NCBI RefSeq assembly: GCF_025244825.1
Contig: NZ_CP104263.1
Coordinates: 310,001-374,000, forward strand
From: Arthrobacter jinronghuae
GTDB lineage: Bacteria > Actinomycetota > Actinomycetes > Actinomycetales > Micrococcaceae
DNA length: 64,000 nt
Direction of reading: 5' to 3'
Under the pieces are notes generated by a model. That model was not told the DNA's origin, ran no database searches, and was given only the letters and a program-made list of their open reading frames with translations. Made by a program: the position numbers and the translations under genes. This document shows positions 1-64,000 of this stretch, piece after piece; positions within the stretch are counted from its first letter, which is position 1; the number at the start of each line of letters is the position of its first letter.

Positions 1-2753
1 AGCAGATCAAACTGGGCGGCCGGCGGATTGAGCTCGGCGAGATTGACGACGCCCTGAGCCGGCTGCCGGGCGTGGCCGCGGCTTCCGCCGCCGTCCATTC
101 CACCCAGTCCGGAAACCGGGTGCTGGCTGGATATCTGGTCCCGGCGGCCGGGGCCACCCTGGACCTGGGTGCCGCACGGGCCCAGTTGGCACAGAACCTG
201 CCGGCATCCATCGTCCCGTCGCTGGGAATCGTCGATGAGCTGCCGATGAAGGCCTCGGGGAAAGTGGACCGCAAGGCCCTGCCCTGGCCATTGCCGGTTA
301 GGGAAACGCCGACCGACGTCCGGGTGGAGCTCAACGCCGATCTGCGTTGGCTGGGCCAGCGGTGGACCGATCTGCTGGGACCGCTGCCGTTGACCGAGGA
401 AAGCGATTTCTTTGCCCTGGGCGGAGCGAGCCTGGCTGCAGCCCAATTGGTCTCTGCACTGCGGGAACGTTATCCGAAGGTCTCGGTTGCCGATATCTAC
501 GAGCATCCGACGCTGAGCACGATGTCCGACCATTTGACGTCACTGCGCGACTCAACCCTGGACGTCCGTGAAACCCCCGAGTCGCCCTGGTGGCTGGGGC
601 TGGTGCAGGCACCGCTGATCGTGGCCCTCTACGGGATCACGGGCCTGCGGTACGTCACCGGTATCGCCATCGTGTGCATGGTGATGTTCCATGTAGTGGG
701 CAGTCCCTGGACGCCGGATCCACCAGTAGTTCCCACCCTCGCGGCCTGGCTGGCCCTGTACAGCCTGCCGGCACGGATGGTGGCCGCGGTGGTGTCGAGC
801 AGGTTGCTGCTCTTGGGAATAGGCCCCGGCATTTATCGGCGCGGCGGCAGCACCCACCTGAGGCTGTGGGCAGCGGAACGGATAGTGACGTACTGCAAGC
901 TCGAGCCCATCATGGGATCCCCGCTCGGCATTTGGTATGCCCGCCGGCTGGGCTGCAACATCGGCGAAGGCGTGCACCTTGACGCCATGCCGCCCGTTAC
1001 CGGTTTTGCGTCGATAGGCGACCGGTCCTCCATCGAATATGAAGTAGACCTGGCGGGCCACTGGATTGAAGGCGGACAACTCCACATCGGCCGCGTGCAG
1101 ATCGGCGAAGACGTGCGGATCGGTGCACGGTCCACGCTGATGGGCGGGGCGAAAGTGGGCCGCGGAGCCGAAACGGAACCGGGGACCCTGGTTTCCGGGG
1201 AGATTCCCGCAAATGAACTGTGGGCGGGATCCCAGATGCGGAAGACCGGTAGCGCCGGAGCGGGGTGGCCCACGGAAGCAGCACCGACGTCGGAATCCCG
1301 CAGAGTACGGTTGCTCTACCCGGCTTCCCTGGCTGGCATCGCGTTGTTGAACCTCCTTTCCATAGCGCCCGGATCCGCCCTGATGCTGTGGCTGCTGAAC
1401 GGGGTTTCCTCCTTCACGGACGCCTTGTGGATCCTGGCCGCCTGGGCACCGGTTTTCGTGGTGATTTCCATGCTGATGTTCCTCGCACTCACCGCCGCCG
1501 TGGTCCGCGGTACCGCCCGTCTAATGCCCGAAGGCATGCACCCGGCGGACGGCATGACAGGCTGGGCGTCCTGGTTGAGCAACGTGATGCTTAGCCGGTC
1601 GCTCATTACGATGTATCCGATCTACGCCAGCGTGCTCACGCCGGTGTGGACGCGGCTCCTGGGAGCGAAGGTCGGGCGCCACGTGGAGATTTCCACCATG
1701 GAAACCGTCCCGCACCTGACACGGCTGGAGGACCGGACCTTCCTGGCGGACCACTCCATGGTGTCCGCGCGGCGAGTGCGCCAGGGGTGGCTGCACCTCG
1801 GCCAGGCGAGTGTCGCGGAACAGTCCTTTGTGGGGAATTCGGCGATCGTCGGGCCGGACACGCACGTTCCGGATAACTCCCTGATTGCGGTGCTTTCCTC
1901 AGTCCCCAAGAACATGCCGGCCGGTACTTCCTGGTTCGGGCGTCCGGCGGTGGAGCTTCCGCGGCCGGTGCAGGTGGGGGACACCGCACGGACCTACGAT
2001 CCTCCCCGACGACTGCTGGTTGCCCGAAGCGCGGTTGAAGCATGCAGGATCCTGCCGGCGGTGATCACGGCCTGGCTGGCCCTGCTGACCGTCTGGGCAT
2101 TGGCCGGACTGTACGACGCCTTCGGGTTCCTCACGGCCGTCCTGTGGTCCGGCCCGGTCCTCCTTCTGAGCGGGATCGCAGCAGCGCTCATTGCCGTCAT
2201 GGCGAAGTGGCTGCTGGTGGGCCGTTTCGAGGCTTCGGAGCACCCGCTTTGGAGTTCGTTTGTCTGGCGGAATGAGCTGGCGGACGTGTTTTCGGAATCC
2301 CTGGCCGTTCCCGGCCTGGTGCGGATGAGTCTGGGCACCCCGATGCTCAACGCCTGGCTGCGCTGGATGGGTGCACGGATCGGCCGCAGCGTTTGGTGCG
2401 AAACGTGGTGGTTGCCGGAATTCGACCTGATACAGGTGGGCGACGGAGCGAGCATCAACCGCGGCACGGTACTGCAGACGCACCTTTTCCATGACCGGAT
2501 CATGCGCCTGGACGAAGTAACCCTGGGCGACGGTTCCACGCTGGGACCCAACAGCATCGTGCTGCCGGGCAGTGCCATCGAAGAGGGCGGCACCGTCGGA
2601 GGCTGCTCGTTGGTGATGCGCGGGGAAAGCGTCCCCGTGAACAGCGCCTGGTGCGGCAACCCCTTGGCGCATTGGGGCCAGAGCCGCCCGATGGAACGCC
2701 GTGCCCGTCACCGCAAGTCGATTGAATACAAAACTGTAGGAGCAGGACTATGA
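1..2753 (+). CDS. Pls/PosA-type membrane non-ribosomal peptide synthetase, C-terminal part (5' truncated by window edge)
   Basis: The gene enters the window already open: reading from base 3 gives the adenylation-domain tail motif KLGGRRIELGEID, so the start lies upstream. About 917 residues are visible. In order: end of the A domain with the A10 motif SGKVDRKAL, whose catalytic Lys is at bases 261-263; a carrier domain with DFFALGGAS, the phosphopantetheine Ser at about 429-431; then groups of hydrophobic membrane segments alternating with three hexapeptide-rich (left-handed beta-helix) blocks near bases 950-1250, 1650-1960 and 2350-2680. This A-T-membrane-triple-repeat plan is that of Pls/PosA enzymes, such as epsilon-poly-L-lysine synthetase of about 1,300 residues, which polymerise one amino acid at the membrane. 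The substrate cannot be read because the A-domain pocket is outside the window. Its stop overlaps the next start (ATGA), so translation is probably coupled to the dapA-like gene. Confidence 0.85.
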   Translation, partial: QIKLGGRRIELGEIDDALSRLPGVAAASAAVHSTQSGNRVLAGYLVPAAGATLDLGAARAQLAQNLPASIVPSLGIVDELPMKASGKVDRKALPWPLPVRETPTDVRVELNADLRWLGQRWTDLLGPLPLTEESDFFALGGASLAAAQLVSALRERYPKVSVADIYEHPTLSTMSDHLTSLRDSTLDVRETPESPWWLGLVQAPLIVALYGITGLRYVTGIAIVCMVMFHVVGSPWTPDPPVVPTLAAWLALYSLPARMVAAVVSSRLLLLGIGPGIYRRGGSTHLRLWAAERIVTYCKLEPIMGSPLGIWYARRLGCNIGEGVHLDAMPPVTGFASIGDRSSIEYEVDLAGHWIEGGQLHIGRVQIGEDVRIGARSTLMGGAKVGRGAETEPGTLVSGEIPANELWAGSQMRKTGSAGAGWPTEAAPTSESRRVRLLYPASLAGIALLNLLSIAPGSALMLWLLNGVSSFTDALWILAAWAPVFVVISMLMFLALTAAVVRGTARLMPEGMHPADGMTGWASWLSNVMLSRSLITMYPIYASVLTPVWTRLLGAKVGRHVEISTMETVPHLTRLEDRTFLADHSMVSARRVRQGWLHLGQASVAEQSFVGNSAIVGPDTHVPDNSLIAVLSSVPKNMPAGTSWFGRPAVELPRPVQVGDTARTYDPPRRLLVARSAVEACRILPAVITAWLALLTVWALAGLYDAFGFLTAVLWSGPVLLLSGIAAALIAVMAKWLLVGRFEASEHPLWSSFVWRNELADVFSESLAVPGLVRMSLGTPMLNAWLRWMGARIGRSVWCETWWLPEFDLIQVGDGASINRGTVLQTHLFHDRIMRLDEVTLGDGSTLGPNSIVLPGSAIEEGGTVGGCSLVMRGESVPVNSAWCGNPLAHWGQSRPMERRARHRKSIEYKTVGAGL

Positions 2754-3718
2754 GTACAACTACGGGCAACACAGGAACAACGGTCTCCCGACAATTCGGC
2801 ACCGTGCTCACCGCAATGGTCACGCCCATGGACGAGCGCGGCCAATTGGATCAGGCCGGCGCCGAGGAGCTGGCCCGATGGCTGCTGCGGACCGGTTGGA
2901 ACGACGGCGTGGTGGTCAACGGCACCACCGGGGAGTCCTTCGCTACCTCGGACTGGGAAAAAGCGTCGATGATCCATTCGGCGAAACGGGTCACCGCGGG
3001 CACCGAACGGCGGGTTATCGCCGGGGTGGGCTCCACCGACACGCGGCACAGCATCGAGCTGGCCCGGGCTGCGGCAGAGCAGAAGGCAGACGGACTGCTG
3101 GTGGTTGCCCCCTACTATTCACGCCCCACGCAAAAAGGCCTGCTGCGCCACTTCGAGGCCATTGCGGACAGCACCGACCTGCCGGTGATGCTTTACGACA
3201 TCCCCGCCCGCACCGGCGTCGCAATTGCCCCCGAGACCTTGGTGACGGCCGGCCGGCATCCGAATATCGTGGCGGTGAAGGACGCCAAGGGAGATCTCGC
3301 CTCCTCATCCTGGGTCATGAAGCACAGCGAGCTGGTCTATTACTCGGGTGATGACGCACTGAATCTGCCCCTGATGTCCGTTGGTGCTGTCGGCGTCGTC
3401 TCGGTGGTTGGACATGTCGCCGCTAACCGACTGCGTGCCCTGACAGTCGCGTACCGGCAGGGCCGGGTGGATGACGCGCTGCGGATTCACCGTGACCTGC
3501 TGCCGATCTACACCGGTATGTTCCGGTGCCCCGGCGCAGCATCGGCCAAGGCCGCGCTTCGGAAACTGGGGCTGCCCGCCGGCCCCGTCAGGGGACCGCT
3601 GACCGACCTGAGCGAAGAGGAGACGGACCTGCTTGTGGCAGACCTCACCGCAGCGGGGTTGCCGACTACGCTTGCGTCCGGCCCCGCAGTCCCTGATGCT
3701 CTGGCACGGGTGTATTGA
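2750..3718 (+). CDS. dapA: DapA-like 4-hydroxy-tetrahydrodipicolinate synthase
   Basis: Class I Schiff-base aldolase of 322 residues that condenses pyruvate with aspartate semialdehyde, the first committed step to diaminopimelate and lysine. Visible family residues are the NGTTGES loop (T59, T60), Tyr149 in LYDIPARTG and the Schiff-base Lys177 in IVAVKDAKGDL. The ATG overlaps the stop of the peptide synthetase and has AGGAG seven bases upstream, inside the previous gene. The setting is unlike a housekeeping dapA: it sits in an operon with a Pls-type polymer synthetase. This suggests (inference) a dedicated copy that raises precursor supply for a lysine- or diamino-acid-type polymer. Other members of this aldolase family, such as KDG or 2-keto-acid aldolases, share the motifs, so the exact substrate is less certain than the fold. 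Confidence 0.85.
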   Translation: MSTTTGNTGTTVSRQFGTVLTAMVTPMDERGQLDQAGAEELARWLLRTGWNDGVVVNGTTGESFATSDWEKASMIHSAKRVTAGTERRVIAGVGSTDTRHSIELARAAAEQKADGLLVVAPYYSRPTQKGLLRHFEAIADSTDLPVMLYDIPARTGVAIAPETLVTAGRHPNIVAVKDAKGDLASSSWVMKHSELVYYSGDDALNLPLMSVGAVGVVSVVGHVAANRLRALTVAYRQGRVDDALRIHRDLLPIYTGMFRCPGAASAKAALRKLGLPAGPVRGPLTDLSEEETDLLVADLTAAGLPTTLASGPAVPDALARVY

Positions 3719-3732
3719 GCAAAGGGGGAAGC

Positions 3733-5088
3733 ATGAGCGGGTCGTCTCAGGCAGCGGTGGGCAAACGGCGAGTGACCGGTGTCGATGCTGCCCGGGGAGC
3801 GGCGTTGATTGCCATGATGGCGATCCACATCCTGCCCGCCTGGAATGAGGAGTTCGCCCCCACGCTCACCTGGCTTCTGTTCGCCGGCCGGGGAGCCGCG
3901 CTTTTTGCACTGCTCGCCGGGATATCGCTGGCCTTTATGTCCGGCGGCAAGCACCCTCCGCGGGGACGGAAGATGGCTGCCGCCCGGTATGGACTTGCGG
4001 TGCGCGCTGCCCTCATCACCGTCATCGGGCTGTTTCTCGGCTACCTCGCCGTCAACGCACAGGTGATCCTCGTCTATTACGGCGTGATGTTCCTGCTCGC
4101 CCTTCCGCTGCTCGGGCTGCGTGTGCGGACCCTGCTCGTTCTTGCTGCGGGTATTGCCGCCGCCGCCCCTGTCCTGATGCAGGTCACCAGGGATTGGCTG
4201 CCGGACATGGGCGGGGTGGAACCCAACTTCTCCACGCTCGTTGAAGCCCCCGGCGGTGTCATTGGCCAGGTCCTTCTTTCCGGTACGTATCCCGCACTGC
4301 CTTGGATGGCGTACGTCTGCGTCGGACTGGCTATCGGCCGGCTGGACCTGGCCGAGCGGGCGGTGCAGATTCGGCTGCTGGTGGCCGGCGTCGCCCTTGC
4401 CCTTGCAACAGCCGTCCTTTCCGCCCTCATCCTCGGCCCCATCGGCGGGCGGCAACAGCTGGTGGACGCGACGTCGGAATGGACTTCGGCCCCGGAGGAA
4501 ATCGTTGGGGACATCCTGATCTGGGGGCCGGATCCGGTGCTGCCGACGGATTCCTGGTGGTGGCTTGCCTCCTTGGCTCCCTATTCCAGTACGCCGCTGG
4601 TGCTGGCCAACACCATCGGCACCTCGGCCGCGTTCCTGGGGGTGCTGCTGCTGGGCGGCGCCCGCGGGCGGTTCCTGTGGCCCTTGGCTCTGCTGGGAAA
4701 GATGACCTTGACCCTGTACTCCCTGCACCTGATCCTCCTGGCCACCGGCCTGCTGGCGGACCAGCCAGTGCCGGCAATGATTCTCCAGTTGGTCATCATT
4801 TCGGCCTTCGCCTCCATCTGGCTGCGGTACGCGGCCCAGGGTCCGCTGGAAAAGGGAGTTGCCGAAGCCTCGAAGTGGGCGCGGAACAAATACCTGGCGC
4901 GCCTGGGAGATCCGCGGGAGAGCCGGACGTCGCCGATAAATCCAGCGGCTGCGGGAACGACGACAGAGCCGCCTGCCCCGTCGTCGTCGGAACCGCGCGG
5001 AGTGGCGTACCCGCCCGCCCCGTCCTACCCGCCAGCTCCGCCGGTGCCGGAAGGCAGGGCCCGCCACCGAGCCCGTCAGCGCAGTTGA
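3733..5088 (+). CDS. Multi-pass membrane protein, heparan-alpha-glucosaminide N-acetyltransferase-like (DUF1624 type)
   Basis: Integral membrane protein of 451 residues. The N-terminal VTGVDAARGAALIAMMAIH matches the signature opening of the DUF1624/HGSNAT group of membrane acyltransferases (RxxxlDxxRG followed by the first membrane helix and a conserved His). About ten hydrophobic segments follow, then a Pro/Ser-rich cytoplasmic-looking tail of some 60 residues. The ATG at 3733 is preferred because AAAGGGGG lies just upstream; an in-frame TTG at 3715 has no such site. It starts 14 bases after the dapA-like gene and its stop overlaps the next start. In this operon it could acylate or help export the polymer or an envelope component; that role is inferred. 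The donor and acceptor cannot be told from the sequence. Confidence 0.75.
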   Translation: MSGSSQAAVGKRRVTGVDAARGAALIAMMAIHILPAWNEEFAPTLTWLLFAGRGAALFALLAGISLAFMSGGKHPPRGRKMAAARYGLAVRAALITVIGLFLGYLAVNAQVILVYYGVMFLLALPLLGLRVRTLLVLAAGIAAAAPVLMQVTRDWLPDMGGVEPNFSTLVEAPGGVIGQVLLSGTYPALPWMAYVCVGLAIGRLDLAERAVQIRLLVAGVALALATAVLSALILGPIGGRQQLVDATSEWTSAPEEIVGDILIWGPDPVLPTDSWWWLASLAPYSSTPLVLANTIGTSAAFLGVLLLGGARGRFLWPLALLGKMTLTLYSLHLILLATGLLADQPVPAMILQLVIISAFASIWLRYAAQGPLEKGVAEASKWARNKYLARLGDPRESRTSPINPAAAGTTTEPPAPSSSEPRGVAYPPAPSYPPAPPVPEGRARHRARQRS

Positions 5089-6233
5089 TGCTGTTGAGTC
5101 ATGCACGCCGTCTCGGGCTTGCGGCAGCCGCGGCGCTGCTTGCTGCCCTTTTAGTGCCTGCTCTGCCCGCGGCCGGTGCCGAGCAGGAGCACGACCCCTG
5201 TGCGAGGCTCAACGCGGGGGAAGTCCGCTACTCCGTCCGTGAAGCCAAGCGCGTCACTTTCGCGACGGCGGAAAAATACGGAGCTACGGAAACCCGCCTC
5301 ACCGGCTGCGTTTTCGAGGACGGGGCCTATGTACAGGAATGGCAGTCCTGGGGCTTCAGCGGCCGCAACGGCTTTGCACCCCCGGGCAGCATGTGGGAGA
5401 ACACCTTGTATTCACCGACAGGGTCCTTCAGCTTCACCGAGGCGCTCGGCCGCAGCAACCCGGGCACGGAACTGGAATATCACGAGCTGAAACCCTCCTC
5501 CCGGTGGGGCGGGAAGCACGGGGAGAACTATAACCAGTACTTCGAAGGGGAAGGCGAAGGCGCAGACGAGAACCTTTGGCGGTACATGGAGCAGGGCCTC
5601 TATGAGCAGGCAGCCGTGATCAACTGGAACCGCCAGCCGGATATGCCGACCCGGCAGGGTGCCTCCTTCGCCATCTTCTTCCATGCCGGGTACGCGCCAA
5701 CGTGGGGCTGCATTTCCACGGACCTGGCCACGGTCACACGGTTGCTGCGCGGGGCCGTCCCGGGCGACCGCATCGTTATGGGGACCGTGGAGGACGTTTT
5801 CACAGCGTCCACTGCCGCTTCCGAAGCTGCCGCTGCCGCTGCGGCCAGGGCAGAAGAGAAGGCAGCGGCAGTCGAGCAAAGGTTGGAGACGCTGACTCAC
5901 GTGCTGATGACCCTCGGCGTGCTGGCGGCTCTGGGGCTGCTGATTCGGCTCGCATTCAAGCGGGCCGGGCGCCAACGGAAACCGCGGCGCGCTCCGCCGA
6001 GCGCTGACTCATTCGCCAAGACGGCGGCGTCGGACCGTCAGGCTGCGGCAAGGCCACGGGCCCATACGGGGTGGTCCCCGCCGGCGGAAATCCCGCCGGC
6101 AGGCGCGTCCCTGCCGCTCGACCGACCGTTGGACCCGTCGCTCGATTCGTCGCTGGATTCGCCGTTGGATTCGCCGCTGGACAGTGAGCGTGAAAGGAAA
6201 CCGCGGGAGGACGTTTCTTCGCGTAAGCCCTGA
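5088..6233 (+). CDS. Secreted, membrane-anchored L,D-transpeptidase-like protein
   Basis: Protein of 381 residues starting at an ATG that overlaps the previous stop (TGATG). Residues 1-31 form a signal peptide ending ALPAAGA. The central part (about 150-235) carries FFHAGYAPTWGCIS, with His199 and Cys208 spaced as in the HxnGC(I/V)(R/S) active site of YkuD-type L,D-transpeptidases. Cys38 and Cys74 could form a disulphide. An Ala/Glu-rich helical stretch (240-268) leads to a single membrane segment (272-290) and a basic tail with a short LDS(P/S) repeat near the end. This places the catalytic domain outside the membrane. L,D-transpeptidases act on the diaminopimelate or lysine of peptidoglycan stems. 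In a polymer-synthetase operon it may attach or tailor the product at the wall, which is inference. Confidence 0.7.
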   Translation: MLLSHARRLGLAAAAALLAALLVPALPAAGAEQEHDPCARLNAGEVRYSVREAKRVTFATAEKYGATETRLTGCVFEDGAYVQEWQSWGFSGRNGFAPPGSMWENTLYSPTGSFSFTEALGRSNPGTELEYHELKPSSRWGGKHGENYNQYFEGEGEGADENLWRYMEQGLYEQAAVINWNRQPDMPTRQGASFAIFFHAGYAPTWGCISTDLATVTRLLRGAVPGDRIVMGTVEDVFTASTAASEAAAAAAARAEEKAAAVEQRLETLTHVLMTLGVLAALGLLIRLAFKRAGRQRKPRRAPPSADSFAKTAASDRQAAARPRAHTGWSPPAEIPPAGASLPLDRPLDPSLDSSLDSPLDSPLDSERERKPREDVSSRKP

Positions 6234-6263
6234 TGCGTTAGCGGTGTCGCTTAGAGTTTAAGG

Positions 6264-6464
6264 GTGAACCAGACACCTGCCGCCGAGGGGACAGCCTGGA
6301 CGGACCCCGACGACGCAGCGGATGAGGGCAGGTTGCTGTACGAGGAACGCGCGGCCCTCCTCCCGGGGTTGTGGATGCCTCCGGCACCCGACTGGGAGGA
6401 CCTGTCCGAAACGGACCGGCAGCGGTGGCGCCAATACGCCCAGGACGCGGAAAACGACCTATAA
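6264..6464 (+). CDS. Small hypothetical protein
   Basis: GTG-initiated frame of 66 residues with a weak AAGGG upstream. The product is acidic, rich in Asp, Glu and Trp, and ends in a likely amphipathic helix (SETDRQRWRQYAQDAENDL). No signal peptide, membrane segment or known domain is visible. It lies between the L,D-transpeptidase-like gene and the M1 peptidase, all on the same strand, and could be the last gene of the upstream operon. Actinobacterial-looking composition and third-position GC favour a real gene, but no function can be proposed. Confidence 0.45.
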   Translation: MNQTPAAEGTAWTDPDDAADEGRLLYEERAALLPGLWMPPAPDWEDLSETDRQRWRQYAQDAENDL

Positions 6465-6512
6465 GGCCGGTTCCGCACGCTACCCGTGGCGAAATCGCCG
6501 CGCCGTGTCAGG

Positions 6513-7874
6513 ATGTCGGCCATGTGGCAGACCGGATCCCACCGCCAACATCAGCACCAGACGCCCGACCCGTATACGCCCGCGTCCGGCTCCACGGAGC
6601 TGAGCATCAACGAATATGACCTGACACTTGATTACGACGTCGGCCTCAACCGGCTGAAGGGGCAGGCGCGCCTTGCCGGCTCGGCCCTGGTCGACATTGA
6701 ACAGCTCACCCTGGACCTGGACCGGCCGATACGGGTGGAAGAAGTGCTGCTTTGGTGCGCCGGAACTCCGGTGGACGTCCGTTCCTTCCGGCAGCGACGC
6801 GGCAAGCTGGCGATAACGCCCAGTCGGGACTTGAAGGCCGGTGACAGCTTTCGGCTGAGCATCAGGTACCGGGGCAAGCCGCGCGCGGGCAACGGCCTGT
6901 GGGGCGATATCGGCTGGGAGGAGTTGGCCGACGGTGCCCTCGTTGCGGGTCAGCCGACGGGGGCTCCGTCCTGGTTTCCCTGCAACGACCTGCCAGCGGA
7001 CAAAGCGCGTTATCGGATCAGCGTGACGGTGGAGTCCGGCTACCGGGTGACGTGCAACGGAGAGCTGGTCTCCCACGAAGACCGCCGCGGCCGGGAGACC
7101 TGGGTCTTCGAACAGCCCGAGCCGATGTCTACCTACCTGGCGACGGTTCAGATTGGCCGGTACGAATGCCTGGATCTGCCGGGCGACGTACCGCAGTCCG
7201 TCGTCGCACCCCCGTCCCTGGCCGACCGGGCGCGGGCCGCGCTGTCCCGGCAGGACGCCATGATGACGCTGTTTGCCTCCCGGTTCGGGCCCTATCCCTT
7301 CGGCCGGTACACGGTGGTGGTGACCGATGATGAGCTGGAAATCCCTTTGGAGGCGCAGTCGGTGTCCGTCTTCGGACGCAACCATCTGGGGCCGGCCTCG
7401 GCTTCGCTGGTGGCCCACGAACTCGCGCATCAGTGGTTCGGCAACTCGGTTACGGCCGGCAAGTGGCGGGATATCTGGCTGCACGAGGGCTTCGCAACCT
7501 ACGCAGAGTGGATGTGGGCAGAGGCGGCCGACGGCGTCAGCAGCGACCAGCGGGCCGCGGTGGATCTGGAGTGGCTGCAGCATCAGCGGCAGGACCTGCA
7601 GTTGGCCGATCCCGGGCCGGCGGCCATGTTCGACGAACGGGTTTACCGGCGCGGAGCGTTGACCCTGCACATCCTGCGGCGCAGCGCCGGCGACGGGATC
7701 TTTTTCGAGCTGCTGCAGGAGTGGACGCAGAAGTACCGGCACAGTTGTGCCGGTACCCGCGACTTTTTAGACCTCGCCGACAAGGCATATGCCTCCGCCG
7801 GTGTTTCGGCCAACGGCCTGCTGGGGCCGTGGTTGTTCGAGCCCTCGGTCCCGGAGGTTCCTTTCCGGGCCTAG
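6513..7874 (+). CDS. M1 family zinc metallo-aminopeptidase
   Basis: Gluzincin aminopeptidase of about 453 residues that removes N-terminal amino acids from peptides. The zinc site is clear: VAHELAHQWFGNS supplies His302 and His306 plus catalytic Glu303, and LHEGFATYAEW supplies the third ligand, Glu325. The N-terminal beta domain precedes it. The protein is about half the length of PepN because it lacks the long C-terminal helical domain, as in other short actinobacterial M1 enzymes. No signal peptide, so cytosolic. The start is uncertain: GTG 6486, ATG 6513 and ATG 6522 are all in frame and none has a convincing ribosome site. It converges with the DsbA-like gene and the two stops share a CTAG. 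Confidence 0.85.
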   Translation: MSAMWQTGSHRQHQHQTPDPYTPASGSTELSINEYDLTLDYDVGLNRLKGQARLAGSALVDIEQLTLDLDRPIRVEEVLLWCAGTPVDVRSFRQRRGKLAITPSRDLKAGDSFRLSIRYRGKPRAGNGLWGDIGWEELADGALVAGQPTGAPSWFPCNDLPADKARYRISVTVESGYRVTCNGELVSHEDRRGRETWVFEQPEPMSTYLATVQIGRYECLDLPGDVPQSVVAPPSLADRARAALSRQDAMMTLFASRFGPYPFGRYTVVVTDDELEIPLEAQSVSVFGRNHLGPASASLVAHELAHQWFGNSVTAGKWRDIWLHEGFATYAEWMWAEAADGVSSDQRAAVDLEWLQHQRQDLQLADPGPAAMFDERVYRRGALTLHILRRSAGDGIFFELLQEWTQKYRHSCAGTRDFLDLADKAYASAGVSANGLLGPWLFEPSVPEVPFRA

Positions 7875-8578
7875 CAGCCGTCCGGGCCGCAGGCCGGTCC
7901 GTCTGCTGACACCGGCGTCAAGTTCACCAGCGGATGGGATTCCTGCCAAGCCTGTTCCAGGGCCGAGGAGAACAAGTCGGCAGGCTGCGCACCGGAAATG
8001 CCGTACTTGTCATCGAGCACGAAGAACGGGACGCCGCTGATCCCCAGCGACCGTGCCTGGGCAATGTCAGCATTGACGGCGTCGGCGTATTCGTCAGTGG
8101 CCAGTACGGCCTTCACCCGGTCCGCGGACAGCCCGATGCCGGTGCCGATCTGCACCAGGTCGTCGGCGGACCCAATGTTCATGCCCTTTTCGAAGTGGGC
8201 CGAAAGCAGCGCTTCCTTGGCGGCGTCGGCGGTCTTGGGCCCGCCTTCCGCCTTGGCCAGGTGGATCAGGCGGTGGGCGTTGAAGCTGTTGGCCACTACG
8301 AGGGAGTCGTAGTCGTAGGACAGTCCCTCGCCGGCGGCCTGGACGGTTACCTGGTCCAGCATGCCGGCGAGCTGTTCGGGGTCGATGCCCTTGCGCTCGC
8401 TGAGGTACTCGACCTCGGTGCCGTCAAAGTGGTCGGGCAGGGACGGGTCCAGCTGGAAACTGTGCCAGTGGACTTCCACCTGGTCCCGGTGCGGGAATCG
8501 GGCGAGGGCTGCCTCGAAGCGGCGCTTGCCGATGTAGCACCACGGGCAGGCAATGTCGGACCAGATATCAATCTTCAT
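7871..8578 (-). CDS. DsbA-family oxidoreductase (FrnE-like thioredoxin fold)
   Basis: Protein of 235 residues beginning MKIDIWSDIACPWCYIGKR. The CPWC motif (Cys11-Cys14) at the start of a thioredoxin fold, with a large helical insertion and no signal peptide, matches the FrnE/2-hydroxychromene-2-carboxylate isomerase branch of the DsbA superfamily, which are cytosolic thiol oxidoreductases. The downstream GISGVPFFVLDDKYGISGAQ holds the cis-Pro loop. A longer in-frame start upstream is possible, but family members begin at this Met. Likely role: disulphide handling or oxidative-stress tolerance. It is downstream of the malate synthase gene on the same strand, with about 130 bases and a hairpin between them. 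Confidence 0.85.
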   Translation of the reverse strand: MKIDIWSDIACPWCYIGKRRFEAALARFPHRDQVEVHWHSFQLDPSLPDHFDGTEVEYLSERKGIDPEQLAGMLDQVTVQAAGEGLSYDYDSLVVANSFNAHRLIHLAKAEGGPKTADAAKEALLSAHFEKGMNIGSADDLVQIGTGIGLSADRVKAVLATDEYADAVNADIAQARSLGISGVPFFVLDDKYGISGAQPADLFSSALEQAWQESHPLVNLTPVSADGPACGPDGC

Positions 8579-8668
8579 ACCGGGTGCAACGCGCAAAGGG
8601 CCGGGAGCCATTCCCGCGGTGCCCAACGAATCGAGCACATGCGGTAATGATTCCCGGCCCTTGCTGAA

Positions 8669-8691
8669 GCGGATACTGAAGCGGTATCCGC
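8669..8691. repeat. Inverted repeat downstream of malate synthase gene
   Basis: GCGGATAC, seven bases, GTATCCGC: a perfect 8-base inverted repeat between the malate synthase stop and the DsbA-like start. It lacks a T tract, so it is not a classical intrinsic terminator; it could protect the 3' end of the mRNA or be a protein site. Confidence 0.5.
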
Positions 8692-8709
8692 CTCGCCGCC
8701 CCCAAGCGG

Positions 8710-10341
8710 CTATGCCGTGGCCAGCTCCTGCGATTCATGCAGGAAGCGGGCGTAGGCAGGCACGGTGAGGAAGGTGGGGAAATGCTCCCCGCAGGCGACT
8801 TCCTCAAAGAGTTCGCGGGCGTCGTCGAAGCGGTCACCCTCGAAGCGCTGCAGGCTCGTGAACTCCTCATCGAGCAGTTCCTCCACCCACTGGTGAGTCA
8901 CTACGTCGCCCTCATCGGTCAGCGCGGAGCAGTGGATCCACTGCCAGATCTGCGAGCGGGAGATTTCCGCGGTGGCGGCGTCCTCCATCAGGTTGTTGAT
9001 GGCGGCCGCACCGTTGCCCCGCAGCCAGGACTCGATGTAGCGGATACCCACCTCGATGTTGCTGCGGATGCCGGCCTCGGTGATGACGCCCGGCGTGGAA
9101 GCGATGTCCAGCAGTGCCTTGTCGTTGGGCACCACGTCTTCGCGGGTCTTCTCCAGCTGGTTGGGCCGGTCGCCGAGCACCCCGTCGAACACCTCCATGG
9201 CCACGGGGACCAGGTCCGGGTGCGCCACCCACGATCCGTCGAAACCGTCGCCGGCCTCGCGGGTCTTGTCGGCGCGCACCTTCTCCATGGCGACGTCGTT
9301 GGCTGCGGCGTCCTTGCGGTTCGGGATGAAGGCGGCCATGCCGCCGATGGCGTGGGCACCGCGGCGGTGGCAGGCACGGACCAGCTGCTCGGTGTAGGAA
9401 CGCATGAACGGTGCGGTCATGGTGACCATGTTGCGGTCCGGCAGCACGAACCGGGGTCCGCGGGTCCGGAAGTTCTTGATGACCGAGAAGATGTAGTCCC
9501 AGCGGCCGGCATTCAGGCCTGCAGCGTGGTCCCGCAGTTCGTAAAGGATTTCCTCCATCTCGAACGCGGCGGTGATGGTTTCGATCAGGACCGTGGCGCG
9601 GATGGTTCCCTGCGGGATGCCGAGCAGGTCCTGGGCCAGGACAAAGATGTCATTCCAGAGCCGCGCCTCGAGGTGGTTTTCAATCTTCGGCAGGTAGAAG
9701 TAGGGACCGCGGCCCTGGGAGATCAGGCGCTGGGCGTTGTGGAAGAAGTACAGTCCGAAGTCCACGAGGCCGCCGGCAATCGGGGTGTTGTCCACCAGCA
9801 TGTGCTTTTCGGGCAGGTGCCAGCCGCGGGGGCGCACCACGATGGTGGGCAGCTCGGTGAGGGAGGCACTCTTTACCCGGTATTCCTTGCCCTCCGGGGA
9901 GGTGAAGTCGATGCGGCGGTCCAGGGCGTCGCGCAGGTTCAACTGGCCGTTGATCACGTTGGACCACGACGGCGTGGAGGAGTCCTCCATGTCCGCCAGC
10001 CACACCTTCGCGCCGGAGTTCAGGGCGTTGATGGTCATCTTCCGGTCCACCGGTCCGGTGATCTCCACCCGCCGGTCCTCCAGCCCGGGAGCCGTGGGGG
10101 CCACCTGCCAGGAGTCGTCCTCGCGGATGCTCCGGGTTTCGGGCAGGAACGTCGGGTCCGCACCGTTGGAAATCTGCGTCCGGCGGGTCTGACGCTGCTG
10201 AAGGAGTTCCTGCCGCCGGGTGGCCGTGGCCCGGTGCAGCGCCTTGACGAAGTCCAACGCCTGCGGGGTGAGGATTTCCTCCTGCCGCCGCACTACGGGA
10301 GCGGTGAGGGAAATGCCGTTCAGGGTGATCGGGTCATTCAT
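8710..10341 (-). CDS. aceB: Malate synthase A
   Basis: Condenses glyoxylate with acetyl-CoA to malate, the second step of the glyoxylate shunt. The 543-residue length is that of the A isoform, not the 720-residue G isoform. Family motifs include ITGPVDRKMTINALNSGAK followed by the acidic ADMEDSSTPSW, IETITAAFEMEEILYELRDH, and DGSWVAHPDLVPVA. The ATG at 10341 is preferred over in-frame codons upstream because GGAGA lies six bases before it. It is downstream of isocitrate lyase on the same strand with about 90 bases between, so co-transcription is likely, and both are expected targets of the divergent RamB-type regulator. Confidence 0.95.
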   Translation of the reverse strand: MNDPITLNGISLTAPVVRRQEEILTPQALDFVKALHRATATRRQELLQQRQTRRTQISNGADPTFLPETRSIREDDSWQVAPTAPGLEDRRVEITGPVDRKMTINALNSGAKVWLADMEDSSTPSWSNVINGQLNLRDALDRRIDFTSPEGKEYRVKSASLTELPTIVVRPRGWHLPEKHMLVDNTPIAGGLVDFGLYFFHNAQRLISQGRGPYFYLPKIENHLEARLWNDIFVLAQDLLGIPQGTIRATVLIETITAAFEMEEILYELRDHAAGLNAGRWDYIFSVIKNFRTRGPRFVLPDRNMVTMTAPFMRSYTEQLVRACHRRGAHAIGGMAAFIPNRKDAAANDVAMEKVRADKTREAGDGFDGSWVAHPDLVPVAMEVFDGVLGDRPNQLEKTREDVVPNDKALLDIASTPGVITEAGIRSNIEVGIRYIESWLRGNGAAAINNLMEDAATAEISRSQIWQWIHCSALTDEGDVVTHQWVEELLDEEFTSLQRFEGDRFDDARELFEEVACGEHFPTFLTVPAYARFLHESQELATA

Positions 10342-10383
10342 GGCGTTCTCCTTGTGGTCTTTCAAGACTGTGGCGGTGATGCC

Positions 10384-10420
10384 GCGGGGGCGCCGCTGCG
10401 GATGCAGCCGGCGCCCCCGC
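10384..10420. promoter_or_regulatory. GC-rich stem-loop between aceA and aceB
   Basis: A 16-base arm (GCGGGGGCGCCGCTGC) pairs with a 17-base partner across a four-base loop, with a single bulge. It lies between the isocitrate lyase stop and the malate synthase start. There is no following T tract on either strand. Candidate transcript-stability or attenuation element setting the ratio of the two shunt enzymes; function inferred. Confidence 0.55.
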
Positions 10421-10431
10421 AGGACCGGGGT

Positions 10432-11730
<1,299 letters not shown>

Positions 11731-11843
11731 GCTTTTATCTCCTTGAAATCATTCATTCGTTCCGGTCCGCTTCAAACCGGAATTTCCTGCTGTGAACTAA
11801 GCCTGTGCCAACAACAACCCCTCTTCTAGGGGTTTTCTATGGA

Positions 11844-11859
11844 AAGAAACGCAATTCTT
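11844..11859. promoter_or_regulatory. Candidate operator in the aceA-ramB divergent promoter region
   Basis: AAGAA, six bases, TTCTT: a short inverted repeat 17 bases before the ramB start, in the only shared regulatory space with aceA. It does not match the published C. glutamicum RamB consensus closely, so assignment to RamB rests on position only. Confidence 0.3.
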
Positions 11860-11875
11860 CGCGTAATCTGAAAAT

Positions 11876-13375
11876 GTGACGCCTACTACATGGAATAGAC
11901 CCGCTCCTGACTCCCCGAAGGGCGGATTGGGGCCCGATGCCGAGCGCACGCTGGACGTCATCAGCCTCGGCCGCCGCGTGCGGCACCTGCGCAAAGCCAA
12001 GGGCATGACGCTCGATGACCTGGGGGCCGCCGTCGGAACCGTGGCGTCCCAGTTGTCCCTGATCGAGAACGGCAAGCGGGAGCCGAAGCTCGGCATGATG
12101 CAGTCGCTGGCCGCTGCGCTGGATGTCAGCATCGATTCCCTGCTGGGCTCGGAGCCGCCGAGCCGGCGTGCCGCGCTGGAAATCGAGCTCGAGCGGGCGC
12201 AGCGCGGCCCGCTCTACGCTTCCCTGGGCCTGCCGAAGGTACGGATCGGTTCGCGGTTGCCCATCGACGTCCTCGAATCCCTGGTGGGGCTGCAGGCCGA
12301 ACTGGAACGCCGGCTCAACGAGCAGGTAGCCACCCCCGAGGAAGCGCGCCGGGCCAACGGTGAACTGCGGGCCATGATGCGTGAGCGGAACAACTACTTC
12401 CCGGAATATGAGGCGGAAGCGCAGAAGGTACTGGATTCGGTGGGGCACACGTCCGGTCCGCTGTCCCAGCACGTGATCGCCGATATTGCGGCGCACCTGG
12501 GCTTCAGCCTGCACCACGTCAACGACCTGCCGCACTCCACGCGCTCGGTCACCGACCTGAAGAACCGGCGCATCTACCTGACCCAGTCACAGCGTTCGGA
12601 CCACGATCCGCGGTCGGTGCTGCTGCAGGCACTGGGGCACTACGTGCTTCAGCACCAGACTCCCAGCAGCTACGGCGAGTTCCTGGGCCAGCGGGTGGCC
12701 ACGAACTACTTCGCCGCCGCGCTGCTGCTGCCGGAGAAGGCCACGGTCGAGTTCCTGCAGCGGGCCAAGGCCGCCAAGGAAATTGCCGTGGAGGATATCC
12801 GTGACGCCTTCGCGGTGTCCTATGAAACCGCCGCACACCGGTTCACTAATCTCGCCACCGAGCATTTGGGCATTCCCACCCACTTCCAGAAGGTGCACGA
12901 GAGCGGCATTGTCTACAAGGCCTACGAGAACGACGGCGTGACGTTCCCTGCGGACCACACCGGCGCCATTGAGGGCCAGCCGATCTGCCGGTACTGGACC
13001 TCCCGGGAAGTCTTTTCCGTACCCGACCAGTTCAGCGCGTTTAACCAGTACACCGACACTCCGGCCGGCACCTACTGGTGCACGGCCCGCACGGAGCGGG
13101 GATCGGCAGGCAAGTTTTCGCTCAGCATCGGGGTGCCGTACCAGCACGTGAAGTGGTTCCGGGGCCGGGACACCACGGAACGTTCCAAATCCCGCTGTCC
13201 CGATCCGGACTGCTGCCGCACCCCTCCCGGGGAGCTGGCGTCGGAGTGGTCCGGCTTTGCCTGGCCCAGCGCACGGGCACATTCGCACCTGCTGGCTGCC
13301 CTGCCGCCCGGCGCCTTCCCCGGTGTGGACGAGACCGAGGTGTATTCGTTCCTGCAGGCGCACTCGGAACAGTGA
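11876..13375 (+). CDS. ramB: RamB-type XRE regulator with ImmA/IrrE-like domain
   Basis: Regulator of 499 residues. Residues about 30-85 are an XRE helix-turn-helix (RRVRHLRKAKGMTLDDLG through SQLSLIENGKREPK). The middle holds an IrrE N-terminal-like (metallopeptidase-fold) region, where the zinc-binding HExxH is not evident, and the C-terminus has a Cys-rich stretch (CPDPDCC). This architecture is that of the short-chain fatty acyl regulators RamB and PrpC-type activators. In C. glutamicum RamB represses the glyoxylate genes, and here it is divergent from aceA-aceB, which strongly supports the same circuit. GTG start; an ATG two bases earlier is immediately followed by a stop. Confidence 0.88.
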   Translation: MTPTTWNRPAPDSPKGGLGPDAERTLDVISLGRRVRHLRKAKGMTLDDLGAAVGTVASQLSLIENGKREPKLGMMQSLAAALDVSIDSLLGSEPPSRRAALEIELERAQRGPLYASLGLPKVRIGSRLPIDVLESLVGLQAELERRLNEQVATPEEARRANGELRAMMRERNNYFPEYEAEAQKVLDSVGHTSGPLSQHVIADIAAHLGFSLHHVNDLPHSTRSVTDLKNRRIYLTQSQRSDHDPRSVLLQALGHYVLQHQTPSSYGEFLGQRVATNYFAAALLLPEKATVEFLQRAKAAKEIAVEDIRDAFAVSYETAAHRFTNLATEHLGIPTHFQKVHESGIVYKAYENDGVTFPADHTGAIEGQPICRYWTSREVFSVPDQFSAFNQYTDTPAGTYWCTARTERGSAGKFSLSIGVPYQHVKWFRGRDTTERSKSRCPDPDCCRTPPGELASEWSGFAWPSARAHSHLLAALPPGAFPGVDETEVYSFLQAHSEQ

Positions 13376-13407
13376 CGCCACCACCGCACCGCCGTTAGGG
13401 TAGGGCC

Positions 13408-14292
13408 ATGCCCGAGATGCCCGAAGTGCAGGGACTGGTTGATTACCTGCGGTCAAAGCTGCTCCCGCCCGATGCCCCCGCAATGGCGATCGACGACGTC
13501 GAAGTGCTGTCTTTCCCCGTACTGAAAACAGCTGCGGTGCCGCTGGAGGAGCTCTACACGGGCCCGGTGTCCGACGTCGAACGCCGGGGGAAGTTCCTGG
13601 TGATCACCGCCGGGGGAGTGCATTTGGTGATGCATCTGGCCAAGGCGGGCTGGCTGCGCTGGTCCGATGCGCTGAAGCCGGGACGGCTCCGGCCCGGCAG
13701 GGGAGCGATGGCCCTGCGCGTGAGGTTCGCAGCGGAGGACGGCTCTGCGCAACCCGGCTTTGACCTCACCGAGGCGGGAACCCGGAAATCACTGGCGGTC
13801 TACGTTGTCCGGGACCTCGCGGACGTTCCGGGGATTGCCCGGCTGGGTCCCGAAGCGCTCGACGTCGACCCGGCGGCTTTCGCGGAGCTGGTCGCCTCCC
13901 ATCACGGCCAGATCAAGGGGCTGCTGCGGGACCAGGCGGTTATCGCAGGGATCGGGAATGCCTACAGCGACGAGATCCTTCATGCAGCACATCTGTCGCC
14001 GTTTGCTATCGGCGCCAAGCTCGGACCGGCCGAGGTGCAGCGGTTGTTCGAAGCCATGGGTGCCGTCCTGGAATCCGCAATCGAGAATGCGGCCGGGCGT
14101 CCCGCGGCGGAATTGAAGGACTCCAAGCGGCAGGCCATGAGGGTGCATGCGCGGACCGGTGAGCCCTGCCCGGTGTGCGGGGACACGGTCCGCGAGGTGG
14201 CTTTCGCGGATTCCTCCCTGCAGTACTGCCCCACCTGCCAGACCGGCGGCAAGCTGCTGGCGGACCGGAGGATGTCCCGCCTGCTGAAGTAG
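13408..14292 (+). CDS. Fpg/Nei-family DNA glycosylase/AP lyase
   Basis: Base-excision repair enzyme of 294 residues that removes oxidised bases and nicks the abasic site. It begins MPEMPEVQ, giving the nucleophilic Pro2 and Glu3 after Met removal. RRGKFL provides the conserved Lys, and the C-terminal zinc finger is CPVCGDTVREVAF followed by CPTC (C-x2-C...C-x2-C). The sequence between differs from canonical MutM, so lesion preference (8-oxoG or oxidised pyrimidine) is left open. A second, clearly Nei2-like member lies at 45.8-46.6 kb. It is followed by a strong terminator. Confidence 0.9.
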   Translation: MPEMPEVQGLVDYLRSKLLPPDAPAMAIDDVEVLSFPVLKTAAVPLEELYTGPVSDVERRGKFLVITAGGVHLVMHLAKAGWLRWSDALKPGRLRPGRGAMALRVRFAAEDGSAQPGFDLTEAGTRKSLAVYVVRDLADVPGIARLGPEALDVDPAAFAELVASHHGQIKGLLRDQAVIAGIGNAYSDEILHAAHLSPFAIGAKLGPAEVQRLFEAMGAVLESAIENAAGRPAAELKDSKRQAMRVHARTGEPCPVCGDTVREVAFADSSLQYCPTCQTGGKLLADRRMSRLLK

Positions 14293-14315
14293 TTTGGCGG
14301 CCGGCCTTCCGACCC

Positions 14316-14357
14316 AAAAGCAGCGGGCCCCGGATTTCTCCGGGGCCCGCTGCTTTT
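14316..14357. terminator. Bidirectional intrinsic terminator
   Basis: AAAAGCAGCGGGCCCCGG, six-base loop, then its exact complement ending in TTTT: an 18-base perfect stem between the convergent glycosylase and SLH-subtilase genes. The A run on one side and T run on the other let it end transcripts from both directions. Confidence 0.92.
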
Positions 14358-14409
14358 ATGGTGTGCTGCTTATCTTGCCGGTGTGTTTCCGTGCCAGGCC
14401 CATACGGGC

Positions 14410-17400
14410 TTAGCGGCAACCACCGTTGTTTTCCGTGTAGGTGTCCAGGCGGTGAACGAAAGCCGCCATGGCTTCACGGGAAACCTTTTCACCCGGATGG
14501 TAGCTGCTGTCCGGGTAACCCGTAGACACGCCGGACGCCTTCATCCAGGAGATCTCCCGGTGGAACTGGTCGTTAGTCGGAACGTCCGTGAAGGATGCCG
14601 TGCCGGGAGCCTGGTAGCCCTTGGCAGCGTCGATCCCGCACTTGTCCCCGGCGAACCGGTTCATGAAGGCAGCCATCGCGTCACGGTTGACCGGTGATAC
14701 CGGGCGGAAGCTACCGTCCGGGTAACCGGTGCTGATGCCGGATTCGGCCATCCACGAGATTTCCTTGTAGAACTGGGTGGTCGGAGTGACGTCCGTGAAC
14801 GGGGACACGTCCGGCGCGTCGTAGTTCGGCGAACCCGCGAGACGGTACAGGAACGCTGCCATTGCGTCGCGGTTGATGGAACCGGCAGGACGGTAGGTGC
14901 CGTCTGCATAGCCGGTGGTCAGTCCCTGGTCAGCCATCCAGTTGATGTCCGATTCGAACATGGTGCCCGGAACATCCGGGAACCGAAGCGGAGCAACTTC
15001 CACCTGCGTGACCTGGTCCTTGACGCCCTGGGCGTTGTGGTGGTGCAGGAACAGTGCCTTGGCGTCCGTGGTGCTGGCCTGACGGTTGACCGTGAGGGTT
15101 GCTCCGTCCTCCTCCGCGTAGACGAAGGCAGCAGGGCTGGCGCTCTGGAACCAAACGGCCGGCTGGGTGAGGTTGAACGGAATCCACGCGGTGGTGTCAA
15201 CCGGAACCTCCTGGCCGGACTCATCCACGTTGATGGCGTTGGAGGTGGAGATGCGGTACTGGATCGGCTGTGACTTCGTGAGATCCAGGCCAAGGGAACC
15301 GGCCGGAATCGGCAGCGTCATCACGTTGGTGTCGAAGACGTTGCTGTCGACGTCGCCCACGGTACCGTTCACCGGGTAGGAGCCCGGGAGCGGGGTACCA
15401 AAAACGAGCTCTCCGTCGGCATCGACGCCCGTCACCGGAACAATGCGGAAGACGCTCTGGTCGAGTCCCGTGATCCGGGTGGTGATGGCCACGAAGTTGG
15501 GTACACCGTCGGAGTTGGTATCCAACTCGACCAGGATCGTGCTGTTGCCGCTGATCGTGGCCCAGTTTTCCCAGGTGCTCAATCCGATGTTCAGGACAGC
15601 CGCGTTCAGGTTTGCGCTCCCTGCAGCAGTCAGTGCCGGAACGTTGGACGAAGCACCGACGTTGCGCAGGTCAAGGCCGTAGAGGGAATCAAGGTCAAGA
15701 TCGCTCCTACGCGGGCTTTCCTCGCCCAGCACCAGCGGCGTCATCATCGAAACATAAGCCTCGCTGCCTTCACCCTGGTCCAGTCCGCGACCGGTGAAGG
15801 TGACGGAAGTGGCCAGGTCCGTTGCGCCGGCAAACGAGATCTTGGAGCTTGCCTGCATGTCGGACGTCGGCTTGGGTGCGGAGTAGACCGGCACCCGCAG
15901 GGCCGGCGATCCTTCGCTCGTCAGCTGGATGCGGCCCGATTCTTCGGCGATGTACTGCCGCGCGATGGCGCCGGTACCCTGGGTCCGCTCGGCGGCCGGG
16001 TCGATCCGCTTCACCAGTGCGGTGGGATCCGCAATGCTGAGCGTGACCGGCACGGTGACAGTAGCGTTGGCAGGAACCTGCACGGGTGCAGTGCTGACGC
16101 TGATGCTGACGCCGGGCATGTCGGTTGCGGGCAGGTACTCGGGCGTGTACGTCTTCGGTGAATCGCCCTTGTTCTCAACCGTGATGGTGCGCGTGATCTC
16201 AACCGGATCCGCTCCGACTTCCAGGACGCCGAAGTTCATGGACGTCAGACGCGGGTTCTCTGCATCGTAGGCCAGGACCTTTGTGCTCAGGGCGTCCAGG
16301 GCGTCAACGCGTCCGGATCCAACGCGGTTCGGCGCATGAACTACGCCTTCCCCGGCGAATACGTCGTGGGTCGCCGTGTTCATGATGATCGACTTGACCT
16401 CGTACGGGTTGTAATCCGTCGCGCCCACAACGAGTGCGGCAATACCCGCTACGTTCGGGGCAGCCATCGAGGTGCCGGACTTGATGGAGGCGCCGGTGCC
16501 GGTGCCAACCTGGGCGGACTTGATCTGCGTTCCCGGGGCGGCGACGTCGGGCTTGATCACGCCGTTGGATCCGTGGACGCCGCGCGAGGAGCTGGCGTTC
16601 AGGGTGTCCAGCGCGCCGGACTGTCCGGTCACGCTGCCCACCAGCTCGGGAGCGAGCTGAATCTGCAGGGTCCCGGCCTCGGCGGCCGGCCGCAGCTGCT
16701 CGCTGGATTCGCGGGTGAACTGGAAGCCGGGGATCGCAGCGTTTCCGGCAATGCCGGCCGAGAAGCCATTCAGGGTGGAGTCAAGGACGACGCCGGCGTA
16801 GCCTGCGGTTGCGGCGTTGTTCCAGCGGACGGCCGAACCGCATTCGCGGGTGGCCGCGTCCTCATCCCAGGTCAACCAGACCCATTTGCCCGCATTGGCG
16901 CCCGCGGGTTCCAGTGCGGCGCAACCGTCGGAGTTGCCGCCCTGCGGCCCCATCACCACGGTTCCCGTAAGAGCAGCCTCGTCGGCGGAGGCGTAGTCGA
17001 AGCTGGAGGTGTACTGGCCCTTGGCGGTTCCTGCAGTCGGAGCCAGGATGCGTGCAGCGTCCAGGGTGGTCTGGGACCCGACACTGTTCGCCACGGTAAG
17101 TGCAGTCTCTGCACTGCCGGGGGAGCCGCCGATGTCGTAGATGTCGCCGGAGTTGCCCGACGACACGACCGAGAGGATGCCCTGGGCCGTGAGTGCGTTG
17201 ACAATGTCGTTTTCGGGATCGTCATAGGCGGGGAAAGCGGAACCCAGGGACATGTTCACAACCTGGGCGCGGTCGCTGAAGTCGCCGTCGTCGTTCGGGT
17301 CCAGGACGTAGTCCAGGGCCTGGCCGACAACCTCGGAGGAGCCCACGCAACCGAAGACGCGGACGCTGACGAGCTTTGCGTTCGGCGCGGTGCCCGGGCC

Positions 17401-18324
17401 GATGCCCATGGCGTTCACCTGATCGCCGGTGAGCGTGGAGTAGTCCCCGCTGAATGTGGTTCCGTCAGCGTTGGTGCCGTAACCCGCGGCGGTTCCCGCG
17501 ACGTGGGTGCCGTGGCTCCCGCAGTCCAGGGGGTTGGCATCCGGGACGGGGATGGGGCTGTACGTGGCGGGGTCCGAGGGATCTGCGTTGTAGGCGTCAC
17601 CGACGAGGTCCCAGCCGCCCGCGAACTTCTCCGGGTCGTAAAGGCCTGAGTCTGCTGCCGGAATAGTGGGCGAAGCCTGCGCCGTCTCGAACGCTTCTTG
17701 GGTGCCCGGGCCGCCGAAGTCTGAGTGCGTGTAGTCCAGGCCGGTGTCGAGGACGGCAATGGTGACGCCCTCACCGGTCTGGGAACGCTGCACCCAGGAA
17801 TCCACGGCACGGACATCGATATCCCCGCCCTTGTTGTCAAAGGTCTTGGGAACGATGCCGGTGATCTTAACGACGTCGCCGCGTGCTGCCAGCGCCCTGA
17901 TTGCCTCAGCGTCGCCGTTGATGGCAACACCCGGGATGCTGTTGGTGGTGGTGTAAAGAATGGACGAGGAAGCGGCCTGTGCAACTTCTTCGGCCTTAGT
18001 CTCGATGCCGCTGCGGATTTCCTGCACCTGGCCGGACTTGTTCAGCGGTTCAGCGAGTCCTTCGAGTACTTCGACGGGCTGGGTCTGTTCATAGGCGCCT
18101 TTGCCGCTGAACTGTACGAAAACCGAGACCGGGCCCTGCTTGGTTTTGAGATCCGGTGAGACCTTGAAATCAGGCGTAACCGTTTCGATTCCCCGAATGG
18201 TCGGTTCCTCGTTTGCGGTCCCCTCAGTGGCCGCAGCCGGTGCCCACATGCTGGAGGCGAGGGCAAGGCCGGCGACTGTTGCCAGCGCTGCCTTTCCTGC
18301 TCTCCGGTGGTTTGGATTGTTCAT
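14410..18324 (-). CDS. Secreted subtilisin-like (S8) protease with three SLH domains
   Basis: Large exoprotein of 1,304 residues. Signal peptide about 1-32 (ending WAPAAA), inhibitor-like propeptide region (65-160), then an S8 catalytic domain with Asp193 (VLDTGLDYTHSD), His271 (SHGTHVAGT) and Ser619 (SGTSMAAPN). The long gap before Ser619 holds a PA-type insertion. Beta-rich Fn3-like domains follow, and the C-terminus has three S-layer homology repeats at about 1115-1164, 1175-1225 and 1244-1294 (each FxDV...GYxDGxxRP...NRDAMAAF). SLH domains bind secondary wall polymers, classically pyruvylated ones, so the protease is probably wall-attached. A polysaccharide pyruvyl transferase gene lies just across the divergent promoter. 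Confidence 0.93.
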   Translation of the reverse strand: MNNPNHRRAGKAALATVAGLALASSMWAPAAATEGTANEEPTIRGIETVTPDFKVSPDLKTKQGPVSVFVQFSGKGAYEQTQPVEVLEGLAEPLNKSGQVQEIRSGIETKAEEVAQAASSSILYTTTNSIPGVAINGDAEAIRALAARGDVVKITGIVPKTFDNKGGDIDVRAVDSWVQRSQTGEGVTIAVLDTGLDYTHSDFGGPGTQEAFETAQASPTIPAADSGLYDPEKFAGGWDLVGDAYNADPSDPATYSPIPVPDANPLDCGSHGTHVAGTAAGYGTNADGTTFSGDYSTLTGDQVNAMGIGPGTAPNAKLVSVRVFGCVGSSEVVGQALDYVLDPNDDGDFSDRAQVVNMSLGSAFPAYDDPENDIVNALTAQGILSVVSSGNSGDIYDIGGSPGSAETALTVANSVGSQTTLDAARILAPTAGTAKGQYTSSFDYASADEAALTGTVVMGPQGGNSDGCAALEPAGANAGKWVWLTWDEDAATRECGSAVRWNNAATAGYAGVVLDSTLNGFSAGIAGNAAIPGFQFTRESSEQLRPAAEAGTLQIQLAPELVGSVTGQSGALDTLNASSSRGVHGSNGVIKPDVAAPGTQIKSAQVGTGTGASIKSGTSMAAPNVAGIAALVVGATDYNPYEVKSIIMNTATHDVFAGEGVVHAPNRVGSGRVDALDALSTKVLAYDAENPRLTSMNFGVLEVGADPVEITRTITVENKGDSPKTYTPEYLPATDMPGVSISVSTAPVQVPANATVTVPVTLSIADPTALVKRIDPAAERTQGTGAIARQYIAEESGRIQLTSEGSPALRVPVYSAPKPTSDMQASSKISFAGATDLATSVTFTGRGLDQGEGSEAYVSMMTPLVLGEESPRRSDLDLDSLYGLDLRNVGASSNVPALTAAGSANLNAAVLNIGLSTWENWATISGNSTILVELDTNSDGVPNFVAITTRITGLDQSVFRIVPVTGVDADGELVFGTPLPGSYPVNGTVGDVDSNVFDTNVMTLPIPAGSLGLDLTKSQPIQYRISTSNAINVDESGQEVPVDTTAWIPFNLTQPAVWFQSASPAAFVYAEEDGATLTVNRQASTTDAKALFLHHHNAQGVKDQVTQVEVAPLRFPDVPGTMFESDINWMADQGLTTGYADGTYRPAGSINRDAMAAFLYRLAGSPNYDAPDVSPFTDVTPTTQFYKEISWMAESGISTGYPDGSFRPVSPVNRDAMAAFMNRFAGDKCGIDAAKGYQAPGTASFTDVPTNDQFHREISWMKASGVSTGYPDSSYHPGEKVSREAMAAFVHRLDTYTENNGGCR

Positions 18325-18493
18325 ACTTCTCCCTCAAAAGAGGCCGCCGGGGCCAGGGACAAGTACGGCAGTGAGTTCCGCAGAGTGACCGAGACCGGCG
18401 AACCTGGCAAAATGGATAGGCAGATCCGGTGCCTCAGAATGCAGTGACCCCCCAAAGAAGCGACCCCGAACGCTGCAGCACTGTTAGTAGAGT

Positions 18494-18513
18494 CATCCCT
18501 CCAAGGAGGGATG
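18494..18513. promoter_or_regulatory. Palindrome upstream of SLH protease
   Basis: CATCCCTCC-AA-GGAGGGATG: a perfect 9-base inverted repeat in the divergent region between the SLH protease and the glycosyltransferase. Likely operator; regulator unknown. Confidence 0.55.
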
Positions 18514-18522
18514 TCAACGGTG

Positions 18523-18545
18523 TTACCCGTGTTACGCACGGGTAA
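18523..18545. promoter_or_regulatory. Second palindrome in the same divergent region
   Basis: TTACCCGTG, five bases, CACGGGTAA: a perfect 9-base inverted repeat nine bases from the first palindrome. It could be a second operator or a short RNA hairpin; no T tract follows. Confidence 0.55.
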
Positions 18546-18615
18546 TTTGTGACGGGTCGGGTGCATAACCCTTCTTGGTAAGGTGGCCTGAAAGTTCGTC
18601 AAAGCTGGGAGCCAC

Positions 18616-19599
18616 GTGGTTTTAGATTCTGCCTCCGTCGGGATTGTTGTCAGGACGCGGAACAGACCGCTGTTTCTAGCCCGGGCCCTGGAGAATATCT
18701 TCTGTCAGAATTTCAGTGATTTCACTGTGGTCGTCGTTAACGACGGCGGCGACCCGGCCGACGTCGAGCAAGTAGTTTCTGCCGTCCCGGATGAGTACCG
18801 GGAACGTATTACCGTGCTTCATCGGCCTGAAAGCCGAGGCATGGAAGCTGCCTCCAACGCGGGCATCCGGGCATGCTCAAGCACCTACATTGCCATTCAT
18901 GATGATGACGATCTGTGGCATCCCGATTTCCTCAAGCGGACCGTGGATTGCCTGGAAGACACTGCTGCCGCAGGTGTCATGGTCCGGACAAACATCCGCT
19001 ATGAACAGATGGCTGACGGAGATATCCGCGAAATCGACTCGGTTCCCTTCTGGCCTGACATGAAGCAGATTTCCCTCGGCTCCATGCTGCGGATCAACCA
19101 AGCCGTGCCCATTTCCTTTCTTTACCGGCGGTCCCTGCACGACGAGCTCGGGTATTACGACGAGAGCCTCGAAGTGGTGGGCGACTGGGAATTCCATCTC
19201 CGGGTCCTGTCCCGGCACACCCTGGAATTCCTCGACGGCGAAACGCTGGCGTTCTGGTGCCAGCGTCCGGATGCATCCGGCGACAGTGCAAACAGCGTAA
19301 ACAACAAGGCCGACGCGCATCGCCGTTTTGATGCCCGGGTCCGTGACGCCTACCTCCGCGAGGATATCTCCCGGCACGGTATGGGAAGCCTGCTGCACCT
19401 GACCAAGCTGCTGGCCCGGCAGGAAGAACTCCTGGATGAAAACCGCCGGCGGATGGAGGAGATGGAACATAGATTGAATGAGTCCCTCCTCCGGCTGGAA
19501 GATACGGTGGTGCGGCGGACCAGTCTCAGCAGCTCGGTCGGCCGGATGCGTTCGGCGGCCGGGCAGATCCGTTCCCTGATCGGCAGGGCGGGGAAGTGA
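18616..19599 (+). CDS. Family 2 glycosyltransferase
   Basis: GT-A fold transferase of 327 residues acting in the cytoplasm on sugar nucleotides. The N-terminal SVGIVVRTRNRPLFLARAL is the usual nucleotide-binding start, and IHDDDDLW (Asp96-99) is the metal-binding DxD region. The C-terminal 70 residues (from about 255) are Glu/Arg/Leu-rich and look like a coiled coil. GTG start with GGGAG five bases upstream. Its stop overlaps the start of the pyruvyl transferase gene (GTGA), so the two are made together, presumably for a surface glycan. The acceptor cannot be inferred. Confidence 0.88.
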   Translation: MVLDSASVGIVVRTRNRPLFLARALENIFCQNFSDFTVVVVNDGGDPADVEQVVSAVPDEYRERITVLHRPESRGMEAASNAGIRACSSTYIAIHDDDDLWHPDFLKRTVDCLEDTAAAGVMVRTNIRYEQMADGDIREIDSVPFWPDMKQISLGSMLRINQAVPISFLYRRSLHDELGYYDESLEVVGDWEFHLRVLSRHTLEFLDGETLAFWCQRPDASGDSANSVNNKADAHRRFDARVRDAYLREDISRHGMGSLLHLTKLLARQEELLDENRRRMEEMEHRLNESLLRLEDTVVRRTSLSSSVGRMRSAAGQIRSLIGRAGK

Positions 19600-21119
19600 C
19601 GCGGGTTGCCGTGCTGGCCGACGTCGGACAGCACGTTTACCACGTGGGAGACGAAGCCATGGGGCTCGCGGCTGCCGACGAGCTGGCCGGGCGCGGGTTC
19701 GACGTCGTCCTGCTTTCCCGGGACCCCGAACAGACGCAGGACGGCTACGGGCATCCCGCCGTATCGACTCTCGAGTTTCCCTGGAGTCCTGCTGAGCGCG
19801 AGGACTACCTGCGCCGCATCCAGGAGCATCTTGCCGGGTCGTCATCATTGCCGGAGTCGGATCCTGCCCTGGCGCTGAGGGAACAGCTGGCGTCAGTGGA
19901 TGCCGTGCTGATTGCCGGCGGGGGGAACCTGAACTCGCGCTACGGGTGGCTCTTGTATGAGCGTGCCGCGGTGGCAGCCATTGCCCGTAGCCTCGGCAAA
20001 CCCGTAGTGGTGTCCGGCCAGACACTCGGCCCGGTTTTGACAGCCCGGGACGCCCAGACACTGGCCGAAATGCTTCAAGGCGCCCAACTGGTCGGAGTCC
20101 GGGAATCCACTTCTGCCCGGATTGCCCTGGAACTGGGTGTGGAGGCAGCACACGGGTTGGATGATGCCTCGTTCCTCGCTGACCCGGCGCTGCCCGATGA
20201 CGGCGGCCCCGCTGTGCCGCAGGACGCCGTTCGGCCCGTACCGCGCTATGAAGCTCCGGCGGGGGGCTACGTGGCAGTTACGTTTGCCCCGGGAGGGGAT
20301 GACGACTTCCGGCGTGGGCTTGCGGCAGCACTGGATCAGCTGCACGCCAAAACGCAGCTGCCCGCTGTGTTCATTCCGCACATGGGTGTCCCCGGAAACA
20401 TCGACGCCGACGCCGGCATGCATGCGGAAATCGCGGCACTGATGGCCACGCCTGCCGTCCTGGTGCCGGTCGTGGCCGCCCGTGAGGCTGCCCGGCTCAC
20501 ACGGGGTGCGTCCCTTGTGGTGACCACCCGCTACCACCCGGCGGTGTTTGCGCTTTCGGCCGGTGTTGCCCCCGTGGCGTTGTCCGTGGAGGCCTACTCC
20601 GATGCCCGCCTGCGGGGCGCCCTGGAGAACTGGGGAATGGCTGATTTTGTGCTGTCGCTTCCCGCACTGCAGCAGGGCCTCCTGGAAGAGGCGCTGCTGG
20701 AAGCATGGGAACGGCGTGCCGAAACAGCGAAGCACCTGAAGGCAGTGCTGGATTCCCGTACCCGCGATGCAGGCATCTGGTGGGATCGGGTGGCTGCCGT
20801 GCTGCAGGCCGATACTGCCGCGGCGCCGGACGTTGCTGGGTTGCCGGGGACACCAAGCCTGTCGCCGAGTGCCCGGCTGGAAGGCCGCGGGGAGTGGGTG
20901 GCGGCAGAGACTGCGCTGCGCCGGCAGTTCTACCCGCAGTCCCTCCTGGCAGCACGGCTGACCGCGGAGGACGAACGGGTGCAGTCCTTTACCGCTCCTA
21001 TCGACCGTGCCCTGGAGCAGGAGCAGGCGGCCCACCAGCGGTTGGCGGGCAGCAGGACCGTGCAGACCGCTTTGGGGTTGCACAGTTCCTTGTCGAAGTT
21101 CCGCCGCGGCCGCGCCTAA
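19596..21119 (+). CDS. Polysaccharide pyruvyl transferase family protein
   Basis: Protein of 507 residues in the CsaB/WcaK superfamily, which transfers pyruvate from phosphoenolpyruvate to sugars of wall or exopolysaccharides. Visible family features: an N-terminal Rossmann-like half with HVGDEAMGLAAADEL, the glycine motif IAGGGNLNSRYGW, VVSGQTLGPVLTARD, and a second half with TTRYHPAVFALSAGVAPVAL. The last 100 residues beyond the domain are helical and of unknown use. GTG start overlaps the preceding glycosyltransferase stop. CsaB-type pyruvylation creates the ligand for SLH domains, and an SLH protease is the divergent neighbour, so a shared wall-anchoring role is a reasonable inference. 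Confidence 0.8.
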   Translation: MTRVAVLADVGQHVYHVGDEAMGLAAADELAGRGFDVVLLSRDPEQTQDGYGHPAVSTLEFPWSPAEREDYLRRIQEHLAGSSSLPESDPALALREQLASVDAVLIAGGGNLNSRYGWLLYERAAVAAIARSLGKPVVVSGQTLGPVLTARDAQTLAEMLQGAQLVGVRESTSARIALELGVEAAHGLDDASFLADPALPDDGGPAVPQDAVRPVPRYEAPAGGYVAVTFAPGGDDDFRRGLAAALDQLHAKTQLPAVFIPHMGVPGNIDADAGMHAEIAALMATPAVLVPVVAAREAARLTRGASLVVTTRYHPAVFALSAGVAPVALSVEAYSDARLRGALENWGMADFVLSLPALQQGLLEEALLEAWERRAETAKHLKAVLDSRTRDAGIWWDRVAAVLQADTAAAPDVAGLPGTPSLSPSARLEGRGEWVAAETALRRQFYPQSLLAARLTAEDERVQSFTAPIDRALEQEQAAHQRLAGSRTVQTALGLHSSLSKFRRGRA

Positions 21120-21139
21120 GCGGCAGGCGGGTGCATGGA

Positions 21140-21200
21140 AAGCGCCGCGTACCTTCCGCCGCTGTCATGGACGACAGAGGGCAGAAGGGACGCGGCGCTT
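21140..21200. terminator. Probable terminator hairpin between convergent genes
   Basis: AAGCGCCGCG (21140-21149) pairs with CGCGGCGCTT (21191-21200), with further pairing inside (CCTTC/GAAGG and CTGTC/GACAG). It lies between the convergent pyruvyl transferase and pyridoxal kinase genes. No clear T tract, so the assignment is moderate. Confidence 0.5.
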
Positions 21201-21210
21201 CGGCTGAAAC

Positions 21211-22056
21211 CTAGAGGGCCGGGCCCTGACCGGCGTTGCCCTGCCACAGTGCATCAAACGGTGCGTTGGAGGAAACGCGGTTGCGGATACCTTCGGTGAC
21301 GAAGGCCTTTGCCGTCTTGGCGGCTTCCAGAGGCGTTGCCCCCTTGCCCAGTTCGGCAGTGATGGCCGCTGCGAGGGTGCAACCGGCACCGCTGACAGCC
21401 ACCTCGCCTACCTTGGGTGCCCGCAGGACCTCCATGGTCTCACCGTCGTAGAAGACGTCGACGGCGTCGTCGCCTTCCAGCCGGACCCCGCCCTTGGCCA
21501 GCACTACGGCTCCGCTGGCTTCATGGATGCGGCGGGCTGCTTCCTGCAGGTCTTCCACGGTCTCAATGGAATCCATGCCGGACAGTGACATGGACTCGAA
21601 GTGGTTGGGGGTGACGAAGGTGGCTAGGGGGAGGATCTGGGCCTTGAGCGCCTTGTCGGTGTCCAGCGCGGCGCCGGGCTCCTGGCCCTTGCAGATGAGC
21701 ACCGGGTCCAGCACGAGGTTCTTCCAGTCCTGGGACTGCAGCGCCTTGGCGACGACGTCGATGGTTGCCGGGGTGCCGAGCATGCCGATCTTGACCGTGT
21801 CGAGGTCATAGGCGGTCATGATGGCTTCGAGCTGGTCGGTAATGACCTGCGGGTCCACCGGGACGAACCGGTGGTTCCACGAATCGTTGGGATCGAAGGA
21901 CACAATGCAGGTCAGGGCGGTGATGCCGTAGACGCCGAGTTCCTGGAAGGTCTTCAGATCGGCCTGGGCGCCGGCGCCGCCGGTGGCTTCGGAACCTGCG
22001 ATGGTCAGCGTGACGGCCGGGGCTGAGGCCGCAGAAGTGGATGTGTTTGCAGACAT
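21211..22056 (-). CDS. pdxK: Pyridoxal/hydroxymethylpyrimidine kinase (PdxK/ThiD family)
   Basis: Ribokinase-superfamily enzyme of 281 residues. It opens VTLTIAGSEATGGAGAQADLK, the GSDxxGGAGIQADxK substrate motif, followed by ALTCIVSFDPNDSWNH, which resembles the Bacillus PdxK (pyridoxine/pyridoxal/HMP kinase) more than ThiD of thiamine operons. The C-terminal GAGCTLAAAITAEL is the ATP-binding motif with the GAGC seen in PdxK rather than the usual GTGC. Expected role: vitamin B6 salvage, ATP-dependent phosphorylation. The Met at 22056 is preferred over an upstream in-frame codon because it starts the conserved core. No thiamine genes are adjacent, in keeping with B6 rather than thiamine work. 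Confidence 0.82.
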   Translation of the reverse strand: MSANTSTSAASAPAVTLTIAGSEATGGAGAQADLKTFQELGVYGITALTCIVSFDPNDSWNHRFVPVDPQVITDQLEAIMTAYDLDTVKIGMLGTPATIDVVAKALQSQDWKNLVLDPVLICKGQEPGAALDTDKALKAQILPLATFVTPNHFESMSLSGMDSIETVEDLQEAARRIHEASGAVVLAKGGVRLEGDDAVDVFYDGETMEVLRAPKVGEVAVSGAGCTLAAAITAELGKGATPLEAAKTAKAFVTEGIRNRVSSNAPFDALWQGNAGQGPAL

Positions 22057-22149
22057 GGGTCCATCTTCCACCCAAAACGGCGGAACCGGCCACCCTTGCA
22101 AGACGCGCTGTTACGGCGCGCCGTCGTCGTCCCCCGCCGCCGCTGCGGG

Positions 22150-22803
22150 CTAACCGTCCCGGCGGACCCCTCGGAGCAGGCGGACTATGTCTTCCAGGAT
22201 GTTCCGGACCACCGGGAGCCGGGACAGGATCACGAGTTTGGCCACCAGCGGGGCCAGATTCGCGGCCAGCCGGTGGGACCTGCGCTGGCCGGGGGAACGG
22301 TCATACACCCAGAAGAAGGTGATCCCCATATGCATCAGCCAGAGCAGTTCTGGCAGGTCGTTGCGGATGGCCACGGGCGGCTGCGGCCGGGCGGTGGATA
22401 CCGCCTGCCGGAACATCGCGATGGATTTCCCCCGCCCGACGGCGCCGTCCTCCCTGCGGTTCGGCGACATGGCGTCGCGCAGGAAATGCGTGCCGAAGGC
22501 GTGGTACGGCTCCATGGTGGTCAGGCCCGTGGACAGAATGACCGCCAGGTTCTCGCCCAGGTTGTGGCCCTCCCGGATCTGCGGCAGCGCAAGCGAGCGG
22601 TGTTCGTCCTGGAGGGATCGGTATAGCTCGTGGAGGAGGTCATCCTTGGAACGGAAATAGTAATAGGCGTTGCCTACCGAAACGTTTGCCTCCTGCGCGA
22701 CGGCGCGCATGGTGGTCTTTTCGTAGCCCTGTGAGGCGAAGAGGCGCAGCGCGGTGTCGATGAGGAGCCGGCGCGTCTGTTCGCTCTTGGCGATGACGGC
22801 CAA
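22150..22803 (-). CDS. TetR/AcrR-family transcriptional regulator
   Basis: Regulator of 217 residues with an N-terminal TetR helix-turn-helix (LLIDTALRLFASQGYEKTT then SVGNAYYYFRSKDDLLHELY) and a helical ligand domain. It starts at TTG 22803, supported by AAAGGGAG six bases upstream on the coding strand; no in-frame ATG gives the full first helix. A perfect palindrome lies 44 bases upstream, typical of an autoregulatory site. It is divergent from the queuosine-precursor transporter, which it might also control. The effector is unknown. Confidence 0.88.
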   Translation of the reverse strand: MAVIAKSEQTRRLLIDTALRLFASQGYEKTTMRAVAQEANVSVGNAYYYFRSKDDLLHELYRSLQDEHRSLALPQIREGHNLGENLAVILSTGLTTMEPYHAFGTHFLRDAMSPNRREDGAVGRGKSIAMFRQAVSTARPQPPVAIRNDLPELLWLMHMGITFFWVYDRSPGQRRSHRLAANLAPLVAKLVILSRLPVVRNILEDIVRLLRGVRRDG

Positions 22804-22846
22804 TGATGCTCCCTTTGCAGTAATTCCAGCGTTTAGTAGACCATTC

Positions 22847-22864
22847 TTTTGAACGTGTTCAAAA
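22847..22864. promoter_or_regulatory. Candidate TetR operator
   Basis: TTTTGAAC-GT-GTTCAAAA is a perfect 8-2-8 palindrome in the region between the TetR-type gene and the divergent transporter. Size, symmetry and place fit a TetR-family dimer site overlapping the regulator's own promoter. Confidence 0.65.
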
Positions 22865-22994
22865 TAGGGCGCGCGGCAGGAACTGACCGGGCATGGCAGA
22901 ATGGAGGCGGTCCAATCGGGCCGCCCGGGGCAGCGGGCACAGTGCTAATACAGCCGGCGAAAGCCAGGCGAACCACTACCGGAACGGAAATGCC

Positions 22995-23729
22995 ATGGAT
23001 GCACAGCCACGGGCAGCTGTGAAAACTGCTGCAACTTATGCCTCCCGCGGGAGCTCGCAGTACGACCTGATCCTCACCCTGATGTGCGTGGTCATCGTCA
23101 TTTCGAATATCGGCGCCACCAAGGGCGTGCAGTTTTCCCTTCCCGGCGGCTGGGACATTGTCACCGACGGCGGGTTCTTCCTCTTTCCGCTCGCGTACAT
23201 CCTCGGGGACGTGGTCAGCGAGGTTTACGGCTTCAAAGCAGCCCGTCGGGCCATCTTCACCGGCTTTGCAATGGCACTTCTCGCCGTCGCGAGTTTCGCA
23301 GTAATCATTGCCCTGCCTGGATTCACGGATGCCTACGGGCTGGAGAAGCAGGCTGCACTGGAAGTGGCACTCGGTCCGGTCTGGCAGATTGTGCTTGCGA
23401 GCCTGCTGGGGTTCCTGGCCGGCCAGCTGCTGAACTCAATGGTGCTGGTGCGAATGAAGGAGCGGTTCCGCGAGAAGGCGCTGGCCGGGCGGCTGATGGT
23501 CTCCACCGGTGTGGGGGAGTTTGCGGACACCCTGATCTTCTGCGCCATTGCGGCTCCGGTCATCGGGATTACCGACGCCGGCGGGTTCTTCAACTACGTC
23601 CTGTTCGGCTTCCTCTACAAGACGCTCATCGAGTACCTTTTTGTGCCGGTCACCGCGCTGGTCATCCGGGTCATCAAGAAGCGCGAACCCAGCTACGTGC
23701 CGGCTGAGCTGGAGCCTGTCGCGGCGTAG
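22995..23729 (+). CDS. Queuosine-precursor transporter (YhhQ/VUT family)
   Basis: Integral membrane protein of 244 residues with about six hydrophobic segments. VVIVISNIGATKG, FFLFPLAYILGDVVSEVYGFKAAR and the later GVGEFADTLIFCAIA are the conserved blocks of the YhhQ/VUT family, which imports preQ0/preQ1 in E. coli. The ATG at 22995 gives the family length; longer in-frame starts add a non-conserved basic leader. A tRNA-guanine transglycosylase gene lies 600 bases downstream, so the pair suggests salvage of a queuosine precursor from outside rather than synthesis from GTP. No que synthesis genes are in the window. Confidence 0.85.
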   Translation: MDAQPRAAVKTAATYASRGSSQYDLILTLMCVVIVISNIGATKGVQFSLPGGWDIVTDGGFFLFPLAYILGDVVSEVYGFKAARRAIFTGFAMALLAVASFAVIIALPGFTDAYGLEKQAALEVALGPVWQIVLASLLGFLAGQLLNSMVLVRMKERFREKALAGRLMVSTGVGEFADTLIFCAIAAPVIGITDAGGFFNYVLFGFLYKTLIEYLFVPVTALVIRVIKKREPSYVPAELEPVAA

Positions 23730-23830
23730 GGGCGGGATGCCCGTCAGGTCACCGGGCGAAATCCCTGCCCAGGTGTGCAAAGGTGGGGGAACGCCAGCGT
23801 TTCACATCCCCAGTACGGCAGGAGACAAAC

Positions 23831-24034
23831 ATGAGCAATCCAGTCCCGAACCCCGGTGCCAAGGCAGTAGATGAAAATCTTGCCGGAACCGCGGAGGAAT
23901 TCAACGATCAAGTCACCAAGGCGATGATCGACGACGCCCAGGAGAAGGATTCGAGCCCCGGAGACGAAGAACGCGATGCGCAGCCCGCCTTGGAAGAGGA
24001 TGAATCGACCCAGGCTAAGCCGGACAATTCCTAG
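23831..24034 (+). CDS. Small acidic hypothetical protein
   Basis: ATG-started protein of 67 residues with GGAGA ten bases upstream. It is strongly acidic (many Glu, Asp and Gln), low in hydrophobics and probably unfolded alone. No domain is recognised. It is followed within 50 bases by a second small acidic gene of similar composition, and the two are probably co-transcribed. Confidence 0.6.
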   Translation: MSNPVPNPGAKAVDENLAGTAEEFNDQVTKAMIDDAQEKDSSPGDEERDAQPALEEDESTQAKPDNS

Positions 24035-24082
24035 CAGCTCGGCTCTCTGCAGAATCCACTCGATACACAACAGGAGGACAGT

Positions 24083-24307
24083 GTGCCCGAGGACAAAGAT
24101 TTCGAACACAACGAAACCAAGGCCGAAGCACAGCTCCAGATTGTAGATCCGCCGGAACCGGGCGACGAAGAGGCCGGACAGCAGCAGGCCGGGCACGCAG
24201 ACGGCTCACCCACCGGAGGCCCGGAAGATCCCACTGCCGAAGAGCAGAACGTCACCGGAGAACCGGACGACCAGCAGAACGAACCGCTGCCGCGGACCTG
24301 GAACTAG
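24083..24307 (+). CDS. Second small acidic, disordered hypothetical protein
   Basis: GTG-started protein of 74 residues with a strong AGGAGG at 24072-24077. The composition (Glu, Gln, Pro, Gly, Asp) suggests an unfolded chain; the sequence ends PLPRTWN. It shares its style but no obvious alignment with the preceding acidic gene. The strong ribosome site argues for a real gene. Function unknown. Confidence 0.6.
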   Translation: MPEDKDFEHNETKAEAQLQIVDPPEPGDEEAGQQQAGHADGSPTGGPEDPTAEEQNVTGEPDDQQNEPLPRTWN

Positions 24308-24349
24308 GGAGTCTGCAGGCAAGTACTACGGCGGTAGGGCGCTGCGCAG

Positions 24350-25690
<1,341 letters not shown>

Positions 25691-25813
25691 TTATTCAGCC
25701 CTGTGCTTTGCCGGGGATAGGTTGGATGGGCGGAATTCAAGCCGGCCTCCAGCCGCCGGAACATCCCCGCATTCCTCCTATGCCTACGGCCCGAAAGGCA
25801 GAGGTCACCAGCG

Positions 25814-26860
25814 TTGACGCACCTGCAGGAAATGTTCAAGATCGCTCCGGCGAACAATGACCACCACGCGGCCATCCGGTGCGCCATCGGCCTGGGGGGG
25901 CCGCTTTTCCTCGTGCTTTTCCTGGGGCGGATCGACCTCGCCATTTTCGCGACTTTCGGTGCCTTCACCGGGATCTACGGCAGGAATGAACCGCACCGCC
26001 AGCGGCTGGGCCATCAGGTCCGCGCGGGGACACTTATGCTGGCCGTCATCCTGGCCGCAGCGCTGTGTGCACGGCTGGACCTGGATGACTGGGGAACCGT
26101 CATCGGCACGACGGCGGTCGCCGGGCTGGGGACCATAGCCACTGGCTTTTGGCGGCTGCGCCCCGTGGGCTCCCTGTTCCACATCTTCGCCTTCGCCGCG
26201 ATCTCTTCGGTCCCGAACCAGCCCCCGCTCTGGCAGGGGATGCTTGCGGCCGTCCTAACGGTGGCGTTCTCCATCCTGCTGGGCCTGTCCGGGATGCTCG
26301 TGCAGAAGTACCGCACGCCATGGAAGCCGCCCGAACGGCTGGAGTTCACGCCGGCCCAGCGCCGCATCATCTACATTGACGGACTGCAGTATGCGGTGGC
26401 GGCAGTGCTGGCAGGCTCCATCGCGACCCTGCTGGGACTCGGCCACAACTACTGGGCTATGGTCGCCGCGACGGTTCCCCTGATCGGCGCAACAGTGCGG
26501 CACCGGGTCCACCGCGGCCTGCAGCGCATCCTGGGCACGTTCGGCGGCCTCTTGCTGACAGCGCTGATCCTGCTTCCGGGCCTGGAGCCCTGGCAGATGG
26601 TCCTGGTCATTGCCGCCTGCCAGTTCGGGGCCGAAATGTTCATTGCCCGGCAATACGCGCTGGCCCAGGTGGTGGTCACGCCGCTGGCGCTGGTCAGCAC
26701 CGAGCTGGCCCACCCGAGCAACCCGTTGGAACTGCTCCGGGACCGCGGCATCGAAACGCTGATCGGCGCCGTCGTCGGCATGGCCGTGGTGGGAGCCGTA
26801 CATCTACGGCAGAAGCAGCTGCACCGGCAGCGGGAGTCCGCTAGCCGCGGACGGCAATAA
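25814..26860 (+). CDS. FUSC-like integral membrane protein
   Basis: Protein of 348 residues with two clusters of hydrophobic segments separated by a short loop containing an EFTPAQRR stretch, the arrangement of the FUSC/aromatic-acid exporter (AaeB, YccS) superfamily in a short form without the large cytoplasmic domain. The first half has AIFATFGAFTGIYGRNEPHRQR, the second NYWAMVAATVPLIGATVRHRVHRGLQR, which look like two repeats of the same unit. The TTG at 25814 has GAGG nine bases upstream; ATG 25832 is a shorter alternative. Probable efflux role, substrate unknown. Its end overlaps the convergent next gene by 20 bases. Confidence 0.75.
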   Translation: MTHLQEMFKIAPANNDHHAAIRCAIGLGGPLFLVLFLGRIDLAIFATFGAFTGIYGRNEPHRQRLGHQVRAGTLMLAVILAAALCARLDLDDWGTVIGTTAVAGLGTIATGFWRLRPVGSLFHIFAFAAISSVPNQPPLWQGMLAAVLTVAFSILLGLSGMLVQKYRTPWKPPERLEFTPAQRRIIYIDGLQYAVAAVLAGSIATLLGLGHNYWAMVAATVPLIGATVRHRVHRGLQRILGTFGGLLLTALILLPGLEPWQMVLVIAACQFGAEMFIARQYALAQVVVTPLALVSTELAHPSNPLELLRDRGIETLIGAVVGMAVVGAVHLRQKQLHRQRESASRGRQ

Positions 26861-27707
26861 GCTCGGTGCGGATGCGCCGGTCCAGCTCGGCGTCGGACAG
26901 CGTCTGGGAACCGCCGTGGGAGCGCAGGTAGAGCAGGGCGTTCAGGCGCAGGATCCGCCACTCCCGCTCGCTGGCGTCTTTTCCGGCCTCGGCAGCCCGG
27001 TGAATCTCGCGGTCGTACAGGTTGGGTTCGTTCAACTGCCGCTGCAGCAGCTCGGCGGCCAGCTTGGCCTTCATCGGGTCCGTCTCGGAAGTATCCGCCG
27101 CACGCACGGCATGGCTGTACGCCGCCGCACTTTCGGCATCCCCGGCCTCATGGGTGATGTGCGCCGCGAGGGCCAAGGCGCCCTGGATCCAGTTCCACCG
27201 GCCGAAGTTCCCATCAAAGGGAAGCCCGGTGATGACGTTGCAGACCTTCAGGGCATTTTCGGCGTCGCCCAGATCGATGAAGAGAATGTGCGCCAAATCT
27301 CGGACATCCTGCAGATGACTGCCCGATTTCACGTTCAAACCACGCTCCAAACGCGCGGCAATCTCCTGTACGGCGGAGTTTTCCGGGTGGGCGGCAGCGG
27401 CGTCGGCAATGATTTCGGCCGCGTTGTCTTCCTCCGAAGGCACCTGCCGAACGGCGTCCGACGGCGCGCCCTCGGGAGCCGGAGCCTGAACCCGGACAGC
27501 GGATCCGTAGGCCAGCCGGAGCGAGGTTCCGTCATCCAATTTCGCGATGACCAGCGCCGGAACACCGAAATCATCGGCCTCCACGCTGGTTCCGGCTACC
27601 GGAGCCAGAGGTTCTGCAGCACCCTCACCCGGGACAAGGATCTGTCCGGGGGCAAGCAGTTCCGCATTGACCCGGAACGCGTACGTTTCCGGCAGGCTCT
27701 CAGACAT
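26841..27707 (-). CDS. Hypothetical protein, helical C-terminal half
   Basis: Protein of 288 residues with no signal peptide or membrane segment. The first 75 residues look like a beta-rich domain (VNAELLAPGQILVPGEGA, then LRLAYGSAVRVQ). An acidic linker follows, and the rest (from about 105) is helical with TPR-like spacing (ALALAAHITHEAGDAESAAAYSHAVRAA). I do not recognise the family. ATG start with AAGGA upstream. It overlaps the FUSC gene tail-to-tail by 20 bases and precedes the NUDIX gene direction-wise only by position, being on the same strand downstream of it by 72 bases. Confidence 0.7.
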   Translation of the reverse strand: MSESLPETYAFRVNAELLAPGQILVPGEGAAEPLAPVAGTSVEADDFGVPALVIAKLDDGTSLRLAYGSAVRVQAPAPEGAPSDAVRQVPSEEDNAAEIIADAAAAHPENSAVQEIAARLERGLNVKSGSHLQDVRDLAHILFIDLGDAENALKVCNVITGLPFDGNFGRWNWIQGALALAAHITHEAGDAESAAAYSHAVRAADTSETDPMKAKLAAELLQRQLNEPNLYDREIHRAAEAGKDASEREWRILRLNALLYLRSHGGSQTLSDAELDRRIRTELIAVRG

Positions 27708-27779
27708 GACGATTCCTTCGTGGTTGGACCTCGGCTCCCCAGAACCTCCAGTATATAAAGCTTGTCAGCGGCGCCCTTG

Positions 27780-28319
27780 TCAGCGTCCCCAGCCGGCCGA
27801 GGCCAGTGCCTGGCGCAGCAGGTCCCCGCGGCCGCCCGAAAATTCGGCGTAGATCGCGGGGCTGAGTGCCTCATCCGGAGTCAGCCATGACAGTTCCAGT
27901 GCATCCTGGCGGGGATTGCACTCACCGGTCACGGGAATCAGATAGGCAAGCGCCACGGCATGCTGGCGTTCATCCGTCAGCCCGCTCTGCGAGGGGGAGG
28001 GGAAGTACTCGGCGACGGCGAACGGCACCAGGGTGGGCGGCAGCTGCGGCAGCGCCATCGGCCCGAGATCCTTCTCCAGGTTGCGCAGCAGGGCGCCCCG
28101 GATGGTTTCGCGGTACAGCACCCGGCCCGAAACGAAGGAACGCACCATCTGCCCTTCCGGGGTCGCCTGCAGCAGCAGCCCAACTTCGGTGACATAGCCC
28201 AGCGGGTCACACCGCACGGGCACGGCCTCGACGTAAACCATGGGCAGACGCTGCCGGGCCTCGTAGAGATCTTCCTCGGAGAGCCAGCCTGGATACGGGT
28301 CAGGAGTACGAACGTTCAT
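27780..28319 (-). CDS. NUDIX-like hydrolase (DUF4916 type)
   Basis: Protein of 179 residues with a NUDIX-like fold: MVYVEAVPVRCDPLGYVTEVGLLLQ as the first strands, and VLYRETIRGALLRNLEKDLG in the place of the Nudix helix. The canonical GX5EX7REUXEEXGU is degenerate, as in the DUF4916 group, so hydrolase activity is uncertain. The C-terminal WLTPDEAL is the usual post-core element. Cytosolic. The substrate is unknown. Confidence 0.7.
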   Translation of the reverse strand: MNVRTPDPYPGWLSEEDLYEARQRLPMVYVEAVPVRCDPLGYVTEVGLLLQATPEGQMVRSFVSGRVLYRETIRGALLRNLEKDLGPMALPQLPPTLVPFAVAEYFPSPSQSGLTDERQHAVALAYLIPVTGECNPRQDALELSWLTPDEALSPAIYAEFSGGRGDLLRQALASAGWGR

Positions 28320-28339
28320 AGCAGTGTTCTACCTCAAAG

Positions 28340-28362
28340 GTGCCGTGCCAGTCACACGGCAC
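28340..28362. repeat. Inverted repeat in divergent promoter region
   Basis: GTGCCGTG, seven bases, CACGGCAC between the NUDIX and YdeI-like genes, which are transcribed apart. Possible operator; no known consensus. Confidence 0.4.
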
Positions 28363-28434
28363 GCTACGCTTCGGCCATCGGCTGAACCGGCCCGGACCCT
28401 TTCAGCCCGGCAGGTGCTTCCCTAGACTTGGGCT

Positions 28435-29061
28435 ATGACACGGGACCTCCCGGAGCTTCTCCTGCCGGATGCCGGGGCCTGGCGGGAGTGGCTGGAGCAA
28501 AATTACGGGTTATCCGGCGGCGTCCGTCTGGTGCTGGGGAAGAAGGGCGGAAACGTCACCCGGTTGACGTACCGCGAGGCCCTCGACGAAGCGCTCTGCT
28601 TCGGCTGGATCGATGCCCAGGCCGACCGGCGCGACGAGGAAAGCTACCTGCAGCGGTTTCAGCCGCGCGGTCCGCGCAGCATCTGGTCGCTGCGGAACGT
28701 CGGCTACATCAACCGGCTGGAAGCGGAAGGCAGAATGCATCCGGCCGGCCGGGACGCCGTGCTCAGCGCCAAGGTGGACGGCCGCTGGGATGCCGCCTAC
28801 TCCGGATCGGCAACAGCGGAAATCCCGGAGGACCTGCGCGCGGCCATCGCCGCCGTTCCCGCAGCCCAGGAAATGTTCGACGTGCTGACGTCGCAGAACC
28901 GGTTCGCCATGTACTTCCGGCTTAAAGGCCTCAAGACGCAGGCGGCCCGCGAGCGCCGGATCGCAGACTATGTGCAGATGCTCAGCGAACACCGCGCCCC
29001 CTACCCGCAGAAACGGAAGCCGTCGCTTCCGCCGGCGGTTGAGGGGACGCCGAAGGACTAG
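28435..29061 (+). CDS. YdeI/OmpD-associated family protein
   Basis: Protein of 208 residues with the family blocks WREWLEQNYGLSGGVRLVLGKK, LTYREALDEALCFGWIDAQ and YLQRFQPRGPRSIWS, ending in a helical part (RERRIADYVQML) with a basic tail. YdeI-family proteins have been called bacteriocin-protection proteins, but their molecular role is poorly known. No signal peptide. It is followed 74 bases later by a class II amidotransferase on the same strand. Confidence 0.8.
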   Translation: MTRDLPELLLPDAGAWREWLEQNYGLSGGVRLVLGKKGGNVTRLTYREALDEALCFGWIDAQADRRDEESYLQRFQPRGPRSIWSLRNVGYINRLEAEGRMHPAGRDAVLSAKVDGRWDAAYSGSATAEIPEDLRAAIAAVPAAQEMFDVLTSQNRFAMYFRLKGLKTQAARERRIADYVQMLSEHRAPYPQKRKPSLPPAVEGTPKD

Positions 29062-29135
29062 TCGCAGCCGGGTCGGCTGCCACGATTTCCCCGGAAACCT
29101 GTCCGTCCGTCAGAATCCCGCCCCAGGAGGTCCAC

Positions 29136-30008
29136 ATGTGCCGACTCTTTGGTATGCATGCCGGGAAGGACCCGGTCCGGGCTACGTTCTGGCTCCTTAC
29201 GGCCCCGGACAGCCTGGCCCGGCAGAGCCATAAGGAAGCGGACGGCTTCGGGATCGGCACCTTCACTCCTGACGGCAGCCCGGTGGTCGATAAAGCGCCC
29301 ATCGCTGCGTATGAGGATGTGCAGTACGCCCAGGAGGCCCGGGACCTGGAAAGCACCACCTTCCTGGCGCACGTGCGCTACGCCAGCACCGGCGGGGACA
29401 CGGATGTCAACACGCACCCCTTCGAGCAGGACAGCCGTCTCCTGGCCCACAACGGGGTGGTGGAGGATCTGGACAAGCTCGATGACCGGCTGCGCCAGCT
29501 GGAGATGTACCACCTGGTCAAGGGCGAAACGGACAGTGAACGGGTCTTCGCGCTGATCACCGGCGCAGCGAGGGTGAACGGCGGCGACGTTTCCGCAGCC
29601 ATCGCGTCCACGCTGACCTGGATAGCGCAGAACCTGCGGCTGTACGCGGTGAACATCATCCTCACCACCGCCACCGACCTGTGGGCCGTACGCTACCCGG
29701 ACACCCATCCGCTGTACGTCCTGCAGCAGGGGCCGCGGGGTCCGGTGGGGGAGAAGCGGAGCAACCGGATCAGTGTCCACAGCGACCAGATACGCCAGGA
29801 GAAGCGGCCGGAAGTCCTGGTGGCCACCGAAAAGATGGACGCCAACCCTAATTGGCGGCTGCTGGACTCCGGCGAAATGCTGCATGTGGACAGCGAACTC
29901 AATGTCCGGCGCACGTTTCCGCTCCCGCAGCACCCGCAGCACCTGATCACGCTGGCGGACCTGGACCCGGCAGCGGCGGCGTCGCAGCACCCGCTCAAGA
30001 CGGGTTGA
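29136..30008 (+). CDS. Class II glutamine amidotransferase (YafJ-like)
   Basis: Stand-alone Ntn-type glutaminase of 290 residues. The catalytic Cys2 follows the initiator Met (MCRLFGMHAG). HVRYASTGGDTDVNTHPF and LLAHNGVVEDL are the glutamine-binding and oxyanion blocks of the family. No synthetase domain follows, so the acceptor is a partner protein or the product is free ammonia; the YafJ group is largely uncharacterised. A perfect AGGAGG five bases before the ATG suggests efficient translation. Confidence 0.88.
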   Translation: MCRLFGMHAGKDPVRATFWLLTAPDSLARQSHKEADGFGIGTFTPDGSPVVDKAPIAAYEDVQYAQEARDLESTTFLAHVRYASTGGDTDVNTHPFEQDSRLLAHNGVVEDLDKLDDRLRQLEMYHLVKGETDSERVFALITGAARVNGGDVSAAIASTLTWIAQNLRLYAVNIILTTATDLWAVRYPDTHPLYVLQQGPRGPVGEKRSNRISVHSDQIRQEKRPEVLVATEKMDANPNWRLLDSGEMLHVDSELNVRRTFPLPQHPQHLITLADLDPAAAASQHPLKTG

Positions 30009-30017
30009 CGCTGTGCC

Positions 30018-31148
30018 TCAGGTGAGGTCCGCCCCGGCCCGCTGCACCCGCGCCGACGCTTCCAGGACCATCCAGGCTTGCAGCTGGGTGGAAAGCCCGA
30101 CGGCGGTGCCGCCCGGGTAGGACACGGCGGCCGGTTCCAGCGGCTTGGCGGAGAAGAGGATCCAGTCTGCCCGTTTGCTGCGCCCCTCCCACAGGGCCTG
30201 CGCCGTAGCTTCCACCAGGGCGGCAGCCGTCCGCCGGGAAGGTTCCGGCAGGGCGGGGGACACGGCGGCCTGGGCCAGGTACCGCGCCAGGATTCCCGTG
30301 AATAGCCCGCCGTCGCCGGTGCCGTGGGTGCGCAGCACACGCGAGGTGCCGCCGTCGTCGGTCAGGTGGGTGTCGACGGCGCGCACCAGTTCCTCAGCGC
30401 GGGTGAGATTGGCACTGCCGCCGAGCTCGAGCAGGGCACCCAGGGCAGGCCCCTGGTTGTACGTGAATACGGTGCGCTCCAGCTGTGGACGGCCCCGGAC
30501 CACCTTGACCCCGTCCAGATATAGTCCGGTTTTCGGATCCAGCACGGTGGCGTTGAGCCAATCCACCAGCTGCTGTGCCCGGTCCCGTGATCCGGTGCGG
30601 ACAAAATGCAGGGCAGCGGGAGCGGTGGCCGGGGTGTTCTTGAAGTTACGGTCCTTGTTCCAGAAGATGCCGCCGCCCAGTTCCGGGGTGTGGGCGGACT
30701 CCAGCGCTGCATTCAGGGCGGAGAGGATTTTCCGGTAGGGACGCTGCCGGTCCCGCGCTCCGGACAAAGAGTTCAGCCGGCCGACCGCCAGGGCCAGCCA
30801 CGCCATGTCGTCGTAGAAACGGTTGGTGTAGTGCATCCGGTTCCGCAGCCCGATGGTCCGGACCAGCGCCGGTGCCAGGTCCGCAGCCGAGGGATGCTCC
30901 GGTCCGCGGAACGGCGTGCCGGTGCGGCGTTCGCGCAGGCCGGCGTCGATCAGGGCATCGAGATAGTGTGCCTGCCACCAGTAATGCCAGGGCTGGCGCA
31001 GCTGCTGCAGCCGGGAAGCCGGATGGCTGGTGGCCGCCAGATGGGTCCCGGGCAACCCGGCCAACGAACGGCCAAATGCAGCGCTCACGGTGCGGGCGGC
31101 AGTCTCCGCGCGGTCGTCGGCGTCCAAGGCGGAATCCTCATAAAGCAT
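30018..31148 (-). CDS. Glycoside hydrolase family 76-like protein
   Basis: Alpha/alpha-barrel protein of 376 residues. The catalytic pair Asp113-Asp114 is in NRFYDDMAWLALA, the hallmark of GH76 alpha-1,6-mannanases, and further helical repeats include FNYNQGPALGALLEL-type spacing (VFTYNQGPALGALL). Unlike most bacterial GH76 enzymes it shows no signal peptide at this start, so it may act in the cytoplasm on imported or intracellular mannosides, or the true start could lie elsewhere. It converges with the amidotransferase gene and is divergent from the SDR gene. Confidence 0.85.
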   Translation of the reverse strand: MLYEDSALDADDRAETAARTVSAAFGRSLAGLPGTHLAATSHPASRLQQLRQPWHYWWQAHYLDALIDAGLRERRTGTPFRGPEHPSAADLAPALVRTIGLRNRMHYTNRFYDDMAWLALAVGRLNSLSGARDRQRPYRKILSALNAALESAHTPELGGGIFWNKDRNFKNTPATAPAALHFVRTGSRDRAQQLVDWLNATVLDPKTGLYLDGVKVVRGRPQLERTVFTYNQGPALGALLELGGSANLTRAEELVRAVDTHLTDDGGTSRVLRTHGTGDGGLFTGILARYLAQAAVSPALPEPSRRTAAALVEATAQALWEGRSKRADWILFSAKPLEPAAVSYPGGTAVGLSTQLQAWMVLEASARVQRAGADLT

Positions 31149-31265
31149 GCGCCAACCCTATGCCAGCCGCCGAAGATGCGGCACCGGCCAACGCACAGTA
31201 GGCTCGGATACTGCCGGTGTGACATAGACGACACTGCCGGCGAGTAAATCTGCCAGGAGGAACGC

Positions 31266-32039
31266 ATGGACATCGCAGGCGCATCGGCCATAGTCACAGG
31301 GGGAGCGTCCGGACTCGGGCGGGCGACGGCGCGGAGGCTGTACGACGCCGGCGCCTCCGTTGTGTTGGTGGACCTGCCGCAGTCCGAAGGCCTTGCCTAT
31401 GCAGCGGAACTGGGGGACAACGCCCGGTTCGTGCCCGGCGACGTAACCAACCCGGAACAGATGCAGGCCGCCGTCGAAGCAGCCATGGCTGCAGGACCGC
31501 TCCGGGTGGCCGTGAACTGCGCGGGCATTGCTACACCGGGGAAGGTACTGGGCCGCGACGGCGTCCTTCCGCTGGAGGACTTCGCCCGTGTGGTCAGCGT
31601 GAACCTGATCGGCACCTTCAACGTCACCCGGCTCGCCGCCGCTGCCATGGCCGAAACGGATCCGGTCACCGCCAACGGCACCGAGGAACGCGGCGTCATC
31701 ATCAACACAGCCTCCGTTGCCGCCTTTGACGGCCAGATCGGCCAGCCCGCCTACTCGGCGTCCAAGGGCGGCGTGGCCGCGATGACGCTCCCGCTGGCGC
31801 GTGAGCTGGCCCGCCACCTGATCCGGGTGGTCACCATCGCGCCGGGCATCTTCGAAACACCCATGATGGCGGGACTGCCGCAGGCCGCCCAGGATTCCCT
31901 GGCCGCGCAGGTGCCGCACCCTTCGCGCCTGGGCCGGGCCACGGAATACGCGTCCCTTGCCGCCCACATCATTGAAAACCAGATGCTTAACGGCGAGACG
32001 ATCCGCTTGGACGGCGCCATCCGGATGGGACCGCGCTGA
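31266..32039 (+). CDS. SDR-family 3-hydroxyacyl-CoA dehydrogenase-like oxidoreductase
   Basis: Short-chain dehydrogenase of 257 residues. The cofactor motif TGGASGLG (11-18) with VVLVDLP (Asp at the end of strand 2) points to NAD+. The catalytic set is Ser150, Tyr163 and Lys167 (YSASK). NCAGIA and the long loop before Ser150 resemble type II 3-hydroxyacyl-CoA dehydrogenase (17-beta-HSD10-like). AGGAGG precedes the ATG by five bases. An acyl-CoA dehydrogenase follows after five bases, so both likely act in fatty or branched acyl-CoA oxidation. Confidence 0.85.
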
Positions 32040-32044
32040 CCTTG

Positions 32045-33265
32045 ATGAGTACCCCCGCACCACTGCACCAACTGCCCGACGCTGATTTCTACGGTTTCGA
32101 AGACCTGCTCAGCGACACCGAGAAAACCAAGCTTGCCGAACTGCGGCGCTTCCTCGCCGAGGAAGTGCTGCCGCACGCCGTGGACTGGTGGAACGAGGCG
32201 CGTTTCCCTTCCGACCTCCTGCCGAAGCTGGCACAGCTGGAACTTTCCACGCCTGTCCAGCAGGGATACTCGCCGCTGTTCGCCGGTCTGGTGATCGCGG
32301 AAATGACCCGCGCCGACACCTCGCTCGCCACATTCTTCATGGTCCACCACGACCTGTTTGTCGAAGCGCTGCACATCTTCGGCTCCGAGGAGCAGAAATC
32401 CCGGCTGCTCGACGACGCCCGTGCGCTGCGGATTACCGGTGCCTTCGCACTGACCGAGCCGGAACACGGTTCCGATGTTGCCGGCGGCATGTCCACCACC
32501 GCAGTGCGCGACGGCGACACCTGGGTGCTCAACGGCGCCAAACGCTGGATCGGCAACGGCACTTTCTGCGACTACATGGTCCTGTGGGCCCGGGAGCCGG
32601 AAACCGGACACACCCGGGGTTTCCTGCTCGACGCGAACCTGCCCGGAGTAACCCGGACCCGGATCGAGAACAAGACAGCACTGCGCACCGTGCAGAATGC
32701 GGACATAGTGCTGACGGACGTCCGGGTTCCCGCCGCGGACCTGCTCGCCGGAGTGGAAAGCTTCGACGACACCAAGCAGCTGCTGCAGGGCTCGCGGATC
32801 ATGGTCGGCTGGCAGGCGGTGGGAGCGCAGCTGGCCACGTTCGACGTCGCCCGTGCCTACGCCGTCGAACGCCTGCAGTTCGGCCGCCCGCTGGCAGCCT
32901 TCCAGCTGATCCAACAGCAGCTGGTGCAGATCCTCGGTAATGCGGTGGCCAGCACCGGAATGCTGGCCCGGGTCACCGAGCTCGAACACGGGGGCTACCC
33001 CGTACCGGGTAACGGAGCGCCCGCCGCCGGTGCAGCCCCCGGAGATATGGCACGGGCTGCCCTGGCGAAGTCCTACGCCAGCGCCAAGATGCGTGAAAGC
33101 GTGGCCCTGGGCCGCAGCATCCTGGGCGGCAACGGGATTGTCACCGACTACCGGATGGCCAAGATCTTCGCCGATGCCGAGGCCATCTACACGTACGAAG
33201 GCACCTATGAGATCAACACGCTGATTGTCGGGCGGGACATCACCGGGGTGTCTGCGCTGCGTTAG
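32045..33265 (+). CDS. Acyl-CoA dehydrogenase
   Basis: FAD enzyme of 406 residues with the usual three-domain order: helical N-terminus, FALTEPEHGSDVAG flavin/substrate strand (ACAD signature 1), KRWIGNG, and a C-terminal helical domain with LGGNGIVTDY and the catalytic Glu in YTYEGTYEINTLIVGRDITG, which is of the glutaryl/short-chain type. It forms electron-transferring-flavoprotein-linked enoyl-CoA. ATG 32045 is used; a TTG one codon earlier is possible. It is five bases after the SDR gene and forms a two-gene beta-oxidation-type operon. The substrate chain is not resolved. Confidence 0.88.
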   Translation: MSTPAPLHQLPDADFYGFEDLLSDTEKTKLAELRRFLAEEVLPHAVDWWNEARFPSDLLPKLAQLELSTPVQQGYSPLFAGLVIAEMTRADTSLATFFMVHHDLFVEALHIFGSEEQKSRLLDDARALRITGAFALTEPEHGSDVAGGMSTTAVRDGDTWVLNGAKRWIGNGTFCDYMVLWAREPETGHTRGFLLDANLPGVTRTRIENKTALRTVQNADIVLTDVRVPAADLLAGVESFDDTKQLLQGSRIMVGWQAVGAQLATFDVARAYAVERLQFGRPLAAFQLIQQQLVQILGNAVASTGMLARVTELEHGGYPVPGNGAPAAGAAPGDMARAALAKSYASAKMRESVALGRSILGGNGIVTDYRMAKIFADAEAIYTYEGTYEINTLIVGRDITGVSALR

Positions 33266-33313
33266 GGCTGCTCGCTGGGGGCCTCTGCTGGGTGGCCCTT
33301 CTGGGTGGCCCTG

Positions 33314-33374
33314 CGGGGCCTGGAACGGCGGCAACGAAGCCGGCCCCTACGGGGCCTGGAACGGCGGCAACGAA
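33314..33374. repeat. 25-base direct repeat, period 36
   Basis: CGGGGCCTGGAACGGCGGCAACGAA occurs exactly at 33314-33338 and again at 33350-33374, shortly after the acyl-CoA dehydrogenase stop. Two copies only. Confidence 0.8.
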
Positions 33375-33482
33375 ATTTCCGCGCTCGCAGAGCTCGCGGG
33401 AAATATTAAAGCCGCCTTCCTCCAGGCCCCTCCGGCGCGTTTCCCTCCGGAGCCAGTCCAGCCCCCTCCGGTTTGTCCGGAT

Positions 33483-33542
33483 CCCTGCGGTTTGTCCGGA
33501 TCCCCGCGTTGCGCGGCGCAGGGATTGCCACAAACTGCAGGG
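33483..33542. repeat. REP-like palindrome, copy 1
   Basis: A 26-base arm (33483-33508) pairs with 33517-33542 around the loop TTGCGCGG. Pairing is broken by a four-base internal mismatch (CCGG opposite TGCC) and a few substitutions. The surrounding 80 bases (33465-33544) recur at 33950-34030 with about three changes. Confidence 0.75.
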
Positions 33543-33967
33543 TTTCCGCCTGCGGGGTAGGCCACTGGGGGAGCTCCGCGTGCCGCCTTCCGGCGAGCGC
33601 CCTTCGCCGCCCCATGTCGCCGTCCGCGGGAAGCCGTCGCCGCTGCCCCTGCCTCGGCGGACGCGGGAGGGCTTAAAGGAGCCGTGCTGAGCGATGAACC
33701 GGCTAGCTCGCGTGTTTGGCCTGCAAGATTGCCCCCGGGGTAAGCCGGTTTTGTTCCGTTATGGGAGAAACCGACCGGTTTGGGAAATCCCTGCCACTGC
33801 AAAGCGGAGCAATTTCCCTAACCGGCAGCAGATTCACAAACCGGGCGGAAACCGCGTGGCCGCTGCTCGGCCGAAGGGGGAGCTGGCAAGCAAAGGTCCC
33901 AGGCCTGGGTGGTGAAGTGGCTGTGCCGCAGGCTGTTTCCGGGCGTTTCCCTCCGGTTTGTCCGGAT

Positions 33968-34027
33968 CCCTGCAGTTTGTCCGGATCCCTGCGTTGCGCG
34001 GCGCAGGGATTGCCACAAACCGCAGGG
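33968..34027. repeat. REP-like palindrome, copy 2
   Basis: Same element as copy 1: left arm 33968-33993, identical loop TTGCGCGG, right arm 34002-34027, same internal mismatch. Next to it CAAACCGCAGGGTTT is repeated (34016-34030 and 34035-34049), as if the right edge had been duplicated. Confidence 0.75.
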
Positions 34028-34138
34028 TTTTCCCCAAACCGCAGGGTTTCCCAAGCAGGGTGGTTGCCCGGCCCGGCGCAGAGGGAGCTAGCTTGCCGGA
34101 CGGAATCGGGCCAGAGGGTTGGTGGTCCGTCCCGAGAA

Positions 34139-34198
34139 CTGCAGGCCGTCGGACGGGTCGCTGAGGTCGCTGCAGGCCCCCGGACGGGTCGCTGAGGT
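34139..34198. repeat. 29-base tandem repeat
   Basis: A 29-base unit ending CGGACGGGTCGCTGAGGT is present at 34139-34167 and 34170-34198 with two differences, separated by two bases. Confidence 0.75.
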
Positions 34199-34473
34199 AC
34201 AGCATTTGCTGGTTGTCGCGCAGCTGCAGCCGGGTCAGGCATGACAGCGCGAAAATCCTCGGCGAAGGTACCCGGGAGGCTGCTTCCGGGCGATCCACCT
34301 TGTCTCCCATCACCACGATTTCCTCGGTTCGAGGATTGCACTTCGCGCTGACGGCGGGGCCATCATGGGTCGGTGGGACCCGTCGGGTGGCATGCCATCC
34401 TCAGGATCAGTAGGCTTACTAAATGGGCCGTAGCAACGGCGGCCCGGTTTACCGGACGTGAAAGGCATGGTTT

Positions 34474-34923
34474 ATGACCGAGCAGAGCATTCCCGATCCC
34501 GAGCTGGGCGACGATCCGGTTCTCGCCGACGACGTAGCCGCTGTGGCCACACCGGACGAGCTGACGGTGGTGTCCGAAGACGAGCTGCTGGAGCAGGACG
34601 AGCTGGTGGACGCTGAAGACCTCACGTACCCCGGAGCAGCAGAAGACAACCCGGATAACTGGCAGGAAGACCCGCTGATCCGCGAAGAAGCACCGTTGAA
34701 CGAACCCGGTGAACTCTCCGATCAGACCCTCCGCGACGACACCGCCGAAGAGCGCTTCCTGAACGGCGATACGCAGATTCCGCCGGAAGCGCCGACCATC
34801 GGCGAGGCAGCCAACGACGTCGACTTCGGCGACCCGCTGGCAGGCGAAGAAGAAGACGCAAGCGACGATCCCGCGCACCGCGGCGGAGACCCGCTTGCCA
34901 ACTTCAACCCGGACGACGTCTAG
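34474..34923 (+). CDS. Acidic hypothetical protein
   Basis: Protein of 149 residues with AAAGG nine bases before the ATG. Extremely acidic and poor in aromatic and basic residues, probably unfolded; Pro and Gly are scattered, and the chain ends NFNPDDV. No signal peptide, membrane part or known domain. The composition resembles the small acidic proteins at 23.8-24.3 kb, but I see no alignment. A hairpin follows its stop. Confidence 0.65.
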   Translation: MTEQSIPDPELGDDPVLADDVAAVATPDELTVVSEDELLEQDELVDAEDLTYPGAAEDNPDNWQEDPLIREEAPLNEPGELSDQTLRDDTAEERFLNGDTQIPPEAPTIGEAANDVDFGDPLAGEEEDASDDPAHRGGDPLANFNPDDV

Positions 34924-34949
34924 TCCGGCAGCACATTTCGCCACGGGGT

Positions 34950-34979
34950 CCGGCAGCACGGTCTACGGACTGCTGCCGG
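34950..34979 (+). terminator. Probable intrinsic terminator
   Basis: CCGGCAGCA, twelve bases, TGCTGCCGG, followed by GCCCTTT. It lies just after the acidic hypothetical gene. The T run is short. Confidence 0.6.
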
Positions 34980-35051
34980 GCCCTTTGCCTTGCCCGGCGG
35001 GACTCTGAGTGCCGGCACCGGCAACGCACCGATCAGCACTAGGGTTGATTC

Positions 35052-35357
35052 ATGCCTTCCTTCCGCGTCCAGTTGAATATTCTCGGACTGAAGCCGGGCA
35101 ACCCGCCCGAGGCGGTCATGGAAACGGCCGTCGCCGCCCTGGGGGCCGCCCACCATGTGGAAGCCAACCAGCTCGACATAGTCTCCGGGGTCCCGCGGAT
35201 CACGCTGCGTTTCACCGTCCCGGATGACGAGTGGTCGGTGGAAAATTCACGGGCCCGCCGCGCCGCCATCAACATGCGGGCCGCGGTGGAAGAAGTAGCG
35301 AACGGGCAGGACCTGCGTGTGCTCCGGCGGATGCGCGGACGCTGGACCGTGCTCTAA
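35052..35357 (+). CDS. Small conserved-looking hypothetical protein
   Basis: Protein of 101 residues with alternating beta-like and helical stretches (FRVQLNILGLKPGNPPEAVMETAV, then ITLRFTVPDDEWSVENSRARR) as in a compact alpha/beta fold. No known motif. The ATG has AGGG seven bases upstream. It is convergent with the pseudouridine synthase gene, ten bases apart. Function unknown. Confidence 0.6.
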   Translation: MPSFRVQLNILGLKPGNPPEAVMETAVAALGAAHHVEANQLDIVSGVPRITLRFTVPDDEWSVENSRARRAAINMRAAVEEVANGQDLRVLRRMRGRWTVL

Positions 35358-35367
35358 AAGGACGGCC

Positions 35368-36273
35368 CTAGGCGGCGGGAAAAGCGTCCAGGGAAAGCCG
35401 GCTGCGGTACTCCACCGGCTGGCGGGTCAGCGGATCGGTAAACTGCACGGAACGCGCCAGCAGCTGCAGGGGGCGGGAATAGTCGTCCGGCGCCTGTGGC
35501 AGCAACTCCGGGTAGAACGAATCATTCAGGATGCCGATGCCCTGCGACGCCATGTGCACCCGCAGCTGATGGGTCTTCCCCGTGTGCGGCAGCAGCCGGT
35601 ACCGGCCCAGCCCGCCGCTGCTCTCCAGCAGCTCAATCCGGGTCTCCGCATTGGGCTCGCCCTCGACTTCCTGGGCCAGCAGGTAAGTGCGGGATTTGAT
35701 CATCCGGCTGCGGACAATCCGCGGCAGTTCGAGGTCCTCCCGGACCGGAGCCACGGCCTCGTACTCCTTGCTGATCCGGCGCTTCTCAAAGAGGGTCTGG
35801 TACTTGCCCCGGGTCCCGGGGTTGGTGGAGAACAGCAGCACACCGGCGGTCATGCGGTCCAGACGGTGCATGGGAATCAGATCCGGAATTCCCAATTGGA
35901 CCCGCAGCCGCACCAGGGCCGACTCGGCCACGTACATGCCGCCCGGCGTCGTCGGCAGGAAATGCGGCTTGTCCACCACCAGCAGGTCCTCGTCCTGGTG
36001 CAGGATGCCGATCTCCACCGGGATGCGCTCTTCCGGCGGAAGCTCGCGGTAGTACCAGATGAAGGTGTGCTCGGTCAGGGGCGTGGCTGCGGTCAGTGGA
36101 ATGCCGCCCATACCGACTACTTCACCGCGTTCGAACCGTTCCACGATTCCGTCCGGATCCACATGCCCGAACCGTTCAAGCACGTAGTCCATGGCGGTGT
36201 CCCACGGTCCTTCTCCGGGAAGGCGCAGGCGGGTGGCATTGACTCCGTTGCGCACGGGAAGCGGGGACTGCAT
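35368..36273 (-). CDS. RluA-family pseudouridine synthase
   Basis: RNA pseudouridine synthase of 301 residues. An S4-like N-terminal part (about 25-60) precedes the catalytic domain with the RluA signature HRLDRMTAGVLLF, catalytic Asp139, and the later GRYRLLPHTGKTHQLRVHMA, the conserved substrate-loop block. The target uridine cannot be told from sequence. The Met at 36273 gives the usual length; the open frame continues far upstream into the SulP gene on the other strand but has no conserved residues there. Divergent from the SulP transporter. Confidence 0.9.
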   Translation of the reverse strand: MQSPLPVRNGVNATRLRLPGEGPWDTAMDYVLERFGHVDPDGIVERFERGEVVGMGGIPLTAATPLTEHTFIWYYRELPPEERIPVEIGILHQDEDLLVVDKPHFLPTTPGGMYVAESALVRLRVQLGIPDLIPMHRLDRMTAGVLLFSTNPGTRGKYQTLFEKRRISKEYEAVAPVREDLELPRIVRSRMIKSRTYLLAQEVEGEPNAETRIELLESSGGLGRYRLLPHTGKTHQLRVHMASQGIGILNDSFYPELLPQAPDDYSRPLQLLARSVQFTDPLTRQPVEYRSRLSLDAFPAA

Positions 36274-36397
36274 CACGGTTTCAGGATATCGCGCGTGCGG
36301 GCTTAAATTGGGCTTGGCTGTTCTGGGTAGAAACAGGCCCGCCCATCTCGAAACCCGGCAGATCCTGCCGCAGAATCCCCATCCGAAACGGAGCCCG

Positions 36398-37957
36398 GTG
36401 GCCACCAAACCAGTTCTTCCTCCTTCTGACCAGACGGAGCCGACGCCGGTACCGCCCAAGACGACGACGCCGGCCCTGACGCCGGAGGAGCGCCAGTCCG
36501 TCCTGCGTACCCTGCGTTCGCCGAAACTGCTCAAGACCGAGGTCCTGGCCGGACTGGTGGTGGCCCTTGCGCTCATCCCCGAGGCCTTGGCCTTCTCGGT
36601 CATTGCCGGGGTGGACCCGCGGATCGGCCTGTTTTCGGCCTTCACCATGGCCGTCTCCATCGCCTTCCTCGGCGGCCGTCCGGCCATGATTTCCGCGGCC
36701 ACCGGCGCTGTGGCCCTGGTGATTGCCCCGCTGGTGGCATCCCACGGCGTGGAGTACATGATTGCCGCCGTGCTGCTGGCCGGCGTCTTCCAGGTGCTGC
36801 TGGCACTGCTTGGCGTGGCGAAGCTTCTGCGCTTCATTCCGCGCCAGGTCATGGTCGGCTTCGTCAACGCACTGGCCATCCTGATCTTCGTTGCCCAAAT
36901 GCCCGAACTGCTGGGGGTGCCCTGGCTGGTCTATCCGCTCGTGGCGCTTGGGCTGTTGATCGTTTTCGGCCTGCCCCGGCTCACGGCGGCGGTGCCGGCG
37001 TCGCTGGTGGCCATCGTGGTCCTGACAGCCATTACGGTGTTCTCCTCCCTTGCCGTGCCGACGGTGGGGGACAAAGGCGAACTGCCGGACAGCCTGCCGT
37101 CGCTGCTGCTGCCCGACGTGCCCTTCAGCCTCGACACCCTGCAGGTGGTCTTTCCCTACGCACTGGCCGTGGCCTTTGTGGGGCTGCTGGAATCGCTCAT
37201 GACGGCCAAGCTGGTGGATGACGTCACCGACACCCGTTCCAATAAGACCCGCGAAGCCTGGGGCCAGGGTGCAGCCAACCTCATCACGGGGTTCTTCGGC
37301 GGCATGGGCGGCTGCGCGATGATCGGCCAGACCATGATCAATGTGAAGGGCTCCGGTGCCCGAACCCGGATTTCCACGTTCCTGGCCGGGGTTTTCCTGC
37401 TCCTCCTGGTGGTTGTCCTCGGAGACGTGGTGGCCCTGATTCCGATGGCAGCCCTCGTGGCCGTGATGATCTTCGTGGCCGTCACCAGCTTCGACTGGCA
37501 CAGCATCCGCCCGTCCACGCTGAAGATGATGCCCAAGAGCGAAACCGCCGTCATGCTGGCCACCGTGGCCGTGACCGTCTGGACCCACAACCTGGCCAGC
37601 GGCGTCGGCGTCGGCGTGCTGGTGGCCATGGTGCTGTTCGCGCGCAGGGTGGCGCACTTCGTCACCGTGGACCGGACGGTCACCGGGAACGACGCCGATG
37701 CCACCGCGGTCTACACGGTGAACGGTGAGCTGTTCTTCGCCTCCTCGAATGATCTGTACTCCCAGTTCGAGTACGTCCTGGATCCCGCGAAGGTGGTCAT
37801 TGACCTCAGTGGTTCCCACGTCTGGGACGCGTCAACCGTGGCAGCGCTCGACGCCGTGACGGAGAAGTATCGGCGGCGCGGAACCGAGGTTCAGATCACC
37901 GGGCTGAATGAGGCCAGCGGTCTGATGCGCGAGCGGATGGCCGGAAAGCTGCCCTAG
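36398..37957 (+). CDS. SulP-family anion transporter with STAS domain
   Basis: Membrane permease of 519 residues. After a Pro/Thr-rich leader come the SulP signature TEVLAGLVVALALIPEALAFSVIAGVDPRIGLFSAF and about eleven hydrophobic segments. The C-terminal 100 residues form a STAS domain (VIDLSGSHVWDASTVAALDAV), the cytoplasmic regulatory part. The GTG at 36398 is chosen for its GGAG just upstream; longer in-frame starts would overlap the divergent rluA-like gene. Members carry sulphate, bicarbonate or other anions; substrate not resolved. It converges with a Ser/Thr kinase gene. Confidence 0.88.
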   Translation: MATKPVLPPSDQTEPTPVPPKTTTPALTPEERQSVLRTLRSPKLLKTEVLAGLVVALALIPEALAFSVIAGVDPRIGLFSAFTMAVSIAFLGGRPAMISAATGAVALVIAPLVASHGVEYMIAAVLLAGVFQVLLALLGVAKLLRFIPRQVMVGFVNALAILIFVAQMPELLGVPWLVYPLVALGLLIVFGLPRLTAAVPASLVAIVVLTAITVFSSLAVPTVGDKGELPDSLPSLLLPDVPFSLDTLQVVFPYALAVAFVGLLESLMTAKLVDDVTDTRSNKTREAWGQGAANLITGFFGGMGGCAMIGQTMINVKGSGARTRISTFLAGVFLLLLVVVLGDVVALIPMAALVAVMIFVAVTSFDWHSIRPSTLKMMPKSETAVMLATVAVTVWTHNLASGVGVGVLVAMVLFARRVAHFVTVDRTVTGNDADATAVYTVNGELFFASSNDLYSQFEYVLDPAKVVIDLSGSHVWDASTVAALDAVTEKYRRRGTEVQITGLNEASGLMRERMAGKLP

Positions 37958-37992
37958 CGGCCGGCGTCGTCCGTGCGGGCGGACATCCGTGT

Positions 37993-38880
37993 TCAGGCAG
38001 CGGCGGTGTGGGCGTGCTGGTGCTGCAGGGATGCCAGCGCCAGCCGGCACTGCTTGGCGCTCGGGCGTTCGCGCGGAGAGAGGGAAGTCATGGCGGACAG
38101 CAGCGACCGCCAGGCGGCGGGGAGCGCGGGCGGGATCTCCGGTCCGCGGAGTGTCCGGGCCGCCGTGGAGTCGCCCTGCGGCAGGTCGAAGGCGCGGACT
38201 CCCGTCAGGCATTCGAGCAGGACAAGTCCCAGCGAGTAAATGTCCGAGGCGGAGGTCAGGGGTGCGCACCGCAGCTGCTCGGGACTCATGTAGGGCAGGC
38301 TCCCGTAGGACGGTTCCTTATCTCCGACCCTGTGGACGCTGACGGCGATACCCAGATCGGTAATCTTGGCGTGGCCGGTTGCAGGATCCACCAGGATGTT
38401 CGAGGGTTTCACGTCCCGGTGGATGTACCCCGCAGCGTGCACGCCCGCCAGCCCGGCGGCCAGCTCGGCCCCGAGTCGTGCTGTGTCCACAGGCTCCAGT
38501 ACGCCGGGGAGGCTGTGCCGCAGATCGGCGCCCCGCACCAGTTCCAGAACCAGGTACGGCGTCTGCACACCGGTGTCAGGGTGGCTGATGGTGCCCGTGG
38601 AAATCATCCGAACCACGTGCAGATTTTCGACGGCTCGCAGTGCGGCCGCTTCCCTGACGGCTTCATGCCCCTGAGGTGCGTGTCCGAGCGGTGCGGAAAA
38701 GATCTTGACGGCCACCTTCTGCAGGGAGGAAAGGTCCGTGGCACGCCAGACGTAGGCAGCGGTGCCGTGCCCGATGGGCTCATCCAGGCAGAACCGTCCG
38801 TCGATGAGGATGTGGGCGCTAAATCCCGAGGCGTCCGAGGCAGGTGGTGGAGCGCTTCTTGTTGGTCGGTATCCGTCCAT
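37993..38880 (-). CDS. Soluble Ser/Thr protein kinase (PknB-like catalytic domain only)
   Basis: Hanks-type kinase of 295 residues. The glycine loop IGHGTAAYVW, ATP-binding Lys59 (VAVKIF), catalytic HRDVKPSN with Asp156, the metal DLG motif (Asp175, DFG replaced by DLG) and MSPEQL are all present, so it is probably active. Unlike PknA/PknB it has no membrane segment or extracellular PASTA repeats and ends in a His/Ala-rich tail. A short unconserved leader precedes the domain. Substrates unknown. Confidence 0.9.
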   Translation of the reverse strand: MDGYRPTRSAPPPASDASGFSAHILIDGRFCLDEPIGHGTAAYVWRATDLSSLQKVAVKIFSAPLGHAPQGHEAVREAAALRAVENLHVVRMISTGTISHPDTGVQTPYLVLELVRGADLRHSLPGVLEPVDTARLGAELAAGLAGVHAAGYIHRDVKPSNILVDPATGHAKITDLGIAVSVHRVGDKEPSYGSLPYMSPEQLRCAPLTSASDIYSLGLVLLECLTGVRAFDLPQGDSTAARTLRGPEIPPALPAAWRSLLSAMTSLSPRERPSAKQCRLALASLQHQHAHTAAA

Positions 38881-39001
38881 GCCGCTCCCGCGTATTAGCT
38901 AGTTTCCCTAGTGAATAGTTCGGCTAACAATAGGGTGGGCGCGCAGTTGAGTCCAGCCTCCGGGCGGGGAATGTCTGGTTAGGTCGACAAATAGGACGGG
39001 G

Positions 39002-39520
39002 TTAACGCTGCCCTGGGTCCGGGCTCGGGTCCTCCAGGGCGGAACGCAGGCGGTCCATAAAGGAAATGACAATCTCGGCTTCCTGCGGCGACAGCTCTGC
39101 GGCGGCCTGCATCATGCGCTGGTGCATATCCCCCACGGTCTGGCGGACGTCGGTGTCCGATGTGTCGGTTGGGACGATCTCCCAGGCGCGGCGGTCGTTG
39201 GGGCGGGCGCGCCGTCGTACGTATCCGCCGCGTTCCAGCCGGTCGATAAGTGCGGTGGTGGAGGCGGTGGAGATGCCAAGGAGCCTGCTCAGGTCCTTGG
39301 GGCCGAGGCTGCCGCCGGCCTGCCGGGCCTGCATCAGGCAGCGCATGGCCAGGAGGTCGTTTTCGTTCATCCCCATGGCGTCCTGGATGCGTCGGCGGAC
39401 CAGTGTTTCAGCGGCGCGGTAACTGCGCACTGCATCCAGTACGGCGCGGGCTTTTGGATGCTCCGGATCGGGGCCGTACCAATAGCCGTCCTGCCCTGAG
39501 GGCTGCTGAGGAGTATCCAT
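39002..39520 (-). CDS. MarR-family transcriptional regulator
   Basis: Winged-helix regulator of 172 residues: dimer helices (SYRAAETLVRRRIQDAMGM), recognition region LLGISTASTTALIDRLERGGYVRRRARPNDRR with the wing, and C-terminal dimer helices. It is divergent from the iron-type ABC operon with about 165 bases between. It may control itself or that operon, but the DtxR box there points to iron control as well. Ligand unknown. Confidence 0.88.
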   Translation of the reverse strand: MDTPQQPSGQDGYWYGPDPEHPKARAVLDAVRSYRAAETLVRRRIQDAMGMNENDLLAMRCLMQARQAGGSLGPKDLSRLLGISTASTTALIDRLERGGYVRRRARPNDRRAWEIVPTDTSDTDVRQTVGDMHQRMMQAAAELSPQEAEIVISFMDRLRSALEDPSPDPGQR

Positions 39521-39645
39521 TCCGCCAATCCTAGCCTTGCTGAAAGGTGGGGCAGCTAGGAATCGATGCGATGCATTTCACACCGCAATTAGGGCATAAA
39601 AACGTGCTCTAATCTCTTTGGCTGTGGTCAGATGTAGGTGTCCGC

Positions 39646-39664
39646 TTAGGTAATCCTTACCTCT
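39646..39664 (+). promoter_or_regulatory. DtxR/IdeR-type iron box
   Basis: TTAGGTAATCCTTACCTCT closely follows the 19-base DtxR/IdeR consensus TTAGGTTAGGCTAACCTAA in both half sites and symmetry. It lies 20 bases before the start of the ABC binding-protein gene, where a bound repressor would block transcription when iron is plentiful. Confidence 0.8.
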
Positions 39665-39684
39665 CGCCTGCGATAGGAACGTCC

Positions 39685-40833
39685 TTGACTGCACCTGAAA
39701 TCTCCCCGTCCGGTCCGAAATCCGGACTCTCGCGCCGCAACATCCTGGGCGGAGCCGGGCTCGGCTTCCTGGCGTTGGCGCTGGGGGCCTGCTCCAGCCG
39801 CGACACCGTGGCCGCGGCAGGGAATGCAGCAGGATCCGGTGGTTTCACCGTCACTGACATGCGCGGCGTCGAGGTTTCCTTCGATGGCCCGGTGCAGAAA
39901 ATCGCCACCACGGTCATCCCCTCTCCTTCCATGCTGGCTGCGGTGGACGGCGGGTACGGCAAGATCGTGGGCATCAACGAATCCACTCTGCAGGCAAACC
40001 GGCAGGGCCTGTTCGGAGAGATGTTCCCGGAATCGAAAACCACCACCACCATCTCGCCGTCGAGCTTCACTCCCAACATCGAGACCATCACCAAACTGGA
40101 ACCCGACGTGGTGTTCCAGTGGGCGGACCAGGGCGACGGGCTTGTGGAGCCGCTGGAAAACGCAGGCTTCAAAACAATCTGCCTGCTCTACGGAACGCAG
40201 GAGTACCTGGAAACCTGGGTGTCCCTGTTCTCCACCATCCTCGGCAAGCCCGAGCGCGGCACCGAAATTGTGGACTGGATGCATGCTGAAATCGCGCGGC
40301 TGGAGGATGAGCTCGCCGGTGTTTCCAAGACTGTGCGGGTGGTCCACCTCGGCCAGTCCGGCGACGGCTATTCGGCCTCCAACAAGTCCTCCTACATGCA
40401 CTACTGGATGGAGCTGGCCGGCGGGCAGAACATGGCGGCGGAGAACCTTTCGGCCGAGAACGTGGTCAGCGCCGAGCAGCTGATCGAGTGGGATCCCGAA
40501 GTCATCACGCTGGGAGGTTTCGATACCCGCACCCCGGCCGAGGTTTACGCGGATCCGTCCCTGGCCTCCGTGTCTGCCGTCAAAAACCGCCGGGTCTACA
40601 AGGCGCCGCTGGGCGGGTACCGCTGGGAGGTTCCCTGCGCCGAATCGCCGCTGATGTGGCAGTGGGCGGCCGAGGTGTTCCATCCCGGCCGCACCAAGAA
40701 CACCCTGCGCACCGCCATGAAGGAAAAGATTGCCTACCTCTACGGGTACGACGTGAGCGAAGCACAGATTGATGCCGCCCTGCGGCTGGACCTGAACGGC
40801 TCCAGCGTTGGCTACGACGTCTTCCGTGGCTGA
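39685..40833 (+). CDS. Iron/siderophore ABC transporter substrate-binding lipoprotein (Tat-exported)
   Basis: Binding protein of 382 residues of the TroA/FecB type. The N-terminus has a twin-arginine motif SRRNILGGAGLGF and a lipobox LGAC (Cys36), so it is a Tat-exported lipoprotein. The body shows two Rossmann lobes with IVGINESTLQ, LEPDVVFQWADQG and a linking helix, the pattern of siderophore- or haem-binding proteins. The TTG start has AGGAA upstream. The DtxR box before it indicates iron-repressed expression, and permease and ATPase genes follow in the same operon. The exact ligand (Fe-siderophore, haem) is not resolved. Confidence 0.85.
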   Translation: MTAPEISPSGPKSGLSRRNILGGAGLGFLALALGACSSRDTVAAAGNAAGSGGFTVTDMRGVEVSFDGPVQKIATTVIPSPSMLAAVDGGYGKIVGINESTLQANRQGLFGEMFPESKTTTTISPSSFTPNIETITKLEPDVVFQWADQGDGLVEPLENAGFKTICLLYGTQEYLETWVSLFSTILGKPERGTEIVDWMHAEIARLEDELAGVSKTVRVVHLGQSGDGYSASNKSSYMHYWMELAGGQNMAAENLSAENVVSAEQLIEWDPEVITLGGFDTRTPAEVYADPSLASVSAVKNRRVYKAPLGGYRWEVPCAESPLMWQWAAEVFHPGRTKNTLRTAMKEKIAYLYGYDVSEAQIDAALRLDLNGSSVGYDVFRG

Positions 40834-40834
40834 G

Positions 40835-41968
40835 ATGGCGGCTTCTCATAGCGCGGCTGCACCCGCCCGCGCCGCCGGCTCGCCGTCGTCGGCCGGTGCC
40901 CAGCCGTCGTCGGCCGGTGCCCCGCCGTCGTCGGCGCGCCGCCGGCTGATCCTGCCGCTCTGCGTGCTGATCCTGTGTGCGGTGGCCCTGGTTTCCATGG
41001 CCGCCGGCCGGTACTGGGTGCCGCCGAATGAAATCCTGCGCATCCTGTTCAACGAAGTCACCGCACTCTTCGGCGGAGAAGGGATGCTCCGCCGGACCTG
41101 GACCGAGCAGGAAGCCACCGTGGTCCTGGATGTGCGGCTGCCGCGCGTGCTGCTCGCCTTCCTCGTGGGCGGCGCGCTCTCGCTCGGCGGCGCGTGCCTG
41201 CAGGCGCTGTTCCGCAACCCGCTGGTCAGCCCCGACATTATCGGCGTCACGGCCGGTGCCTCCTTCGGCGGCGTGCTGGTGCTGACCCTCGGGCTGTCCG
41301 GCGGCTGGATGGTCGGCGGTGCGTTCGGCTTCGGGCTGGCCGCACTCGCCGGCGTCCTGCTGCTTGGCCGGCTGGGCGGACGGGACAACGCCATGCTGAT
41401 GATCGTCCTGGGCGGGATTGTGGTGGCGGCGTTCTTCAACGCATTGGTCTCCTTCATGACCTACCTGGCCGATCCGTATTCAGAACTGCCCTCGATTGTG
41501 CACTGGCTGCTGGGGTCCATTGCCGCAGCCAGCTATGACAAGGTGCTCACCGCACTGGTCCCGGTGGCTATCGGCGCGGCGATAGTCCTCGCCCTGCGCT
41601 GGCGCCTGAATGTGTTGTCCCTGGGGGACGACGACGCCGCCGCGCTGGGCGTGAACCCGCAGCGCTCCCGGGTGGTGCTGTTGTGTGCCGTGGCCCTGAT
41701 GACCGCCGGCACCGTGGCCGTAGCCGGGGCCGTCGGCTGGGTGGGACTGGTGGTTCCGCACCTCGCCCGGCTCTGGGTAGGTCCGGACCACCGGATCCTG
41801 CTGCCGGCGTCGCTGCTGCTGGGCGGCACCTACCTGATGCTCATCGACACCCTCAGCCGTTCCATCAGCAGCAGTGAACTGCCGCTGGGCATCTTGACCG
41901 CCATCATCGGCGCCCCCGTCTTCGTGGTGCTGCTGGCCCGTTCGCAGAAGAAAGCCGAGCTCTCATGA
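40835..41968 (+). CDS. FecCD-family iron ABC transporter permease
   Basis: Membrane permease of about 377 residues. After an Ala/Ser-rich leader it has about nine to ten helices and the family blocks LPRVLLAFLVGGALSLGGACLQALFRNPLVSPDIIG and GWVGLVVPHLARLWVGPDHR, the latter contacting the ATPase. A single permease gene implies a homodimer, as in BtuC. The start is unclear: ATG 40835 just after the previous stop, or GTG 40826 overlapping it. It lies between the binding protein and ATPase genes. Confidence 0.9.
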   Translation: MAASHSAAAPARAAGSPSSAGAQPSSAGAPPSSARRRLILPLCVLILCAVALVSMAAGRYWVPPNEILRILFNEVTALFGGEGMLRRTWTEQEATVVLDVRLPRVLLAFLVGGALSLGGACLQALFRNPLVSPDIIGVTAGASFGGVLVLTLGLSGGWMVGGAFGFGLAALAGVLLLGRLGGRDNAMLMIVLGGIVVAAFFNALVSFMTYLADPYSELPSIVHWLLGSIAAASYDKVLTALVPVAIGAAIVLALRWRLNVLSLGDDDAAALGVNPQRSRVVLLCAVALMTAGTVAVAGAVGWVGLVVPHLARLWVGPDHRILLPASLLLGGTYLMLIDTLSRSISSSELPLGILTAIIGAPVFVVLLARSQKKAELS

Positions 41969-42882
41969 CCGTCGCATCCCTGTCCCGTACGGTTCCCGCT
42001 GATCCGGTGGCGGGCAGTCCGGCCGCTGGCTCCGCGCCCCTGATGCAGGCCACCGACCTCGGTTTCCGTTATTCCCGGCTGCGCCCGTGGCTCTTCCGGA
42101 ACCTCGGCTTTTCCTTGGAACGCGGGGAGATCCTGTCCATCCTGGGTCCCAACGCCCGAGGTAAAACCACGCTGCTCAAGTGCCTCTCCGGGCTGCTTTC
42201 CCCGCGTGAGGGAACGGTTCACGGTGCGCCGGGCATCGGGTACGTGCCCCAGGACCACGGCGCAGGCCCGTCCTTCACCGTGGCCGACATGGTGTTGATG
42301 GGCTGCACCCGGCACCTGCGTGCCTATCAGACTCCCCGCCCTGAGGACCACGCCGCCGCCGATGCGGCCATGGAACGGGTAGGCGTGGCCGCCTGGGCCG
42401 GACGCGACTATTCCACCCTCTCCGGCGGGCAGCGGCAGCTGGTGCTGATTGCCCGGGCCGTGGCCTCCGGCTGCGAACTGCTCGTCCTGGACGAACCGGC
42501 TTCTGCGCTGGACCTGAACAACCAGTCCCGCGTGCTGAGCGTGCTCAGCGGACTGGCAGCGGAGGGTATGGGCGTCATCATGACCACTCATCATCCTGAC
42601 CACGCGCTGCACGTGTCCCGCAACGCACTGCTGTTTGTCGGCAGCCATGACGTCCGCTGGGGTCCCACCGAGGAGCTGCTCACCGGTCCCGCCCTCTCAG
42701 AGGTCTACGGGCTGCCGATCTGTACCCCCACCGTGGGCACGGAATCCGGCGACCGCGTAATCGCCGTGCCGGATTTCGGCCCGTCCTGCCGCGCCTGCCC
42801 GGTGCCCGGCGCCGTTGGGGCACCCGCTCCAGCGCCGACTCCGGTGGAAATACGAATCCCTTTCGGAAAGGAACACCCGTGA
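41965..42882 (+). CDS. Iron ABC transporter ATP-binding protein
   Basis: ATPase of 305 residues. Walker A is GPNARGKTT (61-69; an Ala replaces the usual Gly in the loop), signature YSTLSGGQRQL, Walker B ELLVLDEPASALD, and H-loop TTHHPDH. The C-terminal 45 residues are Pro/Ala-rich with CRACPVP, unlike a standard FecE/BtuD end. Its ATG overlaps the permease stop and its end overlaps the next start, so the four genes are translated together. It energises uptake of the iron complex. Confidence 0.9.
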   Translation: MTVASLSRTVPADPVAGSPAAGSAPLMQATDLGFRYSRLRPWLFRNLGFSLERGEILSILGPNARGKTTLLKCLSGLLSPREGTVHGAPGIGYVPQDHGAGPSFTVADMVLMGCTRHLRAYQTPRPEDHAAADAAMERVGVAAWAGRDYSTLSGGQRQLVLIARAVASGCELLVLDEPASALDLNNQSRVLSVLSGLAAEGMGVIMTTHHPDHALHVSRNALLFVGSHDVRWGPTEELLTGPALSEVYGLPICTPTVGTESGDRVIAVPDFGPSCRACPVPGAVGAPAPAPTPVEIRIPFGKEHP

Positions 42883-44246
42883 TTATCCGCTTGATCGGCG
42901 GAACGCCGATGCTTGGCCAGACCGATACCACCTGGCGCGGCGCCTTCGAGGAGGTGGACGCCTACGACCTCGACGACGACGCCGCCCGCGCCCGGATCCT
43001 CTCGGCCGACGCCCTGGTGATCGGCGGCGGCGTAGACCATCTCCTGCTGGGCAGGCACCGCGAAGCGCTCACCGGCTTCGTCCGCGCCGGCGGCCGGGTG
43101 CTGGTCAACGGGCAGGTGGTGAAGCCGTTCATCGACGGGCTGGCGGTCTGGCGGGAGCTGGAATTCCGCGGCGCGCAGGATGTCCGGCCGCATCCGGTCT
43201 CTCCGCATCCGGTGTGGGCAGGCATTGACTACCGGGACCTGCACTACCGCACCGGGGTGCCCGGAACCCACAGCTACGAGCGGTTGGAGGAGATCGGCGT
43301 CGCCGGTTTCTACGGCCGCGGCTATCACCTGGACCTGCCCGAGAATGCGACCGTGGTGACCGGCATCGGCCAGTACCGGCTCCCGCTGGACTACAGCTAC
43401 ACCTTGGGGAACGGGGCAGTGCTCGTCCACGGCGGCAATGACCTGGAGAGCTTCAGCGACGATCAGTATTCGACCCGCGTGCTGGGACCGAACCTGGTGC
43501 AGTGGCTGGAAGGCGGAGTGCAGGACACAGTTGAGCTGAAGCCGGCAGTACCGGCAGTACCGGCAGCCGCCGCCGGCACCCGCCCGCCCGGAGCCGCTCG
43601 CGCAGCGGGGCAGGCAGCCCCGCGGATCGGGCTGCTGCACTGCGGCACGTTCCCGCCCCTGCGGACCCTGGCCGACCCGGCCCTGGCACCGTACCGGCTG
43701 GAATCCGTCTACCTGCCGGACGCCGATCCGGCCGTACTCGCGGACCTGGACGTGGTGATTGTCAGCGACCGGCTGCACCAGGGGCAGCTCGCCCGCTTTG
43801 TTCCGGCGATCCTGGCGGCACTGCAGGACCCGGCCAAAACCGTGATCGTGCTCGGCGAGAACAAGGTTGAACAGTGGCTGCCCGGGGTCGGCTACAGTTT
43901 CCGCCCCACGGTGTTCTGGATGTGGCGCACCGGCGAGGACAACGGCACCCGGCTGCGGCTGCCGGAGGATCCGATGTGGGAATTCCTCACCCGGTGGTCC
44001 GTCTCCTGGCATCACCACGGTCTGCTGCACCCGCGCCCCGGCGCCCGTTCGCTGGTGGTGATGGAAGAGGACGGCGCCGAGTCGGGCTCGCTGCTGTACG
44101 TGGACGAAGTGAACCAGCCCGCCCGCCTGCTGGTGACCACGATGGACCCGGTCTACCACCACGGATCCGGCTTTATGCCCGGTGCATCCCAGCTGCTGTA
44201 CTCGCTGCTGCGCTGGGTGACGGCCACGCATGCAGCGGTGGCTTAG
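42879..44246 (+). CDS. ThuA/class I amidotransferase-like protein of unknown function in iron operon
   Basis: Protein of 455 residues, no signal peptide. It appears to hold two Rossmann-like halves: residues 1-215 (ADALVIGGGVDHLLLGRHREALTGFVRAGGRVLVNG) and about 255-450 (LDVVIVSDRLHQGQLARFVPAILAAL, TVIVLGENKV), joined by an Ala/Pro-rich linker. This recalls flavodoxin-like/ThuA or amidotransferase-like folds, but no catalytic Cys-His-Glu is clear. GTG start overlaps the ATPase stop (GTGA), so it belongs to the iron operon. A role in handling or releasing the imported siderophore is only a guess. It converges with the lysE-like gene, six bases apart. Confidence 0.7.
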   Translation: MIIRLIGGTPMLGQTDTTWRGAFEEVDAYDLDDDAARARILSADALVIGGGVDHLLLGRHREALTGFVRAGGRVLVNGQVVKPFIDGLAVWRELEFRGAQDVRPHPVSPHPVWAGIDYRDLHYRTGVPGTHSYERLEEIGVAGFYGRGYHLDLPENATVVTGIGQYRLPLDYSYTLGNGAVLVHGGNDLESFSDDQYSTRVLGPNLVQWLEGGVQDTVELKPAVPAVPAAAAGTRPPGAARAAGQAAPRIGLLHCGTFPPLRTLADPALAPYRLESVYLPDADPAVLADLDVVIVSDRLHQGQLARFVPAILAALQDPAKTVIVLGENKVEQWLPGVGYSFRPTVFWMWRTGEDNGTRLRLPEDPMWEFLTRWSVSWHHHGLLHPRPGARSLVVMEEDGAESGSLLYVDEVNQPARLLVTTMDPVYHHGSGFMPGASQLLYSLLRWVTATHAAVA

Positions 44247-44252
44247 CCCGAG

Positions 44253-44849
44253 TCAGCCGGCCACGAGCCGGACGGCGAGGACCAGCATAACGACGCCGAT
44301 CAGCAGGTCCACAATCTGCCAGGTACGCGGCCGGTTCAGCACCGTGGATAAGCTGCGCGCACCGTAGCCCAGCGCCGTAAACCAGAGCACGCTTCCGAGC
44401 ACGGCGCCGGCCGCGAAAATCCAGCGTGTGTCGGAACCGTAGTGGTTCGCCAGGCTGCCCAGGAGCACCACGGTATCGAGATAGACATGCGGGTTCAGGA
44501 AGGTCAGGGCGAGCGTGGTCAGGATGACGGTGCCCTTCGCCCTCGGTGCTTGTGCTTCCAGCACCGACGGCTTGGCGGCGGAGATCAGCGATCGGATGCC
44601 CCACCAGGCGAGATAGGCGGCACCGGCCCAGCGCAGGATTTCCAGGACCGCCGGGAACCGGGACACCAATGCCCCGATCCCGGCGGTGCCGCCCAGGATC
44701 AACAGGGCGTCGCTGACGATGCACAGGGCCACCACCACGCCGATGTGCTCGCGCCGCAGCCCCTGCCGCAGGACGAAAGCATTCTGCGCTCCGATGGCCA
44801 CGATCAGTCCGAGGCCGGTGACCATTCCGGTTACCCAAATACTCAACAT
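44253..44849 (-). CDS. lysE: LysE/ArgO-family amino acid exporter
   Basis: Membrane protein of 198 residues with about six hydrophobic segments. The opening GLGLIVAIGAQNAFVLRQGLRREHIG is the LysE/ArgO signature. Members export basic amino acids when these accumulate. It is divergent from a LysG/ArgP-type regulator, the same arrangement as C. glutamicum lysE-lysG, where LysG plus lysine or arginine activates lysE. The Met at 44849 is the natural start. Overflow control of lysine could matter for the lysine-linked operon at the window start, though the two are 40 kb apart. Confidence 0.9.
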   Translation of the reverse strand: MLSIWVTGMVTGLGLIVAIGAQNAFVLRQGLRREHIGVVVALCIVSDALLILGGTAGIGALVSRFPAVLEILRWAGAAYLAWWGIRSLISAAKPSVLEAQAPRAKGTVILTTLALTFLNPHVYLDTVVLLGSLANHYGSDTRWIFAAGAVLGSVLWFTALGYGARSLSTVLNRPRTWQIVDLLIGVVMLVLAVRLVAG

Positions 44850-44918
44850 CCCTCGACGGTAACCAGCTGGATCGGTTCAGACAAACGAATCATTTGAAGG
44901 ATGCATTAGGTTTGCTTC

Positions 44919-45785
44919 ATGAACTTCGAGCATCTCCGTGCGCTGGCCGCCGTCGTCGACGAGGGAACCTTCGAAGCGGCGGCGGACCGGCTGCACATCA
45001 GCCCGTCCGCGGTAAGCCAGCGCATCAAGGCGCTGGAAAGCTCCGTGGGCCAGGTTGTCGTCCGCCGCGGGGTGCCCTGCACGCCGACGGATGCAGGCGC
45101 GGTCCTGCTGCGCATGGCGCGGCAGGTGCAGCTGCTGGAGGGGGAAGCCCGTTCCGCGCTCTCCGGCGGCACGTCCCCGCGGACGACGACGCCGGTGGCC
45201 GTCAATGCGGACTCCCTCGCCACGTGGTTTCTACCCGTCCTCTCCGAAGCAGCCGAGTGGACGGACAGCACCCTGGACCTGCAGATGGAAGACCAGGACC
45301 ACAGTGCGCAGCTGTTGCGCCAGGGAGACGTCATCGGCGCCGTCACCGCCGACCCAACACCGGTCAACGGCTGCAGGGTCGAGGCGCTGGGTGCCATGCG
45401 CTATCTCCCGGTGGCGACGCCGGACCTGCAGCAGCGCTTCACGCGTGGGGATGGCATCGAGTGGGCAGCCATGCCGGTGGTTCAGTTCAATGCCAAGGAC
45501 GATCTGCAGCGCCGGTTCCTGCAGACGCGCGGCGTCGACGGAGGACCGCCACGGCACACTATCCCCTCCTCGGAGGCCTTCGTGGCGGCGGTCCGTGCAG
45601 GGCTGGGCTGGGGCATGCTCCCGGAACTGCAACTGGGCAACGGGCTCAAGGACGGGACGTTGGTGCTGCTCGACGAGCAGGCACACCGGGACGTCCTGCT
45701 GTACTGGCAGGCCTGGAAGCTGGACTCGGAACGGCTGCACCGCATCGGTGACTCCGTCCGGCGGGCCGCCCGGCAGCTGAGGTAG
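44919..45785 (+). CDS. lysG: LysR-family regulator LysG/ArgP
   Basis: Regulator of 288 residues. The N-terminal helix-turn-helix (HLRALAAVVDEGTFEAAADRLHISPSAVSQRIKALE) is typical of LysR proteins, and the rest is a two-lobed effector domain. Position opposite lysE with 69 bases between identifies it as LysG/ArgP rather than another LysR member. In the model system it binds the intergenic region and activates export on binding lysine, arginine or histidine. Confidence 0.9.
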   Translation: MNFEHLRALAAVVDEGTFEAAADRLHISPSAVSQRIKALESSVGQVVVRRGVPCTPTDAGAVLLRMARQVQLLEGEARSALSGGTSPRTTTPVAVNADSLATWFLPVLSEAAEWTDSTLDLQMEDQDHSAQLLRQGDVIGAVTADPTPVNGCRVEALGAMRYLPVATPDLQQRFTRGDGIEWAAMPVVQFNAKDDLQRRFLQTRGVDGGPPRHTIPSSEAFVAAVRAGLGWGMLPELQLGNGLKDGTLVLLDEQAHRDVLLYWQAWKLDSERLHRIGDSVRRAARQLR

Positions 45786-45834
45786 GGAGGCCGGGACCGG
45801 AGCGGCTGGCTGGCGTGGTGGAGAAGGAGTGCGG

Positions 45835-46629
45835 TTAAGGAAACGGCTGGCAGTGCGGGCAGTAATACAGGTCCCGCATTTCCATCTCGTTGTCGCCGAG
45901 CAGCTCATGCGCCACCTTGGTGCCGCAGCGCAGGCAGCCCCGCCGTTCCCGGTTATAGACCCAGAGCTGGTCCCGGCCCATGGCGCCGGTGGTGATCCGG
46001 CGGGAGCGGGCCTTGTTTACCTCCAGGAGCCGCTTGGACAGGTCCACCAGCCGCGGCAGATCCGGCACGTCGGAGACCGGGGTCAGCGGGTGGATGCCGG
46101 CCAGGAAGCACAGCTCGCACCGGTAGATGTTGCCGATGCCGGCGAGGTTCCGCTGGTCCAGCAGTGCCAGGCCGATGGGCCGGTCCGGCTGCGCCGAGAT
46201 TCGGCGCAGCGCCTCATCCGCGTCCCAGTCCGGTCCCAGCAGGTCCGGACCAAGATAGCCGACGGCGTCGTCTTCGTCCTTGCGAGCCAGCACCCGGAGG
46301 AACCCCAAGTCGAACCCGACCACCTGGTGGGTGTCCGTTTCCAGGATGCAGCGGGCCTTGAACGCCGGCCGCCGCCACTTCTCGCCGCGGGCGTACACGT
46401 GCCAAAGCCCCTCCATTTTGAGGTGGGAGTGGAGGATCCAGCCGTCCACGGGATCGCCGCCGCGGATCAGCAGATGCTTGCCGCGGGACACGACGTCCTG
46501 CACGGCCGAACCGGTGAAATCTGTGGTGGCGAATTTCGGGACGCGGATATCGCACCGGGTCAGCTCTTTGCCGGCCAGGACGGCATTGAGGTCCCTCGCT
46601 GCCCGCCAGATGGTATCGCCTTCAGGCAC
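45835..46629 (-). CDS. nei2: Endonuclease VIII-like DNA glycosylase (Nei2 type)
   Basis: Base-excision repair glycosylase/AP lyase of 264 residues. MPEGDTIW gives Pro2 and Glu3; SRGKHLLIRG has the conserved Lys; ILHSHLKMEGLWH the helix contact; and the zinc finger is CLRCGTKVAH... YYCPHCQ. MPEGDT and the finger spacing are those of actinobacterial Nei2, specific for oxidised pyrimidines and single-stranded substrates. It lies 38 bases downstream of the lhr helicase gene on the same strand, a common pairing in actinobacteria that suggests joint work in repair. Confidence 0.92.
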   Translation of the reverse strand: MPEGDTIWRAARDLNAVLAGKELTRCDIRVPKFATTDFTGSAVQDVVSRGKHLLIRGGDPVDGWILHSHLKMEGLWHVYARGEKWRRPAFKARCILETDTHQVVGFDLGFLRVLARKDEDDAVGYLGPDLLGPDWDADEALRRISAQPDRPIGLALLDQRNLAGIGNIYRCELCFLAGIHPLTPVSDVPDLPRLVDLSKRLLEVNKARSRRITTGAMGRDQLWVYNRERRGCLRCGTKVAHELLGDNEMEMRDLYYCPHCQPFP

Positions 46630-46667
46630 GGTTCCTCCCCGGATCGACTATGCCCGGGACCAACGGC

Positions 46668-49600
46668 TCAGACACGGTAACGCAGTCCCTTCGGCGTGGT
46701 GTAGAAACCGGCGGCGGTCAGTGCCCGCGCAGCCTCCGTATCGAGGATATCCGTCCCGTTGACCTTCTCGATGGCCATTTTCTCCGCCGCACCCCGTTGG
46801 ATGATCCGCACCAGGGCGGCAGCGGAAAGCTCCAAAGCCGCCGGCTCCTCGGTGAAGGTCAGCAGTGTCTTGCCGCCGCGTTCGGCATACAGTGCCAGCT
46901 CGCCGTCGACCAGGACCACCAATGCGCCGGCTTTGCGGCCGGGCCGGTGTCCACCCTCCAGCGTGGGCCAGGGCAGGGCGGCGCCGTAGGGATTCGCCGG
47001 ATCGGTGGCGGCCAGTGCGACGGCGGACGGTTCCGGCTGCTTCAGCTGCGCATCTTCGGAGAAGGAGCGCAGCCGGTCCACCGTGGCGGGCACGGCGAAC
47101 TGGGCCGCGCCGAGCTGCTCAATAAAGTAGCCGCGCCGGCACCTGCCCATTTCCTCCAGCCGGGCCAGCACCCGGTAGAGCAGGGCGAAGCCGCCGGGGG
47201 TGCCTTCACTGGCCACGGAGCCGCGGGTGACCACACCGTAACGGTCCAGCATCAGCTCGGCCGTGGCGTGCGCATGCAGGGTGGTGTCGGTTTCGACCTC
47301 GGGGAGCATGCTCCACCGCCCGGCGACCAGGGGCGGAGCGTTGCGGAGTGCCGGGGCCGACGCGCCGCCGCCGGCCGCCAGCCGCATGGAGCTGCCCGTC
47401 AGCGAGGCTCCCGGTGCCCGGCCGAGCCGTCCCATCCGGGCAGTGCGGGCACGCGGGGTTGCGGCCCGTTGCTTGTGGGCCGTTTTCCCGCCGGACAGCA
47501 GGGACCGCACGGGGGTGAAGGTGTCATTGCTGATCCGTCCGGCCCAGACGAGTTCCCAGAGGGCGGAAATAATGTTGGCATCCGTTTCGGCCATGCCGTC
47601 CGCGGCGAGACCGTCGCCGAGCTGGCGGAAGAAGTACGCGCCGCCGTTGCCCAGCAGCTCCAGCAGCCGCTGGTGCAGGCCGCCCGGCTCGAAATCAGGG
47701 GAGGGGTTGAGTGTCAGCGGTGCGTTTTCGGCCAGGTGCAGGGCAATCCAGCCGTCGTTGCCCGGCAGGGAGCCGGCGCCGGACCACACCACTTCGCCCG
47801 TGGCGGTCAGCTCGTCCAGCATGGCCGGGGCGTAGTCGCGCACCCGGGAGCCCAGGATCAGCGGTTCCCAGGCCGAGGCCGGGATCGGCACGCCGGAAAG
47901 CTGGTCGATCACGGTGGCCACGCCGTCGAGCCCGCGCAAGGACGATCCCACGTTCTGCCAGGCCGGCAGGAACCGTCCGTAGGTGGCCGGGTCCACGGGT
48001 TCCACTTCGGAGCGCAGGGCGGCGAGCGAACTGCGGCGCAGCCGCCGCAGCACCTCGACGTCGCACCATTCGGTTCCGCCGGGAGCGCCGTGAAGGGTGG
48101 CCGGGGGAGTGGAGTCGACGCCGTCGGCCGCGTCCAGCAGCAGCGTTTCAGCGGGGCGGAATTCGCCCTCCGCGACGCGTCCCTCGCCGGCCAGACGTTG
48201 CAGGGTGCCGGTGACGACGGCGACGCCGAGACCCAACCGCGCGGCGGCTTCGGCGGCGGTGAAGGGTCCATGGGTACGTGCATACCGGCCGACGAGGTCC
48301 CCGAGCGGATCCGCGACGGGCTCGATGAAGGCCAGCGGCACGCCCATCGGCAACGGAACACCGAGGGCGTCCCGCAGTCGGGCGGCGTCTTCGATGGCCG
48401 CATATCGGGTGCTGCCCGCCATTCCGATTTTCAAGGCCCGGTTGGCGCGGACCAGCTGCTCCAACAGCTCTTCGGCGTCGGCAGGGGTGGCGGTGGACGG
48501 AGCCGGTTCTACCGCAGCCCCGGCGTCATCCGCGGGAAGCTCCACCGGTTGCAGGCGGGCGGCTACCTCTGGAACGGACAACGGTCCGAGCAGCCGCAGC
48601 AGGTCCGCCACGCCTTCCAGCCCGCGGGCATGGCGGTCCGGAGCCAGCCGCTGGAGTTCACTCTCGATCCGGGCGATGATCCGCGCGTCCAGCAGTTCGC
48701 GCAGTTCGGCCCGGCCCAGCAGTTCATTGAGCAGCGTGGGATCCAGGGACAGGGCGGCGGCCTTGCGCTCTGCCAGCGGTGAATCGCCCTCGTACAGGAA
48801 GGCGCCCACGTAGCCGAAGAGCATGGAGCGGGCGAACGGCGACGGCGAGGGAGTGGTGGTCTCCACGAGCCGGATCTCACGCCGCTCAATCCCGGACGCA
48901 ATGTCTTTCAACGCGGGCAGATCGTAGACATCCTGCAGGCATTCCCGCACCGTTTCCAGCAGGATCGGGAACGTGGGGTACTTTTTGGCGACATCCAGCA
49001 GCTGCGCCGACCGCTGCCGCTGCTGCCAGAGCGGGGTCCGTTTGGACGGGTTCTGCCGCGGCAGCAGCAGGGCACGCGCCGCGCATTCCCGGAACCGCGA
49101 GGCGAACAGCGCCGAGCCGCCCACCTCGGCGGTGACAATGGAATCCAGTTCCTCCGGGTCGAACAGGAACAGCTCGGCGCCGGGCGGTTCGTCCTCCATC
49201 AGCGGCACGCGCAGCACAATGCCGTCATCCGATGCCATGGCGGATCCGTCCAGCCCGTACCGGGCGTGCAGCCGCGCCCCGACGGCGAGTGCCCAGGGTG
49301 CATGGACCGGCATGCCGTACGGGCTGTGCAGGACTACCCGCCAGTCACCGAGTTCATCGTGGAAGCGTTCCACCACCAGCGACCGATCGTTCGGCACCAC
49401 ATCGGTGGCCTGCTGCTGATCGCGCAGGTACGTAATCAGGTTGCCGGCGGCCCAGTCATCCAGCCCGACGGCGGTCAGGCGTTCCCGGGCAGCGGCGTCA
49501 TCAGCGGCCGCCATCTCGCGGACGAAGGCCCCCAGGGCGCGGCCCAGTTCCACCGGCCGGCCGAGGGTATCCCCGCGCCAGAACGGCAGTTTGCCCGGCT

Positions 49601-51557
49601 GGCCGAAGGCAGGGGAGACCAGCACCCGGTCATGGGTGATGTCTTCGATCCGCCAGCTCGTGGCGCCCAGGGCGAAAATGTCCCCGACCCGGGATTCGTA
49701 GACCATTTCCTCATCAAGTTCACCGACCCGGCGGCTGTTCTTGCCCTCGGAATCGCCCACCAGGTAAACACCGAACAGGCCGCGGTCCGGGATGGTGCCG
49801 CCGGAGGTGACGGCGAGGCGCTGCGCTCCGGGCCGGCCGGTGATGGTGCCTTCGGTGCGGTCCCAGACAATCCGGGGCCGCAGCTCGGCGAACTCGTCCG
49901 AGGGATACCGGCCGGAAAGCAGGTCCAGGGTGGCGTCGAACGCGGAGCGCGGCAGCCCGGCAAAGGGCGCGGATTGGCGGACGACGTCGAACCATTCCTC
50001 CACATCAATGGAACCCAGCGCTGCGGCGGCCACGGTCTGCTGGGCGAGGATGTCCAGCGGGTTGGCCGGAATGGCCAGGGGTTCGATCTGCCCGGCCAGC
50101 ATCCGTTCCGCGGTGACCGCCGAGTTCAGCAGGTCGCCGCGGTGCTTGGGGAACATCACGCCCTGGGAGATTTCGCCCACCTGGTGCCCTGCCCGGCCCA
50201 CCCGCTGCAGCCCGCTGGCCACCGACGGCGGCGATTCGACCTGCACCACCAGGTCCACCGCCCCCATGTCGATGCCGAGTTCCAGGGAGCTGGTGGCCAC
50301 CACGCAGCGCAACCGGCCGGATTTCAGGTCATCTTCGATCAGGGCCCGCTGGTCCCGGGACACCGAGCCGTGGTGCGCCCGCGCCAGCACGGGGTTGTCG
50401 TCTTCCACGGCAAGGTCCTCGCGCCGCAGCACGGACACCCCGGCCTGCGCCATGATCTGGGCCGGCGGGCGGGCGGCGGCGGGCACGGGTGCTGCGGTCC
50501 CGTCGGTTCCGGTGGCCGCCTGCGCAGCCTCCAGCCGGAAGGCATGGATCTCGTTCAGACGGGCAGTGATGCGCTCGGCCAGGCGCCGGGAGTTGGCAAA
50601 CACGATGGTGGAACGGTTCGCCTCGATGAGGTCGACAATTTTCTCTTCCACGTGCGGCCAGATGCTTGCCTGCGGAGCGTAGCCGCCCTCCACGGTGTCC
50701 TCGGTGGTGGGAGCGTTGCCCAGATCCGTCATGTCCTCCACCGGAACGGTGACGGTGAGGTTCCAGTTCTTCCGGGACTTCGGCGCAACGATCCGCACCG
50801 GGGCATTGCCACCGAGGAAACGCGCCACGGTTTCGTGCGGCTCCACGGTGGCGGAGAGCCCGATCCGCTGCACGGGCTTTTCCAGCATGGCATCCAGCCG
50901 GGCCAGCGTCACGGCCAGGTGGGCGCCGCGTTTGGTGCCTGCCACGGCGTGGACCTCGTCCACGATCACGGTTTCCACTTCCGCCAGGGTTTCCCGGGCC
51001 TGAGATGTGAGCATCAGGAACAGGGATTCGGGCGTGGTGATGAGGATGTCCGGGGGCCGTGTCAGCAGGGCGCGCCGCTCATTCTGCGGGGTGTCGCCGG
51101 AACGGACGCCGACGGTGATGGACGGCGCCGGCAGGCCCAGCCGTTTGGCGGTCTGGGTAATGCCGATCAACGGCGAGCGGAGGTTGCGTTCCACGTCCAC
51201 GCCCAAGGCCTTCAGCGGGGAGATATACAGGACCTTGGTTTTGCGTTTGGGTTCCCGGGTACGCTTCCGCCCCGCCGGTTTGGGCGCGGATTCCGGCAGT
51301 TCCGGAAGCGGCAGTTCGGCGGGCGGCAGGCCTTCGGGGCCGACAGCGGCGGCAGAGGCAATGAAGCTGTCCAGTGCCCAGAGGAACGCGGCCAGCGTTT
51401 TGCCCGACCCGGTGGGAGCAACCACCAGCGCATTGGCCCGCTCCGAGATCGCATCCCAAGCTCCCACCTGGGCCGGGGTGGGCGCAGTGAAGGCACCCTC
51501 GAACCATTCCCGGGTGGCGGGGGTGAACTTGGCTAGCACCGAAGATGCCGATGTCAT
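46668..51557 (-). CDS. lhr: Lhr-family ATP-dependent DNA helicase
   Basis: Superfamily 2 helicase of 1,629 residues, the full length of actinobacterial Lhr. Motif I APTGSGKT (Lys53), motif II VDEVHAV (DEVH box), motif III SATVEP and motif VI QRVGRAGHQVG are visible in the first 500 residues; winged-helix and Lhr-specific domains and a long C-terminal module follow. Lhr unwinds RNA:DNA hybrids and aids repair; lhr-nei2 linkage is known. The ATG at 51557 is preferred over a GTG six codons upstream. A DUF4232 lipoprotein gene is next upstream on the same strand. Confidence 0.95.
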   Translation of the reverse strand: MTSASSVLAKFTPATREWFEGAFTAPTPAQVGAWDAISERANALVVAPTGSGKTLAAFLWALDSFIASAAAVGPEGLPPAELPLPELPESAPKPAGRKRTREPKRKTKVLYISPLKALGVDVERNLRSPLIGITQTAKRLGLPAPSITVGVRSGDTPQNERRALLTRPPDILITTPESLFLMLTSQARETLAEVETVIVDEVHAVAGTKRGAHLAVTLARLDAMLEKPVQRIGLSATVEPHETVARFLGGNAPVRIVAPKSRKNWNLTVTVPVEDMTDLGNAPTTEDTVEGGYAPQASIWPHVEEKIVDLIEANRSTIVFANSRRLAERITARLNEIHAFRLEAAQAATGTDGTAAPVPAAARPPAQIMAQAGVSVLRREDLAVEDDNPVLARAHHGSVSRDQRALIEDDLKSGRLRCVVATSSLELGIDMGAVDLVVQVESPPSVASGLQRVGRAGHQVGEISQGVMFPKHRGDLLNSAVTAERMLAGQIEPLAIPANPLDILAQQTVAAAALGSIDVEEWFDVVRQSAPFAGLPRSAFDATLDLLSGRYPSDEFAELRPRIVWDRTEGTITGRPGAQRLAVTSGGTIPDRGLFGVYLVGDSEGKNSRRVGELDEEMVYESRVGDIFALGATSWRIEDITHDRVLVSPAFGQPGKLPFWRGDTLGRPVELGRALGAFVREMAAADDAAARERLTAVGLDDWAAGNLITYLRDQQQATDVVPNDRSLVVERFHDELGDWRVVLHSPYGMPVHAPWALAVGARLHARYGLDGSAMASDDGIVLRVPLMEDEPPGAELFLFDPEELDSIVTAEVGGSALFASRFRECAARALLLPRQNPSKRTPLWQQRQRSAQLLDVAKKYPTFPILLETVRECLQDVYDLPALKDIASGIERREIRLVETTTPSPSPFARSMLFGYVGAFLYEGDSPLAERKAAALSLDPTLLNELLGRAELRELLDARIIARIESELQRLAPDRHARGLEGVADLLRLLGPLSVPEVAARLQPVELPADDAGAAVEPAPSTATPADAEELLEQLVRANRALKIGMAGSTRYAAIEDAARLRDALGVPLPMGVPLAFIEPVADPLGDLVGRYARTHGPFTAAEAAARLGLGVAVVTGTLQRLAGEGRVAEGEFRPAETLLLDAADGVDSTPPATLHGAPGGTEWCDVEVLRRLRRSSLAALRSEVEPVDPATYGRFLPAWQNVGSSLRGLDGVATVIDQLSGVPIPASAWEPLILGSRVRDYAPAMLDELTATGEVVWSGAGSLPGNDGWIALHLAENAPLTLNPSPDFEPGGLHQRLLELLGNGGAYFFRQLGDGLAADGMAETDANIISALWELVWAGRISNDTFTPVRSLLSGGKTAHKQRAATPRARTARMGRLGRAPGASLTGSSMRLAAGGGASAPALRNAPPLVAGRWSMLPEVETDTTLHAHATAELMLDRYGVVTRGSVASEGTPGGFALLYRVLARLEEMGRCRRGYFIEQLGAAQFAVPATVDRLRSFSEDAQLKQPEPSAVALAATDPANPYGAALPWPTLEGGHRPGRKAGALVVLVDGELALYAERGGKTLLTFTEEPAALELSAAALVRIIQRGAAEKMAIEKVNGTDILDTEAARALTAAGFYTTPKGLRYRV

Positions 51558-51626
51558 GGCACTATTCTTCCCCACCCCGGTGACAGTTTGGCCGCTGTCA
51601 CCGGGGGTTCGGCTGCAGGCCGAAAA

Positions 51627-52301
51627 TCAGCGCGCCTGCAGGATCCCTACCTGCAGCAGCTCGATATCCGTGTTGCTGCATCCCGTGGAGGCGTAGGGGA
51701 CGGACAGGGAAGCGGTGTCCTCCGGCGGATAGACCAGCAGGGACGCTGTCTCCTGCACCTGGCAGTCTCCGTACTTCTGCGCCACGGTTTCCCGCAGTTC
51801 GGCGGCCGCTGCCTGCCAGGGTGCCAGCGTGACGGGAACGGCTGCCGCCGCCTCGGTCCGGGCGGCCGGTGCGCCCACCTGCTGTCCGGCGGCGTCGAGG
51901 TAGGAGACACCCGGGTAGCCGGCCACGGTGCAGGTACCGTCGGCGGAGATGTTGGTCAGCACCAGGACACGGGAGATGCCGTCCGCTCCGGCGCCGCCGG
52001 GAACATTCTCCACGGCGCCGGCAAGCATGTCGGCGGTGCAGGGAACGGGGCCAACGGCCGCCGCTCCGCCTGTGGCCGCCGGCGATGAAGACGAATCCGG
52101 AGCAGGTTCGGTGGATGCGGACGGCGCGGGTGTGGTCTCACTGGCTGATGACGACGGCGACGCTGACGCGCCGCCGTCGTCCCCTGAACCGCCGCAGCCG
52201 GCCAAAGCGGAACCGGAGAGGGCCAGCAAAGCCACGAGGGCCAGTGCCTTGCGGGACGGGGAGGACTTTTTGACGGGGAATGCAGGTGCCGAGGTGATCA
52301 T
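51627..52301 (-). CDS. DUF4232-domain lipoprotein
   Basis: Lipoprotein of 224 residues. A signal peptide ends in the lipobox LAGC (Cys36), followed by a Ser/Thr/Pro-rich linker to about residue 85 and a beta-sandwich DUF4232 domain (VLVLTNISADGTCTVAGYPGVSYLD), with paired cysteines typical of that family. Function of DUF4232 is unknown. AAAGG eight bases before the ATG. Anchored to the outer face of the membrane. Confidence 0.82.
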   Translation of the reverse strand: MITSAPAFPVKKSSPSRKALALVALLALSGSALAGCGGSGDDGGASASPSSSASETTPAPSASTEPAPDSSSSPAATGGAAAVGPVPCTADMLAGAVENVPGGAGADGISRVLVLTNISADGTCTVAGYPGVSYLDAAGQQVGAPAARTEAAAAVPVTLAPWQAAAAELRETVAQKYGDCQVQETASLLVYPPEDTASLSVPYASTGCSNTDIELLQVGILQAR

Positions 52302-52423
52302 GCTCTCACCTTTCCCGCCGGGCCCGGTTTGCGTCAATCCGCCCCGCCCGGCAGGACGGAATGACGCAAAACCGTTACGGGGAGTGGCCGCAGGCGTCCT
52401 GCGTGCCCGGTCAGGGCAGCAGG

Positions 52424-53149
52424 TCAGGCCCGGTTGCGGCCGCGGGTGCGGATCAGGGCGGTGACGCCTGCCGCAAGGCCCAGCAGCCCGGCGCCCAGGC
52501 CGACATAGCCGGCAACTTCGGCGGTCTCGACGTCGTCGTCCCGGTCATCGGCGCTTTCCGGCGTGGTGCCGTGGGCGCTGCCGTGCTCGTCGCCGGCGGC
52601 GTGATCATCGTCGTCGTCCGCTTCGGTGATGGTGACTACGGGCGCCGGGGAGTCAAGGTCGTGGCCGGACTGGCCCTCGGCCGGGATCTGGGACCAGTCC
52701 GTTTCCCCCTTTTCACAGCTTTGCAGCACGGGGAAGGCCAGGGTGGTGTCTTCGGCGTCGGGCAGGTCAACGCCGAGAGTAATGGTGTCCCGGACGCCGT
52801 CGGGCAACGGTTCCTTGGCGGTGTACACAATTTCGCTGGTCCGCGAGCTGACCTGTGAGCCGTTGGGCAGGGTCCGCGGCTCCGCGAGCTCCTCGGTGAC
52901 CTTCTCGATGTCCCAGCCGGGGTGGGCCGTGGGGGTGGCGTCCGCCAGTTCGTCCGGGAGGGTGAAGGTCAGGGCGGTGGTCGGGGAGCCCTCGCAGCCG
53001 TGCGAGAGGTCGAAGGTCAGCAGGGCGGACTCGCCTGCGCCGGTGGTGTCGGGGGTGACATGTACGTGGGCGGCTGCCGGTGCCAGGCCGAGCGCCATCA
53101 GAGCGGCGGTGCCGCCGGCGGCAAGGAGGACGGAGGAGGAGGTACGCAT
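52424..53149 (-). CDS. YcnI-like copper-binding secreted protein with membrane anchor
   Basis: Protein of 241 residues. The signal peptide cleaves after AAA27, giving a mature start at His28 (HVHVTPD), the free N-terminal His that in YcnI (DUF1775) proteins binds copper together with a nearby Trp (HPGWDIEKV). A beta-sandwich domain follows, then an acidic Asp/His-rich linker (DDDDDHAAGDEHGSAHG) and one C-terminal membrane helix with a basic end. Expected role: holding copper at the cell surface. A small membrane protein gene lies just upstream on the same strand. Confidence 0.85.
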   Translation of the reverse strand: MRTSSSVLLAAGGTAALMALGLAPAAAHVHVTPDTTGAGESALLTFDLSHGCEGSPTTALTFTLPDELADATPTAHPGWDIEKVTEELAEPRTLPNGSQVSSRTSEIVYTAKEPLPDGVRDTITLGVDLPDAEDTTLAFPVLQSCEKGETDWSQIPAEGQSGHDLDSPAPVVTITEADDDDDHAAGDEHGSAHGTTPESADDRDDDVETAEVAGYVGLGAGLLGLAAGVTALIRTRGRNRA

Positions 53150-53215
53150 GGAAAAGCCTTTCGGTGGCGCATTGCCAAAAAACCGCGCTGGACGCGGAAA
53201 GTACTGGAAAAGGGA

Positions 53216-53830
53216 TTAGGCCAATGCGGACGACGGCGGCCCGCGCAACGGGCGCGCGGAGCTGAACCGGGCGCGCGGGGTCCCGGCGGCGGGACCGGAA
53301 ATCGCCTGCGGCCGGACGGGTCGGAACCTCGTCGGGGCCGGCGGCGTGAACAGCGGCCGCAGCCAGGCCGCCGTGGCGTGCAGGGCGTCCTCGCCCCGGG
53401 CGAGCACCAGCGCGGACAGCGCCACTGCGGCGAGGTGCGCGAGGAACAGCGCGGGGCCGGCGTCGTGCTGGAGCGCGTGGAAACCGGACAGGGCAGCCCC
53501 GGGCAGCGGCGCCGTCTCCGGACAGAGAACGGCAACCCCGTGGTGGGTGGAAGCGCCGGGCAGGCACTGGACGCCGGAGGTCAGGAGGCCAAAGGCTTCA
53601 TGGAGTCCGAGCTGCGCGGCACCGAGGACCAGGAAGAGGCTGCCGGGCCGGAACCGGCGCCCGGCGGTGATGCTGACGCCGGCCAGGGTGAAGGCCGCCA
53701 GGGCTATGAGGAGGACCGGTTCGGGGAGTATCCCGCCGCCGGCCAGGTGCGCACCGGTAGCCAGCGCGAAAATGACCGCGGTGGCGATTCCGGCGCGGAG
53801 CAGCCGGAAGGGATCGGTGCGCTGGGGCAT
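53216..53830 (-). CDS. Small membrane protein next to ycnI-like gene
   Basis: Protein of 204 residues with about four to five hydrophobic segments, His residues between them (GLHEAFGLL, HHGVAVLCPE, GFHALQHDAGPALFLAHLAA) and an Arg/Pro-rich cytoplasmic tail. GGAGAGGGA precedes the ATG at 53830; longer in-frame starts add an unconserved leader. Its place 66 bases upstream of the ycnI-like gene on the same strand suggests copper handling, as membrane partners are usual next to YcnI, but this is inference from position and His content. Confidence 0.65.
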   Translation of the reverse strand: MPQRTDPFRLLRAGIATAVIFALATGAHLAGGGILPEPVLLIALAAFTLAGVSITAGRRFRPGSLFLVLGAAQLGLHEAFGLLTSGVQCLPGASTHHGVAVLCPETAPLPGAALSGFHALQHDAGPALFLAHLAAVALSALVLARGEDALHATAAWLRPLFTPPAPTRFRPVRPQAISGPAAGTPRARFSSARPLRGPPSSALA

Positions 53831-53964
53831 GCTTCCCTCTCCGGTCCCGCCGGCCGCGGCACGGAGCCTGCCGGACTGCTGAAAAACTGCTCCTACTTTA
53901 CCGTGCAGCCGCCCTGCCGACGGCACGCACAACCCGAGCGGAAGGCCCGCCGTCGTCCCCTGCC

Positions 53965-54420
53965 TTATTCATGGTGGTAGGGGCGTCCGCCGGCGATCTC
54001 CTGGGCCCGGTACACCTGCTCCGCGAGGATCAATCGGACCAGCTGGTGGGGGAACACCAGGGGGGAGAGGGACCAGACAAAGTCGGCGCGGTCGTGGACA
54101 CTCTGGTCCACCCCGTAGGCCCCGCCGATGATCAGGGTGACGTTGCGCGAGGAATCCAGCGGCCTCTGCAGGGTCTGCGCCAGCGCCGGGGAGGTGATGG
54201 CCTTGCCCCGCTCGTCCAGCAGGATCACGTAGTCGGATCCGACCTTCGCCAGCAGCCGCTCGGACTCCTCGCGGCGGGCGGCGTCGCCTTCGCGGGCGGA
54301 ATGCGGAATGGGGACCCAGGTCAGGTCAAAGGGCTTCTTCAACCGCTTTTCGTACCGGCGGATCCCGTCAACCACCCAGTCCTCGTGCTTGCGGCCCACC
54401 ATCAAAACTTTTAATGCCAT
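53965..54420 (-). CDS. rlmH: 23S rRNA pseudouridine(1915)-N3-methyltransferase
   Basis: SPOUT methyltransferase of 151 residues that methylates the pseudouridine at position 1915 of 23S rRNA. LDERGKAITS, LIIGGAYGVD (SAM-binding knot) and the nearly invariant C-terminus HQLVRLILAEQVYRAQEI...PYHHE identify it. The ATG at 54420 gives the family length. The short gap to the divergent patatin gene leaves little room for regulation. Confidence 0.97.
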   Translation of the reverse strand: MALKVLMVGRKHEDWVVDGIRRYEKRLKKPFDLTWVPIPHSAREGDAARREESERLLAKVGSDYVILLDERGKAITSPALAQTLQRPLDSSRNVTLIIGGAYGVDQSVHDRADFVWSLSPLVFPHQLVRLILAEQVYRAQEIAGGRPYHHE

Positions 54421-54531
54421 GCAACCATTCAAGCCCGGAACCAGTGAGGTCCGGTAACCGGGCGGGCGCCGGGCTTACACTGCGTGGACAACGAAGAGCA
54501 CTTCGACGGCGGCAAGCCAGGAGGTTACAAC

Positions 54532-55398
54532 GTGTTGGAATCGCGTGCGGTGGTGTTGGGCGGCGGCGGAGTGGCCGGCATCGCCTGGGAAATCGGCCTG
54601 CTGGCGGAACTGCTGGACCAGGGCATCGACCTCAACGAGGCAGACCTCGTTGTCGGTACCTCGGCCGGATCGGTGGTGGGAACCGCCCTTCGCTTCGGGC
54701 AGCTGCGGGCCGCGGCGCTCGCCCAGGAGACGGCTGAGGAAGGTGCCGGCGCCGCGGATTACCAGGAGCCGGACGCATTCGACGGCGAGCGGTTCATGAA
54801 CATCATGGGCGCGGCCGGCTTTGGCGGCGGCGGGGAGAAAGCCGCCCGCGCACGCCTGGGGCAGCGGGCCCTCAAAGCGGACACGCAGCTGACCGAGGAG
54901 GCCTGGGTGAACAGCATCCGTTCACTGGTTCCTTTCCCGGCCTGGCCCGAAAAGGCGCTGGGTGTCACGGTGGTGGACGCCGAAGACGGCAGCTTCAAGG
55001 TGTTCGACGGCGATTCCGGCGTGGACCTTGGCCTGGCGGTCACCGCCAGCTGCACTGTCCCGACGGTGTGGCCGCCCGTGCACATCAACGGGCGGGTCTA
55101 CATGGACGGGGGCATGCGCTCGGGTACCAATGCCGATGTCGCTGCCGGTTTTGGGAAGGTGCTGGTGGTTTCCTGCGGCCTCGAGGCGCCGCAGAGCCCC
55201 TTCGGACCCACCCTCCCGCAGGCGCTGAAAACGATCAGCAAGGACGGAAAGCCGTTGTTGATTGAAGCCGACGCACAGGCACTGCAGGCGTTTGGCACCA
55301 ACATGCTGCTCGATTCCACCCGCCGGCCCTCCGTCGCGGCGGGCCGGCGGCAGGCGAAGGAGATTGCCGACGTCGTCCGGCGCTTCTGGGAGGACTGA
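54532..55398 (+). CDS. Patatin-like phospholipase
   Basis: Lipid acyl hydrolase of 288 residues. GGGGVAG is the oxyanion hole, GTSAGS holds the nucleophile Ser44, and YMDGGMRSG holds the catalytic Asp192 of the Ser-Asp dyad. No signal peptide. The GTG at 54532 is chosen because AGGAGG lies seven bases upstream; an earlier GTG at 54484 would add 16 unconserved residues. Substrate and regulation unknown. Confidence 0.9.
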   Translation: MLESRAVVLGGGGVAGIAWEIGLLAELLDQGIDLNEADLVVGTSAGSVVGTALRFGQLRAAALAQETAEEGAGAADYQEPDAFDGERFMNIMGAAGFGGGGEKAARARLGQRALKADTQLTEEAWVNSIRSLVPFPAWPEKALGVTVVDAEDGSFKVFDGDSGVDLGLAVTASCTVPTVWPPVHINGRVYMDGGMRSGTNADVAAGFGKVLVVSCGLEAPQSPFGPTLPQALKTISKDGKPLLIEADAQALQAFGTNMLLDSTRRPSVAAGRRQAKEIADVVRRFWED

Positions 55399-55416
55399 GT
55401 CCGGGTTGGTGCCGGC

Positions 55417-55725
55417 TTAGCGGTTGTCGCGGTCGACGTCGGCCTCCAGATCGGAGCCCGGCTCAATCACCACGCCGTCTTCACGCTGCTCGACGCCGTC
55501 GGCCTGGGGTGCGGTGTCTCCGGCGGGAGAGGGGGCTGCAGCCGCTTCTGATGCGGCGGCGGCCTCGGCTTCTTCGCGTTCCTTGATGTACTTCACGAGG
55601 AACTCCAGTTCATCGCTGTACTGCTGCAGGCGGTCGGAGCGGGACTCAGTCGCCAGGGCGAGCACGAGGTCGGTCTGCCGTGCACGCAGCTGGGCAATTG
55701 TGGGCTGTGATTCGTTGGTGTCCAT
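55417..55725 (-). CDS. Hypothetical protein with helical N-terminus
   Basis: Protein of 102 residues: a helical first half (IAQLRARQTDLVLALATESRSDRLQQYSDELEFLVKYIKEREE) that could form a coiled coil, then a disordered Ala/Pro/Asp-rich tail. GGATGA upstream of the ATG. No known domain. It is convergent with the patatin gene and upstream of nothing on its strand within 60 bases, so its partner is unclear. Confidence 0.6.
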   Translation of the reverse strand: MDTNESQPTIAQLRARQTDLVLALATESRSDRLQQYSDELEFLVKYIKEREEAEAAAASEAAAAPSPAGDTAPQADGVEQREDGVVIEPGSDLEADVDRDNR

Positions 55726-55786
55726 GCTTCATCCTACAAAGGCTGCCCGGCCTCGTTGCCACGGCGGGTACAAAGCCGAGGGCCGG

Positions 55787-56131
55787 CTAGTCCTCGCCGG
55801 CGTTTCTCCGGTGCCGGCGCGAGGGATCATTCTCCAGGCCGTTCGCATCACGTCCGTCACCTGCACGGCGTTGGGCCACTTCGGCACTGTACGGTGCACG
55901 CGGACGTGCGGGCAGTTGGTCGATGAGCTCGTTCGCGGCATGGGCGAGGATGTCCCGCTGGAAGGGAGGGAGGGACAGGGACCCGTTGATATAGGCATCG
56001 ATTTCGTATTCGCCGGCTGCGCCTCCGATGCTGAAGTACTTCATCCACACTTCGGGCACAGTCAGCCGGGCGTCCTCAAGCGCTTTCTTGAGCAACTGTC
56101 GTTGCTCCGGCTCAACAGCCTCGAAACCCAT
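55787..56131 (-). CDS. Hypothetical protein downstream of GAF-ANTAR gene
   Basis: Protein of 114 residues: a compact helical first part (LLKKALEDARLTVPEVWMKYFSIGG, then FQRDILAHAANELIDQL) and an Arg/Asp-rich unstructured tail. AGGGG precedes the ATG. It starts ten bases after the GAF-ANTAR stop on the same strand, so it is probably the last gene of that operon. Function not recognised. Confidence 0.6.
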   Translation of the reverse strand: MGFEAVEPEQRQLLKKALEDARLTVPEVWMKYFSIGGAAGEYEIDAYINGSLSLPPFQRDILAHAANELIDQLPARPRAPYSAEVAQRRAGDGRDANGLENDPSRRHRRNAGED

Positions 56132-56140
56132 CGTCTGCCC

Positions 56141-56875
56141 CTAGTAGCGCTGTTGGTTGCTAACGCTCATTATGACTTGCTCAGAAACGCTGCGCAGGGA
56201 ATGCCCGTTGCTGCGCGAGCTCATGATCAGCTCACCCATGGCCTCTTCTGAATTCAGCTTCTTCCGCTCCATGAGGATACCGCGGGCCAACGCGATGCTG
56301 TCCCGGCTGGCAATGGCGTCTTTCAGTTCCCTGCTGGCCCGGTGCGGCACTTCGGTGGACTGGACGTTCGCAAGCAGTGTTGCCGCGGGGCCGGCGAAGA
56401 GCGTCAGCAGGTGCTCGCTGCGCTCGTTGAAGGCCGCGGTCTCCGTGGAGTAGATCTTCATTGCACCGAGGATTTCCGTCTTGTGGAGCAACGGCACACT
56501 CAGGACCGAGCGTAACCCCAGCTCAGCCGCCGGGCCGCTCCATCCCGGCCAGCGGATCTCCACCGCCAGGTCATCCGACCGCACGGGGGCAGCGCCGGCC
56601 CAGGCTTCCAGGCAAGGCCCCTTTCCCAGCCGGTACTGCAGCTCATCGGCAGTGACCACCAGCCCGTCGGTGGATCCTGTGCTGGTCCTGCGGCCCTGAT
56701 CGTCCATCAGTGAAACACCGGCCCCCGCGGCACCGGGAATGCTTTCCCGAATTGCCTCGGCAAGCAGGTCGACGGCGTGGGCCACGGTTTCCTCGGTGAG
56801 GAGCGCGCCCTGGATCCGGGCAATGAGGCTGGAAAGTTCGTCCAAGGGGAGATCACCGGGCATGGCCGGCCTCAC
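56141..56875 (-). CDS. GAF-ANTAR domain RNA-binding regulator
   Basis: Protein of 244 residues: GAF sensor domain (about 20-165; LQYRLGKGPCLEAW is typical) and a C-terminal ANTAR domain (from about 180; DSIALARGILMERKKLNSEEAM). ANTAR proteins bind paired RNA hairpins and prevent early termination. The GTG at 56875 overlaps the stop of the preceding gene (GTGA), favouring it over the ATG at 56863. It is third in an operon with a STAS protein, suggesting stress or redox signalling. The GAF ligand is unknown. Confidence 0.88.
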   Translation of the reverse strand: MRPAMPGDLPLDELSSLIARIQGALLTEETVAHAVDLLAEAIRESIPGAAGAGVSLMDDQGRRTSTGSTDGLVVTADELQYRLGKGPCLEAWAGAAPVRSDDLAVEIRWPGWSGPAAELGLRSVLSVPLLHKTEILGAMKIYSTETAAFNERSEHLLTLFAGPAATLLANVQSTEVPHRASRELKDAIASRDSIALARGILMERKKLNSEEAMGELIMSSRSNGHSLRSVSEQVIMSVSNQQRY

Positions 56876-57147
56876 ATTTCCTCATGGTTTTCCATCCCGC
56901 CGTGATGAGCCTGATGCTTCGGATGGCCGTCTATGTCCGTCCTTCTGGCCCATTCGCCGGCCAACGCGCTGTACCACTCCAGCGCGTAGGCGGGGGGATG
57001 CCCGGAATCCAGTTGCCGGTAGACACGGTCCGTCAGACTTAGCAAAGTCCTCTGGGGCAGGGCGGCCAGCGCCTGGACATCCAAGGGATCTGCCGGCAGG
57101 TCCAACAGCGAGAAGGCCGAAGCGTGCCGGGTGCGGAAGAGCGTCAT
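56872..57147 (-). CDS. Small His-rich hypothetical protein between STAS and GAF-ANTAR genes
   Basis: Protein of 91 residues with a helical core (LLDLPADPLDVQALAALPQ, then AYALEWYSALAGEWARRTD) and a His-rich tail (HPKHQAHHGGMENHEEM) that could bind metal. ATG start overlaps the STAS gene's stop (ATGA); its own stop overlaps the GAF-ANTAR start. Position makes it part of the signalling operon. No known family. Confidence 0.65.
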   Translation of the reverse strand: MTLFRTRHASAFSLLDLPADPLDVQALAALPQRTLLSLTDRVYRQLDSGHPPAYALEWYSALAGEWARRTDIDGHPKHQAHHGGMENHEEM

Positions 57148-57449
57148 TGCTTCGCTCCTCCGGCCGGGACCATGGCCGGGCATTCGGGGAGGACCTCCGG
57201 GCACGCGATTCTGAGGTCAATGTCCCGCCCGGCAACGTTTCCACGAAGGAGGGGAAGGGCAGCACGTTCAATGTGCTGGGCTGTGGTCAGGTCCACGGCA
57301 ATCCGGTGTCCGCGCACAAGAGCGGCAGTCTTCCGGATTACGGGTGCCAGGGAACGCCAGCTGTCGGCGGTGAGGCAGCCGGTCACTTCAAGGACAGCGG
57401 AGGAAGGGTCGACATCGAGCCGAACGAGTACACGCAGTTTGTGGTCCAA
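57144..57449 (-). CDS. STAS-domain protein (anti-sigma factor antagonist type)
   Basis: STAS domain protein of 101 residues (VLEVTGCLTADSWRSLAPVIRKTA, then IAVDLTTAQHIERAALPLL). The usual phosphorylatable Ser of SpoIIAA (in the D(S/T)SG loop) is replaced by TAQHIE, so regulation by phosphorylation is doubtful. The TTG start is weak but covers the first strand. It is first in the operon STAS, small protein, GAF-ANTAR, with overlapping ends, so the three are made together. Confidence 0.72.
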   Translation of the reverse strand: MDHKLRVLVRLDVDPSSAVLEVTGCLTADSWRSLAPVIRKTAALVRGHRIAVDLTTAQHIERAALPLLRGNVAGRDIDLRIACPEVLPECPAMVPAGGAKQ

Positions 57450-57714
57450 AGGATTCCCAAAATAGGAGTTCCGCGGCGCACTGCTGGGCCTCGGGTTTCA
57501 GGGTAAACGGCGGATCCCGGTGAAGGCAAGTCGGGCAGTGCAGGCGTTTTTGAGGAGAAGGTGTCAGAGGCCTGGGCGGCCGATTGAAGCACCTCGGTCA
57601 AATTACTAAGTTTGCTTATAAGTTGTCTGCTGGGATAGATTTCACTTACTGGCCCCCGGGGCCGCCATAAGAGGCGACCCAACTAATGTTGGGCCTGATA
57701 TGCGGAGGTGCATA

Positions 57715-58596
57715 GTGTTTTTCCATAAGCAGGAACTCCAGTTCTCAGCGACACCCGATAAGCCGGATGCCGTTTTCGCCCGCAAGCTTCAGGAAGTCCT
57801 TGGCGGACAGTACGGCGAAATCACCGTAGCAATGCAGTACGGATTCCAGTCGTGGAATTCCCACCTGCCCGGTAAGTACCGCGACCTGCTCTACGGCATC
57901 GCCGCCGAAGAGATGGGCCACGTGGAAATGCTGGCCATCATGATTGCCCAGCTGCTGGAAAAGGCTCCCTTGGGTATCACCGACGACGCCGTGCAGTCGG
58001 ATCCGACGATCGCAGCAGTTGTCGGCGGCATGGATGTTCAGCACGCCATTGTTGCCGGTGCCGGCGCCCGTCCGGTGGACAGCAACGGCAACCCGTGGAC
58101 CGGTGGCTACGTGACTGCCAGCGGCAATCTGCTCGCCGACTTCACGTCCAACGCCAACATCGAAATGCAGGGACGCCTCGCCGTCGCCCGCCTGTACCAC
58201 ATGACCGATGACAAGGGCGTCCGCGATATGCTCGCGTTCCTCCTGGCCCGCGACACGATGCACCAGAACATGTGGACGGCTGCTGCCAAGGAACTGCAGG
58301 AAGAGGGCCACGAGCTGCTTCCGGTTCCGAGCAACTTCCCGATCAAGAAGGAACACCGCGAGGTTTCCTACCAGTACCTGAACTTCTCCGACGGCAAGCA
58401 CGCCTCCGAGGGTTCCTGGGCTTCCGGCCCCACGCCGGACGGCAAGGGCGAGTTCAGCTACCACGAGGGTCCCACCACCACGGCTCCCATGCCGGACGTC
58501 ACCCGTCCGGATGCCCGCTACTACGGCACCACCGACATCCCCAACGTCGTGGAAAAGGTTGCCGGCACGGTTCAGGACAAGCTGAACCGCGAGTAA
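57715..58596 (+). CDS. Manganese catalase
   Basis: Di-manganese catalase of 293 residues that dismutates hydrogen peroxide without haem. Glu35 (QYGEITVAMQY), Glu66 and His69 (AAEEMGHVEM) coincide with the Lactobacillus ligand numbering, and later Glu and His in MQGRLAVARLYH and RDTMHQNMW complete the site. The GTG at 57715 is chosen: GGAGG is six bases upstream and FFHKQELQF is the family start. It lies between two GAF-ANTAR genes transcribed on the other strand and ends in a strong terminator. Confidence 0.95.
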   Translation: MFFHKQELQFSATPDKPDAVFARKLQEVLGGQYGEITVAMQYGFQSWNSHLPGKYRDLLYGIAAEEMGHVEMLAIMIAQLLEKAPLGITDDAVQSDPTIAAVVGGMDVQHAIVAGAGARPVDSNGNPWTGGYVTASGNLLADFTSNANIEMQGRLAVARLYHMTDDKGVRDMLAFLLARDTMHQNMWTAAAKELQEEGHELLPVPSNFPIKKEHREVSYQYLNFSDGKHASEGSWASGPTPDGKGEFSYHEGPTTTAPMPDVTRPDARYYGTTDIPNVVEKVAGTVQDKLNRE

Positions 58597-58621
58597 TTGC
58601 GCATCTGCGGATCAAAACGAT

Positions 58622-58655
58622 AAATGCCCGGACGCTTTGCGTCCGGGCATTTTCT
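58622..58655. terminator. Intrinsic terminator after Mn catalase
   Basis: AAATGCCCGGACGC, loop TTT, GCGTCCGGGCATTT followed by TCTT: a perfect 14-base stem between the Mn catalase and the convergent GAF-ANTAR gene. The A and T flanks make it usable from both sides. Confidence 0.9.
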
Positions 58656-58673
58656 TATGGTGCGGGGAGGAAC

Positions 58674-59489
58674 CTATTGCTTGAAATGCGTCTGCGCTTC
58701 AGCGGGGGTCACTGATCCCACCACCCGCTCGGCGATTTGCCGAAGTTTGATGTTTCGGCTGCCGGACGCGGAAACCAGAATGTTGAAGGCTTCGTCCTGG
58801 CTGCACCGGTTCTGGGCCATAACAATCCCGACGGCCAAATCAATAACCGTTCTGGAGTCCATTGCGGCACGCAGGTCTGCGGAATGCTCGCCCCCGGCCG
58901 CCAGGCGGGCGGCCAGCTGAACGGGTTTGGTGATGCGCCGGGCGTAGTCCTGGATCTGCTCGACCGTTGCGCTGTCGAAGTGTTCCGGGCGGGTGCTGTA
59001 AAGGCTGAGGGTTGCGACGCCATCTGTTTCGAGGTCCAGCGGAAGTACGAGCACCGAACGCATTCCGGCCTGCTCCGCGAGGGCTACATACTGCTCCCAC
59101 CGCTTTTCCCGGCGAAGGTCGGGTATATGCACCACTGCCCGTTCCTGGATCGCAGTGATGCAGGGCCCCTCGGTGAAGTTGTACTGCAGGTCATCCAGGG
59201 AACCGGAGGGGGCGCCGCTGAAAGCTGCGCGGACAGGTTTGTGGTCCCGGGTGATGGTCATGGCGCATTCGACGGGACTCGTCGGAATGGAAAACGCCTT
59301 AGCCGTCAGTGTTGCCAGCTCGTGGAGGAACTCCTGAACCGTGACGCTGGAAAGAGTCAGGTCCTGCAGCCGCTCCACGAGGAAGAGGTCCAGATCATCC
59401 GCCGTACTCTTCCGGTCTTCTGCCGACCGACCCGTAGGGGCTTCGAATGGAGCTATGGCGTCCTGTGCAGTTGCTCCGGTTCCGATCAT
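58674..59489 (-). CDS. Second GAF-ANTAR domain regulator
   Basis: Protein of 271 residues with a longer N-terminal leader, a GAF domain (about 50-195; LQYNFTEGPCITAIQERAVVHIPDL) and a C-terminal ANTAR domain (RTVIDLAVGIVMAQNRCSQDEAF). It is a paralogue of the protein at 56.1 kb with moderate similarity. ANTAR action on RNA leader hairpins is known for the family; its target here is unknown. It is convergent with the Mn catalase gene and shares its terminator. Confidence 0.9.
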   Translation of the reverse strand: MIGTGATAQDAIAPFEAPTGRSAEDRKSTADDLDLFLVERLQDLTLSSVTVQEFLHELATLTAKAFSIPTSPVECAMTITRDHKPVRAAFSGAPSGSLDDLQYNFTEGPCITAIQERAVVHIPDLRREKRWEQYVALAEQAGMRSVLVLPLDLETDGVATLSLYSTRPEHFDSATVEQIQDYARRITKPVQLAARLAAGGEHSADLRAAMDSRTVIDLAVGIVMAQNRCSQDEAFNILVSASGSRNIKLRQIAERVVGSVTPAEAQTHFKQ

Positions 59490-59830
59490 CCCTACTTTCT
59501 ACACCATCCGGCATTGGTCAGTAGGCTTGCCGTTTCTGTCGAGTTTCCTGCGGGCATTCCCTGCCCGCGTTCTCCCGGAACGTGAGGCGCCGGTCGGGGT
59601 GGGGGGTGAAACCTTCAGCGGGTTCAACTGGAGGACCTCATAAACGCCACGATTCTTACCCATGCGCCTTCAGGTGCCTCCCCAGCGGAATTAACCCCTG
59701 TCGTGAATGACAACTGCTGTATTCAGTACCGGTGCTATTGTCGAGGGCGCTAAACCGAAATAGGGAATCGTGCAGCGGCAGGCGGGGTGGAACGGCGGTG
59801 AATGCGGTGAACAACGGCAACGGCGCGGAT
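59490..59830. other. Gene-free interval of 340 bases
   Basis: Lies between the divergent GAF-ANTAR gene and a small membrane protein gene. It must hold promoters for both, but I see no convincing -35/-10 pair, operator palindrome or RNA gene. Confidence 0.5.
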
Positions 59831-60232
59831 ATGACAAAAACGAACGGACTTCCTTCCGTGCGGTTAACTGAACGGGATCTGGTGCTGGGCAAGAAGGCCG
59901 CCAAATACTCAGCCGTTATCTGCGCGGTTGCGTTTGCGGCGTGTCTAGGCATCGCCATATACGTGTTGTTCAGTGTGCCGCTTGGGACACGGATGCCCTA
60001 CAGCGGACAGTACGGGAGAAGCGGGATTCCCATGCCGTTCGCTCTCCTTCCGGCTTTAGTTGTCCTCTCCGGTTTGTTCCGTGGATCAATAAAACCTAAG
60101 TCGCACCACATGGGGAAAATAACGCGGGGATTCTTGTATAGTTTCGGGACGGCAATGGTCTTGGGATGCGTGGTTCTCCAGTGGGTTTTTACGAAATCCA
60201 TACTGATTGAGGGTGGTGCGCTCCCCGCATAG
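59831..60232 (+). CDS. Small membrane protein of unknown function
   Basis: Protein of 133 residues: a charged N-terminus (VRLTERDLVLGKKAAK), then three hydrophobic segments (SAVICAVAFAACLGIAIYV, PFALLPALVVLSGLF, and FLYSFGTAMVLGCVVLQWVF) with basic loops between. ATG 59831 is used; GTG 59798 is also in frame. The base composition is less GC-rich than its neighbours. No family recognised. Confidence 0.55.
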   Translation: MTKTNGLPSVRLTERDLVLGKKAAKYSAVICAVAFAACLGIAIYVLFSVPLGTRMPYSGQYGRSGIPMPFALLPALVVLSGLFRGSIKPKSHHMGKITRGFLYSFGTAMVLGCVVLQWVFTKSILIEGGALPA

Positions 60233-60358
60233 CTGTGCGGGCGGGCAGAGTTCGGCCTCAGGGCTAGTGGCGCGAAAGATGCAGTAGGCACAACGTGCCA
60301 TAGAGCACGGAGACGAAAATGAGCGGTGATCGCAAAGTTGCGCGGCCTGCCGGACCGC

Positions 60359-60988
60359 TCAATATGAAGTCCCGGCAGATTGCTGGGCCGAGGATGACCT
60401 GCGACGGGACTTCAGCGGAATGAATACCGCGTAGAACGCACCCCAGCAGATCCAGAAAACGGTCGAGATGCTTCGTTCAGAGATTCCAGGGAGCCGGCGG
60501 CGGCCCATAGCGGCAATCCCGGATACTGCCGCTGTCACCACCACGAACCGGATCATCCGGCCGGGCACGCTCCAGGCAAGAAACGTCACGAGCGGGGTCC
60601 GCTGCAGCCCGGCTGCCCGCGCGTAGAGCTTGTACGGGATTCCACGGGTGGGGCCCCGCAGCAAAGACGCGGCCCCGGACTCGGCGATCTCCTGCTCCAC
60701 CTCGCTGATCATTGCATCCGTGATTGCCGGAACTTTCACCAACGCCTTACGCGAGGTGTTTGCGGCTACCTTGCGCGCCCACCAGTACGTCACTGCCCCT
60801 CCGGCCATGGCGCCGCCGAGGGCTGAGACCGTGGTGCCGAGCGCGCGTTTCGGCCGGCGCAGCCCCACCCAGGATGTCCACACATCGGGGACCACAAAGA
60901 AGAACGTCGCTTCCGCGAAGCCCCAGGCGCCGGCGATTCCGTGGTCCCGCAGGGCATTCCCGAAGGCTGATTTGCGCCTAGTTCTCAT
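60359..60988 (-). CDS. Uncharacterised multi-pass membrane protein (YqaA/DedA-like spacing)
   Basis: Protein of 209 residues with three to four hydrophobic segments. WGFAEATFFFVVPDVWTSW followed by LGGAMAGGAVTYWWARK recalls the membrane-entry helices of DedA/YqaA proteins, but the diagnostic motifs are incomplete. An Arg/Ser-rich tail follows. It is divergent from the YnbA-like operon. Possible lipid-related transport role is inference from position. Confidence 0.55.
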   Translation of the reverse strand: MRTRRKSAFGNALRDHGIAGAWGFAEATFFFVVPDVWTSWVGLRRPKRALGTTVSALGGAMAGGAVTYWWARKVAANTSRKALVKVPAITDAMISEVEQEIAESGAASLLRGPTRGIPYKLYARAAGLQRTPLVTFLAWSVPGRMIRFVVVTAAVSGIAAMGRRRLPGISERSISTVFWICWGAFYAVFIPLKSRRRSSSAQQSAGTSY

Positions 60989-61113
60989 GTTTACACTGTA
61001 ATGAATGGTGACGTGGAAATACGGGATTGATCGCGGGTTGCTGCCGGTTCCGCCGCCCGCCCCGCATTAGCGTAAGAGTTACGGCAAGAAGGCCCAATGA
61101 ATGGATACTTTAT

Positions 61114-61809
61114 ATGAGCCACGGAACGGATAGGCGGGAAATTCCGCAGCGCAGCAGCCAATGGGCGGCCAAATCTGCGGATATTCTTGCGGCGGCGAAA
61201 CTCACCCCAAATCAGATTTCGGTCGGTTCAGTGGTGTTCGCCGCAGTGGGTGCCGCTGCGTTGATCTGGTCGGCACATACCGACGACGCCATTATTCGTG
61301 CTGTCTTACTGGCTGCGGCTGCTGCCTGTATACCGCTGCGTTTGTTGTTGAACATGCTCGATGGAATGCTGGCCGTGGAAAAGGGTATGAGCTCACCGGT
61401 GGGTGATATCTACAATGAACTGCCTGATCGGATCTCCGATGTGCTGTTCCTGGGGGCAGCAGGCATCGCAACTGCCGGGCTGGTGACCGCCGACCGAGTC
61501 GATTTCGGGGTGACACTGGGATTCCTTGCGGCGATACTCGCCGTACTCACCGCTTACATCCGCTGCCTCGGAGCAGCCCTCGGCACGGGAAACTTCTTCG
61601 ACGGGCCCTTGGCCAAACCGCACCGCATGTGGTTGCTGATGATCGGCGTCCTGGTGGGCATCGCCGAACCATGGCTTCCCTGGGCGGAAGGTTGGGCATT
61701 GTTCGGCACGCTGGCGCTCATCGCGTTAGGCTCCCTGCTCACCTGTGCTCGCCGACTGCGCCGTGTCAGCGCTGCGCTGCGTGCCCGCAGCAACGGCTTG
61801 CCATCATGA
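61114..61809 (+). CDS. CDP-alcohol phosphatidyltransferase (YnbA-like subfamily)
   Basis: Membrane enzyme of 231 residues with about six helices. The CDP-OH-P motif is present in the variant LNMLDGMLAVEKG...GDIYNELPDRISD, where the first and third Asp of the classical DxxDGxxAR...GxxxDxxxD are Asn. E. coli YnbA, as I recall its sequence, has the same Asn substitutions and the NE..D..SD ending, so this belongs to that subfamily. Expected reaction: transfer of phosphatidate from CDP-diacylglycerol to an unknown alcohol. ATG 61114 is the likely start. The next gene overlaps its stop. Confidence 0.8.
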   Translation: MSHGTDRREIPQRSSQWAAKSADILAAAKLTPNQISVGSVVFAAVGAAALIWSAHTDDAIIRAVLLAAAAACIPLRLLLNMLDGMLAVEKGMSSPVGDIYNELPDRISDVLFLGAAGIATAGLVTADRVDFGVTLGFLAAILAVLTAYIRCLGAALGTGNFFDGPLAKPHRMWLLMIGVLVGIAEPWLPWAEGWALFGTLALIALGSLLTCARRLRRVSAALRARSNGLPS

Positions 61810-62540
61810 ACGTCGGCAGGGCTTCCCGGCGCAGCCTCGCGAAACTTATCAGCGCCTTCGCCGGTGCGCGCGTGGTGAGTGCAGCCGGAGATTCTGAACT
61901 GGATCTACCCGGGCAGGCCATCTATTACGCGAACCATTCGAGCCATCTGGACTTCCTCACCATTTGGGCCGCACTGCCGGCAGGGCTTCAGCAACGCGCC
62001 CGCCCGGTGGCTGCCAAGGACTACTGGGGCTCAGGGGTGCGTAAGGCTTTTGCCGAACAGATCTTCAACGCCTATTTGGTCGAGCGCCACGGCTCCAGCA
62101 GCCGCCGGCAGCGCACGTCGGACTCAGGGGTCAGCCCCAAGGGACAGGTGGAGGGCATGGCCGAGGTGCTGGCCGCCGGTGATTCGCTGATTATCTTCCC
62201 TGAAGGCACCCGGGGCGACGGCGATACGATCGCCCAGTTTCACGGCGGACTGTACAAACTGGCCCGTCTCCACCCTGAGGTGCCGGTGGTCCCCGTGACG
62301 CTCGCCAACCTCGGACGGATCCTCCCCAAAGGTGCGGTGATCCCGGTGCCCCACCTCTCGACTGTCATCTTCGGCGAGCCCCTCCATCTGGATCCCGAAG
62401 AGGACAGGCAGACGTTCCTGGCCCGCGCCCGGGAGGTTCTTGTGGAAGGCCTCGCGAAGCATCAAGGCACGCAATCTCCCCCTATTCAGGACGACGGCGT
62501 CTCGGCCCCTCGCAGCCAGGACCGGCAGGACAACCCGTGA
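61806..62540 (+). CDS. 1-acyl-sn-glycerol-3-phosphate acyltransferase (PlsC-like)
   Basis: Acyltransferase of 244 residues. NHSSHLDF is the catalytic HxxxxD motif and FPEGTRGDG the substrate-binding motif; VPVVPVTL is the later conserved strand. It adds the second acyl chain to lysophosphatidate, making phosphatidate, the substrate of the following CDP-diacylglycerol synthase. ATG overlaps the previous stop (ATGA), and its own stop overlaps the next start. Without a clear membrane anchor it is probably peripheral. Confidence 0.85.
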   Translation: MNVGRASRRSLAKLISAFAGARVVSAAGDSELDLPGQAIYYANHSSHLDFLTIWAALPAGLQQRARPVAAKDYWGSGVRKAFAEQIFNAYLVERHGSSSRRQRTSDSGVSPKGQVEGMAEVLAAGDSLIIFPEGTRGDGDTIAQFHGGLYKLARLHPEVPVVPVTLANLGRILPKGAVIPVPHLSTVIFGEPLHLDPEEDRQTFLARAREVLVEGLAKHQGTQSPPIQDDGVSAPRSQDRQDNP

Positions 62541-63529
62541 GCGGCTGGGAACTGGGTTTGTTGGACTCGTCGTCGCTGAAACTCCTCGGCGGCGTCGTCG
62601 TTGTTCTAGTTTTAGCCACCGTGGTCGCGTGGATTCTGGGCCGCCGATTGGGCATCACGAGCACCATCCTGAATCTGAAGCAGCGCATCAACGCCTGGTG
62701 GTTGATGGTCGCACTGCTAGGCGCTGTCCTGGCAGCCGGCGAGACAGTGACGATTGTGCTGTTTCTGCTGCTGTCGTTTCTGGCACTGCGCGAGTTCATC
62801 ACCATCTCACCGACCGGCCGCGGAGATCACAAAGTGCTCGTGTGGCTGGTGTTCATCATCCCCGCAGTGCACTACTGGTTCGTGTGGGAGCACTGGTATG
62901 GCATGTTCAGTGTGTTCATCCCGGTGTACGCCTTCCTCTTCCTGCCGGCGCGCAATGCGCTCGCAGGGCAGACCACCGGGTTCCTGCAGCGAACCGCGGC
63001 CATTCAGTGGGCGCTGATGGTATGCGTCTATGCCATCAGTTACGCCCCGGCGCTCCTGCAGCTGCCGTTTGCCATGGAGGCAGGCCGAGATGCCGCCGAA
63101 GGCTCGGCGCCTGGGGCTGGCGGGGCTATCGGCGCGCATCTGCTGCTGTTCCTGCTGATCGTGGTGCAGGGCTCCGATGTGCTGCAGTACGTGTGGGGCA
63201 AGACGCTCGGGAAGCACCCGATCGCGCCGAGCGTGAGTCCCAACAAGACTTGGGAAGGGTTCATCGGAGGAGTGCTGTCGGCCACAGCCCTGGGGGCTGC
63301 CCTATGGTGGGTCACGCCGTTCACCCCGTTCATGGCCGCGCTCCTGGCATTCATCTCCTGTGTGATGGGTTTCGCCGGAGGGCTGGTGATGTCTGCAATC
63401 AAGCGCGACCGCGGCATCAAGGATTTCGGCTCCATCATCCCCGGTCACGGCGGGATCATGGACCGTCTGGACTCGCTCTGCTTTGCGGCACCGGTCTTCT
63501 TTCACGCCGTGCGATTCTTCTACACCTGA
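62537..63529 (+). CDS. Phosphatidate cytidylyltransferase (YnbB/CdsA-like)
   Basis: Membrane enzyme of 330 residues with about eight helices that makes CDP-diacylglycerol from phosphatidate and CTP. The C-terminal signature VSPNKTWEGFIGG, KRDRGIKDFG and IPGHGGIMDRLDS is the conserved CdsA active site. GTG start overlaps the PlsC-like stop. The order YnbA-like, PlsC, YnbB-like gives a complete three-step route from lysophosphatidate to a phospholipid with a chosen head group. It is probably a second CdsA besides the housekeeping copy, which would be elsewhere. Confidence 0.88.
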   Translation: MSGWELGLLDSSSLKLLGGVVVVLVLATVVAWILGRRLGITSTILNLKQRINAWWLMVALLGAVLAAGETVTIVLFLLLSFLALREFITISPTGRGDHKVLVWLVFIIPAVHYWFVWEHWYGMFSVFIPVYAFLFLPARNALAGQTTGFLQRTAAIQWALMVCVYAISYAPALLQLPFAMEAGRDAAEGSAPGAGGAIGAHLLLFLLIVVQGSDVLQYVWGKTLGKHPIAPSVSPNKTWEGFIGGVLSATALGAALWWVTPFTPFMAALLAFISCVMGFAGGLVMSAIKRDRGIKDFGSIIPGHGGIMDRLDSLCFAAPVFFHAVRFFYT

Positions 63530-63559
63530 TAAATGCACCACGGAGACCCTGAAAATGCA

Positions 63560-63587
63560 GAAAACCCCCGGTTTCCCGGGGGTTTTC
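63560..63587. terminator. Bidirectional intrinsic terminator
   Basis: GAAAACCCCCGG, loop TTTC, CCGGGGGTTTTC: a 12-base stem between the CdsA-like gene and the convergent tRNA-Ser gene, with A and T runs for both directions. Confidence 0.9.
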
Positions 63588-63589
63588 AG

Positions 63590-63679
63590 TGGCGGTGACG
63601 GTGGGATTTGAACCCACGTTGGCTTTTACACCAAACAACATTTCGAGTGTTGCACCTTCGGCCGCTCGGACACGTCACC
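63590..63679 (-). tRNA. tRNA-Ser (anticodon CGA)
   Basis: On the minus strand the gene starts GGTGACGTGTCCGAGCGGCC and ends with the complementary CGTCACC, discriminator G and an encoded CCA. The anticodon stem-loop is CAACA-CTCGAAA-TGTTG with anticodon CGA, which reads the serine codon UCG. The long variable arm between the anticodon stem and the T arm, and the discriminator G, are serine features. Confidence 0.95.
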
Positions 63680-63754
63680 AACGCGTCAACCTTACCGGGT
63701 TGAAGGCCCAACTCCCAAAAGCTGCCCCGTCAAGGCCTGGGGGACCAGTTGGAA

Positions 63755-64000
63755 CTAGAGGTCGACGACGTCGTTCCTGCCGATATCGGGAGTCCCGCCG
63801 GTGGCTGCAGCCTTGCCGATCTTGAACAGGCTGACGAGCTTCGGTTCATCCGAGGCCCAGTATTCGGCGGTGTCCGAGTCCACCTTCAGCAGTGCGACAG
63901 ACGGGTCTTCGCGGCCCTGCTCGAACCAACCCTCCACCGAGGTCTTCCACAGGGAGGAAATCTTGCCCTGATCCTTCGTCAGCGTGGCGGTGCCGCTGAT
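63755..64000 (-). CDS. Pyridoxamine-5'-phosphate-oxidase-fold general stress protein, C-terminal part (cut by window edge)
   Basis: The last 81 residues are visible; the gene continues beyond the window. The opening GTATLTKDQGKISSLWKTSV and later WFEQGREDPSVALLKVDSDTAEYW match the C-terminal half of FMN-binding split-barrel proteins of the YzzA/general stress 26 group, where the Trp and the LLKVD strand are conserved. The stop at 63755 is natural. Role in stress or flavin chemistry is inferred from the family. Confidence 0.8.
   Translation of the reverse strand: MSGTATLTKDQGKISSLWKTSVEGWFEQGREDPSVALLKVDSDTAEYWASDEPKLVSLFKIGKAAATGGTPDIGRNDVVDL

What the first reader, a model, noticed from the sequence alone, without database searches (positions are those of the whole stretch)
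1..6233. Poly-amino-acid operon with its own DapA and a surface L,D-transpeptidase
The sequence shows four overlapping or near-touching genes: a Pls/PosA-type synthetase, a DapA-like synthase, a DUF1624-type membrane acyltransferase and a secreted, anchored L,D-transpeptidase-like protein. Pls enzymes are known to make cationic homopolymers such as epsilon-poly-lysine. A DapA copy in the same unit would raise the lysine/diamino-acid precursor pool. The transpeptidase could join the polymer to peptidoglycan, so the product may be wall-bound rather than released, a layout I do not know to be described. The upstream half of the operon is outside the window.
Basis: partly seen in the sequence, partly recalled or inferred. 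Interest (0 to 1): 0.82.

Follow-up and report, generated by a model that had tools for sequence, protein, structure and literature searches.

The report
Polylysine gene block with wall enzyme
This Arthrobacter-type genome carries a compact gene block that very probably makes a chain of linked lysines and, unusually, also carries its own lysine-supply enzyme, two membrane acyltransferase-like proteins and an exported cell-wall-type enzyme, so the polymer may be modified or attached at the cell surface instead of simply being released.

Summary
The four genes overlap on one strand; the synthetase gene starts 1,302 bases before the window. Its adenylation pocket reads DAESIGTVIK, one conservative change from the solved epsilon-poly-L-lysine synthetase. 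The unit is larger than reported: an 11,490-base block of PPTase, HGSNAT-type membrane protein A (divergent), Pls, DapA, HGSNAT-type protein B, YkuD-fold protein, a possible 66-codon ORF and an M1 peptidase like the one beside classic pls. In the genus, Pls, operon-type DapA, YkuD protein and M1 peptidase occur in the same 12 of 29 genomes, in one order; the other 17 have none of the four. Three of five genomes without it that were looked at show an empty site. This Pls belongs to a sister clade of classic Pls, paired with an HGSNAT-fold protein in 25 of 26 loci, against 0 of 82 classic loci. DapA is a paralog, not the only dapA. The YkuD protein has no Pfam match, but fold and catalytic His/Cys fit. 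Transpeptidase and carboxypeptidase cannot be told apart; wall attachment is plausible but untested.

The parts
1..2753 (+). 3' part of the class II Pls gene (whole gene 1,351 codons from 1,302 bases upstream of the window): end of A domain, carrier domain, six membrane helices, three C-terminal domains
2750..3718 (+). DapA paralog (4-hydroxy-tetrahydrodipicolinate synthase), catalytic residues kept
3715..5088 (+). HGSNAT-fold membrane acyltransferase-like protein B; ATG at 3733 a likelier start
5088..6233 (+). exported YkuD-fold protein: signal peptide, catalytic domain, C-terminal membrane helix, charged tail
5682..5717 (+). catalytic motif HAGYAPTWGCIS of the YkuD-fold protein (H199, G207, C208, S210)
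6264..6464 (+). possible 66-codon ORF between the YkuD-fold gene and the M1 gene, no Pfam match; conservation not tested
6486..7874 (+). M1 metallopeptidase (HELAH), homolog of the peptidase that sits beside classic pls; last gene of the block
7871..8638 (-). flank, not part of the unit: FrnE-like DsbA protein (name by eye), found in 29 of 29 genus genomes; next to the LytR_C gene in three genomes that lack the block

Best explanation
The locus is a self-contained, co-inherited block for making and handling an epsilon-poly-L-lysine-type polymer at the cell surface. The PPTase primes the Pls carrier domain; Pls activates L-lysine and polymerises it through its membrane part; the extra DapA feeds the lysine branch while the polymer is made (all three inferred from family knowledge and sequence). 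HGSNAT-fold membrane proteins, whose solved human relative moves acetyl groups from cytosolic acetyl-CoA to an amine on the far side of the membrane (recalled), most likely acylate amines of the emerging polymer (inferred). The exported, mostly membrane-tethered YkuD-fold protein then acts on the wall beside the synthetase: either it couples polymer amines to peptidoglycan stems, or it trims or remodels stems to accommodate the polymer (open). The M1 peptidase degrades stray polymer (by analogy with PldII). Shown here: gene content, order, all-or-none inheritance in the genus, lysine code, folds and catalytic residues. Inferred: product, acylation, wall attachment. The confidence is for the polylysine block as a functional unit, not for any one accessory step.
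Against: No product data. A third HGSNAT-type protein lies near the main dapA in 12 of 12 loci looked at, and each of the 17 genus genomes without Pls has one HGSNAT-type protein, so that family has a role apart from the polymer. Close YkuD relatives occur away from Pls, and homologs carry LGFP or FG-GAP repeats. Three Nesterenkonia-type loci lack the YkuD gene, Zafaria and G095 lack DapA, and the 11 further loci of the sister clade have neither, so neither is indispensable. M1 is within the stretch held in only 7 of 15 loci, in one of them beside a classic Pls. PPTase genes also lie near 11 of 82 classic loci. Among the best structural hits of the YkuD protein are Csd6, Bd1075 and Pgp2, L,D-carboxypeptidases (recalled). 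The catalytic histidine of human HGSNAT (recalled) is not obviously kept.
Confidence: 0.72

Rival explanations
1. Wall-anchored polylysine: the YkuD-fold enzyme transfers peptidoglycan stems onto polymer amines, giving a covalent cationic coat. This and the next entry are alternative readings of one gene inside the best explanation.
For: Exported next to a membrane synthetase and mostly tethered, in more than one way (C-terminal helix, lipobox, N-terminal helix; by hydropathy and eye); catalytic residues invariant; co-inherited with Pls in the genus; YkuD enzymes attach Braun lipoprotein through a lysine amine (recalled).
Against: No direct evidence; top fold hits include the hydrolases Csd6, Bd1075 and Pgp2 (function recalled); absent from three carriers of this Pls.
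Confidence: 0.33
2. The YkuD-fold protein is an L,D-carboxypeptidase or wall remodeller that protects the producer from its own cationic polymer or lets it pass; the polymer itself is released.
For: Csd6 ranks first in Foldseek and VIA, with Bd1075 and Pgp2 close; an M1 peptidase of the PldII kind is in the same block, which suits soluble polymer.
Against: The lead over YkuD and transpeptidases is only about 1 Z unit.
Confidence: 0.37
3. The product is ordinary secreted epsilon-poly-L-lysine; DapA, HGSNAT and YkuD proteins are accessories without a new chemical step on the polymer.
For: Nine of ten pocket residues as in classic Pls; M1 peptidase in the block.
Against: Classic Pls loci do without the HGSNAT and YkuD genes (0 of 82 each), and 7 of 12 carriers in the family sample hold a classic Pls as well, so a second, identical product would be redundant.
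Confidence: 0.22
4. The A domain uses another diamino acid, so the polymer is not lysine.
For: One pocket residue differs from classic Pls (I for V).
Against: Nine of ten pocket residues are identical, and the three Nesterenkonia members have the classic code exactly; DapA feeds the diaminopimelate-lysine branch (established pathway).
Confidence: 0.06

Closest known systems
pls-pldII epsilon-poly-L-lysine cassette (Streptomyces albulus, Corynebacterium variabile; PMC8117764, text parts 1-2 of 4 read)
   Same: Pls anatomy, lysine code, peptidase gene in the unit
   Different: No DapA, HGSNAT or YkuD gene is mentioned in the parts read, and none of the 82 classic loci here has HGSNAT or YkuD; the Pls here is in a sister clade
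pldA cluster for gamma-poly-L-diaminobutyrate (gene list in figure legend of PMC8117764)
   Same: Precursor-supply genes (dat, ask) are named among the genes of that figure
   Different: Different precursor; synthetase only distantly related (the three non-lysine synthetases are 31-33% identical to the C. variabile Pls, same text)
PosA delta-poly-L-ornithine synthetase of Acinetobacter baumannii (PMC10522769, start of abstract and passages seen)
   Same: Called a homolog of the epsilon-PL synthetase there
   Different: Described as a single-gene operon; ornithine, not lysine
HGSNAT (human; solved structures 8vli, 8vlg and others)
   Different: 14% identity; substrate unknown here
YkuD-fold L,D-transpeptidases and L,D-carboxypeptidases (LdtMt2, YkuD, Csd6, Pgp2)
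   Same: Fold and His/Cys motif
   Different: Short H-to-C spacing (against the motif as recalled), no Pfam match of the window protein, linked to a polymer synthetase

Membership tests
Pls epsilon-poly-L-lysine synthetase | Adenylation domain with lysine pocket | tested here: met
   7wew best PDB hit, 610 bits; DAESIGTVIK against DAESIGTVVK read by eye from the 7wew alignment
Pls epsilon-poly-L-lysine synthetase | Carrier domain, then six membrane helices separating three C-terminal domains; no condensation or thioesterase domain | tested here: met
   PF00550 found, no condensation or thioesterase match; TIGR02353 581 bits; six helices in three pairs after the carrier domain, hydropathy scan
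Pls epsilon-poly-L-lysine synthetase | Makes epsilon-linked polylysine | not testable with these tools
   needs expression and mass spectrometry
classic pls-pldII cassette | Synthetase in the classic Pls clade | tested here: not met
   lies outside the classic group: 46 of 72 rows, SH-aLRT 100; 83 of 109 rows, local support 100; rooted at the midpoint
classic pls-pldII cassette | M1-type peptidase in the same unit | tested here: met
   6486-7874, PF01433 and PF17900; same 12 genomes as Pls
DapA | Score over the DapA equivalog cut-off, catalytic Thr/Tyr/Arg/Lys kept | tested here: met
   TIGR00674 253 bits against 206; residues (E. coli numbering recalled)
HGSNAT-type acyltransferase | PF07786 over cut-off and HGSNAT fold | tested here: met
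HGSNAT-type acyltransferase | Catalytic Asn and His of the human enzyme (recalled) | tested here: inconclusive
   H31 and H331 invariant in 15 of 15, but the correspondence with the human residues was judged by eye only
YkuD L,D-transpeptidase | YkuD Pfam match | tested here: not met
   window protein 0 families; 25 of the 40 aligned sequences match at E 0.01 or better
YkuD L,D-transpeptidase | YkuD fold with catalytic His and Cys | tested here: met
YkuD L,D-transpeptidase | Transpeptidase, not hydrolase, activity | not testable with these tools
   fold hits of both kinds lie within about 1-2 Z units

The most novel reading that the evidence does not exclude
A second kind of polylysine system, for which no description was found in the few searches that ran: the polymer is N-acylated as it leaves the membrane by HGSNAT-fold enzymes and then joined to peptidoglycan by a membrane-tethered YkuD-fold transpeptidase, giving Micrococcaceae a covalently wall-bound polylysine coat.
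Probability: 0.2. Interest if true: 0.87.

Novelty: new variant of a known kind. Interest (0 to 1): 0.62.

Why it matters
Epsilon-polylysine is known as a released antimicrobial, and its natural role is called 'less well understood' (PMC8117764, introduction). A sister clade of synthetases, inherited in this genus as one block with lysine supply, membrane acyltransferase-like proteins and an exported wall-type enzyme, points to a surface role and makes two concrete predictions testable: acylated polymer, and polymer bound to peptidoglycan. Seven of the 12 carriers in the family sample hold both the classic and the new Pls, which allows a clean comparison inside one strain.

Tried and rejected
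DapA as housekeeping gene: rejected; the genome has another, slightly better-scoring DHDPS gene and a weaker third one, and each of the ten genomes searched that have an operon copy, the window's included, has a separate main copy.

Non-cationic A domain: rejected by the pocket code.

Independent recruitment of the YkuD gene to Pls in different lineages: tested with a tree; the best tree needs 2 changes, but one clade is not rejected (p-AU 0.373), so no claim is made.

A profile of the YkuD protein against PDB sequences gave nothing at E 1, and the HGSNAT profile only one match at E 0.63; both were followed up with predicted structures. The promoter scan found no promoter-like site and 4 terminator-like sites, the number chance gives.

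Literature: three searches were answered; one search found 0 papers holding both 'poly-L-lysine synthetase' and 'transpeptidase', and no title or abstract start listed named such a gene set. Nine more failed or timed out, and the cap ended this. Any novelty statement therefore rests on thin searching. PMC2935060 (an epsilon-PL-degrading enzyme paper in the reference list of PMC8506220) could not be read.

The first Pls tree left out 37 of 109 rows, all from classic-type loci; a quicker tree of all 109 gives the same three groups. In the DapA tree L001 and L084 were dropped as duplicates. L086:14094-15245 was left out of alignments A4 and A5 because of a stop in the stretch read, but entered the tree with X at the stop. 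The classic Pls of L083 is not among the 82 classic loci, because it lies beside the class II cassette; 6 of the 82 have under 4 kb held on at least one side.
Full report
What is there. The window is bases 310001-374000 of a single-contig 3.64 Mb genome. The nearest named relatives of its YkuD protein are from Arthrobacter strains. The Pls gene begins 1,302 bases before the window (L009:12698) and encodes 1,351 residues: AMP-binding, carrier, then a TIGR02353 region, 581 bits. A simple hydropathy scan gives six helices in three pairs after the carrier domain, the published Pls layout (PMC8117764, text part 1). The next genes overlap: DapA 2750-3718, HGSNAT-type protein 3715-5088 (or from 3733), exported protein 5088-6233.

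Upstream, on the other strand, lies a second HGSNAT-type gene (L009:11125-12309), then a PPTase (PF01648; L009:10385-11128). Downstream, 6486-7874 is an M1 peptidase with HELAH. In three genomes of the genus without Pls (L222, L223, L224) the LytR_C and FrnE genes that flank the block here stand 41 to 100 bases apart by their match ends. Two others were looked at: L225 has other sequence between the two, and L226 showed no LytR_C match. The block in this genome is 11,490 bases. It is not always at this spot: in G100 the FrnE gene lies between the PPTase and LytR_C, and in G149 it lies about 35 kb from Pls.

All-or-none inheritance. Of 29 genus genomes, 12 have Pls (E 1e-100 or better), 12 the YkuD protein (1e-20), 12 the operon-type DapA (1e-90) and 12 the M1 peptidase (1e-30). 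They are the same 12, in the order Pls-DapA-HGSNAT-YkuD-M1 by coordinates in all 12, with the second HGSNAT gene on the far side of Pls in all 12. The PPTase was checked in only three loci of this arrangement (the window, G100, L080). One of the 12 (G152) is the same species as the window. The genomes are related, so these are not 12 independent events.

Wider family. In 149 family genomes, 80 have a Pls at E 1e-100 or better and 32 a YkuD relative at E 1e-10 or better. Twelve have a Pls at 62% identity or more. With three more named species (Arthrobacter pullicola L080, A. hankyongi L081, Paeniglutamicibacter antarcticus L083, a capped list of 80 of 577 relatives), this Pls type was seen with neighbours in 15 species: HGSNAT 15, DapA 13 (not Zafaria, G095), YkuD 12 (not the three Nesterenkonia-type genomes), M1 7 within the stretch held, one of these beside a classic Pls. 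The YkuD gene lies downstream on the same strand in five and divergently upstream in seven. By hydropathy and eye it has a C-terminal helix, a lipobox, or only an N-terminal helix or signal peptide.

A sister clade. A tree of 72 Pls proteins splits into 26 rows (the 15 above plus 11 from Kocuria, Corynebacterium and unnamed family members) and 46 classic rows, SH-aLRT 100 (short search, root at midpoint). A quicker tree of all 109 rows gives the same groups (15, 11 and 83). HGSNAT adjoins 10 of the 11; the exception, L088, ends at a contig edge just after Pls. None of the 11 has DapA, YkuD or M1 in the stretch held. Among 82 classic loci (67, 15), HGSNAT is found in 0, YkuD in 0, M1 in 76, a DapA-family match of 30% identity on the other strand in 2, and a PPTase in 11. 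Seven of the 12 family genomes hold a classic Pls too, and in P. antarcticus the two cassettes lie back to back (L083). The pocket code is DAESIGTVVK in 86 of 109 rows, DAESIGTVIK in 21 and DAESIGTIIK in 2; 7wew itself reads DAESIGTVVK by eye. All point to lysine.

DapA. The genome has three DHDPS-family genes. Operon copies form one group of 13 (support 74/87, modest; the program warned of long branches among the distant DHDPS rows) apart from 12 main copies. Main copies are 42-49% identical to the window's operon DapA. The residues matching E. coli T44, Y107, Y133, R138 and K161 (numbering recalled) are kept in 13 of 13 and T45 in 12 of 13 (L083 has N). Overexpressed dapA raised epsilon-PL by 19.8% in a Streptomyces, as cited in PMC8506220 (passage).

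Conclusion. A polylysine-type biosynthesis block with surface-acting accessory proteins is well supported. What the accessory proteins do to polymer or wall is not shown. Wall attachment is one of two near-equal readings of the YkuD protein.

Noticed in passing
L210-L221 (for the window genome, genome bases 1318966-1320159 beside dapA at 1320298): A third HGSNAT-type membrane protein lies near the main dapA in 12 of 12 loci looked at, within about 200 bases in nine, so this protein family keeps company with dapA in two separate contexts; reason unknown.
   Followed up: partly
L083:3193-16900: Paeniglutamicibacter antarcticus carries the classic Pls-M1 cassette and the class II cassette back to back.
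   Followed up: partly
L076-L079: YkuD relatives at about 57-64% identity away from Pls sit in longer frames, and homologs in the protein search carry LGFP or FG-GAP repeats, suggesting a wider surface family.
   Followed up: partly
window 8710-13375: Just after the block: malate synthase-like (8710-10365, minus) and isocitrate lyase-like (10432-11730, minus) genes with a divergent helix-turn-helix regulator (11876-13375), named by eye from the translations.
   Followed up: no
G061, G083, G049: Three genomes with an HGSNAT-paired Pls have no M1 peptidase match at E 1e-30, so that product may not need this self-protection gene.
   Followed up: no
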